Shown: in pieces, positions 1 to 38,245 of the stretch | Layout: the number at the start of each line of letters is the position of its first letter | Numbering within the stretch: position 1 is the stretch's first letter | DNA from: a virus | Virus record (IMG/VR): IMGVR_UViG_3300020463_000003 | Location: 1 to 38,245 of that record | Length of the DNA: 38,245 nucleotides | Strand: one strand, 5' to 3' | The notes under the pieces: model-generated | Told to the model about the DNA's origin: nothing | Databases searched by the model: none | The model's input: the letters and a program-made list of their open reading frames with translations, nothing else | Translations under genes and position numbers: made by a program

Positions 1-77
1 AAGAAATGTGTGATCGGGGGTATGATTCCCGACAACGAAAAGTCCAGTTAAATATTCAGAAGGGTAAAGAATCAGAG
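1..77. repeat. Terminal direct repeat, left copy (circular closure)
   Basis: Identical to 38169-38245. Overlapping the two copies keeps the RNA polymerase frame open across the join, so the sequence is a circle or a circularly closed assembly of 38,168 bp. A length of exactly 77 is a common assembler k-mer size, so this is more likely an assembly overlap than the biological terminal repeat. Confidence 0.95.
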
Positions 78-2369
78 AATGATTATGCCAGAAGCATGAT
101 CGCTGCTGGTCTTGCACCATTATCAAAATCAATACAGTCTTTTATTAATAGGGCTTGGAGGGGAAAACCAGGCCCGAAGGCTATTGCTGCTGTAAGGTTG
201 TCAGAATTTCCTGATATTGATGTTGTTGCTTACATCTCTTTTAAGGCAATCATTGATGGTGCATCACAGGGTAATACAGCCACACAGATAGCCATACAAA
301 CAGGGCATTTGTTAGAAGATGAGATGCGGTTCAGTGTCTTTGAGGAAAGCGATAAACGACATTTCACTGCGGTAAAAAAACATATCACTGATACAACTCA
401 TCCACGTTATAGACGCAATATGATGATAGGTCATATGAATAGTCGAGGGTTTATTTTTAAACACTGGGCAAAGGAAGAGAAGCTACGCATTGGCATGAAA
501 CTATTGGATCTTCTTATTAATACGTTAGGTATGGTTAAGGTCGTATCAAAAAGAATGGGAAGGACTACACAAAACTATGTGGAGTTTACGGAAAGTATTA
601 ACGAATGGATGAAGAGACAAAGGGTAAATAGGTTTGCAAGCTATCCAATCTATATGCCCTGTGTAGAACAACCTATCGAATGGTCTAGCACCATTGATGG
701 TGGGTTTCATAGTAAAAGACTGCAACATATCAAAGCTATTAAGAGTAGGGATCTCTCTTACTTAGAAGAAGTATCAGAGAAAAAACCAACAGCATTTTTT
801 CAAGCACTAAACTCTCTACAGAATACGCAATGGGAAGTGAATACAAGTGTTCTTGAAATTGCTCAAAGCTGTTGGGATAGAAGTATAGAAGTGGGTTGTT
901 TAATTGATGCTGAAACATTGCCACTACCACCAAAACCATTTGATATTGATATTAATGAAGACGGAAGATTGAAGTGGAGAAAGGCAGCCAGCTTAATCCA
1001 TGATCAGAACGCACACGACAGGATGAAACGATTTCAATGTTTAACTTTGTTAGATACTGCACTGTATTACAAAGATGGTCCTTTTTATCATGTATGGCAA
1101 GCAGATTTTACCGGACGAATCTATCCGGTAGCAGCAGTCTTCAATCCACAGGGTAATGATCTATCCAGAGGACTACATAGGTTCCATAATGGTGCAGCCA
1201 TTAATGATGAAAAGGCAAAGAATTGGTTGGGGATAGCAGGGGCTAATCACTGGGGCATGAGTCGTTCTAGTTACACCGAAAGAATAGAGTGGGCTAATAC
1301 AGAAGGGGCAGCACTGGCAAGACAGGTGGCTAGCAATCCAGAAGCGACTGTTAGTTTATGGGCAAATGCTGACGAACCATTTCAGTTTGTGGCCTGGTGT
1401 ATTGAATGGGCTGATCTGTTGGATGAAGGGTTTGGGTTTATATCAAAACATCCTGTTCTGTTGGACGGCACTAACAATGGGTATCAACACTTTGCCGCCA
1501 TGACCTGTGATGAAGAGCTTGCTGCCAAAGTAAATCTTATTAAGTCTGATGAGGTAAAGGATCTTTATGATGAAGTAAGGGCAGAATTATTAACTGATCT
1601 TGCTGATAGTGAAGACCTGTTAGCTGTGGAGTGGTTTGAGAATAAGGAAGTTATTACTAGAAAGCTGGTTAAAAGACCAGTAATGGTCATTCCGTATAGT
1701 GGTACGTTATTTGGAATTACAAAAGCAATCAAAGAATATTTATATAAACATGATGTAGATCTACCTTGGGAAAAAGATAGCTTTGCACATAACTATTTTC
1801 TAGCCAGAAAAATTGTTCAGACTGTTAAAAAAGTATGTCCAAAGTCATCAACCATTATGGAATATTTAACAGACATTGCTAAATGTTATGGCAATGAACA
1901 TAAAACAATTAAGTGGAATACACCTTCTAAGTTTTATGTGAATCAGAATTATTTCATCCAAAATAGTAAACAAATAAGGACTAAAATAGGCACCAGCACT
2001 GTGTACTTGTCACTTAATGAACAGACAGATGAAGTGAATGGTAATAAATCTACAAGAAGTTTTGCTGCTAACTTTGTCCATAGTTTAGACGCTGCTAATG
2101 TACATTTAGCCCTTGAGAAAAGTCATAAAAAAGGCTTGAAGAATATCACAACAATTCATGATTGTTTTGGTTCTACTGCTGCTGATATAGAAGAATTTAT
2201 TTCTTCCGTAAAAGAATCTTTTGTTGAAATGTACACCTTTAATGTATTGGATGATCTATACGATCAATCCGTACAACAACTTAATAAACCTAGAAAATTA
2301 CCGACACCACCAGATTTAGGGGATTTTAATATCTGTGAAGTCTTGGATGCACCATATGTATTTAGCTGA
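6..2369 (+). CDS. T7-like single-subunit RNA polymerase (main part; 5' end at 38144)
   Basis: DNA-dependent RNA polymerase of the T7 gp1 family, which transcribes the phage middle and late genes. Here 787 residues are read; ten more (starting MSKQEQVEKE) lie at 38144-38173, giving 797 against 883 in T7. Visible motifs: the DFTGRIYPV and FNPQGND block around residue 360-385; motif A, LLDGTNNGYQHF, with catalytic Asp487; motif B, KRPVMVIPYSG, with Lys556 and Tyr564 (T7 Lys631 and Tyr639); motif C, IHDCFG, with Asp719 (T7 Asp812). All catalytic residues are present. The ATG at 6 is an internal Met of the full gene. It lies directly downstream of integrase and attP and heads the replication block. 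Confidence 0.97.
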   Translation: MCDRGYDSRQRKVQLNIQKGKESENDYARSMIAAGLAPLSKSIQSFINRAWRGKPGPKAIAAVRLSEFPDIDVVAYISFKAIIDGASQGNTATQIAIQTGHLLEDEMRFSVFEESDKRHFTAVKKHITDTTHPRYRRNMMIGHMNSRGFIFKHWAKEEKLRIGMKLLDLLINTLGMVKVVSKRMGRTTQNYVEFTESINEWMKRQRVNRFASYPIYMPCVEQPIEWSSTIDGGFHSKRLQHIKAIKSRDLSYLEEVSEKKPTAFFQALNSLQNTQWEVNTSVLEIAQSCWDRSIEVGCLIDAETLPLPPKPFDIDINEDGRLKWRKAASLIHDQNAHDRMKRFQCLTLLDTALYYKDGPFYHVWQADFTGRIYPVAAVFNPQGNDLSRGLHRFHNGAAINDEKAKNWLGIAGANHWGMSRSSYTERIEWANTEGAALARQVASNPEATVSLWANADEPFQFVAWCIEWADLLDEGFGFISKHPVLLDGTNNGYQHFAAMTCDEELAAKVNLIKSDEVKDLYDEVRAELLTDLADSEDLLAVEWFENKEVITRKLVKRPVMVIPYSGTLFGITKAIKEYLYKHDVDLPWEKDSFAHNYFLARKIVQTVKKVCPKSSTIMEYLTDIAKCYGNEHKTIKWNTPSKFYVNQNYFIQNSKQIRTKIGTSTVYLSLNEQTDEVNGNKSTRSFAANFVHSLDAANVHLALEKSHKKGLKNITTIHDCFGSTAADIEEFISSVKESFVEMYTFNVLDDLYDQSVQQLNKPRKLPTPPDLGDFNICEVLDAPYVFS

Positions 2370-2390
2370 CAAAGGGATGACAGATAAAAA

Positions 2391-3083
2391 ATGTACGATA
2401 ATATCAATGTTACGTCTACCGCAGACGATTTTAAAAGAAACTACAACAGAAATTTCCAAATGATTAAATCAGAAATTCTTAACATCACAACACCCGTATG
2501 TCTATTTCAATTTGCATGGTTAGTAGAACCTGACACTAAGTTTGATGCTTCTGGCATCTGGCAAGTTGAATGTCTTATCGACCCAGAAAAATCACAGCAA
2601 ACTGAAGAACAGTTAACAGGTCTTTTAGAAAGATGGAAGAGTCAGCTTAAAGCTGCCACTCCAAGCAAGAAGTTTAAGCTTGCTCCTTTACCTTGGGAGT
2701 ACACAGAAGTAGATGGGCAACCATACTTCAAAGTTAAAACCAAGATGAAAGGTGGTGGGGTAAGAGCAGACGGTACGCAGTGGAAACAACGACCTCCTGT
2801 TTTATTTAATCCTGACGGATCTCCTATGTCAGAAGATCAGAAGGAAAGGGTGAACAAATGTGGCCCTGGTACAACTGGACAAGTCAATATGCGTTGCAGT
2901 GGTTGGGAAACAGCAGCCTTTGGTGTTGGTATAAAAATCCAACCAGAAGCTGTCATCATCCACAACCATGTCGAATACAACAAAACCGCACAAGGCTACG
3001 GCTTTGAAACAGAAGAAGCAATCGTTGAAGAGAAGCCCAAAGTCCAAGGCTTTGAGACAGTCTCATCAGGGACTGAATTTTAG
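2391..3083 (+). CDS. Single-stranded DNA-binding protein, T7 gp2.5-like
   Basis: 230 residues, the length of T7 gp2.5 (232). It should coat ssDNA during replication and recombination. The family call rests on size, on position between RNA polymerase and endonuclease I, and on the C-terminal tail: about seven acidic residues in the last 26, ending in Phe as in T7 gp2.5, where the tail and final Phe contact partner proteins. The core has an OB-fold-like alternation (FQFAWLVEP, WQVECLIDPE). A later Met at residue 24 could be the start, but it has no ribosome binding site; a weak AAGGGA lies upstream of the chosen ATG. The 3' end overlaps the gp3-like ORF by up to 116 bases. Confidence 0.8.
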   Translation: MYDNINVTSTADDFKRNYNRNFQMIKSEILNITTPVCLFQFAWLVEPDTKFDASGIWQVECLIDPEKSQQTEEQLTGLLERWKSQLKAATPSKKFKLAPLPWEYTEVDGQPYFKVKTKMKGGGVRADGTQWKQRPPVLFNPDGSPMSEDQKERVNKCGPGTTGQVNMRCSGWETAAFGVGIKIQPEAVIIHNHVEYNKTAQGYGFETEEAIVEEKPKVQGFETVSSGTEF

Positions 3084-3453
3084 AAGCAAGTTTGAAGCTG
3101 GAATAGCAGCTACATTACATGCAAATAAAATTCAATTTACTTATGAAACACTCGATATTAACTACAAAATCAGTTGCGTTTATAAGCCTGATTTCATCCT
3201 TGACAACGGCATCTGTATTGAAACTAAGGGCTTCTTCTCAAAAGAGGACCGCAGAAAACATATTGCGATCAAGACGCAAAGACCCGAACTAGATATACGT
3301 TTCTGTTTTCAGAACAGTAAAGCAAAATTGAGTCGTGGCAAAAGAAGTTTAACCTATGGTGCTTGGGCAACCAAGCATGGTTTTCTCTGGAGTCATGGCT
3401 CTATCCCAGAAGAATGGTATGAACAGCAACAGCAAATATGTAAGAAAGACTAG
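2968..3453 (+). CDS. Endonuclease I (Holliday-junction resolvase), T7 gp3-like
   Basis: Homologue of T7 endonuclease I, which cleaves branched DNA and degrades host DNA. Catalytic residues are visible at T7-like spacing: Glu43 (RSKFE), Asp75 (YKPDF), Glu85 and Lys87 (IETKG); the stretch PELDIRF also matches T7. The first 35 residues are very basic and lie over the acidic gp2.5 tail in another frame, which makes that N-terminus doubtful. No ribosome binding site precedes the ATG at 2968. TTG codons at 3025 or 3052 would give an N-terminus closer to T7. The 3' end overlaps the primase-helicase start by 35 bases. Confidence 0.88.
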   Translation: MSNTTKPHKATALKQKKQSLKRSPKSKALRQSHQGLNFRSKFEAGIAATLHANKIQFTYETLDINYKISCVYKPDFILDNGICIETKGFFSKEDRRKHIAIKTQRPELDIRFCFQNSKAKLSRGKRSLTYGAWATKHGFLWSHGSIPEEWYEQQQQICKKD

Positions 3454-5026
3454 CTGCCCTGAATGTGGCAGTAAAGATAACATGGCGATCTATGACGATG
3501 GACATGGATATTGTTTTGGTTGCAGTTTTACATTACAGCCAGAGAAAGAGAAACCCAGAAAAGCTTTTATCAAGACAGTGAAGAAACCATTACTAAAATT
3601 TGTTAATCCAAAACCTTTACCAAAACGTGGCTTGACCCAAGAAACTTGTGAACTGTTTGGCTATGGAATATCAGAACATCAGGGAGTTCCGGTACAGGTG
3701 GCAACCTATGAAGATAAGTTAGGTAGGCAAGCAGCACAGCATATAAGATTTCAGAACAAAAAGTTTATCTGGGTGGGTGATGTAACAGAACTACAGCTAT
3801 GGGGGCAGAGGCTTTGGAGACAACAGAATACAGGTAATATGTTTGTCACCATCACAGAGGGAGAGATAGATTGCATGTCTGTCTCACAGGCACAAGGTAA
3901 CAAGTATCCGGTGGTAAGTTTGCCTTCTGGTTCACAGTCGGCTAATAAATATATAGCTGCGAATTTAAAATGGTTATCTCAATTTGTACGAATAGTAATC
4001 TGTTTTGACAGTGACGAGCCTGGCATGGCTGCTGCCGAAAAAGCAATTAAAATCTTACCTGCTGGTAAGGCAGCTATATGTAGACTCCCTAGAAAAGACG
4101 CTAATGAAATGCTCCTCGCAGGGGAAGAGAAGGAACTTAGAAAACTATTATTCCAAGCAACACCTGTTAGACCAGATGGAATACTTAATGCCTCTAATCT
4201 CTGGGAAGAACTAACCAAAAAAGGAACTAACAGCGTTTGTCCTTTTCCTTACCCAAAGCTAGATGAGTTTACAAAGGGCTTTCGTAAAAGTCAGATGATA
4301 ACGATAGCAGCAGGTAGTGGTACAGGTAAATCGACTATCTGTAGAGAACTAGCACATCACTTTCTTAAGAATAAACTGACGGTTGGTTACATTGCTTTGG
4401 AAGAGAGTGTACAAAGAACAATGCAGGGGATACTCGGTGTAGAGATGAATAAACCCCTGCACCTAGAGGATAATGTAGAAGAAACAGAAGGGTTAAAACA
4501 ATCCTTTGACAAACTGTTTGGTTCAGAAAAACTATTCTTATATGATCACTTCGGATCTATGGACCCTGACAGGTTGATAGAACAGATCACCTATCTTGCA
4601 ACAGCAGAAAATGTAGATGTAGTGATATTGGATCATCTAACAATAGTAGTCTCTGGGATCGCAGATGTAGATGAGAGAAGAGCTATTGATATTGCGTGTA
4701 CAAAATTACGACAGGTCGTTGAATCTACTGGTATAGGTTTAATCCTTGTCAGCCATCTGAGAAGACCTCAAGGCGTGTCGCATGAACAGGGAAGCACTGT
4801 TAGCACTTCAGATCTAAGAGGTAGCTCTGGAATATTACAGCTATCAGATCTATGTATTAGTGCAGAAAGAAATCAGCAGTCGGAAAGCTATGCAGAGAGA
4901 GCAGAACTACAGCTACGAGTATTGAAGAATAGACATACAGGAATGACAGGGCCGATAGATAAATTATTGTATGACCAAAGCACAGGGAGGCTAGTCGTAC
5001 CCATGTCCACCTACTTTGGAAACTAA
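3419..5026 (+). CDS. Primase-helicase, T7 gp4-like
   Basis: Bifunctional primase and hexameric 5'-3' helicase of 535 residues (T7: 566). In order: a zinc-binding domain with Cys13, Cys16, Cys32 and Cys35; a TOPRIM domain (ITEGEID, then ICFDSDEPG and KDANEM); Walker A GSGTGKST at residue 299; Walker B VVILDH; and the sensor region LRGSSGILQLSD...ERNQQ seen in T7. I chose the ATG at 3419, which puts the zinc finger at the usual distance, over the in-frame ATG at 3356, which lies deeper in gp3. The acidic C-terminal tail that lets T7 gp4 contact its DNA polymerase is missing; the protein ends PMSTYFGN. The stop overlaps the next ATG (TAATG). Confidence 0.93.
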   Translation: MNSNSKYVRKTSCPECGSKDNMAIYDDGHGYCFGCSFTLQPEKEKPRKAFIKTVKKPLLKFVNPKPLPKRGLTQETCELFGYGISEHQGVPVQVATYEDKLGRQAAQHIRFQNKKFIWVGDVTELQLWGQRLWRQQNTGNMFVTITEGEIDCMSVSQAQGNKYPVVSLPSGSQSANKYIAANLKWLSQFVRIVICFDSDEPGMAAAEKAIKILPAGKAAICRLPRKDANEMLLAGEEKELRKLLFQATPVRPDGILNASNLWEELTKKGTNSVCPFPYPKLDEFTKGFRKSQMITIAAGSGTGKSTICRELAHHFLKNKLTVGYIALEESVQRTMQGILGVEMNKPLHLEDNVEETEGLKQSFDKLFGSEKLFLYDHFGSMDPDRLIEQITYLATAENVDVVILDHLTIVVSGIADVDERRAIDIACTKLRQVVESTGIGLILVSHLRRPQGVSHEQGSTVSTSDLRGSSGILQLSDLCISAERNQQSESYAERAELQLRVLKNRHTGMTGPIDKLLYDQSTGRLVVPMSTYFGN

Positions 5027-5757
5027 TGACTTTACTAATTGATGCTGATTGGCTTTTGTATTCCTCATGCTGTGCCTGTGAACAGGACATAAAATGGGAT
5101 GACAATCTACATACTCTGCATGCTGATGAAAGAGATGTCCATGAAATGATTGATGGCAGAGTCTCTTATTACCAGACTATTGCTGAAGGAGATAAGGATG
5201 TTGTCATGTGCTTTACTGAGTACCCGACATTCAGACATACAATATATCCAGAGTACAAAGCTAATAGAAAGCATAAAAGAAAACCTTTAGCCTTTAAGAA
5301 AGTAGTAGAACAGGTAAGAGATAAGTACGAATCAAAAAGTTTTGATGGATTAGAGGGTGATGATGTTATGGCTTTACTTGCAACATCTAAACAGTACGAC
5401 AACCCAATAATAGTTTCAGTCGATAAGGACATGAGATCTGTACCCTGCACCCTGCTGGCAGGTGATGACCTAGAACTTATAACCAAACGTAAGGCTGATC
5501 GACATTGGATGAAGCAAGCCCTTACAGGGGACAGTACAGATAACTATTTTGGTATAGATAAAGTAGGACCAGTAACAGCAGAGAAGATACTGGGTGAATC
5601 TAAAACACTAGAACAAATGTGGGAGAAGGTAGTAGCTGCGTATGAGAAAAAGAAATATGACTTTGCTGATGCTGTATTAAATGCACAGCTTGCAAGAATA
5701 CTGAGACATGGAGACTTTGATTACAAGACAGGTGAAGTATCTCTCTGGACTCCTTAA
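5026..5757 (+). CDS. 5'-3' exonuclease, T7 gp6-like
   Basis: 243-residue member of the 5'-nuclease (FEN/PIN-like) family. T7 gp6 removes RNA primers and resects DNA. Metal-binding acidic residues are visible: Asp6 and Asp8 (LIDADW), Glu110, Asp112 and Asp113 (LEGDDVM), Asp133 and Asp135 (VDKD), Asp169 and Asp172 (TGDSTDNY). A helix-hairpin-helix-like stretch follows (GIDKVGPVTAEKIL), and YKANRK is shared with T7. It is shorter than T7 gp6 (about 300). Its start overlaps the gp4 stop by one base, so in this genome it occupies the place where T7 carries the DNA polymerase gene. A terminator follows directly. Confidence 0.9.
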   Translation: MTLLIDADWLLYSSCCACEQDIKWDDNLHTLHADERDVHEMIDGRVSYYQTIAEGDKDVVMCFTEYPTFRHTIYPEYKANRKHKRKPLAFKKVVEQVRDKYESKSFDGLEGDDVMALLATSKQYDNPIIVSVDKDMRSVPCTLLAGDDLELITKRKADRHWMKQALTGDSTDNYFGIDKVGPVTAEKILGESKTLEQMWEKVVAAYEKKKYDFADAVLNAQLARILRHGDFDYKTGEVSLWTP

Positions 5758-5765
5758 AAAAAAAA

Positions 5766-5798
5766 CCAGTAACTAATGGCGGTCAGTTACTGGCTTTT
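5766..5798 (+). terminator. Rho-independent terminator after the replication block
   Basis: A perfect 9-bp stem, CCAGTAACT (5766-5774) with AGTTACTGG (5785-5793), has a 10-base loop and is followed by CTTTT. A run of A precedes it, so it could also terminate transcription on the minus strand. It begins nine bases after the gp6 stop and separates replication from structural genes. Confidence 0.85.
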
Positions 5799-5839
5799 GC
5801 CGTGTTTTGTAAAAGGTGCAGACCTCTTCCCTTCCCACC

Positions 5840-5868
5840 TTATCACATAAATTTAAACCTGCTATACT
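5840..5868 (+). promoter_or_regulatory. Candidate sigma70-type promoter upstream of the structural genes
   Basis: TTATCA (5840-5845, 4 of 6 match to the -35 consensus) and TATACT (5863-5868, 5 of 6 match to the -10) are 17 bases apart. They lie in the 115-base gap between the terminator and the first structural-block gene. In an AT-rich genome such matches arise by chance, and the phage polymerase's own promoter could lie here instead. Confidence 0.3.
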
Positions 5869-5912
5869 TTATTATCTAAATTGAACTACAATACTTATAA
5901 ATCTTACTAATC

Positions 5913-6116
5913 ATGTCATCTGAAAAGCTACCAGTTATTACAGATGAATTGATTTTTGCCTTAGATCAAATTTTTCCTAATCGTCATCCTGATTTGTCAT
6001 TAACTGATAGAGAGGTATGGTATAGAGCAGGGCAACGGTTTGTTGTTGATTATCTTATCGAACAACAAGCTAGGCAAAAAGAAACAATGCTCACCGAATC
6101 AGTCTTGGAGAATTAG
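5913..6116 (+). CDS. Small conserved-position protein upstream of the portal
   Basis: 67 residues, acidic and probably helical, beginning MSSEKLPVITDELIFALDQI; no membrane segment and no motif that I recognise. It is the first gene after the terminator and promoter-like region and lies three bases from the next small virion-block gene. T7 has several small gene 7-series products at this place. Function unknown; a virion assembly or early late-phase role is only inferred from position. Confidence 0.7.
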   Translation: MSSEKLPVITDELIFALDQIFPNRHPDLSLTDREVWYRAGQRFVVDYLIEQQARQKETMLTESVLEN

Positions 6117-6118
6117 TC

Positions 6119-6358
6119 ATGTGTATTTTTTCATCACCTAAACCACCACCTTTACCTGAACCTAGACCAACTGCACCTAAACCAGAGAAGACTGCTCAAC
6201 GTGTAGTCGTTGGACAACAAAGAGTTGGACCACAAAGGTCTGAAGGAAAAAGAAGAGGAAGAAAATCAATAAGAAATGTTAGAAGATTAGGTACATCTTC
6301 TTTACGAATACCTTTATTAGATCAAGGACAAATGGGATCAGGTAATCTTAAGTATTAA
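6119..6358 (+). CDS. Proline- and arginine-rich virion assembly protein, T7 gp7.3-like
   Basis: 79 residues. The N-terminus is proline-rich (KPPPLPEPRP) and begins MC; the centre is basic (GKRRGRKS); the C-terminus has GTSSLRIPL. The basic-serine C-terminal pattern and the place just before the portal match T7 gp7.3 (99 residues), a small virion protein needed for tail assembly and adsorption. Low-complexity composition limits the homology argument. It ends three bases before the portal start. Confidence 0.7.
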   Translation: MCIFSSPKPPPLPEPRPTAPKPEKTAQRVVVGQQRVGPQRSEGKRRGRKSIRNVRRLGTSSLRIPLLDQGQMGSGNLKY

Positions 6359-6361
6359 CCA

Positions 6362-7945
6362 ATGGAGTATTCAACACAAGGGCAAACTGCTGCAGGTAGA
6401 TATGCACAATTACAAAGTTCAAGATCCACCTTTGATAGAGAGGCAAAAGAATCATCAAAGTTAACCATACCTAGTCTTATACCTGAGAGTACAACAGGTA
6501 CAAGAGCAAAGATAAAAACTCCTTTCCAAGCTGTAGGTGCTAGAGGTGTGAACAGCCTTGCATCTAAATTATTATTTGCATTGCTACCACCATCAACTGC
6601 CTTCTTTAAACTAAGTATTGATAGTCTTGAATTGTTGAAGCAAGGACAGGAAGGATTAGAAACAGAAATAGATAAAGGGTTACGCACAATAGAAACAGCT
6701 TTGATGAATGAGATAGAGATCTCTAACGACAGAGTTGCAATGTTCGAGGCATTGAAACATCTGATCGTTGGTGGGAATGTTCTTCTCTATCTCACAGATG
6801 ATGGACTGAAAGTATATCCACTATCAAAGTTTGTGTGTAAGCGTGATGCTGTAGGTAATGTACTAGAAATCATTACACAGGAATCAGTTAATCCTAATGC
6901 CCTCCCATCAGAGTTCTTGGAGCAGATCAAGAAGAAAGAGAACTATGACGAGAAGACAATGGATAGTGACCTTGATATATACACATACGTCAGAAGAGTA
7001 AATGATGACTTCATGTGGTATCAGGAATGCAAAGGAGAAAAGATACCAGGTACTGATGGCAGATCAAAGGTAGATGTATCACCTTGGATAACACTTAGGT
7101 TTGTAAGAATTGATGGTGAAGATTATGGTAGAGGTTATGTAGAAGAATACAGAGGAGACTTAATTAGTCTTGAGTCTTTGATGCAAGCCATCATAGAAGG
7201 TGCGGCAGCATCAGCTAAGACTCTATTCCTTGTAAATCCTAATGGTGTAACCAGAGCAGCAACACTAGCCAAAGCTCCTAACGGTGCGATACGAGAAGGA
7301 AGTGCAACAGATATTAGTGTCATGCAAGTCAACAAAGGTGCAGACTTCAACGTATCTTTTTCTGCTATACAAAGAATTGAATCAAGACTTGAGTATGCCT
7401 TTCTTATGGCTAGGTCTGTACAGAGAGAGGCAGAAAGGGTGACAGCCGCAGAAGTTACCATGATGGCTAATGAATTAGAGAACAGCCTTGGTGGTATTTA
7501 CAGCATCCTTACTCAAGAGTTTCAATTACCATATCTAAAACGTAGGATGCACATGCTCGTCCGGTCTGGTAAAGCACCGAAGCTCCCAGAGAAGATAGTG
7601 AAACCTAAGATCGTTACTGGTGTTCAAGGACTTGGTAGAGGTAATGATCGTAATAAGCTTGTTGAATTTATCGGAACAGTAAGTCAAGCTCTTGGTCCAG
7701 ACATTATGAGGCAGTACATGAATGTCGATGAAGCTATAAAACGGTTGGCAACTTCTATCGGTATTGATACTGCTAACCTAGTGAAGACACAGGAAGAGAT
7801 ACAAGCTGAACAACAAGCTTTGCAACAGCAGCAGCTTATACAAAGTCTTGGACCTGCTGCTCTTGGATCTCCATTACTTGATCCTAAAAATAATGCACAA
7901 GCACAACAACTAACAGAGGAAGCTAATGCCAACGAAGAAGCCTGA
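6362..7945 (+). CDS. Head-to-tail connector (portal), T7 gp8-like
   Basis: 527 residues (T7 gp8: 536). Twelve copies form the ring through which DNA enters and leaves the capsid. Position, length and the overall podoviral portal pattern support this: an N-terminal helical region, a central stretch with WITLRFVRIDGEDYGRGYVE, and a C-terminal helical Gln/Ala-rich barrel segment (QQALQQQQLIQ). GEDYGRG-type motifs are typical of T7-group connectors. The last 20 bases overlap a small downstream ORF. Confidence 0.95.
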   Translation: MEYSTQGQTAAGRYAQLQSSRSTFDREAKESSKLTIPSLIPESTTGTRAKIKTPFQAVGARGVNSLASKLLFALLPPSTAFFKLSIDSLELLKQGQEGLETEIDKGLRTIETALMNEIEISNDRVAMFEALKHLIVGGNVLLYLTDDGLKVYPLSKFVCKRDAVGNVLEIITQESVNPNALPSEFLEQIKKKENYDEKTMDSDLDIYTYVRRVNDDFMWYQECKGEKIPGTDGRSKVDVSPWITLRFVRIDGEDYGRGYVEEYRGDLISLESLMQAIIEGAAASAKTLFLVNPNGVTRAATLAKAPNGAIREGSATDISVMQVNKGADFNVSFSAIQRIESRLEYAFLMARSVQREAERVTAAEVTMMANELENSLGGIYSILTQEFQLPYLKRRMHMLVRSGKAPKLPEKIVKPKIVTGVQGLGRGNDRNKLVEFIGTVSQALGPDIMRQYMNVDEAIKRLATSIGIDTANLVKTQEEIQAEQQALQQQQLIQSLGPAALGSPLLDPKNNAQAQQLTEEANANEEA

Positions 7946-8066
7946 TCAACCTAAAACTGATACAGCAAAAGCTGTCGTAAGCCAATTAGGTGTTAATGAC
8001 AACCCCAAGCCAACACAACCTAAAGTGGTCGAAACTAAAAATGGTCGTACAATAACTTATAACTAA
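7926..8066 (+). CDS. Small protein between portal and scaffold
   Basis: 46 residues, starting MPTKKPDQPKTD and ending NGRTITYN; Lys-, Pro- and Thr-rich and probably disordered. It overlaps the portal end by 20 bases in another frame and stops nine bases before the scaffold start, so it fills the gap exactly, which supports a real gene. No family recognised. Confidence 0.55.
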   Translation: MPTKKPDQPKTDTAKAVVSQLGVNDNPKPTQPKVVETKNGRTITYN

Positions 8067-8075
8067 ACAAATTTT

Positions 8076-8873
8076 ATGACTTCATCCCAGGTAAATGTCA
8101 CAGAGACACCACCAATGTCTGCTGAAGATCTACAAACTCTAGCTAAAAATGAAACTGATGAGAACGGTTTAATACTAGGAAAGTTTAAATCAGTAGAAGA
8201 TCTTGCTGCCAGTTACAAAGAACTTGAAGGTAAGCTTGGTACTGTTACAGAAGAAGATCAACCACAAACAGAAGAAGAACAGACTGAAACTAACGAGACT
8301 GAATTTAATGCAGAAGAGTTTTATGGTGATGGCCTTGCCTCTGTCTTAGAAGAAGTTGGTATTGATCCACAAGAGATCTCTAATAGATTCCAAGAATCAG
8401 GTGAAATTAATGAAGATGATTACACCAAGCTAGGAGAAGCAGGTTTCTCTAAACAGGTAATCGATACCTACCTTGATGGATTAAAAGGTGGTGCGACTAC
8501 TGGTGAAGATATTGCCACTGCTCAGATACAAGGCATTAAAGATTCAATCGGTGGTGATGAAAACTACAGTAAGATGGTTTCATGGGCCATAGAAAATCTA
8601 CCTGCTGAAGAGGTGAAAGAGTTTAATTCTTTAACTGAAACAGCAAATGCAACAGCAATTAAATTTGCAGTACAAGGTCTTTATTCTCAATACAATAACG
8701 CTATGGGTGTCGAACCAAATTTAGTATCAGGCAAGGCTTCCACCAGTGGACCTACACCTTACAGATCAACAGCAGAAGTAGTTACTGCAATGTCAGATCC
8801 ACGCTATGGTAAAGATGTTACCTACACCGAAGATGTTCAAAGACGTCTAGGTGGTAGTGATGTATTTAGTTAA
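8076..8873 (+). CDS. Scaffolding protein, T7 gp9-like
   Basis: 265 residues (T7 gp9: 307). It is very acidic, with a Glu/Thr-rich stretch at residues 45-75 (EEDQPQTEEEQTE), an EDLAASYKELE motif early on that is typical of podoviral scaffolds, and predicted helices. Scaffolds direct procapsid assembly around the portal and are then removed. It lies between portal and capsid as expected, but five small genes separate it from the capsid gene, unlike T7. Confidence 0.9.
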   Translation: MTSSQVNVTETPPMSAEDLQTLAKNETDENGLILGKFKSVEDLAASYKELEGKLGTVTEEDQPQTEEEQTETNETEFNAEEFYGDGLASVLEEVGIDPQEISNRFQESGEINEDDYTKLGEAGFSKQVIDTYLDGLKGGATTGEDIATAQIQGIKDSIGGDENYSKMVSWAIENLPAEEVKEFNSLTETANATAIKFAVQGLYSQYNNAMGVEPNLVSGKASTSGPTPYRSTAEVVTAMSDPRYGKDVTYTEDVQRRLGGSDVFS

Positions 8874-8875
8874 CT

Positions 8876-9022
8876 ATGGCTAACAAACCTACAAACCCTT
8901 CTCTTTATGCAAGGGTAAAATCAGAAGCAAAGAAGAAGTTTAGAGTTTATCCTTCTGCTTATGCCAATGCTTGGTTAGTTAGAACTTATAAAAAACGTGG
9001 CGGAGGTTATCGTAAAACTTAA
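8876..9022 (+). CDS. Tiny basic protein with a YPSAYAN-type motif
   Basis: 48 residues beginning MANKPTNPSLYARVKSEAKK, with the motif YPSAYANAWLV and a basic glycine-rich end (KKRGGGYRKT). Short basic proteins with a PSAYAN-like motif are, as I recall, widespread in marine phages and also seen in giant viruses; none has a known role. It starts two bases after the scaffold stop and is followed two bases on by another small gene, so it is part of a compact late cluster. Confidence 0.7.
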   Translation: MANKPTNPSLYARVKSEAKKKFRVYPSAYANAWLVRTYKKRGGGYRKT

Positions 9023-9024
9023 TT

Positions 9025-9138
9025 ATGCCTTTATCAAAAAAACAAAAACAACTAGACAAAACTGGTGATGGCAAAATCACTAGAGAAGATCTTATGATCC
9101 TTCGGGCTAAGAAGAAAAAGAAAAATGGCAAAGCTTAA
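9025..9138 (+). CDS. Tiny protein with one EF-hand-like loop
   Basis: 37 residues. The centre, DKTGDGKITRED, fits an EF-hand calcium loop: Asp at 1, Thr at 3, Asp at 5, Gly at 6, Ile at 8, acidic residue at 12. Lysine-rich ends flank it. A single loop in such a short chain would probably need to pair with another protein. Its last 14 bases overlap the next gene. Calcium binding is an inference from the motif only. Confidence 0.65.
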   Translation: MPLSKKQKQLDKTGDGKITREDLMILRAKKKKKNGKA

Positions 9139-9277
9139 TCTTAGCCAGATGAAAAAGCTGAAAGCACATTCAGTTCATCACACACCCAAGCACATGAACA
9201 TAATGAAAAAGCTTATGCGTGAAGGTTCTTCATTCAAAGCTGCACATACTGCTGCACAAAAACAAGTAGGCAAATGA
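9125..9277 (+). CDS. Small basic His/Lys/Met-rich protein
   Basis: 50 residues with the pattern HSVHHTPKHMNIMKKLMREG followed by SFKAAHTAAQKQVGK. Short proteins of this HHxxKHM...MKKLMREGxSFxxAH type recur in marine phages, from memory; function unknown. It overlaps the EF-hand-like gene upstream by 14 bases and the next gene by an ATGA junction, which points to translational coupling. Confidence 0.7.
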   Translation: MAKLNLSQMKKLKAHSVHHTPKHMNIMKKLMREGSSFKAAHTAAQKQVGK

Positions 9278-9528
9278 GTCTTAAAAGATGGTTTGATGAA
9301 AAGTGGGTAGATGTCAAAACAGGTAAACCTTGTGGTCGTAAAAAAGGTGAGAGTCGTGGCTACCCTGCTTGCAGACCATCTAAAAGAGTTAGTAGTAAAA
9401 CACCAAAGACTACAGGTGAAATGAGTGGAAAAGAAAAGGCTAGATTCAAGGCAGAAAAGACCAGCAGTAAAAGAATTTCTTATAACCACACAAGGAAAAC
9501 AAATAGAAAAAAGTTAAAGATTGCATAA
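9274..9528 (+). CDS. Small basic protein with CGR...YPxCRP motif (DUF5872-like)
   Basis: 84 residues. The N-terminal half has WVDV, then PCGRKKGESRGYPACRPSKR, the signature I associate with a domain of unknown function (DUF5872-like) found in phages and nucleocytoplasmic large DNA viruses. Two Cys (in PCGR and PACRP) could bind metal or form a disulfide. The C-terminal half is Lys/Arg/Ser-rich. It follows the previous gene with an ATGA overlap. A DNA-binding or capsid-interior role is guesswork from charge. Confidence 0.75.
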   Translation: MSLKRWFDEKWVDVKTGKPCGRKKGESRGYPACRPSKRVSSKTPKTTGEMSGKEKARFKAEKTSSKRISYNHTRKTNRKKLKIA

Positions 9529-9583
9529 CAGTGTTATATTTTAATTAACTGCTTATCTTTCCTTTATGTCGAAGGGAGTATCA

Positions 9584-9829
9584 ATGACCAAGAAAGACAA
9601 AGATCCCACAGGGGGTCTTACTGCTTCTGGTCGTAGAAAATACAACCGAGCAACAGGTGGAAACTTGCAAGCCCCTGTTACTAAAAAGACAGGTCTTTCA
9701 CCTAGACAGAAAGCCAGAAGAAAATCCTTTTGTGCAAGAATGTCCAAGGTAAAAGGACCGTTAAAGAAAGATGGTGAGTTAACACGCAAAGCCCTTGCAC
9801 TACGCAAGTGGAATTGCGGTTCAGTATAA
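9584..9829 (+). CDS. Small basic protein, DUF6321-like
   Basis: 81 residues with PTGGLTASGRRKYNRATGG, then ARRKSFCARM, VKGPLKKDGELTRKALALRKW: a conserved signature that I recall as DUF6321, found in marine phages and large DNA viruses, function unknown. A Shine-Dalgarno AAGGGAG at 9572-9578 lies five bases before the ATG at 9584, so I chose this over the in-frame ATG at 9566. Strongly basic, last of the five small genes before the capsid. Confidence 0.8.
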   Translation: MTKKDKDPTGGLTASGRRKYNRATGGNLQAPVTKKTGLSPRQKARRKSFCARMSKVKGPLKKDGELTRKALALRKWNCGSV

Positions 9830-9935
9830 ACTTAACAAAACGAAAATCTTAATATCAAAAGTGCCTGATGCGTCAGATACCACTGGAGAGAACAGACAGT
9901 AGTGAAGTTAGTTTCTCAATTTTTTAAATCAATCC

Positions 9936-9942
9936 AAAGGAG
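9936..9942 (+). promoter_or_regulatory. Strong ribosome binding site of the major capsid gene
   Basis: AAAGGAG with an 8-base spacer to the ATG at 9951. Most genes here have weak or no Shine-Dalgarno sequence, so this marks high expression. The 121-base leader (9830-9950) otherwise shows only a short CTGA-TGCG-TCAG hairpin. Confidence 0.8.
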
Positions 9943-9950
9943 TTTAAATT

Positions 9951-10937
9951 ATGGCTAACGCCACAGTTTCACGCCTAGGTCTGGTAAATAATTCTGGAAC
10001 AGGCTTTGACGCATTGTTCTTGAAAGTGTTCTCTGGTGAGGTACTAACAGCCTTTGCTAGAAATAACATTTTTAATGAACAGCTTCATTCTGTCAGAACT
10101 ATTACTTCTGGTAAATCAGCACAGTTCCCTGTTACAGGAACAGCAACTGCTGCATATCACACACCAGGTACACCATTAGTAGGTGCAAACCAGATCTTGG
10201 CAAATGAAAAGATTATTTCTATAGATGATCTTTTAATCTCACAAGCATTTGTGAGCAACCTAGATGAGCTTAAGAATCATTACGATGTCAGAGCTACATA
10301 CGCTGATGAATTAGGTAAGGCTTTAGCCAAAACTTATGATCAGAACGTAGCAAAGGTAATTGCTAATGCTTCAAGAGCATCAACAACATTAACAGGTGGC
10401 AGTGGTGGATTAGTTTCTACTCTTGCTTCTGGTAATACTGCTTCAGCAAACGTTACTGGTGATGAGTTAGCAGCAGCTATCTACGACATCGCACAGGCCT
10501 TTGATGAAAGAGACATCCCACCTACAGATCGTTTCTGCATATTGCCCCCTGCTGAGTACTACAAGTTAGCTGAATCAGCTACAAGAACAGTAGATGTTGA
10601 CTTTAACCCAGGTGGCAACGGATCGTTTGCATCAGGTCGTGTACAACAGGTTGCTGGTATTCCAGTAATGATGAGTAACAACGTACCTCAATCAAACGTA
10701 GGATCTGAAGTATCTGGTACAAACAACAGCTACGCTGGTGACGATAGTAAGACTATTGGTTTAGTCTTCCATAAGTCAGCAGTTGGTACTGTGAAGCTAA
10801 TGGACATGACAACTGAAATCAGTGGTCAGGACTATGGCATCATGTATCAAGGTACATTGATGGTTGCTAAGTATGCTCTAGGTCATGGAATCCTAAGACC
10901 TGAGTGTGCAGCTACAATCAAGTTATCTGCTTCTTAA
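9951..10937 (+). CDS. Major capsid protein, T7 gp10-like
   Basis: 328 residues (T7 gp10A: 345), HK97-fold family of podoviruses. Supporting stretches are the N-terminal region ending FAGEV-like (KVFSGEVLTAF), the SGKSAQFPVTG segment, the DERDIPPTDRFCILPP region typical of T7-group capsids, and the C-terminal YGIMYQGTLMVAKYALGHG. It has the best ribosome binding site in the structural block and is followed by a terminator, as in T7. I see no frame for a 10B-like extension past the stop. Confidence 0.96.
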   Translation: MANATVSRLGLVNNSGTGFDALFLKVFSGEVLTAFARNNIFNEQLHSVRTITSGKSAQFPVTGTATAAYHTPGTPLVGANQILANEKIISIDDLLISQAFVSNLDELKNHYDVRATYADELGKALAKTYDQNVAKVIANASRASTTLTGGSGGLVSTLASGNTASANVTGDELAAAIYDIAQAFDERDIPPTDRFCILPPAEYYKLAESATRTVDVDFNPGGNGSFASGRVQQVAGIPVMMSNNVPQSNVGSEVSGTNNSYAGDDSKTIGLVFHKSAVGTVKLMDMTTEISGQDYGIMYQGTLMVAKYALGHGILRPECAATIKLSAS

Positions 10938-10947
10938 TTCACATAAA

Positions 10948-10976
10948 GGGTACTCAGTAATGGGTACTCTTTTCTT
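10948..10976 (+). terminator. Terminator behind the capsid gene (T7 T-phi position)
   Basis: Two direct copies of GGGTACTC (10948-10955 and 10962-10969) can pair with each other over eight positions because GTAC is self-complementary and two G-U pairs complete the stem; the loop is AGTAAT and TTTTCTT follows. Position just after the capsid gene matches the main late terminator of T7. Confidence 0.7.
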
Positions 10977-10993
10977 ACTATTTGGAGAACACT

Positions 10994-11068
10994 ATGGCTT
11001 ACGGAAAGATGAAGAAGAAAAAGAAAAAGATGGGTGGTAGAGAATCACTTAAAATAAAAAAGTACTAA
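10994..11068 (+). CDS. 24-residue lysine-rich peptide
   Basis: MAYGKMKKKKKKMGG followed by RESLKIKKY. It has a good Shine-Dalgarno (GGAG at 10984-10987, six bases before ATG) and fits between the capsid terminator and tail tube A. Similar AYGxKMKKK...LKIKKY peptides occur at this place in related marine podoviruses, as I recall. Function unknown. Confidence 0.6.
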   Translation: MAYGKMKKKKKKMGGRESLKIKKY

Positions 11069-11071
11069 ACC

Positions 11072-11680
11072 ATGACTGTAGCTGCAACCACTGAACTAGA
11101 AAGCATCAACATTATGTTGGCTGCTATAGGGGAAGCCCCTATAAATAGTCTTACAGGTACTCTTCCTGTTGATGCTCGTCTAGCACAATCAACTCTTGCA
11201 GAGATTAATAAAAAAGTTCAAATGGAAGGCTGGTCTTTTAATACTGAAATAGATGTCACTCTTACAAGAGATGGATCTAAGCATGTAGCCTTATCTACTG
11301 ATACTTTAAGAATTGATCCTAATATTCATCAGCACCCTACGATTGATGCAATACAACGTGGTCTTAAATTATACGACAGGTTAAATAATAAATATGAATT
11401 TGATGAAGATCTTATTTGTACTGTTGTTTACTTTAGAACTTTTGATGAGATACCAGAACCTGCTAGATATTACATAACAATAAAAGCTGCAAGAGTTTTT
11501 GTTGACAGGTTAGTTGGTGATGATGGATTAAGAACTTATACAGAACAAGATGAAATCAGAGCTAGGGCTATACTGATGGAAACAGACTTAGCAAATGGAG
11601 ATCATAACCTTCTTAGAGGAGATCCATCATTAACAAGTGTCTTTGATACTTACAGTCCTTCAAACGCATTAATTAGATAA
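11072..11680 (+). CDS. Tail tubular protein A (adaptor), T7 gp11-like
   Basis: 202 residues (T7 gp11: 196). Forms the ring between portal and nozzle. The N-terminus (ELESINIMLAAIGEAPINSL) is the hallmark of the gp11/adaptor family, followed by LAQSTLAEINKKVQMEGWSFNTE as in T7-group proteins. It is three bases ahead of the gp12 gene. Confidence 0.95.
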   Translation: MTVAATTELESINIMLAAIGEAPINSLTGTLPVDARLAQSTLAEINKKVQMEGWSFNTEIDVTLTRDGSKHVALSTDTLRIDPNIHQHPTIDAIQRGLKLYDRLNNKYEFDEDLICTVVYFRTFDEIPEPARYYITIKAARVFVDRLVGDDGLRTYTEQDEIRARAILMETDLANGDHNLLRGDPSLTSVFDTYSPSNALIR

Positions 11681-11682
11681 TT

Positions 11683-14139
11683 ATGGCAGTTATATCCAGA
11701 GCAATACCAACCTTATTAAGAGGGATCTCACAAGCTGCTGATTCGACTAAACAAGCAGATCATGCAGATATACAAGATAATGCTGACAGCAACCCTGTCA
11801 CAGGTCTTTCAAAACGTTCTGGATTGCAATATGTCGCTAGTCTAAGCGCTTCTCCTTTAGGTAATGTTCATATACAAACTATTAATAGAGATATAAATGA
11901 AAGGTATGTAGCAGTATTTAGTAATGGCAATGTAAAAGTTTATGATATTGACGGTACAGAAAAGACAGTAAATAAACCTGACGGAACAACATATCTAAAT
12001 ACTTCTGACCCTAGAAGTGTAATGAAGACTGTAAGTGTTGCTGACTATACCTTTGTTGTTAATACAAGTATTACAGCAGCTATGGATAGCACTGAGAGTC
12101 TAACCTCTGCAAACATTACTCAGGCAGTTGTCTTCATTAATCAAGTCTCAGATAAGACTACATACTCATTAACTGTAGATGGAGTTACTGTTACTGATGA
12201 CACTTCATCAGACTCTACACTTAGCACTAGTCAAGTTGCTACTGATTTAGTATCAGGACTTAACTCAGGTCTTACAGGTTTTACTATTGCTCGTAATGGT
12301 TCTGTTATTCATATAAAAAGAACAAATGGCAATAACTTTTCTATTGATGGTAATGACACTCAGGGTAATACCCACATGACAGTGGTAAAAGATACTGTCC
12401 AAAGATTTACTGATCTCCCAACAGTGTCACCTAATAATTATGTCGTAAAAGTAAAGGGAGATGAGACTACTGATTTTGATAATTACTACGTTAAGTTTGT
12501 TACTAATAATGGAGGTACATTTGAAGAAGGTCAGTGGGAAGAATGTGTAGAACCAGGAATACAATTTAAATTTAATTACGACACAATGCCTCATGTGTTA
12601 GTAAGACAGGCAGATGGTAACTTTAGATTTGCAAGAGTAGATGGCGATAGTTACACCTTATCTGGTGTTACATATACACTACCTAAATGGGGAGAAAGGA
12701 CTGTAGGCGATACAGATTCAGCACCTAACCCTTCTTTTATTGGCTCTAAAATTAATAACGTCTTCTTCTTTAGAAACAGGCTTGGTTTTTTAGCTGATGA
12801 TAATGTTGTTTTATCAAGAGCAGCAGAGTTTTTTAATTTTTTTCCAGAAACAGTCTTATCTGTAATTGATAGTGAACCTATAGATGTAGCAGCTTCACAT
12901 ACGAAAGTCGCTATTCTTAGAAGTGCTGTAACAGTAGAACAAGAACTAATATTATTTTCTGATCAGACACAGTTTGTACTTACTTCGTCAACAGATAACC
13001 TAACTCCTCAATCAGCTAACGTGGTAGTCGTAACTGAATTTGAATCTGATGATGATGCACAACCTGTAGGTGCTGGTAGCAGTATTTATTATTTATCTAA
13101 GAGAGGATCTTTTGCCAACGTAAGAGAGTATGTATATCAAAGAGATCTTGTTATAAAAGAATCTAGTAATATTACTGTCCATGTACCAAAACTAATACCA
13201 AGTAATATTTTTAAATTTGCAGTTTCTACAAGTGCAGATGTTTTGGTTTGTTTAGGTACAGATAATCCTAATAAGCTATACATCAACAGATGGTTATATG
13301 GTCAGCAGTATCAAAAGATATTAAACAGTTGGTCTACTTTTACTCTCAATGAGAATAGGTCTATTAAAAATGTTGATTTTATTGGTAGTGATTTATTTTT
13401 AGTAATAGAAGATTCTTTTGGTGCAAACAGTATTCAAAAAATACCTTTTGAAACTCAATTTACTGAAGCTAATTCTACATTCGAATATCACCTAGATCAT
13501 AAAGTTACAGAAGCCACTACAGGTGTATCTGTTAATTATAACTCTTCTACTGATACTACAACTTTTCAAGTTCCTTACAGTTTTTTAGGTAATGTAAATA
13601 TTGTTGGCAGATTTTTAGCAAGTAATGAAACTAGCACATATGTTAACGAACAAGGTGTAACAACAACTTTGAAGCCAGGTCAACTGTTACCAACGTTTGG
13701 GGCTGGAGCAACTATCGTATCAGCAAAAGGAGATTATAGAAATAGTAAATTTATTATTGGTGAATCATATGAGATGCACTATAGGTTTAGTCAACAACGA
13801 CTAACAGAAAGCCAAGGAGGTAATAGCTCTGGTGAGATTATTAGTGGTCGTTTACAACTGCATCATTTTTATATCAAGTTTGAAGATACAGGATTTTTTA
13901 AAGTAGAAGTAACACCAGAAAACAGAGACACAAGTACACATAAATTTACTGGTAGGTTTTTAGGTGCAGCCAGTAGCACCATTGGATCTATAAATTTAGA
14001 AACTGGATCATTTAAAGTTCCTATAATGAGCAGAGCAGATAGAGTAAATATCGATGTAAAGAATGACACATTCTTACCTACAACATTGGCTAGTGCTGAA
14101 TATGAAGCTATGTTCCATATGAGGAGTAGACGTATTTAA
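11683..14139 (+). CDS. Tail tubular protein B (nozzle), T7 gp12-like
   Basis: 818 residues (T7 gp12: 794). Six copies form the tail nozzle. The start (RAIPTLLRGISQAADSTKQ) and the region VVLSRAAEFFNFFPETVLSV are typical of the family, as is the beta-rich composition. It may carry an inserted beta domain around residues 150-230 (Thr/Ser/Asp-rich, DGVTVTDDTSS). The stop overlaps the next ATG by one base (TAATG). Confidence 0.95.
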   Translation: MAVISRAIPTLLRGISQAADSTKQADHADIQDNADSNPVTGLSKRSGLQYVASLSASPLGNVHIQTINRDINERYVAVFSNGNVKVYDIDGTEKTVNKPDGTTYLNTSDPRSVMKTVSVADYTFVVNTSITAAMDSTESLTSANITQAVVFINQVSDKTTYSLTVDGVTVTDDTSSDSTLSTSQVATDLVSGLNSGLTGFTIARNGSVIHIKRTNGNNFSIDGNDTQGNTHMTVVKDTVQRFTDLPTVSPNNYVVKVKGDETTDFDNYYVKFVTNNGGTFEEGQWEECVEPGIQFKFNYDTMPHVLVRQADGNFRFARVDGDSYTLSGVTYTLPKWGERTVGDTDSAPNPSFIGSKINNVFFFRNRLGFLADDNVVLSRAAEFFNFFPETVLSVIDSEPIDVAASHTKVAILRSAVTVEQELILFSDQTQFVLTSSTDNLTPQSANVVVVTEFESDDDAQPVGAGSSIYYLSKRGSFANVREYVYQRDLVIKESSNITVHVPKLIPSNIFKFAVSTSADVLVCLGTDNPNKLYINRWLYGQQYQKILNSWSTFTLNENRSIKNVDFIGSDLFLVIEDSFGANSIQKIPFETQFTEANSTFEYHLDHKVTEATTGVSVNYNSSTDTTTFQVPYSFLGNVNIVGRFLASNETSTYVNEQGVTTTLKPGQLLPTFGAGATIVSAKGDYRNSKFIIGESYEMHYRFSQQRLTESQGGNSSGEIISGRLQLHHFYIKFEDTGFFKVEVTPENRDTSTHKFTGRFLGAASSTIGSINLETGSFKVPIMSRADRVNIDVKNDTFLPTTLASAEYEAMFHMRSRRI

Positions 14140-14591
14140 TGGGACATCTAAGAAAAGCTTCATTTAAAGATCTTAAATATGTAGCAGCAAACATGAGAGA
14201 GATGGATAAGCTAGAAGCTTTTTATCAATCAGGACAAGAACCACAGCAAGCCCTTCAACTGTCTTATATATGCAGCAATGTAAACATGGCAATAGCTGAT
14301 GATAATGATCAACCTATAGGTCTTTGTGGGGTAGTACAAGGTGGTGTTATATGGATGGTTGCAACTGATGAACTGTTTAGTAATAAAAAATATAAGATAC
14401 AACTAATAAGAAAAGGTCGAGAATGGGTAGATAACCTGTTGAAATCTTACAAAATCCTATATAATTTTGTATATGCAGAGAACGATTCTGCTATCAAATG
14501 GTTAAAAGCTCTTGGGTTTACCTTTATCAAATATCATGAAGAGTATGGTATGCAGGGCAAACCATTCTACGAATTTCTGAGGATCGCATAG
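14139..14591 (+). CDS. T7 gp13-like virion protein with GNAT-type fold
   Basis: 150 residues (T7 gp13: 138). The sequence keeps the acetyltransferase-like outline: an N-terminal MGHLRKASFKDLKYV, a central IGLCGVVQGGVIWMVATDELF, and the C-terminal WLKALGFTFIKYHEEYG, which parallels FLKTIGAVFHEEY of T7 gp13. In T7 the protein is needed for core assembly. Enzymatic activity is not supported: I do not see a clear acetyl-CoA pyrophosphate loop (R/QxxGxG/A). Confidence 0.85.
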   Translation: MGHLRKASFKDLKYVAANMREMDKLEAFYQSGQEPQQALQLSYICSNVNMAIADDNDQPIGLCGVVQGGVIWMVATDELFSNKKYKIQLIRKGREWVDNLLKSYKILYNFVYAENDSAIKWLKALGFTFIKYHEEYGMQGKPFYEFLRIA

Positions 14592-15251
14592 ATGTGTGTT
14601 GCAGCATTACCAGCATTAGGAAGTGCAGGGGGACTGTTTGCAGCATCTCTCGGTCTTAACTTGGTTAGTGGTCTTGCACAGAGATCAGCAGCACAGGCAG
14701 CAGCTAACCAGACATATCAATCTTCATTAATAGCAAACAGATCAGCAGAACAAGCTTTTGCTGCACAACAAGAAGGGTTAGCAGCACAGTTAAAAGAATC
14801 TAGAGCATCACAAGCACAAGAAAAACAAGCAGCAACTATAAGAGGATTACAGGCAAAAGGAGCTATAAAAGCATCAGGTAGAGCAGGTCTTACTGTTGAC
14901 TTGTTATTAGCAGATCAAGAACGACAGACAGCAAACTTTAGAGAATCTATAAACCAGGCACTTGAATCAGCAAGCAGACAATACGGTAGAAATGTACAAG
15001 GATTGACAGCACAAAGAGATGATAGACGTAATCAGCTACAGAGTAATATTAATCAAGCTTATAACCAGATCCCTTCTTTAGGATCAGTTCTTCTTAATAC
15101 TGCTGTCTCAGGTCTTAGCTCGTATGCTTCTCTTACAGGAGGTCTTGGTGGTGTAGGAGGTGGTGCTTCAGCTTCTTCCTTTGCTCCATCTGGTTATCAA
15201 CCTATTGGTAATTATGGAAATTTTTCTAGTTTACCTAATCCTTTCGGTTAA
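14592..15251 (+). CDS. Internal virion protein, T7 gp14-like
   Basis: 219 residues (T7 gp14: 196). The hydrophobic start (LPALGSAGGLFAASLGLNLV) is followed by a long Ala/Gln/Arg-rich helical region and a Gly/Ser-rich C-terminus. The motif GRAGLTVDLLLADQERQ resembles the conserved centre of gp14 proteins. In T7, gp14 is ejected and forms the outer-membrane part of the DNA channel; that is family knowledge. It starts directly at the gp13 stop. Confidence 0.85.
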   Translation: MCVAALPALGSAGGLFAASLGLNLVSGLAQRSAAQAAANQTYQSSLIANRSAEQAFAAQQEGLAAQLKESRASQAQEKQAATIRGLQAKGAIKASGRAGLTVDLLLADQERQTANFRESINQALESASRQYGRNVQGLTAQRDDRRNQLQSNINQAYNQIPSLGSVLLNTAVSGLSSYASLTGGLGGVGGGASASSFAPSGYQPIGNYGNFSSLPNPFG

Positions 15252-15253
15252 TT

Positions 15254-17614
15254 ATGACATCTAGTTTTCAAAGTACAGCTTTTCAATCCTCTGCAAGTCC
15301 TGTAGATACTTTTGTACGACCTCCCAGTGTTCAACCTAAAAGTGACATAGAACAGTTAGCAGAAGCATTAAAAACATTAAATCCTAAAATACAAAGTTTT
15401 TTAGAGACAAGACTAGAAAAAGCAGTAGAGAAAGAAGAAGCAGAAGGTACAGAATTAGCTATAGAGGATGCTGCTAAAAACTTTAAAGATATAAGTAGAG
15501 GTGTTAAAAAAGCTGATGGTGAAGATGCAGCTAGGCAACTTATAGGTGGAAGTATCTTTGCTGATCGTGCTTATCAAAGAACTAAAACAGAAATTTTAGG
15601 TAGTAACTTAGCAAGTACTTTATCTAATAGTTACGCAACGACACAGGTTGATGGAAAATCTCTTAATGCTTTTTCTCTGCAATCACCACAATTCCAAACA
15701 TGGTTAGAAGGAGAAAGAACAAGAGTTGTTGATCAACTAGGTGATATAAATCCTACCTATGTAAACAAATACTTTTTACCAAAATTAGCAGATGCTACAG
15801 CTACTGTAACCTCTAGTCATATCAAACAACATCAGGAATATAACCTTGAAAAACTTAAGAACTTAGCTGTTCCTTTAGTTAAGGGATTGATAGCAAAAGA
15901 CGATGATGATGATGAAGATCAAATTCTAATAAATACTTTTGAAGAAAGTATGAATAACTTAGGTCTTGTTACTAAAGATAGAAGTGATCTCAACAAAACA
16001 ATAGTTGGAGTTCTACTTGATCAGGCAGAAGCAGTTGGTCTTTCTGGTGGTGGCGATATAGAAGGTGCTGAAGATATTTTAGATATTGCTTTACAGTTTC
16101 CTTATGGTGCTGATGGAAAGTTAAACCTTACTGCTCATCCCGATTATCAGAACAAAGTCAATGATTTAAAGAAATCAATTAACAACTACATTTACGAATA
16201 TGAAAATAGAAAAGATGTAGAACGAAAAAGAATACAAAGAGAAGATACTATTAACCAGTTAAAACAATTTGCAGAAACTGGTAATGCTCAAATCATCAGC
16301 GATCTTATAAAAAAATATCCACTTGATGCTACAAAAATATCTACATCAGGTGTTGCTATTGATGGCAATACATTAGAAAGATCTGCTCTTGTAGAATTTG
16401 GAATGATTAATGGTAATTATGAATCATCAAAAGAAGCAAGCATAGCAGCTTTACAATGGTATCAAGACTCAAGAACACCAAAAACTGTACAAAACAGGAA
16501 CAGATTGACTCAGTTATTAGGAACTGCTGAATCTGTTGAGAGGGGTGATTACACAGAAATTAATAAAGGTCTTACAGAATTATTAGGTCAATTAAAAGGT
16601 GAATTTAGTAGTAGTGATTTTATTGTTGGTGCTACAGGACAATTAAATGACAACGGTTCTCGTAAGGTTACTGATTTCTATAACAAAGCAAAATTAGAAC
16701 TATATCAATATCGTCTGAGCGAAGAAGGCAAAGCAGCAAATACTTTACAGATAATTGAAAAGATAGAAGCTGTTAAAAGTAAATACATTGAACAGGCAAG
16801 AAAACTAAATCCAAGTATGAGTATTCAATCTGGATTAGATGATGAAGAAGAAAAGAAAAATAGAGAACAAAACATAGACGATATGCAAGGTGATGCTAGT
16901 TTTGTTAGTGAAGTATCAGATGAAGAAGCAAGACGAATTATAGAAGCAGAAGATGCAGAGGAGAGTAATAATATTTTTACAGTAAAAAGAGGTGATACTT
17001 TAACCTCAATAGCAACACAAACAGGAGTATCAATTCCTAATCTAATCAAACTAAACAACATAAAAGATCCAAATAAAATACAAGTAGGTGACAACTTAAT
17101 TCTTAAAGAAACAGAAGCAAAAACTACTGAAACGACAACAACACCAACTATTACTCAAAGCAGTAAACAACAAGCTATTGTCACAGCAGCTACTGAATTA
17201 GGAGTAAAACCAGAAGATCTTGCTTCTGTAATATCACAGGAAACAATGGGTACTTTTAATCATCAGATAACAGGTGGTGAAGGAGGTAACTATAAAGGTT
17301 TAATTCAGTTTGGTATTCCAGAACGTAAAAAATATGGGTATAGAGAAGACATGACCTTTGAAGAACAGATGTTAGGTCCAGTGGTACGTTACTTAAAAGA
17401 TAGAGGAGTCAAGAAAGGACATGGTGTTAAAGAGATATATGCAGCTATATTGACAGGTGATGTATCTACTCTTCAAAGTGATGGTCTGACAAGAACAGAT
17501 TCTTTCGGAACATCAGTTGAAAGTGCATTGCCAGAACTAAGTCAGGGAGGTTCACATTACAAAAATGCCCTTGATTTTCTTGCAGAACAAGGAAAGTTTC
17601 AACAAAAATCTTAA
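15254..17614 (+). CDS. Internal virion protein, T7 gp15-like, with C-terminal LysM and transglycosylase-like domains
   Basis: 786 residues (T7 gp15: 747). Residues 1-550 are helical and core-protein-like. A LysM peptidoglycan-binding domain follows at 574-617 (VKRGDTLTSIA...IKLNNI...QVGDNLIL). The end, about 640-786, looks like a lytic transglycosylase fold: SQETMG with Glu663 as probable catalytic acid, then GGNYKGLIQFG, equivalent to the GLMQ motif. In T7 the transglycosylase sits at the N-terminus of gp16 and gp15 has none. It would cut cell wall during DNA ejection. The function of the domain is inferred from motifs. Confidence 0.85.
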   Translation: MTSSFQSTAFQSSASPVDTFVRPPSVQPKSDIEQLAEALKTLNPKIQSFLETRLEKAVEKEEAEGTELAIEDAAKNFKDISRGVKKADGEDAARQLIGGSIFADRAYQRTKTEILGSNLASTLSNSYATTQVDGKSLNAFSLQSPQFQTWLEGERTRVVDQLGDINPTYVNKYFLPKLADATATVTSSHIKQHQEYNLEKLKNLAVPLVKGLIAKDDDDDEDQILINTFEESMNNLGLVTKDRSDLNKTIVGVLLDQAEAVGLSGGGDIEGAEDILDIALQFPYGADGKLNLTAHPDYQNKVNDLKKSINNYIYEYENRKDVERKRIQREDTINQLKQFAETGNAQIISDLIKKYPLDATKISTSGVAIDGNTLERSALVEFGMINGNYESSKEASIAALQWYQDSRTPKTVQNRNRLTQLLGTAESVERGDYTEINKGLTELLGQLKGEFSSSDFIVGATGQLNDNGSRKVTDFYNKAKLELYQYRLSEEGKAANTLQIIEKIEAVKSKYIEQARKLNPSMSIQSGLDDEEEKKNREQNIDDMQGDASFVSEVSDEEARRIIEAEDAEESNNIFTVKRGDTLTSIATQTGVSIPNLIKLNNIKDPNKIQVGDNLILKETEAKTTETTTTPTITQSSKQQAIVTAATELGVKPEDLASVISQETMGTFNHQITGGEGGNYKGLIQFGIPERKKYGYREDMTFEEQMLGPVVRYLKDRGVKKGHGVKEIYAAILTGDVSTLQSDGLTRTDSFGTSVESALPELSQGGSHYKNALDFLAEQGKFQQKS

Positions 17615-17620
17615 ATAACC

Positions 17621-20600
17621 ATGACAGATTCAAACCCAATAGCTCGTCTTAAGAAGTTTAGAGATGAACGACAAGAAGCTGGTAAGAAATTTCGTGAGAA
17701 TCAAAGAAAACGTGGTGAGCAGATAAAACAAACCACTACTTCTAAAGTTATCAGAGGTGCTTTGTCTGGTCCTTTAAAAGCTGTTAATGAGACTGTTGAA
17801 TTTGTAGATGATATTTATGATTTTGCTGCTGGTAATCCATACGATAATAATGAACTGATAGATCTACAGGCATTAGGTCTTGAAATAAAAGGCGATAAAG
17901 AGGATTGGGCTTATACACTACCACAGGCTATAACACAGTTCTTACTCCCTGCTGGTGCTATCAGTAAAACATTAAAAGGTACAAAGCTAGTAGGTATGAA
18001 CAATGCTTGGGCTAGAAATGCTGTTGCAGGTTTTATAACTGATGCTGTTGTACAAGATCCTTATGAAGAGAACTTGTTCAATATGATTGACAAGCACCCA
18101 AGACTAGGAGGTGTTATTACAGATGTCTTAAAAGCAAAGACACCAGAAGAGATAGGTGTTGCAGATGCACGTTTCAGACAAGCAGCAGGTGGGTTAGTAG
18201 CAGGTGAAGCTCTTACTGCTCTAGGTCTTGGTGTAAAAGCTATAAAGAAAACACCTGAATTATATGAAAGAGTAATAAAAAGACTGTCAAGACGAGATGA
18301 AATATTAATGACAGATAATGTCGTTGATAATCTCGGTGATGAGATTATTGATGATCTAAATCTTTCTAACAAAGTTGTTAAAGATGGTGAAAAAGTAGAT
18401 ACAACCTTTAACACAAAAACTAATACAAAAGGACAGTACTTTCAAACAAAAACTCTTACAGGTGGTGGTGATCCTGACGTACAAAAACTAATTATTGAGA
18501 GAGCAGACAAGATAAAAGAACTTGATGCTAATAATGCTTGGCCTTATAAAAGAACCTTTGCAGATATGGTCAAAAATGCAAATGACTTATTACCAGCAGA
18601 AGTTATTGAATCAGCAAGATTATTTAACGCTAGATATGGAAGAGGGGGAGAAGAAGACTTACCTGCAACATTAATAGCAATGAATCAACTAATGAATAAA
18701 AACGCTATCAACCTAGCTTCATTAGCAAAAACTATTGATGAAACTTTAGCTACAGGTAATAAAGGTGGATTTTCTGAAGAACTGAAACAGCAATTTATTA
18801 CTGAAGCAAAAGTATTAGATGGTCTTATAACTCTTAACAAACCCCTTAAAACAGTACCTGCACAGACATTAGCTGCTAACAGAGCAGGTGGTGGAGTAGG
18901 TAAAGTTGCTGCTTCTGTCGATGATTTAAAAGGTAGAACACCAGCAGAAAAAGCAATAGATCAAGCTACCGATCTTAGGGGAACTGTAAAAGAACCTACA
19001 GATCCATTAGCTAATTTTTCAATGCAAGAAATACTAGATGCTGCTGAAAAAGGTGATAAAGCATCTTGGAAAAAACTAAGAATAATTACTAAAAAACTGC
19101 AAGCTGCACAAGGTAATCCTCAAGCTCTGCAAAAAATGGCGAATGAAAGCAGACTGATGAGAGGAATGAAAATACAAAATGAAATCTTTATAAATTCAAT
19201 ATTATCTGGTCCAGAAACTCACGCTGTAAACATTCTTTCTACTTCTTTAAATACTTTAGCTAGACCATTAGAACAAACACTCGGTTCTTTTGCTCAAGGT
19301 GATATGACAGGTGCTATTAGAGGTGGTAAAGAACTGTATTACCTTATGTCATCTATTACTGATTCTTTAAAAGGTGCAAAACTATCTTTACAGATTGAAG
19401 ATAACATTATTAATCCAGGAGCAATGATACAAGATTCTGATCGCTTCCAGATAAGAATGGAAGGTAACGGTACTTTAGCAAACATGGTAAATACTTTTGG
19501 TACGATCATTCGTTTACCTAGTCGTTTTTTACTTGCAGAAGATGAATTTTTCAAACAACTAAATTTTAGAGCTTATGTAAAGGCCAGTGCTTGGGAAGAT
19601 GGCATGAGAAAAGGTTTGCAAGGTGCTGATTTGCAAGATCATATACAAAAACAGTTTGATGGCACTATTGAAATTGTTAATAAAAACAGTATGGCAAATG
19701 TTAAAGATAAATCTGTTTTAGATCTTTATGAAAAAGCACAGCAATATGCTGCTGAGACTACATTCACTGCTGACTTGCCAGAAGGTAGTCTAGGTGGTGC
19801 GATACAAGGAGTAGCAAGACATCCAGCAGGTAGAATAATTTTTCCTTTCGTAAGAACACCAATCAATATATTTAAGGCACAGGTAAGAAGAACTCCTGGT
19901 GTAAATATGCTTTTACAAGAATACAGGCAAGCACTTAAAAGTACTGATCCATCTGTAGCAGCAAAAGCAAAAGGTGAAATGATTCTTGGTGGTTCTATTT
20001 GGTCTGTTGCAGGTATAACAGCTTTAGCTATCAATGATCCTATGTCTGAATTGGCAATTACTGGTGGTGGTCCCTCTAATTACGATATGCTCAATCAGAA
20101 ACGAGCTACAGGCTGGCAACCCTACAGTTTTAGGTTTCTTTTAAAAGATGAAAATGGTAAAGTACGTATGGGTAAGGATGGTAAACCTAGATATAAATAT
20201 GTCAGTTTTAAAAGGTTAGATCCTTGGTCTTCTTTTCTTATGATGGCTGCTGATGCAGCTTCTATCACAGGTGGTCTTAACAAACAGGATCGTGATGATT
20301 TTGGTGTTGCTGCTTCAGTTGCGTTAGGTCGTAATATTACAAACAAAACTTATTTACAAGGTATTACCGAGCTTGCTGATTTGTTAGGGAAACCATACAA
20401 AATGGAAAGTTGGCTTGCTAGAAGAGCAGCAGCTACTTTAAATCCTTTTAGTTCATTAGGTAGATCGCTTACAAAAGCAACTGATGGTCAAATAATGGAT
20501 AAAAAAGTAAGAGCAGGTGATGATGGATTTGTAATACTTAGAAAGTTTCATAACGAATTAGCAGCAACAATACCTGGTTATGGAGCTAATTCAAGACCAA

Positions 20601-21175
20601 TGAGAAACTTTATAACTGGTTCTATCATCGAATATCCAGTTGGTTTTGGTCCTGACAATATGAGTGTTCTTAATCCAATTAAAGAAACAGATAGTATTAA
20701 TAACAATGTTCTTACAACTCTTGATGATATTGGTGCAAGAATAACTCAACCATCAGATGAGCTTAGTCTTGGAAGATTACCCAGTGGTCAAGCTATTGGT
20801 AGTGGCATAGAACTAACTTATGACGAACATCTTGATCTGATTGAAGAAACTGCTTTTGTAAAAATTAATGGTCAAACAATGGTCAGAGCTTTAAACAATA
20901 GAATCCAACAAAAAGATTTCCAAGCACTTATGAAAAGTGTAAGAGGTGAATTAATAGAACAAAATAATATGGAAATAGAAGTACAGGCACAAGAAGCTAA
21001 TAGAGATCTGGCAGAAGATATTTTAAGAGATATAGTAAATAAATATAAAAAAGCAGGTAAACAGATATGGTTTAGTAAAAATACAGAACGCAAAAAAGAA
21101 TATTTACAACTTCAAGCTACAATTAGACAAGAAGCTAATAAAGACATCCTTGAGGGGTTTCAACAACTTAATTAA
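17621..21175 (+). CDS. Internal core protein, T7 gp16-like
   Basis: 1184 residues (T7 gp16: 1318), the largest protein here. Position after gp15 and before the first fibre, helical composition and length support the call. The N-terminus lacks the T7 transglycosylase motifs; it begins with a basic stretch (KKFRDERQEAGKKFRENQRK). Recognisable stretches such as LRIITKKLQAAQGNPQAL and FIFPFVRTPINI-type segments (IIFPFVRTPINIFKAQVRR) recur in podoviral gp16 and related ejection proteins. It probably spans the inner membrane during ejection, as in T7. Confidence 0.88.
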   Translation: MTDSNPIARLKKFRDERQEAGKKFRENQRKRGEQIKQTTTSKVIRGALSGPLKAVNETVEFVDDIYDFAAGNPYDNNELIDLQALGLEIKGDKEDWAYTLPQAITQFLLPAGAISKTLKGTKLVGMNNAWARNAVAGFITDAVVQDPYEENLFNMIDKHPRLGGVITDVLKAKTPEEIGVADARFRQAAGGLVAGEALTALGLGVKAIKKTPELYERVIKRLSRRDEILMTDNVVDNLGDEIIDDLNLSNKVVKDGEKVDTTFNTKTNTKGQYFQTKTLTGGGDPDVQKLIIERADKIKELDANNAWPYKRTFADMVKNANDLLPAEVIESARLFNARYGRGGEEDLPATLIAMNQLMNKNAINLASLAKTIDETLATGNKGGFSEELKQQFITEAKVLDGLITLNKPLKTVPAQTLAANRAGGGVGKVAASVDDLKGRTPAEKAIDQATDLRGTVKEPTDPLANFSMQEILDAAEKGDKASWKKLRIITKKLQAAQGNPQALQKMANESRLMRGMKIQNEIFINSILSGPETHAVNILSTSLNTLARPLEQTLGSFAQGDMTGAIRGGKELYYLMSSITDSLKGAKLSLQIEDNIINPGAMIQDSDRFQIRMEGNGTLANMVNTFGTIIRLPSRFLLAEDEFFKQLNFRAYVKASAWEDGMRKGLQGADLQDHIQKQFDGTIEIVNKNSMANVKDKSVLDLYEKAQQYAAETTFTADLPEGSLGGAIQGVARHPAGRIIFPFVRTPINIFKAQVRRTPGVNMLLQEYRQALKSTDPSVAAKAKGEMILGGSIWSVAGITALAINDPMSELAITGGGPSNYDMLNQKRATGWQPYSFRFLLKDENGKVRMGKDGKPRYKYVSFKRLDPWSSFLMMAADAASITGGLNKQDRDDFGVAASVALGRNITNKTYLQGITELADLLGKPYKMESWLARRAAATLNPFSSLGRSLTKATDGQIMDKKVRAGDDGFVILRKFHNELAATIPGYGANSRPMRNFITGSIIEYPVGFGPDNMSVLNPIKETDSINNNVLTTLDDIGARITQPSDELSLGRLPSGQAIGSGIELTYDEHLDLIEETAFVKINGQTMVRALNNRIQQKDFQALMKSVRGELIEQNNMEIEVQAQEANRDLAEDILRDIVNKYKKAGKQIWFSKNTERKKEYLQLQATIRQEANKDILEGFQQLN

Positions 21176-21177
21176 TC

Positions 21178-24100
21178 ATGGCTACTAACACTGTCAATTC
21201 TTTTACAGACCTTACTGGTAACGGTACTGCCGGACCATTTAATGTCTCTTTCTCTTACCTATCAGAAGCTGAAGTAAATGTTACTGTCGGTGGTGTCTTA
21301 AAAACTCTTGGCACCCATTACACTTTTACCAGTGCTTCACAGATAACATTTACCAGTGGTAATGAGCCGGCTAATAATGCTGTTATTAAGTTTCAAAGAG
21401 ATACTAATGTCGGTTCTAAAAAGGTAGATTTTAATGACGGTAGTGTTCTTACAGAAGTAGATCTTGATAATAATGCAAATCAACTCTTGTTTAGTATGCA
21501 AGAGATTGTTGATGGTGGTTCTAGTGCTTCGGTCACAACTTCATCAACTGCTCCTTTAAGTCCTTCTCCTGGTGATCTGTGGTGGAATGATACAGATGGT
21601 GATCTTCATGTTTATTATGACGATACAAATTCACAACAATGGGTAGCTGTTTCATCTAGTGGCTCAGGTCCATCTGGTGGTTCTAGTTCTGGTTCAGGTT
21701 CGTCTAGTGGTTCAGGAATTACAGATGGAGATAAGGGTGATATTACTGTAAGCGACTCAGGTGAAACTTTTACAATTGATAGCGGTGTTATCTTAACAGA
21801 CAAAATAGCTAACGATGCTATAACAACAACAAAAATAGCTAATGACTCTATAACGACAACAAAAGTAGCTGATGACGCTATAACAACAACAAAAATAGCT
21901 GATGACTCTATAACAGCAGATAAACTTGCTAACACTAACGTTACTGCTGGATCATATTCAAATACAAATATTACTGTAGACGAACAAGGAAGAATAACAT
22001 CTGCAACTAGTGGAAGTAGTGGTGGTGGTGGAAGTAGTGGTGTTAGTTTAGTTACAGGTACTAGTCCTATAATTTCTTCTGGTGGTTCTACACCAGCTAT
22101 TAGTATCAGTGCTGCTTCAGCATCTGCAGCAGGTTCTATGTCTGCTAGTGATTATTCTAAGCTTTTAAGTCTAGAACAAAGTGCTACTGCTAATTTCACT
22201 CCTACAGGTACTGGTGCTACAGCTAGAACTCTTAATACAAAATTAAGAGAAATATCTTCTGTAAAAGATTATGGTGCTACAGGAAATGGAAGTACAGATG
22301 ATTCGACTGCTTTTTCTAATGCTGTAAAAGCTGCTGATGCTATTAATAACATTGACGGTGTAGAAGGAACAGCTTTACCAAGAGCAGATATGTGTAAAGT
22401 TTATGTTCCTGCTGGTACATATAATATTGCTAATTTAGTTGATACTGATAATAGAGAAGTTGTTTATATAATTGATCAAGCTGCAAAATTTACAAGTGGT
22501 TCTAATAATAAATTAAATGGTGAATTAGTAAGAGAAGGTCAATTTAACATAAATAATTATCAGCATGGATCTACAGATTATTCTGTTACTTATGCTATTA
22601 GAGCTAATGTAGGATCATCAACAACTTTAGGTGGTGGTGATGGTGTTAATGCTGAAATCTTAGGTGTTACTGCACCTAATCAATTAGCTCTTTATCAAGA
22701 TAGAGATTCAGTTGGTTTATATGTTGATAATGAAAATGCCTTACCTCTACTAAATTTAAGTTCAGTATCAAGTTATGCTGCAACTTCTGTAACCTTAACT
22801 GCTGCTCCTTCTGCTGATGTATTAAAAAGATACCGTAAAGGTATGATCATAGATACAAAACACAGCACACCTTATGTTGGTGTTGTTAGTAGTTGGAGTT
22901 CTAACGGTCAAACTATAAACATACAAACTGGTTGGTATCAATATACAAGTTCTGGTACAGCACCTAGTTATACTAGTACTCCTTCAGGAACTGATGGTTT
23001 TGCTATTGGATTTAAAAAAGTATGGGCGCATAATGCAAACGTACATATTTATAATGGTGGTTATGCTGAAAAAGCTTGTGGTTTTGAGTTAGGAATAAGA
23101 AATTATAAAGCAGATTCAAGTAATTTATTTTCTAATACAGCTAATAGAGTTTGGGGATTTGATGCTGTTAATTTAGGTGGTGCTAATGATGGTGCTGGCA
23201 ACGCTGGTAGGCATGGTCAGTGTGGATTTATTGCTAGAACTTCTACAAGTAATGCATCTTGGCAGCATGGATTCATGGCTCAAAACACTGTGTGTGGCTT
23301 TACCGCTTATGCTACTGTAGAAAATCCTTTTCAATATACAGATTCTAGTGGCAACGTAATATATAGAGTTGATAATGGTGGATGTTTACAACTTGGACAA
23401 AATGCTGCAAGTTCAACGGTAGACAGGTTTATAGACTTTCATAGTAGTACTAACAGTAATGATTATGATACTCGAATCCAATCAAGAGGTGGTAACTCTA
23501 ATGATGGTCAAGGTACTTTAGAAATTATTGCAGGTGCTGTAGGTGTAACCAACGGAGCTTTTCTCGTAGGTACTAACAATGCTAGTGGAAACAATACTGC
23601 TCAACTTACTGATTCGTTTATTGATTTTCATTCTTCTGGTTACGATAACGACTTTGACGGCAGACTTAGCTCTTACGGTGGCGGAACTGGTGACGGTGAG
23701 GCTTACATCAAACTATATGGTAGAGCTTTTGGTTTTGTAAAAGGTCCTACAGCTACTTCCGGTAATGAAGTTCAACAGTGGGGGATTTTAGAAGACGCAG
23801 GTTTGTACTGGTTAGGTCACACATCTGCCAACTTAGAAAGTACAAGCGTACATGCAGGTGTCATAATGGCAAATGGTTTTGCTACAAAAGCTGGAATAGG
23901 AAGTGTAGCCTTTAACAACGCTTTTAATATTCATTGGACAGGTACGGCAGCTAACCTTTACATAGATAGTGCCTTACATGGAACAATTTCTGTTTCTTCT
24001 GATTACAGAATTAAAAAAGATATTACAACTCAAACAGCATCAGGTATAGACAAAATTAAACAGTTAAGACCTGTTAATTATGAATTTACAGATAATACAA

Positions 24101-24321
24101 ATTTTAGTTTTGTAGCAGATGGAGTTAAAAGAGAAGGTTTTATAGCACATGAAGTTGCAGAAGTTATTCCTAGTGCTGTTGATGGAAAAAAAGATGCAAC
24201 AAATCAAATTCAATCATTACGTGTTGACGCAATAGTTTCAGTTTTAACAAAAGCATTACAAGAAGCTGTAGGTAAAATTGAAGTATTAGAAGCAAAAGTA
24301 ACAGCTTTAGAGAATCCATAA
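21178..24321 (+). CDS. Tail fibre, T7 gp17-like N-terminus, pectate-lyase-like middle and S74 chaperone end
   Basis: 1047 residues. Residues 1-115 match the T7 gp17 N-terminal virion-attachment domain (FNVSFSYLSEAEVNV, VDFNDGSVLTEVDLDNNANQ). A Gly/Ser linker lies near 160-180 and four 10-residue repeats at 212-251. VKDYGATGNGSTDDSTAF near 362 is the opening of a pectate-lyase-type beta helix. The end (SDYRIKKDI, then GFIAHEVAEVIPSAVDG) is the S74 intramolecular chaperone; Ser941 and Lys946 have the spacing of the self-cleaving Ser-Lys dyad. The chaperone should cut itself off after trimer folding. Main receptor-binding candidate. Confidence 0.93.
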   Translation: MATNTVNSFTDLTGNGTAGPFNVSFSYLSEAEVNVTVGGVLKTLGTHYTFTSASQITFTSGNEPANNAVIKFQRDTNVGSKKVDFNDGSVLTEVDLDNNANQLLFSMQEIVDGGSSASVTTSSTAPLSPSPGDLWWNDTDGDLHVYYDDTNSQQWVAVSSSGSGPSGGSSSGSGSSSGSGITDGDKGDITVSDSGETFTIDSGVILTDKIANDAITTTKIANDSITTTKVADDAITTTKIADDSITADKLANTNVTAGSYSNTNITVDEQGRITSATSGSSGGGGSSGVSLVTGTSPIISSGGSTPAISISAASASAAGSMSASDYSKLLSLEQSATANFTPTGTGATARTLNTKLREISSVKDYGATGNGSTDDSTAFSNAVKAADAINNIDGVEGTALPRADMCKVYVPAGTYNIANLVDTDNREVVYIIDQAAKFTSGSNNKLNGELVREGQFNINNYQHGSTDYSVTYAIRANVGSSTTLGGGDGVNAEILGVTAPNQLALYQDRDSVGLYVDNENALPLLNLSSVSSYAATSVTLTAAPSADVLKRYRKGMIIDTKHSTPYVGVVSSWSSNGQTINIQTGWYQYTSSGTAPSYTSTPSGTDGFAIGFKKVWAHNANVHIYNGGYAEKACGFELGIRNYKADSSNLFSNTANRVWGFDAVNLGGANDGAGNAGRHGQCGFIARTSTSNASWQHGFMAQNTVCGFTAYATVENPFQYTDSSGNVIYRVDNGGCLQLGQNAASSTVDRFIDFHSSTNSNDYDTRIQSRGGNSNDGQGTLEIIAGAVGVTNGAFLVGTNNASGNNTAQLTDSFIDFHSSGYDNDFDGRLSSYGGGTGDGEAYIKLYGRAFGFVKGPTATSGNEVQQWGILEDAGLYWLGHTSANLESTSVHAGVIMANGFATKAGIGSVAFNNAFNIHWTGTAANLYIDSALHGTISVSSDYRIKKDITTQTASGIDKIKQLRPVNYEFTDNTNFSFVADGVKREGFIAHEVAEVIPSAVDGKKDATNQIQSLRVDAIVSVLTKALQEAVGKIEVLEAKVTALENP
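21811..21930 (+). repeat. Four 30-bp tandem repeats in the tail fibre gene
   Basis: Four consecutive 30-base units encode DAITTTKIAN-like decapeptides (NDAITTTKIA, NDSITTTKVA, DDAITTTKIA, DDSITADKLA). They probably form a shaft segment of the trimeric fibre whose length can change by slippage. Confidence 0.85.
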
Positions 24322-24391
24322 CAATGAAAACTTTTTCTATATTAAATTTTGGTAAGATGTAAATGTTAGATTCTACAAGAGTTTTATAAAA

Positions 24392-27300
24392 ATGGCTGCT
24401 TTTGATTTTCCATCTAGTCCTAGCAATGGTGACACATATAATTTAAATGGTGTCGATTATACTTATAACGGTACAGTCTGGAAAAAAACATCTTCTGGTA
24501 ATTTAATAAGTGATGGTGACAGAGGAGATGTCGTTGTTAGTAATTCAGGTGAAACTTTTACAATTGATAATGAATCTATTACTTATACAAAAATACAAAA
24601 CGTATCATCAACAGATAGAGTTTTAGGTCGAGATACTAGTGGTGCTGGAGAAATTGAAGAGATAACTCCAAGTAATTTACGCACCATGATTAACGTGGCA
24701 GATGGAGCAGAAGTTAATGTTAATGCTGATTGGAATAGTAGCAGTGGTGATAGTCAAATATTAAACAAACCAACTGTTCCATCTAATATTGGTGATTTAG
24801 GTAATGTAAGTAATTCGACACCATCAGCTAATCAAGTACTTAAATGGAATGGTTCTGTTTGGTCACCTGCCGAAGATAATAGTGGTAGTGGAGCAACAGA
24901 TTTAAGCAATACAGCTAATGGAACATCCTTAACAATAGAATCATCATCAGGTAATAATACATCTCTACCTGCTGCGACTACATCAGCTTGGGGTGTGATG
25001 ACAGATGATGATAAAAGTAAATTAGATGCAATAGAACCTAGTGCAGATGTTACTGATGAAACCAATGTAAATGCAGCAGGGGCTGTAATGAACAGTGACC
25101 TTGATGGTAAAGGTGAACTTCTTGTTGGAGATGGGTCAGGAGATCCTACTGCTTTAGGTGTTGGTACTAATGGTTATGTTTTAAAGGCTAATAGTAGTAC
25201 TGCTACAGGTCTTGAGTGGTCTGCTGCTGGAAGTGGTGGAGATGCAAACCAAAATGCTTTTTCTACTATTGCAGTTTCAGGTCAATCAGACGTAGCTGCT
25301 GATAATGCAACTGATACTTTAAATATTGCTGCTGGTAGTAACGTTACTGTTACAACTAATGCTAGTAGTGATACTGTTACTATTTCTTCTACAGATACCA
25401 ACACTACTTATAGCGTTGGAGATGGTGGTCTTTCACAAAATAACTTTACTGATGCGTTAAAAAATAAACTTGATGGTATATCTGCAAGTGCAAACGTAGG
25501 TCTTACTAATCTTGTTGGTGACACTACACCGCAACTAGGTGGTGATTTAGATATGAACAGTAAGTTTATATCCAGTGGTATTTTAGGTGTTAAAAATACT
25601 GGAACACAATCTGAATTACGTCTTTACTGTGAATCAAGTAACGCTCATTATGCAAGTATAAAAGCCCCTGCTCACGCTGATTTTTCTGGAAATATCACCT
25701 ACACTTTACCTTCAGCATATGGGTCTAACGGTCAAGTTTTAAAGTCAAATGGGTCTGGTGGTCTTGATTGGGTAGATCAATCAGGTGGTGGTGCTACAGA
25801 TAAAATTAGTGAAGGTAATACTGAAGCAGAAACAGTTGATACTGGTTCTGATGGTCACTTTAAAGTCACCACAGAAGGAACTGAAAGATTAAGAGTCGCA
25901 GCAAATGGAAACGTAGGTATTGGATCTTCTACACCAGGAGAACTTTTACAAATCTATGATGCGTCTGGTAATCCAACAATTCATGTAAGGGCTAATAATC
26001 AAAACACCGCTTCATTAAAATTTGAAAATGATGATGGTGATTGGACTATATCTTCTGGTACTTCTAGTTATCCTCTAAAGTTTGCAGTTGGTGGTAGTGA
26101 TAAATTTACAATATTAAATGATGGAAAGGTTGGTATTGGTACTACTTCACCTTCAACAGTATTAGAAGTAAACGGTAGTTTTAAAGCAGGTGGTCTTGCA
26201 TATCCAACCTCTGATGGTTCTGCTAACCAAGTACTAAAAACAGATGGCAGTGGAACCCTTAGCTTTGTAGATCAATCAGGTGGAGGAGGTGGTGGTGGTT
26301 TAAGTTCTGATTCTCAGTACAACACTGTAGGAGGAACAAATGCAGGGGATAGCTTTACAGGAACAGATGCAGAAGGTAATACTCTAATTGGGTATGACGC
26401 TGGTACTGCTATTACAACTGCTGATGACAATACTTGTTTAGGGTTTGATGCCGGTAAAGCATTGACTACAGGTGGCAGTAATACTTTTGTAGGAGCAGAA
26501 GTAGGAGAGACTTGTACAACAGGGTCTCAAAACATTTGTGTAGGAAGAAGATCAGGACAATCTTTAACTACAGGTTTTAACAATATTTTTATAGGAAGGC
26601 AAGCTGGTCAAAATACTACCGAGGGAAACGATAATGTTAGTATTGGTACGTATGCTTTATTAAATAATCAAACAGGAATTCGTAATACTGTTGTTGGCAG
26701 TAATAGTGGTAGAGCTATAACAACTGGTACTGAAAGTTGTTTCTTTGGCGCATACGCAGGTTATTCTCTAACAACTGGTAGTCATAATAATTCTTTTGGC
26801 TATCAGGCAGGTTATTCTCTAATATCTGGTGCTCATAATAATTTCTATGGCAAACAATCAGGATATAATTGTACAACTGGTCATAGAAATACTGGTTATG
26901 GAAATAACACTTTATTAGCTCTAACTACGGGTCAAAGAAATACAGGAATTGGTTATTCGTCTGGAAAAGATTTAACTACAGGTTATTACAACACGTTTTT
27001 GGGTTACTATGCTGGAAATAATACTACAACAGGTGAAAATAACATTTGTATTGGTTATCAAGCAACAACAAGCAGTGCCACAGTTGATAATGAAGTAACT
27101 ATAGGCGATAGTAATGTTACCAAATTCAGAATTCCTGGTCTTAACTTTGTAGTAAAAGATTCTACAGCTACTAATGGACACGTACTGACAGTCGATGCTA
27201 ATGGTGAAGCTGGTTTCGCAGCAGCCAGTGGTGGTGGTGGTTCTTTGGAATATGTTAGTACAACTACAATATCATCTGATAATTCTACAGCACAGATCGA

Positions 27301-27733
27301 TCTTACAAGTTTAGATACTAACGCTATATATAAAATAATTGCTAGAAAAATTAAGTTTTCAGGTAGTGGCAGTACATTAAGAATAAGATTTTTAGACTCT
27401 AGTGGTAATTATCAAAGTAATATTAATTATTGGAGAGAAAAAGGAAGAGATAATGGACAGGAATTTAGTAATCAAAACTATATAATGTGTGATACAGATG
27501 GAAGTACTCAATACATGAGTTTTATTGCTGAACTGCATACACCAGCTATTTTTAATTGGCTATATTTTAATGGTTATCCCCCACAAGAACAGGATAATAG
27601 ATGCGATATTTATGCCTCCTTTAGTTCCAGTAATACTAGCGGAACTATAAATGGTATTAGATTCTATATGGAATCTGGATACTATTTTCAGTCTGGTACT
27701 GAAATTTTACTTTACAAATACAAAATGAGCTAA
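24392..27733 (+). CDS. Second long tail fibre/adhesin with 17-residue repeats
   Basis: 1113 residues. The N-terminus (FPSSPSNGDTYNLNGVDYTYNG, a bin-like FPxxPxxGDxY motif) is common in cyanophage fibre proteins. Repeated segments NQVLKWNGSVWS and NQVLKTDGSGTLSFVDQSG follow, and ERLRVAANGNVGIGSSTPGE is a frequent fibre shaft motif. Residues about 661-905 consist of some fourteen 17-residue repeats (NTxxGxxAGxxLTTGxx). After that comes a C-terminal domain of about 155 residues, probably a beta-sandwich, without an S74 chaperone. The stop overlaps the following chaperone gene. It may be a side fibre or alternative receptor-binding protein; its virion place is inferred. Confidence 0.88.
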   Translation: MAAFDFPSSPSNGDTYNLNGVDYTYNGTVWKKTSSGNLISDGDRGDVVVSNSGETFTIDNESITYTKIQNVSSTDRVLGRDTSGAGEIEEITPSNLRTMINVADGAEVNVNADWNSSSGDSQILNKPTVPSNIGDLGNVSNSTPSANQVLKWNGSVWSPAEDNSGSGATDLSNTANGTSLTIESSSGNNTSLPAATTSAWGVMTDDDKSKLDAIEPSADVTDETNVNAAGAVMNSDLDGKGELLVGDGSGDPTALGVGTNGYVLKANSSTATGLEWSAAGSGGDANQNAFSTIAVSGQSDVAADNATDTLNIAAGSNVTVTTNASSDTVTISSTDTNTTYSVGDGGLSQNNFTDALKNKLDGISASANVGLTNLVGDTTPQLGGDLDMNSKFISSGILGVKNTGTQSELRLYCESSNAHYASIKAPAHADFSGNITYTLPSAYGSNGQVLKSNGSGGLDWVDQSGGGATDKISEGNTEAETVDTGSDGHFKVTTEGTERLRVAANGNVGIGSSTPGELLQIYDASGNPTIHVRANNQNTASLKFENDDGDWTISSGTSSYPLKFAVGGSDKFTILNDGKVGIGTTSPSTVLEVNGSFKAGGLAYPTSDGSANQVLKTDGSGTLSFVDQSGGGGGGGLSSDSQYNTVGGTNAGDSFTGTDAEGNTLIGYDAGTAITTADDNTCLGFDAGKALTTGGSNTFVGAEVGETCTTGSQNICVGRRSGQSLTTGFNNIFIGRQAGQNTTEGNDNVSIGTYALLNNQTGIRNTVVGSNSGRAITTGTESCFFGAYAGYSLTTGSHNNSFGYQAGYSLISGAHNNFYGKQSGYNCTTGHRNTGYGNNTLLALTTGQRNTGIGYSSGKDLTTGYYNTFLGYYAGNNTTTGENNICIGYQATTSSATVDNEVTIGDSNVTKFRIPGLNFVVKDSTATNGHVLTVDANGEAGFAAASGGGGSLEYVSTTTISSDNSTAQIDLTSLDTNAIYKIIARKIKFSGSGSTLRIRFLDSSGNYQSNINYWREKGRDNGQEFSNQNYIMCDTDGSTQYMSFIAELHTPAIFNWLYFNGYPPQEQDNRCDIYASFSSSNTSGTINGIRFYMESGYYFQSGTEILLYKYKMS
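26372..27105 (+). repeat. About fourteen 51-bp repeats coding a YadA-head-like solenoid
   Basis: Successive 17-codon units share N-[TNI]-x-x-[ILVY]-G-x-x-[AS]-G-x-x-[LT]-T-T-G-x, for example SNTFVGAEVGETCTTGS and QNICVGRRSGQSLTTGF. Small residues at fixed places suggest a tight left-handed beta roll like that of trimeric autotransporter heads. Confidence 0.85.
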
Positions 27734-28014
27734 TGAACAAGTATGTAAATGGTGTATTAGTTGAAATGACTGATGCGGAAATAGCAAAGTTCAATGCAGA
27801 ACAACACACTGAAACTGAATTAAAAAATGAAAAATGGGCTTCAATAAGAAGTAAAAGAGATCAATTATTATCAGAATCAGATTGGGTTGCATCTAAAGCA
27901 TCTGAAACAGGAGTTGCTGTAAGTGATGAATGGAAAACTTATCGTCAAGCTCTTAGAGATGTGCCAACACAATCCGATCCAGATAATATTACATGGCCGA
28001 CAAAGCCTAGTTAA
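27733..28014 (+). CDS. Tail fibre assembly chaperone (phage tail APC-like)
   Basis: 93 residues. The C-terminal half has the characteristic pattern RDQLLSESDWVA...WKTYRQALRDVPTQ...ITWPTKPS of small fibre-assembly chaperones. They bind fibre tips and help trimerisation. The start overlaps the fibre stop by one base, consistent with coupled synthesis with its client. Confidence 0.9.
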   Translation: MNKYVNGVLVEMTDAEIAKFNAEQHTETELKNEKWASIRSKRDQLLSESDWVASKASETGVAVSDEWKTYRQALRDVPTQSDPDNITWPTKPS

Positions 28015-28049
28015 GAGGATAAAATACAAATAATGCACTTTTAATTATC

Positions 28050-28298
28050 ATGGCTGAACGTACCACAGACGAAATCGCTACAATCTTCACTAATGCTGGA
28101 GATAGCGTAACTCTTATCAATACTCTTGCTGCTTTATCATCTCTAACAGATGAGCAGAAAGATACTGTCAAAAGAAACGTAGAACATCTTGAAATTATCA
28201 AAGCCTATAAAAAGGAGGATAATACTACATCTATCTGGACATCAGAAGACTTTACGGCTCAAGATGCTGCTGTTACACTAGGTAAAACAAAGTATTAA
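28050..28298 (+). CDS. Small soluble protein, unknown
   Basis: 82 residues, acidic, with no membrane segment. The N-terminal part (TTDEIATIFTNAGDSVTLIN) and the helical SSLTDEQKDTVKRNVEHLEIIKAY, followed by IWTSEDFTAQDAA, look like a short two-helix protein. I recall similar genes next to cyanophage fibre genes, without function. Four bases separate it from the next gene. Confidence 0.75.
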   Translation: MAERTTDEIATIFTNAGDSVTLINTLAALSSLTDEQKDTVKRNVEHLEIIKAYKKEDNTTSIWTSEDFTAQDAAVTLGKTKY

Positions 28299-28301
28299 TT
28301 T

Positions 28302-28472
28302 ATGGCTCGTCAAACAACAGAAGAACTTCAAGAAGAACTTAAAACGTTACAGAAGAATTACGATGAAGCTGTACAAGTTCAAAAAAACATACAGAACAGA
28401 GCAGTTGCTATCAATGCGATTTTAGCTGATAGAGCAGAAGAAGAAACTACAAAAAAGTCCACTGCCAAGTAA
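28302..28472 (+). CDS. Coiled-coil protein; upstream frame of a putative -1 frameshift
   Basis: 56 residues, almost wholly helical and Gln/Glu-rich (TEELQEELKTLQKNYDEAVQ), ending EEETTKKSTAK. Near the end, codons 50-52 read ACA AAA AAG, which contain the slippery heptamer A AAA AAG at 28451-28457. A shift to -1 there would replace the last four residues by a 42-residue zinc-finger segment ending at 28585, giving a 94-residue protein. Function unknown. Confidence 0.8.
   Translation: MARQTTEELQEELKTLQKNYDEAVQVQKNIQNRAVAINAILADRAEEETTKKSTAK
28451..28457 (+). promoter_or_regulatory. Slippery heptamer A AAA AAG (putative -1 frameshift site)
   Basis: In zero frame the bases read xxA AAA AAG, the most efficient bacterial -1 slippage heptamer. 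An AGAAGAAG stretch (28439-28446 region) ahead could act as a weak internal Shine-Dalgarno stimulator. The -1 frame is open from here to 28585 and codes a zinc-finger-like sequence without any start codon of its own. Confidence 0.6.
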
Positions 28473-28585
28473 TAGAAAAACAATGCAAATGTTGTGGCAA
28501 GATCTTTGTTACCTCTGAACAACGAAGAAAATATTGTTCTAATGCTTGTAAAACTAAATACCATCGTAACAAGCTAGTTACTTAG
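28457..28585 (+). CDS. Zinc-finger-like segment reached by -1 frameshift
   Basis: The frame codes VHCQVIEKQCKCCGKIFVTS and continues EQRRKYCSNACKTKYHRNKL. The arrangement CKCCGK...YCSNACKTKYHR is a classic CxxCG...CSxxC treble-clef or zinc-ribbon motif, far from random. Between the preceding in-frame stop near 28433 and the finger there is no ATG, GTG, TTG or CTG, so independent initiation would need a rare codon such as ATA. I therefore read it as the C-terminus of a frameshift fusion with the coiled-coil gene; a sequencing indel in the A6 run is the other explanation. Confidence 0.6.
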   Translation, partial: VHCQVIEKQCKCCGKIFVTSEQRRKYCSNACKTKYHRNKLVT

Positions 28586-28671
28586 CTGGTATTTGCCTTG
28601 TTATAAATCCTAATGTGACGTATGGAATTGTTACAGCTATAATCAAAAGTAACACTAGAATTTTTAAATAA

Positions 28672-28905
28672 ATGCTAAATCGCATCTGTCAAGTTTTGAG
28701 TATTCTTTCATTCCTAATGGTAACTTCTGTTATTGGTGGAGGGTACTTTGGTTATAAGTATGTAACTTCAGAACAGTTTAAATCCAAACTGATGAAAGAA
28801 GTCATGGGTAATGTCTCTGGATTATTACCTAACGTATTAGATAAAGGTTTACCAAATATGACAGGGCCATCTATAGGTATTCCTAAAGGCTTACCAAAGC
28901 TATGA
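28672..28905 (+). CDS. Small single-span membrane protein
   Basis: 77 residues. A membrane segment spans about residues 5-28 (VLSILSFLMVTSVIGGGYFG), then a short basic helix and a Pro/Gly-rich C-terminus (PSIGIPKGLPKL). One residue-scale base separates it from the next gene, which begins with the same IP-rich style (MPTIKVPEITIP), so the two look like a pair. I recall such pairs in cyanophages. A holin or membrane-anchor role is possible but not shown. Confidence 0.75.
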   Translation: MLNRICQVLSILSFLMVTSVIGGGYFGYKYVTSEQFKSKLMKEVMGNVSGLLPNVLDKGLPNMTGPSIGIPKGLPKL

Positions 28906-28906
28906 A

Positions 28907-29590
28907 ATGCCTACGATTAAAGTTCCTGAGATAACGATACCAACTGTAGATATTCCTTCTGTACCTTTTGTTAGTGATAATGTTCTTACAGGTTTACAAC
29001 CTGCCTGTGATCTTGTTAATAGAGATTTAAAAATAACTCAGAATCCAACTATTGTATTTTATAACCGTAAGCAATATGCAACCTGTCCACAGGGGCCGAT
29101 AACAACTACAACTCCTGTAGAAGAAGATAAAACAACCGCACCAAAAGCAGAAAAACAACAGTTCAGATCTATTGTCTACGATCCTAATGACACTATAGAA
29201 ACTGAAAGTTCTTCTAGATATACAGAAGGCATCCCACTTAAAGGTGTGTTTATGTCACAGGGAGAAGAAAAGAAAGAAGAACAAGAACCACCACCTTGTC
29301 CAGACTTATCAAGAGTATTACCTGTAGGAAGTTTTACCTCAGATCTGCGAACCTCAAGAATTAAAGAGTATATTAGAGCAGATAATGGATATGATTGTGT
29401 CCCGATTCTTGAAGAAGTCACTTTCCTTAAATCAGTATTACCTACGTCTTCTGCTGCTCTTAATATTGTTGCTGTGTCTTTCATTGCTTCCACTACTCCA
29501 TTACTTATTCCTGTAATAAAAGCAGCCTCTAAAACTTTTTTTAAAAATGTCATTAAAAAACTGACAAAGAAAAAAGAAAAGCTAGAATAA
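28907..29590 (+). CDS. Membrane-associated cyanophage protein, unknown
   Basis: 227 residues. N-terminal IP/VP repeats (IKVPEITIPTVDIPSVPF) are followed by a domain with conserved-looking Cys residues (QPACDLV, YATCPQG), a disordered Thr/Glu/Lys region, a second Cys-containing part (PPPCPDLSRVLP), then a membrane segment near 180-205 (AALNIVAVSFIASTTPLLIP) and a very basic end (KKLTKKKEKLE). The layout, with a C-terminal TM and lysine tail, resembles proteins in cyanophage genomes that I recall without function. Last plus-strand gene before a convergent minus-strand operon. Confidence 0.8.
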   Translation: MPTIKVPEITIPTVDIPSVPFVSDNVLTGLQPACDLVNRDLKITQNPTIVFYNRKQYATCPQGPITTTTPVEEDKTTAPKAEKQQFRSIVYDPNDTIETESSSRYTEGIPLKGVFMSQGEEKKEEQEPPPCPDLSRVLPVGSFTSDLRTSRIKEYIRADNGYDCVPILEEVTFLKSVLPTSSAALNIVAVSFIASTTPLLIPVIKAASKTFFKNVIKKLTKKKEKLE

Positions 29591-29594
29591 AAAA

Positions 29595-29624
29595 ACCTTA
29601 TTTTATTTACGGCTCAAATAAGGT
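29595..29624 (-). terminator. Terminator of the minus-strand operon
   Basis: ACCTTATTT (29595-29603) pairs with AAATAAGGT (29616-29624), nine base pairs. Read on the minus strand, the stem is followed by a run of six or more T. It lies just past the stop of the last minus-strand gene. Confidence 0.8.
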
Positions 29625-29629
29625 GTCTA

Positions 29630-29670
29630 GGTAGGCAAGCTCACCTAAACTTGTCTACCGCTTTAATTTA
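29630..29670 (+). terminator. Second hairpin at the convergent junction
   Basis: GGTAGGCAAG (29630-29639) pairs with CTTGTCTACC (29650-29659), ten pairs including one G-U, loop of ten, followed by GCTTTAATTTAT. It would serve the plus-strand genes. It contains the stop codon of the minus-strand gene. Confidence 0.55.
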
Positions 29671-30425
29671 TGAGCATGCGGTAATATTTGATCTGGAATC
29701 GTGGTTAATACAACATTACGGCAAGATATAGCATCATCTCCAACAAACTTAATACCCTCCCTCAACATAGCCCCACAAACCTTGGCACGATTAAGATTTA
29801 CCTCTAAACGTTTAGCCTCCAACATAAACTCCTGTGTCTTTCTATGAGCCTGTGCAGCCTTCAAACACTCTTGATTAAAACTTTTACCTAAAGGAATTTG
29901 AAAACTTAAAGTCGCTCCATAAGATAAGTTATGGTTCGTCTGATCTATTCTTTCCTGTTCTGCGACATACAAAATACTCCCAGGGTTAAGCAACTGACCT
30001 GTATCACTATCCGTTGTAGTGTCATATATATTGGTTCGTGATTTATTAATTCGGGGAGTATCGAACCCTTCTCCTTTAGTAATAAAAGGAGTGAAAGCCA
30101 ATGTTGGTAACTGACATTGTATTCCGTTTGAAAATCTATGAGTTGGAAAGTTTCCATTTATCGTTTGATACCCATTATTTATTACCGTTCCAGAAGATTG
30201 AGAGGAGGGCGAGCTTATTGTTGTACTGGCATATGTAGGACTTGAAAATAATAAAGCTACTGAAATAGCGTGACAGAATCTTGCACAGTTTCTATTGTTT
30301 GATTTCTGGTTATAACTGACACTGCGTCTAAACCTGGTGCTAAAAAGTTTTCCATTATTGAGAAGTCTGAAGAATTTGGAACCATTTCCCATTGAGGTTT
30401 GGTTGGTAGATCTGGTGTTACCCAT
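29655..30425 (-). CDS. Probable exported protein, last gene of the minus-strand operon (start uncertain)
   Basis: Up to 256 residues. A signal-peptide-like stretch sits at residues about 46-66 (ARFCHAISVALLFSSPTYAS), with a likely cut after TYA. The mature part has NGIQCQLPTLAFTPF and the C-terminal YGATLSFQIPLGKSFNQECL, then charged helix and CGAMLREGIKF...ISCRNVVL; this end resembles minus-strand proteins of cyanomyophages, from memory. The annotated ATG lies 169 bases inside the upstream gene in the -1 frame and has no ribosome binding site; there is no ATG, GTG or TTG nearer the signal peptide. The start may be noncanonical, far upstream, or the two frames may be joined. Confidence 0.65.
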   Translation of the reverse strand: MGNTRSTNQTSMGNGSKFFRLLNNGKLFSTRFRRSVSYNQKSNNRNCARFCHAISVALLFSSPTYASTTISSPSSQSSGTVINNGYQTINGNFPTHRFSNGIQCQLPTLAFTPFITKGEGFDTPRINKSRTNIYDTTTDSDTGQLLNPGSILYVAEQERIDQTNHNLSYGATLSFQIPLGKSFNQECLKAAQAHRKTQEFMLEAKRLEVNLNRAKVCGAMLREGIKFVGDDAISCRNVVLTTIPDQILPHAHKLKR

Positions 30426-30685
30426 TGAAAACTAACTTTACCTGTACTTTGACTTGTTGTATATGTTGCATCAGGTGAGATGACAGAACCATCTTTAACT
30501 TGGATATTTGTACCAGAAACACTGTAGCTATAGCCTGTCCTATAGTTTTCAGTGACGATAGTTTCGTTAATTGTACTGATACTTTTACTTGTTGATTGCA
30601 TCTGGTTAGCAGCAAATCTAGGAGTTGTAGCTTTTGCATCTGAACTATAAAAAGCGATAAACAAAAGCAATAACCATCTCATCAA
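30257..30685 (-). CDS. Exported protein with signal peptide, unknown
   Basis: 142 residues. MMRWLLLLFIAFYSSDAKA is a clear signal peptide with probable cleavage after AKA. The mature chain is Ser/Thr-rich with YSYSVSGTNIQVKDGSV and NFLAPGLDAVSVITRNQTIE. Its start overlaps the upstream stop as ATGA, so translation is coupled. No enzymatic motif. The 3' 169 bases overlap the annotated start region of the next gene. Confidence 0.8.
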   Translation of the reverse strand: MMRWLLLLFIAFYSSDAKATTPRFAANQMQSTSKSISTINETIVTENYRTGYSYSVSGTNIQVKDGSVISPDATYTTSQSTGKVSFQWVTPDLPTKPQWEMVPNSSDFSIMENFLAPGLDAVSVITRNQTIETVQDSVTLFQ

Positions 30686-31206
30686 TCCAAGCCAAGAGTA
30701 ATACTGGTTTGAAGAGTAGCTGTTGTACCAGCACCCATATCAGCCAAGTTAACAGTGAACGCACCACCACTATCCATTGTGATTGCTACAGAACCAGGAT
30801 CTCCACCTGCAATTACTGTGTTCTTACCAAGTAAAGGAAGAGAAGGAACAGCACCGTTAGTTACTGTGGCAGATAGTAAACTTGGAACTGCATCTGCTGA
30901 AATATAGGATTCTGATACAGAGAACGCATCACCAGCAGTAGTAATTGAAAAAGAAGTGTCTGCTGAAACTACTGGAACACCATTAGATATACCATTGCTA
31001 CTAAGATTTAGAGATCCTATTCCACCTGCTGTGCCGTCATTTGGCGTTACATTCGTACCAGCAACACTAATAGATGCTGCAATCCTTTCTGAAGTTGCAC
31101 TAGCACCTAGAGTAGATACGCTTGCTACTGACTGGATTGAATGTGTGATGTCTGCGAAACTAGCTGTTGGAAATGCTAGTAAAAGCAAGGGTAATAGTTT
31201 TTTCAT
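30682..31206 (-). CDS. Exported beta-rich protein with signal peptide, unknown
   Basis: 174 residues. Signal peptide MKKLLPLLLLAFPTASFA with cleavage likely before DITHS. The mature part is Ser/Ala/Val/Gly-rich, almost free of Lys and Arg, with repeating beta-strand-like segments (ISVAGTNVTPNDGTAGGIG, TDSGGAFTVN-like MDSGGAFTVNLAD), as in secreted or surface beta proteins. It is coupled to both neighbours by ATGA overlaps. Destination (periplasm, outer membrane or virion) cannot be decided. Confidence 0.82.
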   Translation of the reverse strand: MKKLLPLLLLAFPTASFADITHSIQSVASVSTLGASATSERIAASISVAGTNVTPNDGTAGGIGSLNLSSNGISNGVPVVSADTSFSITTAGDAFSVSESYISADAVPSLLSATVTNGAVPSLPLLGKNTVIAGGDPGSVAITMDSGGAFTVNLADMGAGTTATLQTSITLGLD

Positions 31207-31598
31207 TTTTTGGGATCAACAATTTCTGCACCAATAATTTTAATTGGTGTTTCTATTCTAACTGTCTGATAACCACCTGACTGTGACGCTAGTAACGCTT
31301 CTACTTCTTTCTTATTTAGTGGCTTTTCATCAGGTTTAAACGTACCATCACCACGTTTCTTTGCTCCTTCCAAGCCAAAACTAGCTAACGCACCTGTCAG
31401 TAAAGAAGCTGGAAACGTTATATCTTTTGGTTCGTTACTGTAACCAGGTAAAGAAATGTAGTTGAGCGATACTATAAAGCCACTCCAAGCAACAACACTA
31501 AGTCTTACGATTACAGATATAAAAGCTAGTTGCTCTTCCTTATCAGTAATGTTTTCCTTCAGTTTTTGAAGAGGTCCTTTCTTTTCTTTTTCGTCCAT
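31203..31598 (-). CDS. Small membrane protein heading the minus-strand operon (holin-like?)
   Basis: 131 residues from the ATG at 31598, chosen because AAAAAGG lies just before it; in-frame ATGs at 31616 and 31625 lack a ribosome binding site. A charged N-terminus (DEKEKKGPLQKLKENITDKEE) precedes a membrane segment (AFISVIVRLSVVAWSGFIVS), then a second, weaker hydrophobic stretch (ITFPASLLTGALASFG) and a soluble C-terminus. Two hydrophobic segments would be compatible with a holin, but topology alone is weak evidence. It is divergent from the next plus-strand gene with about 45 bases between starts. Confidence 0.7.
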   Translation of the reverse strand: MDEKEKKGPLQKLKENITDKEEQLAFISVIVRLSVVAWSGFIVSLNYISLPGYSNEPKDITFPASLLTGALASFGLEGAKKRGDGTFKPDEKPLNKKEVEALLASQSGGYQTVRIETPIKIIGAEIVDPKK

Positions 31599-31643
31599 AC
31601 ACCTTTTTTCTGTCATAATAGGCATAAATAGAGGATTTGAAAA

Positions 31644-31874
31644 GTGATTGAACTAGGAGCAGCCGTTGGTGGGGCTTTATTAACAGCTTGTTTTGTTTCT
31701 GTTGGCTCTATTTCTTACAGAGGAAGACAATCAAGAGATGACCTTGTGCGTAACACAACAGCTATAGAATTATTAACAAATAAGATTGATACCATGCACG
31801 ATGATATGAGAGAAATATTTTACCGACTAAAAGAAGTAGAGATAAGTGTTGTTGAATTAAAACCTAAAAGATAA
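31644..31874 (+). CDS. Small membrane protein with coiled coil, GTG start
   Basis: 76 residues. It starts with GTG; AGAGGA lies eight bases upstream. An N-terminal membrane segment (LGAAVGGALLTACFVSVGSI) is followed by a coiled coil (IDTMHDDMREIFYRLKEVEI). One-span plus coiled-coil proteins of this kind occur near lysis genes (spanin or XhlA-like topology), but there is no sequence proof. It is divergent from the minus-strand operon and its coding region probably contains that operon's promoter. Confidence 0.7.
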   Translation: MIELGAAVGGALLTACFVSVGSISYRGRQSRDDLVRNTTAIELLTNKIDTMHDDMREIFYRLKEVEISVVELKPKR

Positions 31875-31907
31875 AATAAGTCCTAGATGGGGAGAATAGG
31901 ACTTATT
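31875..31907 (+). terminator. 11-bp perfect hairpin, terminator-like
   Basis: AATAAGTCCTA (31875-31885) and TAGGACTTATT (31897-31907) pair perfectly around an 11-base loop directly after the stop of the small membrane gene. There is no long U tract, so an RNA-processing site is an alternative to a terminator. Confidence 0.5.
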
Positions 31908-31917
31908 GACTTATGCA

Positions 31918-32139
31918 ATGAGTCAAGCCAAGATTAGCAAATCAGTACATAATGTAAAGAGTAGTATATTTTTTTCTATGCTTGCCCTCTTAAAACCTAT
32001 TATTTTTACCTTTCTTAGATCCAAAGCAATTAGACAACTTGCACTTGATCTTGTTCGTGCCTGTGTCGAAAAAACAGATAACGATGTTGATGATAAATTA
32101 TGCGATATGTTGGAAGATGCTTTATTTCCAGGTAAATGA
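31918..32139 (+). CDS. Small conserved-type cyanophage protein, unknown
   Basis: 73 residues from the ATG at 31918. An in-frame TTG at 31906 would lie inside the hairpin, and an ATG at 31978 (MLALLKPIIFTFLRSKAIRQ) could be the true start giving 53 residues. A hydrophobic stretch (FFSMLALLKPIIFTFL) is followed by an amphipathic helix (QLALDLVRACVEKTDNDVDD). I recall similar LKPI...TDNxxDD proteins in cyanophages. No function known. The stop overlaps the next gene by ATGA. Confidence 0.6.
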   Translation: MSQAKISKSVHNVKSSIFFSMLALLKPIIFTFLRSKAIRQLALDLVRACVEKTDNDVDDKLCDMLEDALFPGK

Positions 32140-32459
32140 ACCATAAAGAATTTTTTAATATTCTTATCGGCAACCCACCTCCTCAGATAGAACTTGAAAT
32201 TGAAATAAGAAAAAGAGAGGTAAGAGAAATGCCTGATGCTGTTTTAAAAGAAATCTGTTGTGAACTTATAAAAGAAACAAAACTGCAAGATATGTTAATA
32301 ATGGCTGCCATGCAACGTATCACAGAAACAGAAACTAAGTTATTACGAGCAGAAATGGCCTTGCATCATCACCTTAAGAACCTAAAAGTAAAAAAGAAAT
32401 ATAAGACTAAAAAAACTTTACTCGACAGATTCAAGACTATATTGAGCGTGTTCAGATGA
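32136..32459 (+). CDS. Helical charged protein, unknown
   Basis: 107 residues, helical, with MNHKEFFNILIGNPPPQIEL, then a coiled-coil-like ITETETKLLRAEMALHHHLK and a Lys-rich end (KVKKKYKTKKTLLDRFKTIL). No membrane segment. Coupled to the upstream gene by ATGA. Its last 42 bases overlap a minus-strand gene tail to tail. Function unknown. Confidence 0.7.
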   Translation: MNHKEFFNILIGNPPPQIELEIEIRKREVREMPDAVLKEICCELIKETKLQDMLIMAAMQRITETETKLLRAEMALHHHLKNLKVKKKYKTKKTLLDRFKTILSVFR

Positions 32460-32639
32460 TCTTTTATCGTCCCACAAAACTTTATAATAGTATTGTTTAA
32501 CACCAACCTTATTTGTTTTTGTGAGGGCTTCTGTAATGCTTCCTTGTTTTATTTTGAACTTATTAGGAAATCCTTTTGTGAATTTTCTAATGACACGATC
32601 ATCGATGTTAAACCGTTGACCTATTAAGGTATTGGGCAT
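32418..32639 (-). CDS. Small minus-strand protein, unknown
   Basis: 73 residues, MPNTLIGQRFNIDDRVIRKF, then GFPNKFKIKQGSITEAL and YYYKVLWDDKRSSEHAQYSL. The pattern (an SH3-like small beta barrel: RV..., G.I.E., Y.V.WD.K.SEHAQ.L) looks like a real conserved phage protein rather than a shadow; the only plus-strand gene under it ends inside its last 42 bases. It fills the gap before the terminase genes and is the second place where the minus strand is coding. Confidence 0.65.
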   Translation of the reverse strand: MPNTLIGQRFNIDDRVIRKFTKGFPNKFKIKQGSITEALTKTNKVGVKQYYYKVLWDDKRSSEHAQYSLESVE

Positions 32640-32684
32640 AGTTTGATAAAAAATAGTATATTAGTTTCAACAGTCATTGTACCT

Positions 32685-32912
32685 ATGGAAAAGCCAAATA
32701 AAATAGAATTATTAGAGACTCTCCATACTGTTCTCATACAAGAATTGTTAGACAAGGTAAGAAGTGGAGATGCAAAACCAGGTGATCTTAACGTAGCAAG
32801 ACAACTTCTAAAAGATAATGGTATCGAATGTATTCCAACAGAGAAGAGTCCAATGGAAGATCTCATGTCAAACCTTCCAGACCTTGATGTGATACCTGCC
32901 CTAGAAAGATAG
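32685..32912 (+). CDS. terS: Terminase small subunit, T7 gp18-like
   Basis: 75 residues from the ATG at 32685 (MEKPNKIELLETLHTVLIQE); a TTG at 32643 would give 89. T7 gp18 has 89 residues and begins MEKDKSLITFLEMLDT, a similar start. The central ARQLLKDNGIECIPTE is typical of podoviral small terminases. It recognises concatemeric DNA for packaging. It ends one base before the large subunit start. No clear ribosome binding site. Confidence 0.82.
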   Translation: MEKPNKIELLETLHTVLIQELLDKVRSGDAKPGDLNVARQLLKDNGIECIPTEKSPMEDLMSNLPDLDVIPALER

Positions 32913-32913
32913 G

Positions 32914-34635
32914 ATGCAACCGCTTCCTGAGAAACTACAAGACTTTAGATACTTCCTAATCATAACGTGGCGTCATCTTAACCTACCAGACCCTACACCA
33001 GTTCAATTAGACATTGCTGAGTATTTACAGTACGGACCCCGTAGAAAGATCATACAGGCCTTTAGAGGCGTGGGTAAGAGTTGGATAACTTCCACCTACG
33101 TTGTGTGGAAACTACGGATGAATCCACAACTGAAGTTCCTTGTTGTCTCTGCAAGTAAAGACAGAGCAGATAATTTCTCCACTTTCACCATGCGTCTTAT
33201 AAACGAGATGCCAATATTAGCTCCCCTACGTCCAGAAGACGCTCAGAGAAACTCAAAAATTAGTTTTGATGTTGGCCCTGCATCTGCTGACCACGCCCCT
33301 TCTGTAAAGTCTCAGGGTGTTCTAGGACAGATGGCTGGTAGTAGAGCAGATGAGGTTATTGCTGATGACGTAGAGGTACCAAACAACAGCTTTACCCAAC
33401 CGATGAGAGACAAGTTAAGTGAAGCTGTAAAAGAATTTGATGCCATCCTAAAACCTAACGGTAAAATAACCTTTCTCGGTACACCACAAACAGAACAATC
33501 TTTATATCTAACCCTTGAAGAACGTGGATATACAACTCGTATCTGGACTGCACGTTATCCAGACCTTAAAAACAACTATGGGGATAGACTAGCTCCTAAA
33601 TTAGCCCAAAGCCTTCAAGAAGAGCTTGTAAAGCCTAAAGATCCTGTTGACCCAGAAAGATTCACTGCAATAGATCTCATGGAACGTGAGGCCTCCTATG
33701 GACGTTCTGGGTTCTCTCTACAGTTCATGCTAGATACTTCGTTATCAGACCAAGATAGATACCCTCTTAAGCTGTCAGACCTGATTATATCCTCAGTAAA
33801 CCCAGATCATGCTCCAGAAAAGGTAATATGGTCCTCCTCTCCCGAATATGTCATCAAAGAACTACCCTGTGTAGGCTTTAATGGTGATCATTTCTACCGA
33901 CCTGCCCAACAATTTGGTGATTGGATTGAATATACCGGCTCAGTGATGTTTGTTGACCCCTCAGGGAAGGGTAAAGATGCTACAGGTTATGCAGTAGTAA
34001 AGATGCTAAACGGTAATCTATACGTCCCTGACGCTGGTGGTCTTAATGGTGGATATAGTGACGCAGTATTAACAACTTTATCTAAAATAGCCAAGACCAA
34101 TAACGTAAATACCATTCTCGTTGAGTCAAATATGGGTGGTGGTATGTTTGCTGAACTTCTAAAACCCTTCCTTATGAGGTATCACCCCTGTGAAGTACAG
34201 GATGTACGCAATACAAAGACCAAAGAACTACGCATAATAGACATTCTTGAACCTGTAATGAACTCTCACAGACTAATTATCGACAGAAAGGTAGTGGAAA
34301 AAGACTATAGATCTAACCCCAACGAAGCTCCAGAGCGTAAGTTAAAACTACAACTCTTCTATCAAATGTCTCGTATAACAAAACATAGGGGTTCTCTAGT
34401 ACACGATGACATCCTTGATGCCCTATCAGGAGCTGTTGCCTACTGGACTGATTACATGTCTGCTGATGAAGACCGTAATATTAGATCTCGTAAAGATGAA
34501 CTGCTATCAATTCACCTTGATAACTGGGGTTCTTACCTAAACAACTCTGTTACACAAACAGCACTAGGTATGACCCCTAAACAGATAAGTAATTCTAATA
34601 CCTCTAACGATGGATTTATAAACAATTCTTATTAG
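32914..34635 (+). CDS. terL: Terminase large subunit, T7 gp19-like
   Basis: 573 residues (T7 gp19: 586). The packaging ATPase-nuclease. Walker A-like FRGVGKSW at residues 50-57; the region EVIADDVEVPNN carries the Walker B acidic residues; FLGTPQTEQSLY is the coupling motif. Nuclease acidic residues include Asp348 (MFVDPSGKGKDATG), and DDILDALSGA at 498-507. All expected motifs are present. It is the last structural/packaging gene; a non-coding block follows. Confidence 0.97.
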   Translation: MQPLPEKLQDFRYFLIITWRHLNLPDPTPVQLDIAEYLQYGPRRKIIQAFRGVGKSWITSTYVVWKLRMNPQLKFLVVSASKDRADNFSTFTMRLINEMPILAPLRPEDAQRNSKISFDVGPASADHAPSVKSQGVLGQMAGSRADEVIADDVEVPNNSFTQPMRDKLSEAVKEFDAILKPNGKITFLGTPQTEQSLYLTLEERGYTTRIWTARYPDLKNNYGDRLAPKLAQSLQEELVKPKDPVDPERFTAIDLMEREASYGRSGFSLQFMLDTSLSDQDRYPLKLSDLIISSVNPDHAPEKVIWSSSPEYVIKELPCVGFNGDHFYRPAQQFGDWIEYTGSVMFVDPSGKGKDATGYAVVKMLNGNLYVPDAGGLNGGYSDAVLTTLSKIAKTNNVNTILVESNMGGGMFAELLKPFLMRYHPCEVQDVRNTKTKELRIIDILEPVMNSHRLIIDRKVVEKDYRSNPNEAPERKLKLQLFYQMSRITKHRGSLVHDDILDALSGAVAYWTDYMSADEDRNIRSRKDELLSIHLDNWGSYLNNSVTQTALGMTPKQISNSNTSNDGFINNSY

Positions 34636-34673
34636 GTCGTACTTGTAGATAAATACCTCCCATTCTCATGAAA

Positions 34674-34693
34674 GGGGGGGACTATAGGGGGGG
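34674..34693 (+). other. G-quadruplex-type motif, G7-ACTATA-G7
   Basis: Each G7 tract can supply two G3 runs split by one G, giving G3-N1-G3-N6-G3-N1-G3. ACTATAGGG also resembles the start-site part of T7 promoters. It is 38 bases past the terminase stop in an otherwise AT-rich region. Confidence 0.6.
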
Positions 34694-34865
34694 ATAGCGA
34701 CCATAGATAAATAATAGTTAGATTATGTCAAAAGAATGTAAGTAGTAATATGCCACTGCATATTGCTGCTTAGGTAAGTCCATATTAGACACCACAGAAA
34801 AATACAAAGTCACAAGTTCCTACATAGAATAACTGCCTACAGAATTATCTACTAAGATAAATAAC

Positions 34866-34911
34866 ATAAGATCCCTATAAGACACTTCTGGGCAGTCTAT
34901 AGGGATCTTAT
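34866..34911 (+). terminator. Long hairpin after the terminase gene
   Basis: ATAAGATCCCTATA (34866-34879) pairs perfectly with TATAGGGATCTTAT (34898-34911); after a one-base bulge three further pairs (GAC/GTC) extend it. AGTTCTCTT follows, a poor U tract. It may be the last late terminator or a recognition structure for DNA processing. Confidence 0.6.
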
Positions 34912-35273
34912 AGTTCTCTTATAGATAACTATTAGATACCTATTAGTAACCTTAGAAAAGGGTCTATAAAATAATTTTGGAACAAAAATTTGAAGGGTTT
35001 ACGCATATATACAAAACTAAAAATCCCCCCTTGTATGTTGACTTTTTCTGTAGATTTAGTAGTTAGTTGCTATAAATAATTGATATAACTAGGTTTTTAC
35101 TGGACTTATAATCCAGTTAGTAGGTATTTATAGGTCAATTGTAAAGTTTTGTTTCAATATTTGTTATTTTATTTTATCGATGCCCACCACTTAGTAATAC
35201 TGATAGTCAGTACTAGTTATCTAATAGTTAACTAATAGATGTTAGTACTAAGCCCCAGAAACTAATTAATCAA

Positions 35274-35852
35274 ATGGAAACAGTATTAACTGTTGAGGAA
35301 ACTAATAAGTTAAGTATCTCTCAACAAATAGAAAAGCTATCAATGAAACTATTAGATCAGGATAGAGAAGACCTAGCTGAGTTTAATAAGATCATTGAGT
35401 TTTTAAAGCCATACGAGGGTAAGAAACTAACTAAAACAGTATTAAGGAAACTTAATATATTTTTAGATAGACCATATAAAAAGACCGAGTATGGGGAGTG
35501 TATGAATAGTAAAGCTTATTTTCCTAGACAAATATGTAATAACTCATGTTCTTATATATCTCGACTAGACTATTCCAACTCAGGGGGTAGGCAAGGTTTA
35601 GAAATACTATTAAGTCATTCTGAAAAATGCCCAGTAATAAATATTAATTTTATTATTGAAGAAAATCCTTGCTATTCAAAAACATTACAAAAACAAATAG
35701 GAAAAGCTACAAGTCTTTTAAGTTATAGAAAACATAAAGAACTAGCTAAAAGGTGGGATAAATTAAATAATGCTATGTATGAATACAAGAAATTATTTGA
35801 TGAGTTCCCTCATAAATACGCTTTATCCGAACTAGGACTGAAAGACTTTTAG
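35274..35852 (+). CDS. First early-region protein, unknown
   Basis: 192 residues. No family recognised. Visible: a helical N-terminus (ISQQIEKLSMKLLDQDREDL), a central part with several Cys (GECMNS, QICNNSCSYIS, EKCPVI, ENPCYS) that could form a zinc site, and a basic helical C-terminus (YRKHKELAKRWDKLNNAMYE). It is the first gene after the non-coding block, where T7 has host-takeover genes. A host-interaction role is only suggested by position. Confidence 0.75.
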   Translation: METVLTVEETNKLSISQQIEKLSMKLLDQDREDLAEFNKIIEFLKPYEGKKLTKTVLRKLNIFLDRPYKKTEYGECMNSKAYFPRQICNNSCSYISRLDYSNSGGRQGLEILLSHSEKCPVININFIIEENPCYSKTLQKQIGKATSLLSYRKHKELAKRWDKLNNAMYEYKKLFDEFPHKYALSELGLKDF

Positions 35853-35862
35853 ACAATCCCTT

Positions 35863-35882
35863 AAAGGGTCTACGGACCTTTT
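35863..35882 (+). terminator. Hairpin with UACG tetraloop after the first early gene
   Basis: AAAGGGTC and GACCTTTT pair over eight positions (one G-U) around TACG, giving C(UACG)G, an exceptionally stable tetraloop. It lies ten bases after the stop. A second small hairpin, CTCTT-AAT-AAGAG, follows near 35891. Terminator or RNA-processing site. Confidence 0.55.
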
Positions 35883-35957
35883 AAAGGGTTCTCTTAATAA
35901 GAGGATCTTAGTAGTTCTTTAGAGCTACGAACACTGCCCAGTTACTAATTATTAATT

Positions 35958-36110
35958 ATGTCTAACGACAAATACGACAGTGAAGCAGAATTAAAAGCTG
36001 CTAAACGTGCAGAAATTGAGAGACTGTATTTTGAAATGGAGCTTACTAATGAACAGCTACTAGCAGAATATAAAGCTCTTGATATTAAAGAAGATGAAAA
36101 GCCTAATTAA
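35958..36110 (+). CDS. Small acidic helical early protein
   Basis: 50 residues, MSNDKYDSEAELKAAKRAEI, then ERLYFEMELTNEQLLAEYKA and an acidic end. Wholly helical in appearance, no recognised family. Its stop codon sits in the loop of a strong terminator, so it is the end of a transcription unit. Isolated from neighbours by 105 and 143 bases. Confidence 0.6.
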   Translation: MSNDKYDSEAELKAAKRAEIERLYFEMELTNEQLLAEYKALDIKEDEKPN

Positions 36111-36136
36111 TTTTAGGCTTCTTTCTTTTTTTTTTA
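36099..36136 (+). terminator. Strong Rho-independent terminator in the early region
   Basis: AAGCCTAA (36099-36106) pairs with TTAGGCTT (36113-36120) over eight pairs, followed by CTTTC and a run of about ten T. It overlaps the end of the 50-residue early gene. Confidence 0.88.
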
Positions 36137-36253
36137 TTGTTGTTAGTTGCTTATTATCCTTAGCGAAACTTTAAATGGACCTTTTAAGAATTTTCTAGAT
36201 ATGAATTTTTAACAGGCTCATTTGAGTCTATTGTCCCAGAATTTTATTTAATT

Positions 36254-36457
36254 ATGAAAGTAAAAAACTTTTCAAATATCCCTATCGAATTTCTTATAGG
36301 AAGTTGTATAACTTTATCAAGTGAGGATGACGGGAGGACTATAAAACATGTGTGTGTAGACCTGGAAAAACATTCTATTATTCTTATTGATGACAATGGG
36401 GATGGAATGTATTGGGAGAGTCTGAAGCATGCTTCGATACAACTAGGAGGTAGGTAG
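36254..36457 (+). CDS. Small early protein, unknown
   Basis: 67 residues with a beta-rich pattern (FLIGSCITLSSEDDGRTIKH, then VCVDLEKHSIILIDDNGDG, MYWESLKHAS), which could be a small beta barrel. No family recognised. It begins a run of three closely packed genes that end at the integrase promoter region; the next ATG follows its stop directly. Confidence 0.65.
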   Translation: MKVKNFSNIPIEFLIGSCITLSSEDDGRTIKHVCVDLEKHSIILIDDNGDGMYWESLKHASIQLGGR

Positions 36458-36634
36458 ATGTCAGATTATCCGTACAACCTTACAGCGATAGCTACGCATT
36501 TAAGGGAGCTTGCACAGTCTATTGCCAGTAAACTAGACATCAGCGAGGATGATGCGTGGGATCTGTGCCTAGAAAAGCTAGATACAAAACTAATCCAATT
36601 AAGAAACCAGGATAAAGATGATCCAATGTCCTAA
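36458..36634 (+). CDS. Small early protein, unknown
   Basis: 58 residues, MSDYPYNLTAIATHLRELAQ, then SIASKLDISEDDAWDLCLEK. Helical; the LDISEDDAWDL segment could be a helix-turn-helix-like pair but is too short to claim. It has an AGGAGGTAG stretch shortly upstream (36444-36452), a good ribosome binding site, and its end overlaps the zinc-ribbon gene by 17 bases. Confidence 0.65.
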   Translation: MSDYPYNLTAIATHLRELAQSIASKLDISEDDAWDLCLEKLDTKLIQLRNQDKDDPMS

Positions 36635-36878
36635 CTGCAGAAGTGTTGAAACTATTTCACACCAAGCAAGGCAAAGACCTAATGCAAACTATGTTTGGAG
36701 GTCAAGAACTTGTAAAGAATGTCGTAAGACTTTTAGCACAAGAGAATACAGCTTGGAGGAACTTGCTAAATTAATTGATGAGGATGAGGAATCTGTCGTA
36801 GATTTACGCAATCAATGTGATGATCTATTACAAGACCTATCTGAATTGATAACCCAGTACAAAGTATCAAATGACTAA
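36618..36878 (+). CDS. Zinc-ribbon protein resembling the NrdR N-terminal domain
   Basis: 86 residues. CPNC (Cys4, Cys7) and CKEC (Cys32, Cys35) flank a basic segment (ARQRPNANYVWRSRT), followed by RKTFSTREYS. This matches the DNA-binding zinc ribbon of NrdR (CPxC...RRRRxCxxCxxRFTTYE), but the ATP-cone that senses dATP is absent; instead there is an acidic helical tail. Probably a DNA-binding regulator or host-transcription modulator. AGGA lies five bases before ATG. It overlaps both neighbours. Confidence 0.78.
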   Translation: MIQCPNCRSVETISHQARQRPNANYVWRSRTCKECRKTFSTREYSLEELAKLIDEDEESVVDLRNQCDDLLQDLSELITQYKVSND

Positions 36879-37008
36879 CGTAGTAAACCTTACAAAGTAC
36901 AGATATGATCGTGAAAAAGCGATTGATGAACGTATAGAAAATGCTGAGGCAAGAATTGATGAATTAAATTTATTGATTTATGCCTGGAAGATATTAAAAA
37001 AAACTTGA
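36871..37008 (+). CDS. Small coiled-coil protein before the integrase
   Basis: 45 residues, MTNVVNLTKYRYDREKAIDE, then RIENAEARIDELNLLIYAWK. One amphipathic helix with heptad spacing. The start overlaps the zinc-ribbon stop by eight bases and the stop codon lies in the -35 element of the putative integrase promoter. No family recognised. Confidence 0.6.
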   Translation: MTNVVNLTKYRYDREKAIDERIENAEARIDELNLLIYAWKILKKT

Positions 37009-37031
37009 CTTTTTAAATTAGTTTGTATTAA
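37005..37031 (+). promoter_or_regulatory. Candidate promoter of the integrase
   Basis: TTGACT (37005-37010, 5 of 6 to the -35 consensus) and TATTAA (37026-37031, 4 of 6 to the -10), spacing 15. The spacing is short. It lies about 40 bases before the integrase start, the only intergenic gap in this part. Confidence 0.4.
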
Positions 37032-37071
37032 AACTGATTCTCATTCTTAACTACTACTAAAGGAGTATTCC

Positions 37072-37956
37072 ATGCCCAGAGGAATCCCGCAGTCGAGATG
37101 CCCACGTTTATCTCAGGCTGTAAGAACTGTATATAACAGACGCAAACGTGGAACGCCTGACGCTGATTATTACATCATGCGTATGAACCATAACATCAAA
37201 GCTATAGGTGATCTGCCTGTCAGTCAGATAACAGAACCGCTAGTTAATGTTTTGATTGATTATCACAGGGAAACCTTTGATAACTCTAATAAAACTATTA
37301 ATAAAAAAGTATCTGCGTTGAAGATTACATTGGAGGAAATGTCTTCTGATGGTCATATAGCGATGATTAAATTTCCAAAAAGGTTAAAGGAAACAAAAGG
37401 TAGGACGCATTACTTTACTCAATGTATGGAAGATGATTTGTTAAGCACCTTTTTACATTGGGGTCTTTATGAACATCATGATTTTGTTAAGTGCCTTATG
37501 GATACAGGTGCAAGACTGAGTGAGTTGTTCGGATTGGAAAAAAGGTATGTGGATTTTAATTTAAATCAGATAACTTTTCCTGATCGTAAATGCGATAACC
37601 CTGTAAGTGTTCCTATGACTGATGAGGTGCAGAAGATACTACGACCTTATTATCTGAAAGCTAGACCTACTGACAAGCTCTTCCCTTACAGTAGCTATTG
37701 GCTGAGAACTATATGGAATAGGGTAAGAGATCATCTTGGCTATACAGATAAAGATTGGTATGTACCGCACCTATGTAGACATACTTGTGCAACTAGGTTA
37801 GTGCAGAGGGGTGTTCCTTTAGGTGTTGTAAAGGATTGGATGGGGCATGAATGTATTCAGGCAACCATGATATATGCTCATCACGCACCGAAACAGTTGC
37901 ATGAAGCTGTAAAGGTGCTAAATACTAAAGAATCCAGTACATCTATAGCGTCTTAG
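37072..37956 (+). CDS. int: Tyrosine-recombinase integrase
   Basis: 294 residues, a typical length for a short phage integrase. Catalytic residues visible: Arg148 (TGARLSEL), Lys173 in the beta hairpin, His233 and Arg236 (PHLCRHTCATRL), His259 (MGHECIQATM), and nucleophile Tyr268 (MIYAHHAP). An N-terminal SAM-like helical domain lies near 35-110. AAAGGAG at 37059-37065, six bases before ATG, is one of the best ribosome binding sites in the genome. It should catalyse integration at a host tRNA-Leu gene through the attP 74 bases downstream. All residues are intact, so it can be active. Confidence 0.96.
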   Translation: MPRGIPQSRCPRLSQAVRTVYNRRKRGTPDADYYIMRMNHNIKAIGDLPVSQITEPLVNVLIDYHRETFDNSNKTINKKVSALKITLEEMSSDGHIAMIKFPKRLKETKGRTHYFTQCMEDDLLSTFLHWGLYEHHDFVKCLMDTGARLSELFGLEKRYVDFNLNQITFPDRKCDNPVSVPMTDEVQKILRPYYLKARPTDKLFPYSSYWLRTIWNRVRDHLGYTDKDWYVPHLCRHTCATRLVQRGVPLGVVKDWMGHECIQATMIYAHHAPKQLHEAVKVLNTKESSTSIAS

Positions 37957-38029
37957 ATGATGTTAATGAGATGCTTACTGTTACCTACGATTTTATATTT
38001 AAGTCTTTGTTTTATCTGCGGATTAAGAA

Positions 38030-38087
38030 GACTTAAAATCCAGAGACTGTAATGGTCGTGCCGGTTCGAGTCCGGCCACTCGCACCA
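38030..38087 (+). other. attP: 3' half of a tRNA-Leu(UAA) gene
   Basis: The segment reads from the anticodon loop (GACTTAAAATCC, anticodon TAA) through a long variable arm (GAC/GTC stem), a complete T arm (GCCGG-TTCGAGT-CCGGC), the 3' acceptor strand CACTCGC, A and CCA. No matching 5' half exists here: upstream bases do not complete the anticodon stem. This is how integrases that target tRNA genes rebuild the tRNA after insertion. Host tRNA should begin GCGAGTG. Confidence 0.88.
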
Positions 38088-38131
38088 CTCTGGGAGGGTA
38101 GCAGTAAGTAACTCAAATTGTTAATTAAAAC

Positions 38132-38137
38132 AAGGAG
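38132..38137 (+). promoter_or_regulatory. Ribosome binding site of the RNA polymerase gene
   Basis: AAGGAG, six bases before the ATG at 38144, which decides the true start of the polymerase gene across the sequence break. Confidence 0.85.
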
Positions 38138-38143
38138 TTATTT

Positions 38144-38245
38144 ATGAGCAAGCAAGAACAGGTAGAGAAAGAAATGTGTGATCGGGGGTATGATTCCCGA
38201 CAACGAAAAGTCCAGTTAAATATTCAGAAGGGTAAAGAATCAGAG
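38144..38245 (+). CDS. RNA polymerase, 5' end (continues at base 6)
   Basis: Partial: the frame starts MSKQEQVEKEMCDRGYDSRQ and runs off the end of the window. After overlapping the 77-base repeat, base 38174 equals base 6 in the same frame, adding ten residues to the main part for a total of 797. A strong ribosome binding site supports this start. The polymerase lies 56 bases after attP, so integration at attP would separate it from the integrase and the early genes. Confidence 0.93.
   Translation, partial: MSKQEQVEKEMCDRGYDSRQRKVQLNIQKGKESE
38169..38245. repeat. Terminal direct repeat, right copy
   Basis: Identical to bases 1-77; see the left copy. It lies inside the RNA polymerase gene, not in an intergenic place where a packaging end is expected. 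Confidence 0.95.

What the first reader, a model, noticed from the sequence alone, without database searches (positions are those of the whole stretch)
4990..5060. No DNA polymerase gene: gp4 is fused head-to-tail with gp6
Seen: gp4 ends and gp6 starts in a TAATG overlap, exactly where T7 carries gene 5, and no ORF elsewhere is large enough and unassigned to be a polymerase. gp2.5, gp3, gp4 and gp6 are all kept. Known: T7 relatives almost always carry a family A polymerase; a polymerase-less lineage of marine cyanopodoviruses has been described, as I recall. Inference: this phage uses a host polymerase (PolI or PolIII) with its own helicase-primase, a hybrid replisome worth studying.
Basis: partly seen in the sequence, partly recalled or inferred. 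Interest (0 to 1): 0.88.

Follow-up and report, generated by a model that had tools for sequence, protein, structure and literature searches.

The report
Cyanophage lacking its DNA polymerase gene
This ocean virus of cyanobacteria has no DNA-copying enzyme of its own, a trait already published for the MPP-C cyanophages; what is added here is that its genome is complete and that its helicase has also lost the acidic tail that normally grips the viral polymerase, so it probably copies its DNA with the host's enzyme.

Summary
The gp4 stop (TAA, 5024-5026) overlaps the gp6 start (ATG, 5026-5028), where T7 relatives carry gene 5. No family A, B or C polymerase is found. The window closes as a 38,168-bp circle (77-nt exact terminal repeat), so nothing is hidden off the ends. 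It is a new member of the published MPP-C lineage (Cai et al. 2022, PMC9860041), whose authors already proposed host PolI or PolIII. What I add: (1) among 195 distinct gp4 sequences, the 60 polymerase-less ones form one clade (one change, support 100), with a high-GC branch outside the isolates; (2) gp4 itself is remodelled. Polymerase-bearing relatives end in an acidic tail, usually aromatic-terminated (112 of 135, median net -5), which in T7 docks the polymerase. None of the 60 polymerase-less gp4s does (median net -1), whereas gp2.5 keeps its terminal Phe in 46 of 46; (3) no unassigned gene of polymerase size is shared across the clade, which argues against a hidden divergent polymerase. 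Most likely: phage helicase-primase and ssDNA-binding protein with the host PolIII holoenzyme, coupled without the T7 tail contact. Which host polymerase is used is not shown.

The parts
5024..5028 (+). gp4/gp6 junction: TAA stop overlapping ATG start (TAATG); gene 5 absent
   Evidence: same junction in 16 relatives
3419..5026 (+). gp4-type helicase-primase, 535 aa (ORF open from 3356); C-terminus TGRLVVPMSTYFGN, no acidic Phe-terminated tail
   Evidence: phrog_239 E 1e-168; Pfam DnaB_C, Toprim_2, Helic-prim_T7_N; start by alignment; tail comparison
5026..5757 (+). gp6-type 5'-3' exonuclease, 243 aa
   Evidence: phrog_107 E 4e-58; PF02739, PF01367
2391..3083 (+). gp2.5-type ssDNA-binding protein; C-terminal Phe retained (...SSGTEF)
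   Evidence: phrog_112; tails
2968..3453 (+). gp3-type endonuclease (overlaps gp2.5)
   Evidence: phrog_945 E 6e-43
1..2369 (+). T7-type RNA polymerase; first codons lie at window 38144 onward across the circular closure (797 aa in full)
   Evidence: phrog_414
38169..38245 (+). exact copy of window 1-77: terminal repeat that closes the genome at 38,168 bp
37072..37956 (+). tyrosine integrase
   Evidence: phrog_1 E 5e-39

Best explanation
The window is the complete genome of a cyanopodovirus of the MPP-C (polymerase-less T7-like) lineage. Gene 5 was lost once, in the ancestor of a clade that kept RNA polymerase, gp2.5, gp3, gp4 and gp6. Shown: absence of gene 5, a single clade, and concerted remodelling of the gp4 C-terminus, from a long acidic, usually Phe/Tyr-terminated tail to a short, near-neutral one. 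Inferred: the phage helicase-primase unwinds and primes, gp2.5 covers single strands, gp6 removes primers, and DNA is synthesised by a recruited host polymerase. I think the clamp-tethered PolIII holoenzyme most likely (about 60%), because it does not need the T7 tail-to-basic-patch contact for processivity and naturally works with a 5'-3' DnaB-family helicase on the lagging strand; host PolI is second (about 30%).
For: No polymerase family hit in the closed genome, nor family A in 15 polymerase-less relatives including the isolates P-SCSP1u and P-SCSP2, while all five polymerase-bearing controls ring. gp4-gp6 spacing in the clade is -4 to +3 nt in 55 of 67 loci and at most 884 nt, versus a median of 2.6 kb (minimum 1,855) in polymerase-bearing relatives. 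One change on gp4 trees, support 100 (the second tree leaves the tail out). gp4 tail: 112 of 135 polymerase-bearing proteins end in F/Y, median net charge -5; 0 of 60 polymerase-less, median net -1. In T7 that tail binds basic patches on gp5 (PMC8472574, PMC12593628, PMC5997990). gp2.5 terminal Phe kept in 46 of 46, so the change is specific to gp4. MPP-C phages have long latent periods (PMC9860041), as expected of dependence on the host.
Against: The tail contrast is one evolutionary event (one clade), so the correlation between tail and polymerase loss rests on n = 1. 23 of 135 polymerase-bearing gp4s also lack a terminal aromatic, so the tail is not strictly required. No clamp-binding-like motif was found in the clade's gp4 or, with a simple pattern, in any window protein; nothing in the sequence positively identifies PolIII. 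All function is inferred.
Confidence: 0.85

Rival explanations
1. Host DNA polymerase I replaces gp5: it is the same family A and is recruited to the phage helicase, as Cai et al. list first.
For: gp5 is a family A enzyme related to PolI; the remainder of the T7 replisome set is kept.
Against: If PolI simply took the gp5 seat, the gp4 docking tail should be kept; it is lost in all 60 distinct sequences. PolI is mainly a repair enzyme (PMC9860041).
Confidence: 0.27
2. A very divergent polymerase is encoded by an ORF called unknown.
For: Listed as possible by Cai et al.; two unassigned ORFs of 192 and 227 aa exist at 35274-35852 and 28907-29590.
Against: Neither of these two is found in any of 13 clade relatives examined, several of which are partial loci; the unassigned genes with relatives in both P-SCSP1u and P-SCSP2 are only 67, 77 and 87 aa. 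Six-frame profile searches are negative, as are family searches of the unassigned ORFs.
Confidence: 0.04
3. The missing gene is an assembly deletion or lies outside the contig.
For: The record is a metagenome contig.
Against: The genome closes exactly; the same junction is present in 16 other contigs and the equivalent adjacency in sequenced isolates.
Confidence: 0.01
4. The loss of the gp4 tail is unrelated drift and says nothing about how the host polymerase is coupled.
For: A single clade; a minority of polymerase-bearing relatives also have short tails.
Against: Every one of 60 distinct sequences is short and near neutral across diverged sub-branches, while the equivalent tail of gp2.5 is kept in 46 of 46.
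Confidence: 0.35

Closest known systems
MPP-C cyanopodoviruses (P-SCSP1a-u, P-SCSP2; Cai et al. 2022, PMC9860041)
   Same: T7-like layout, no DNA polymerase gene, gp4 directly followed by gp6, genome near 38 kb, no auxiliary metabolic genes recognised, integrase as in P-SCSP2
   Different: A separate sub-branch: gp4 57-61% and RNA polymerase 27-45% identical to the isolates; no sequenced isolate of the sub-branch was found in the collections searched
Uncultured phage MedDCM-OCT-S08-C159 (Jalkavirus, GU943031)
   Same: gp4-gp6 adjacency already visible in this 10-kb record
   Different: 59% gp4 identity; partial record
T7 / MPP-A, MPP-B and P-RSP2 podoviruses
   Same: gp2.5, gp3, gp4, gp6 in the same order downstream of a phage RNA polymerase
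   Different: They carry gene 5 between gp4 and gp6 and a gp4 tail ending in DF

Membership tests
MPP-C cyanopodovirus clade | no recognisable DNA polymerase gene | tested here: met
MPP-C cyanopodovirus clade | core-gene phylogeny groups with P-SCSP1/P-SCSP2 | tested here: met
   gp4 trees only, support 100; the nine-core-gene tree of the paper was not built
MPP-C cyanopodovirus clade | none of psbA, hli, mazG, rnr, talC, thyX | tested here: met
   45 ORFs searched in PHROGs, none of these families named
MPP-C cyanopodovirus clade | small genome (37.3-37.9 kb in isolates) | tested here: met
   38,168 bp closed, slightly above the isolates' range
MPP-C cyanopodovirus clade | infects Prochlorococcus | not testable with these tools
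   tRNA-Leu(UAA)-like attachment site seen; no exact cyanobacterial match in genome contigs
Autographiviridae (T7-like) | own single-subunit RNA polymerase | tested here: met
   phrog_414 E 5e-195
T7-type replisome | family A DNA polymerase gp5 | tested here: not met
T7-type replisome | acidic C-terminal gp4 tail that couples helicase to polymerase | tested here: not met

The most novel reading that the evidence does not exclude
A T7-family helicase-primase that, after a single ancestral loss of gene 5, exchanged its acidic polymerase-docking tail for a short near-neutral C-terminus with a conserved internal Phe, and now drives a bacterial PolIII holoenzyme: a naturally evolved hybrid replisome in an abundant ocean phage lineage.
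Probability: 0.45. Interest if true: 0.72.

Novelty: new member of a known kind. Interest (0 to 1): 0.45.

Why it matters
MPP-C phages account for almost half of the cyanopodovirus reads in surface oceans (PMC9860041), and how they replicate their DNA is open. The co-loss of the polymerase and of the helicase tail that docks it gives a concrete, testable handle: the gp4 C-terminus is where coupling to the polymerase must have changed. The clade-wide gene inventory makes a hidden phage polymerase unlikely, leaving host PolIII or PolI.

Tried and rejected
Looked for clamp-binding-like motifs in gp4 (none in the clade) and, with a simple pattern, in all window proteins (none). Looked for gp4 diagnostic residues between the clades (only three columns). 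Suspected the 67-aa ORF after gp6 (5913-6116) as a lineage-specific recruiter: it is also in polymerase-bearing phages. Tried to name the host through the tRNA attachment core: no exact cyanobacterial match in genome contigs. Considered assembly deletion and incomplete contig: rejected. Two family searches failed because of frame errors and were replaced for the Mom insert only; the other inserts were not searched. No structure was predicted: the unassigned larger ORFs are not conserved in the clade, so they cannot be a shared replicase.

Full report
Observation. The gp4 stop codon (TAA, 5024-5026) overlaps the gp6 start (ATG, 5026-5028) in TAATG. The genes are adjacent, not fused. The alignment with relatives puts the gp4 start at 3419 (535 aa) rather than at the first ATG, 3356. 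gp4 has the DnaB-type helicase, Toprim and T7 helicase-primase N-terminal domains; gp6 has both 5'-3' exonuclease domains; gp2.5 and gp3 are recognised. Six-frame searches with the Pfam models of family A, C (DnaE) and B polymerases find nothing in the window while ringing in control genomes.

Completeness. The first 77 bases recur exactly as the last 77. Removing one copy gives a circle of 38,168 bp, and reading across the closure restores a full RNA polymerase of 797 aa starting at 38144. No stretch is left in which a polymerase could hide. The TAATG or TGATG junction recurs in 16 other contigs, and isolates P-SCSP1u and P-SCSP2 have the same adjacency, so an assembly deletion is excluded.

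What it is. The nearest named relatives are the MPP-C cyanopodoviruses, 18 isolates on Prochlorococcus MED4 described in 2022 as a lineage without a DNA polymerase gene (PMC9860041). That paper already proposes host PolI, host PolIII or an undetected divergent polymerase. The window is a new, separate sub-branch (gp4 57-61% identical to the isolates).

How far the loss extends. Three scans of IMG/VR with gp4 profiles, pooled with the reference phages, gave 148 loci with a polymerase, 67 without and 13 undetermined because the contig ends. The 60 distinct polymerase-less gp4s form one side of one branch against 135 polymerase-bearing ones (one change, support 100), with the C-terminal 30 residues removed before tree building (smaller mixture-model tree with the tail). 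In the polymerase-less clade the gp4-gp6 spacing is -4 to +3 nt in 55 of 67 loci; the other 12 have inserts of 214-884 nt, too small for gene 5, one of which encodes a Mom-family DNA-modification protein. In polymerase-bearing relatives the spacing is at least 1,855 nt, median 2.6 kb. Thirteen long polymerase-less contigs and both isolates lack DNA_pol_A anywhere; T7, P-SSP7, P-RSP2 and two metagenomic relatives have it. A high-GC branch (58-64%, L025-L032) lies outside the isolates.

Change in gp4. In T7 the acidic gp4 C-terminal tails bind basic patches on gp5 and raise replisome processivity (PMC8472574, PMC12593628, PMC5997990). Counting the residues after the conserved TGR column, polymerase-bearing relatives have a median of 16 residues, net charge -5, and 112 of 135 end in Phe or Tyr; the polymerase-less have a median of 11, net -1, and 0 of 60 end in an aromatic, although every one keeps an internal Phe such as in YFGN or FGEKL. 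The comparable tail of gp2.5 keeps its terminal Phe in 46 of 46 polymerase-less and 108 of 116 polymerase-bearing phages. So the polymerase-docking element of the helicase, not acidic tails in general, went with the polymerase. I did not find this in the 2022 paper: the words C-terminal and acidic do not occur in its main text. The caveat is that this is a single clade, hence one event.

No hidden polymerase. The unassigned window genes with relatives in both P-SCSP1u and P-SCSP2 encode 67, 77 and 87 aa; the two larger unassigned ORFs (192 and 227 aa) have no relative in any of 13 clade members examined, several of them partial loci. An essential replicase would be shared, so the third hypothesis of Cai et al. 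becomes unlikely.

Mechanism. Shown: loss of gene 5, retention of the rest, remodelled gp4. Inferred: phage helicase-primase and gp2.5 work with a host polymerase. PolIII is favoured because its clamp supplies processivity without a helicase tail and it works with a 5'-3' helicase of the DnaB family on the lagging strand (established knowledge of the bacterial replisome); PolI substitution in the gp5 seat would predict retention of the tail. No motif identifies the partner.

Verdict. Confirmed observation, supported inference, known lineage; moderate interest because of the co-loss of polymerase and helicase tail and the closed genome.

Noticed in passing
window 38030-38095: tRNA-Leu(UAA)-like 3' half including CCA between integrase and RNA polymerase, a likely phage attachment site; L022 has a similar one near 6336.
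   Followed up: partly
L004:3058-3753 and L005: Mom-family (PF25680) DNA-modification gene inserted exactly between gp4 and gp6 in phages whose gp4 is 99% identical to the window's.
   Followed up: partly
window 29655-31625, minus strand: Four minus-strand genes (phrog_848, 650, 564, 2714; DUF6322, DUF6450), some with signal-peptide-like starts, inside an otherwise mostly plus-strand genome.
   Followed up: no
window 24392-27733: Tail-fibre-like protein with a stretch 82% identical to P-SCSP1u although core proteins are only 26-62% identical, which suggests recombination.
   Followed up: no
L025-L032: High-GC (58-64%) polymerase-less relatives that branch outside the MPP-C isolates and may infect other cyanobacteria.
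   Followed up: partly
window 36618-36878: 86-aa ORF with an NrdR-like zinc ribbon just below the Pfam cut-off.
   Followed up: no
L005 near 5374-5401 versus window 37000-38168: A close relative lacks the integrase and attachment site at the position where the window carries them.
   Followed up: partly
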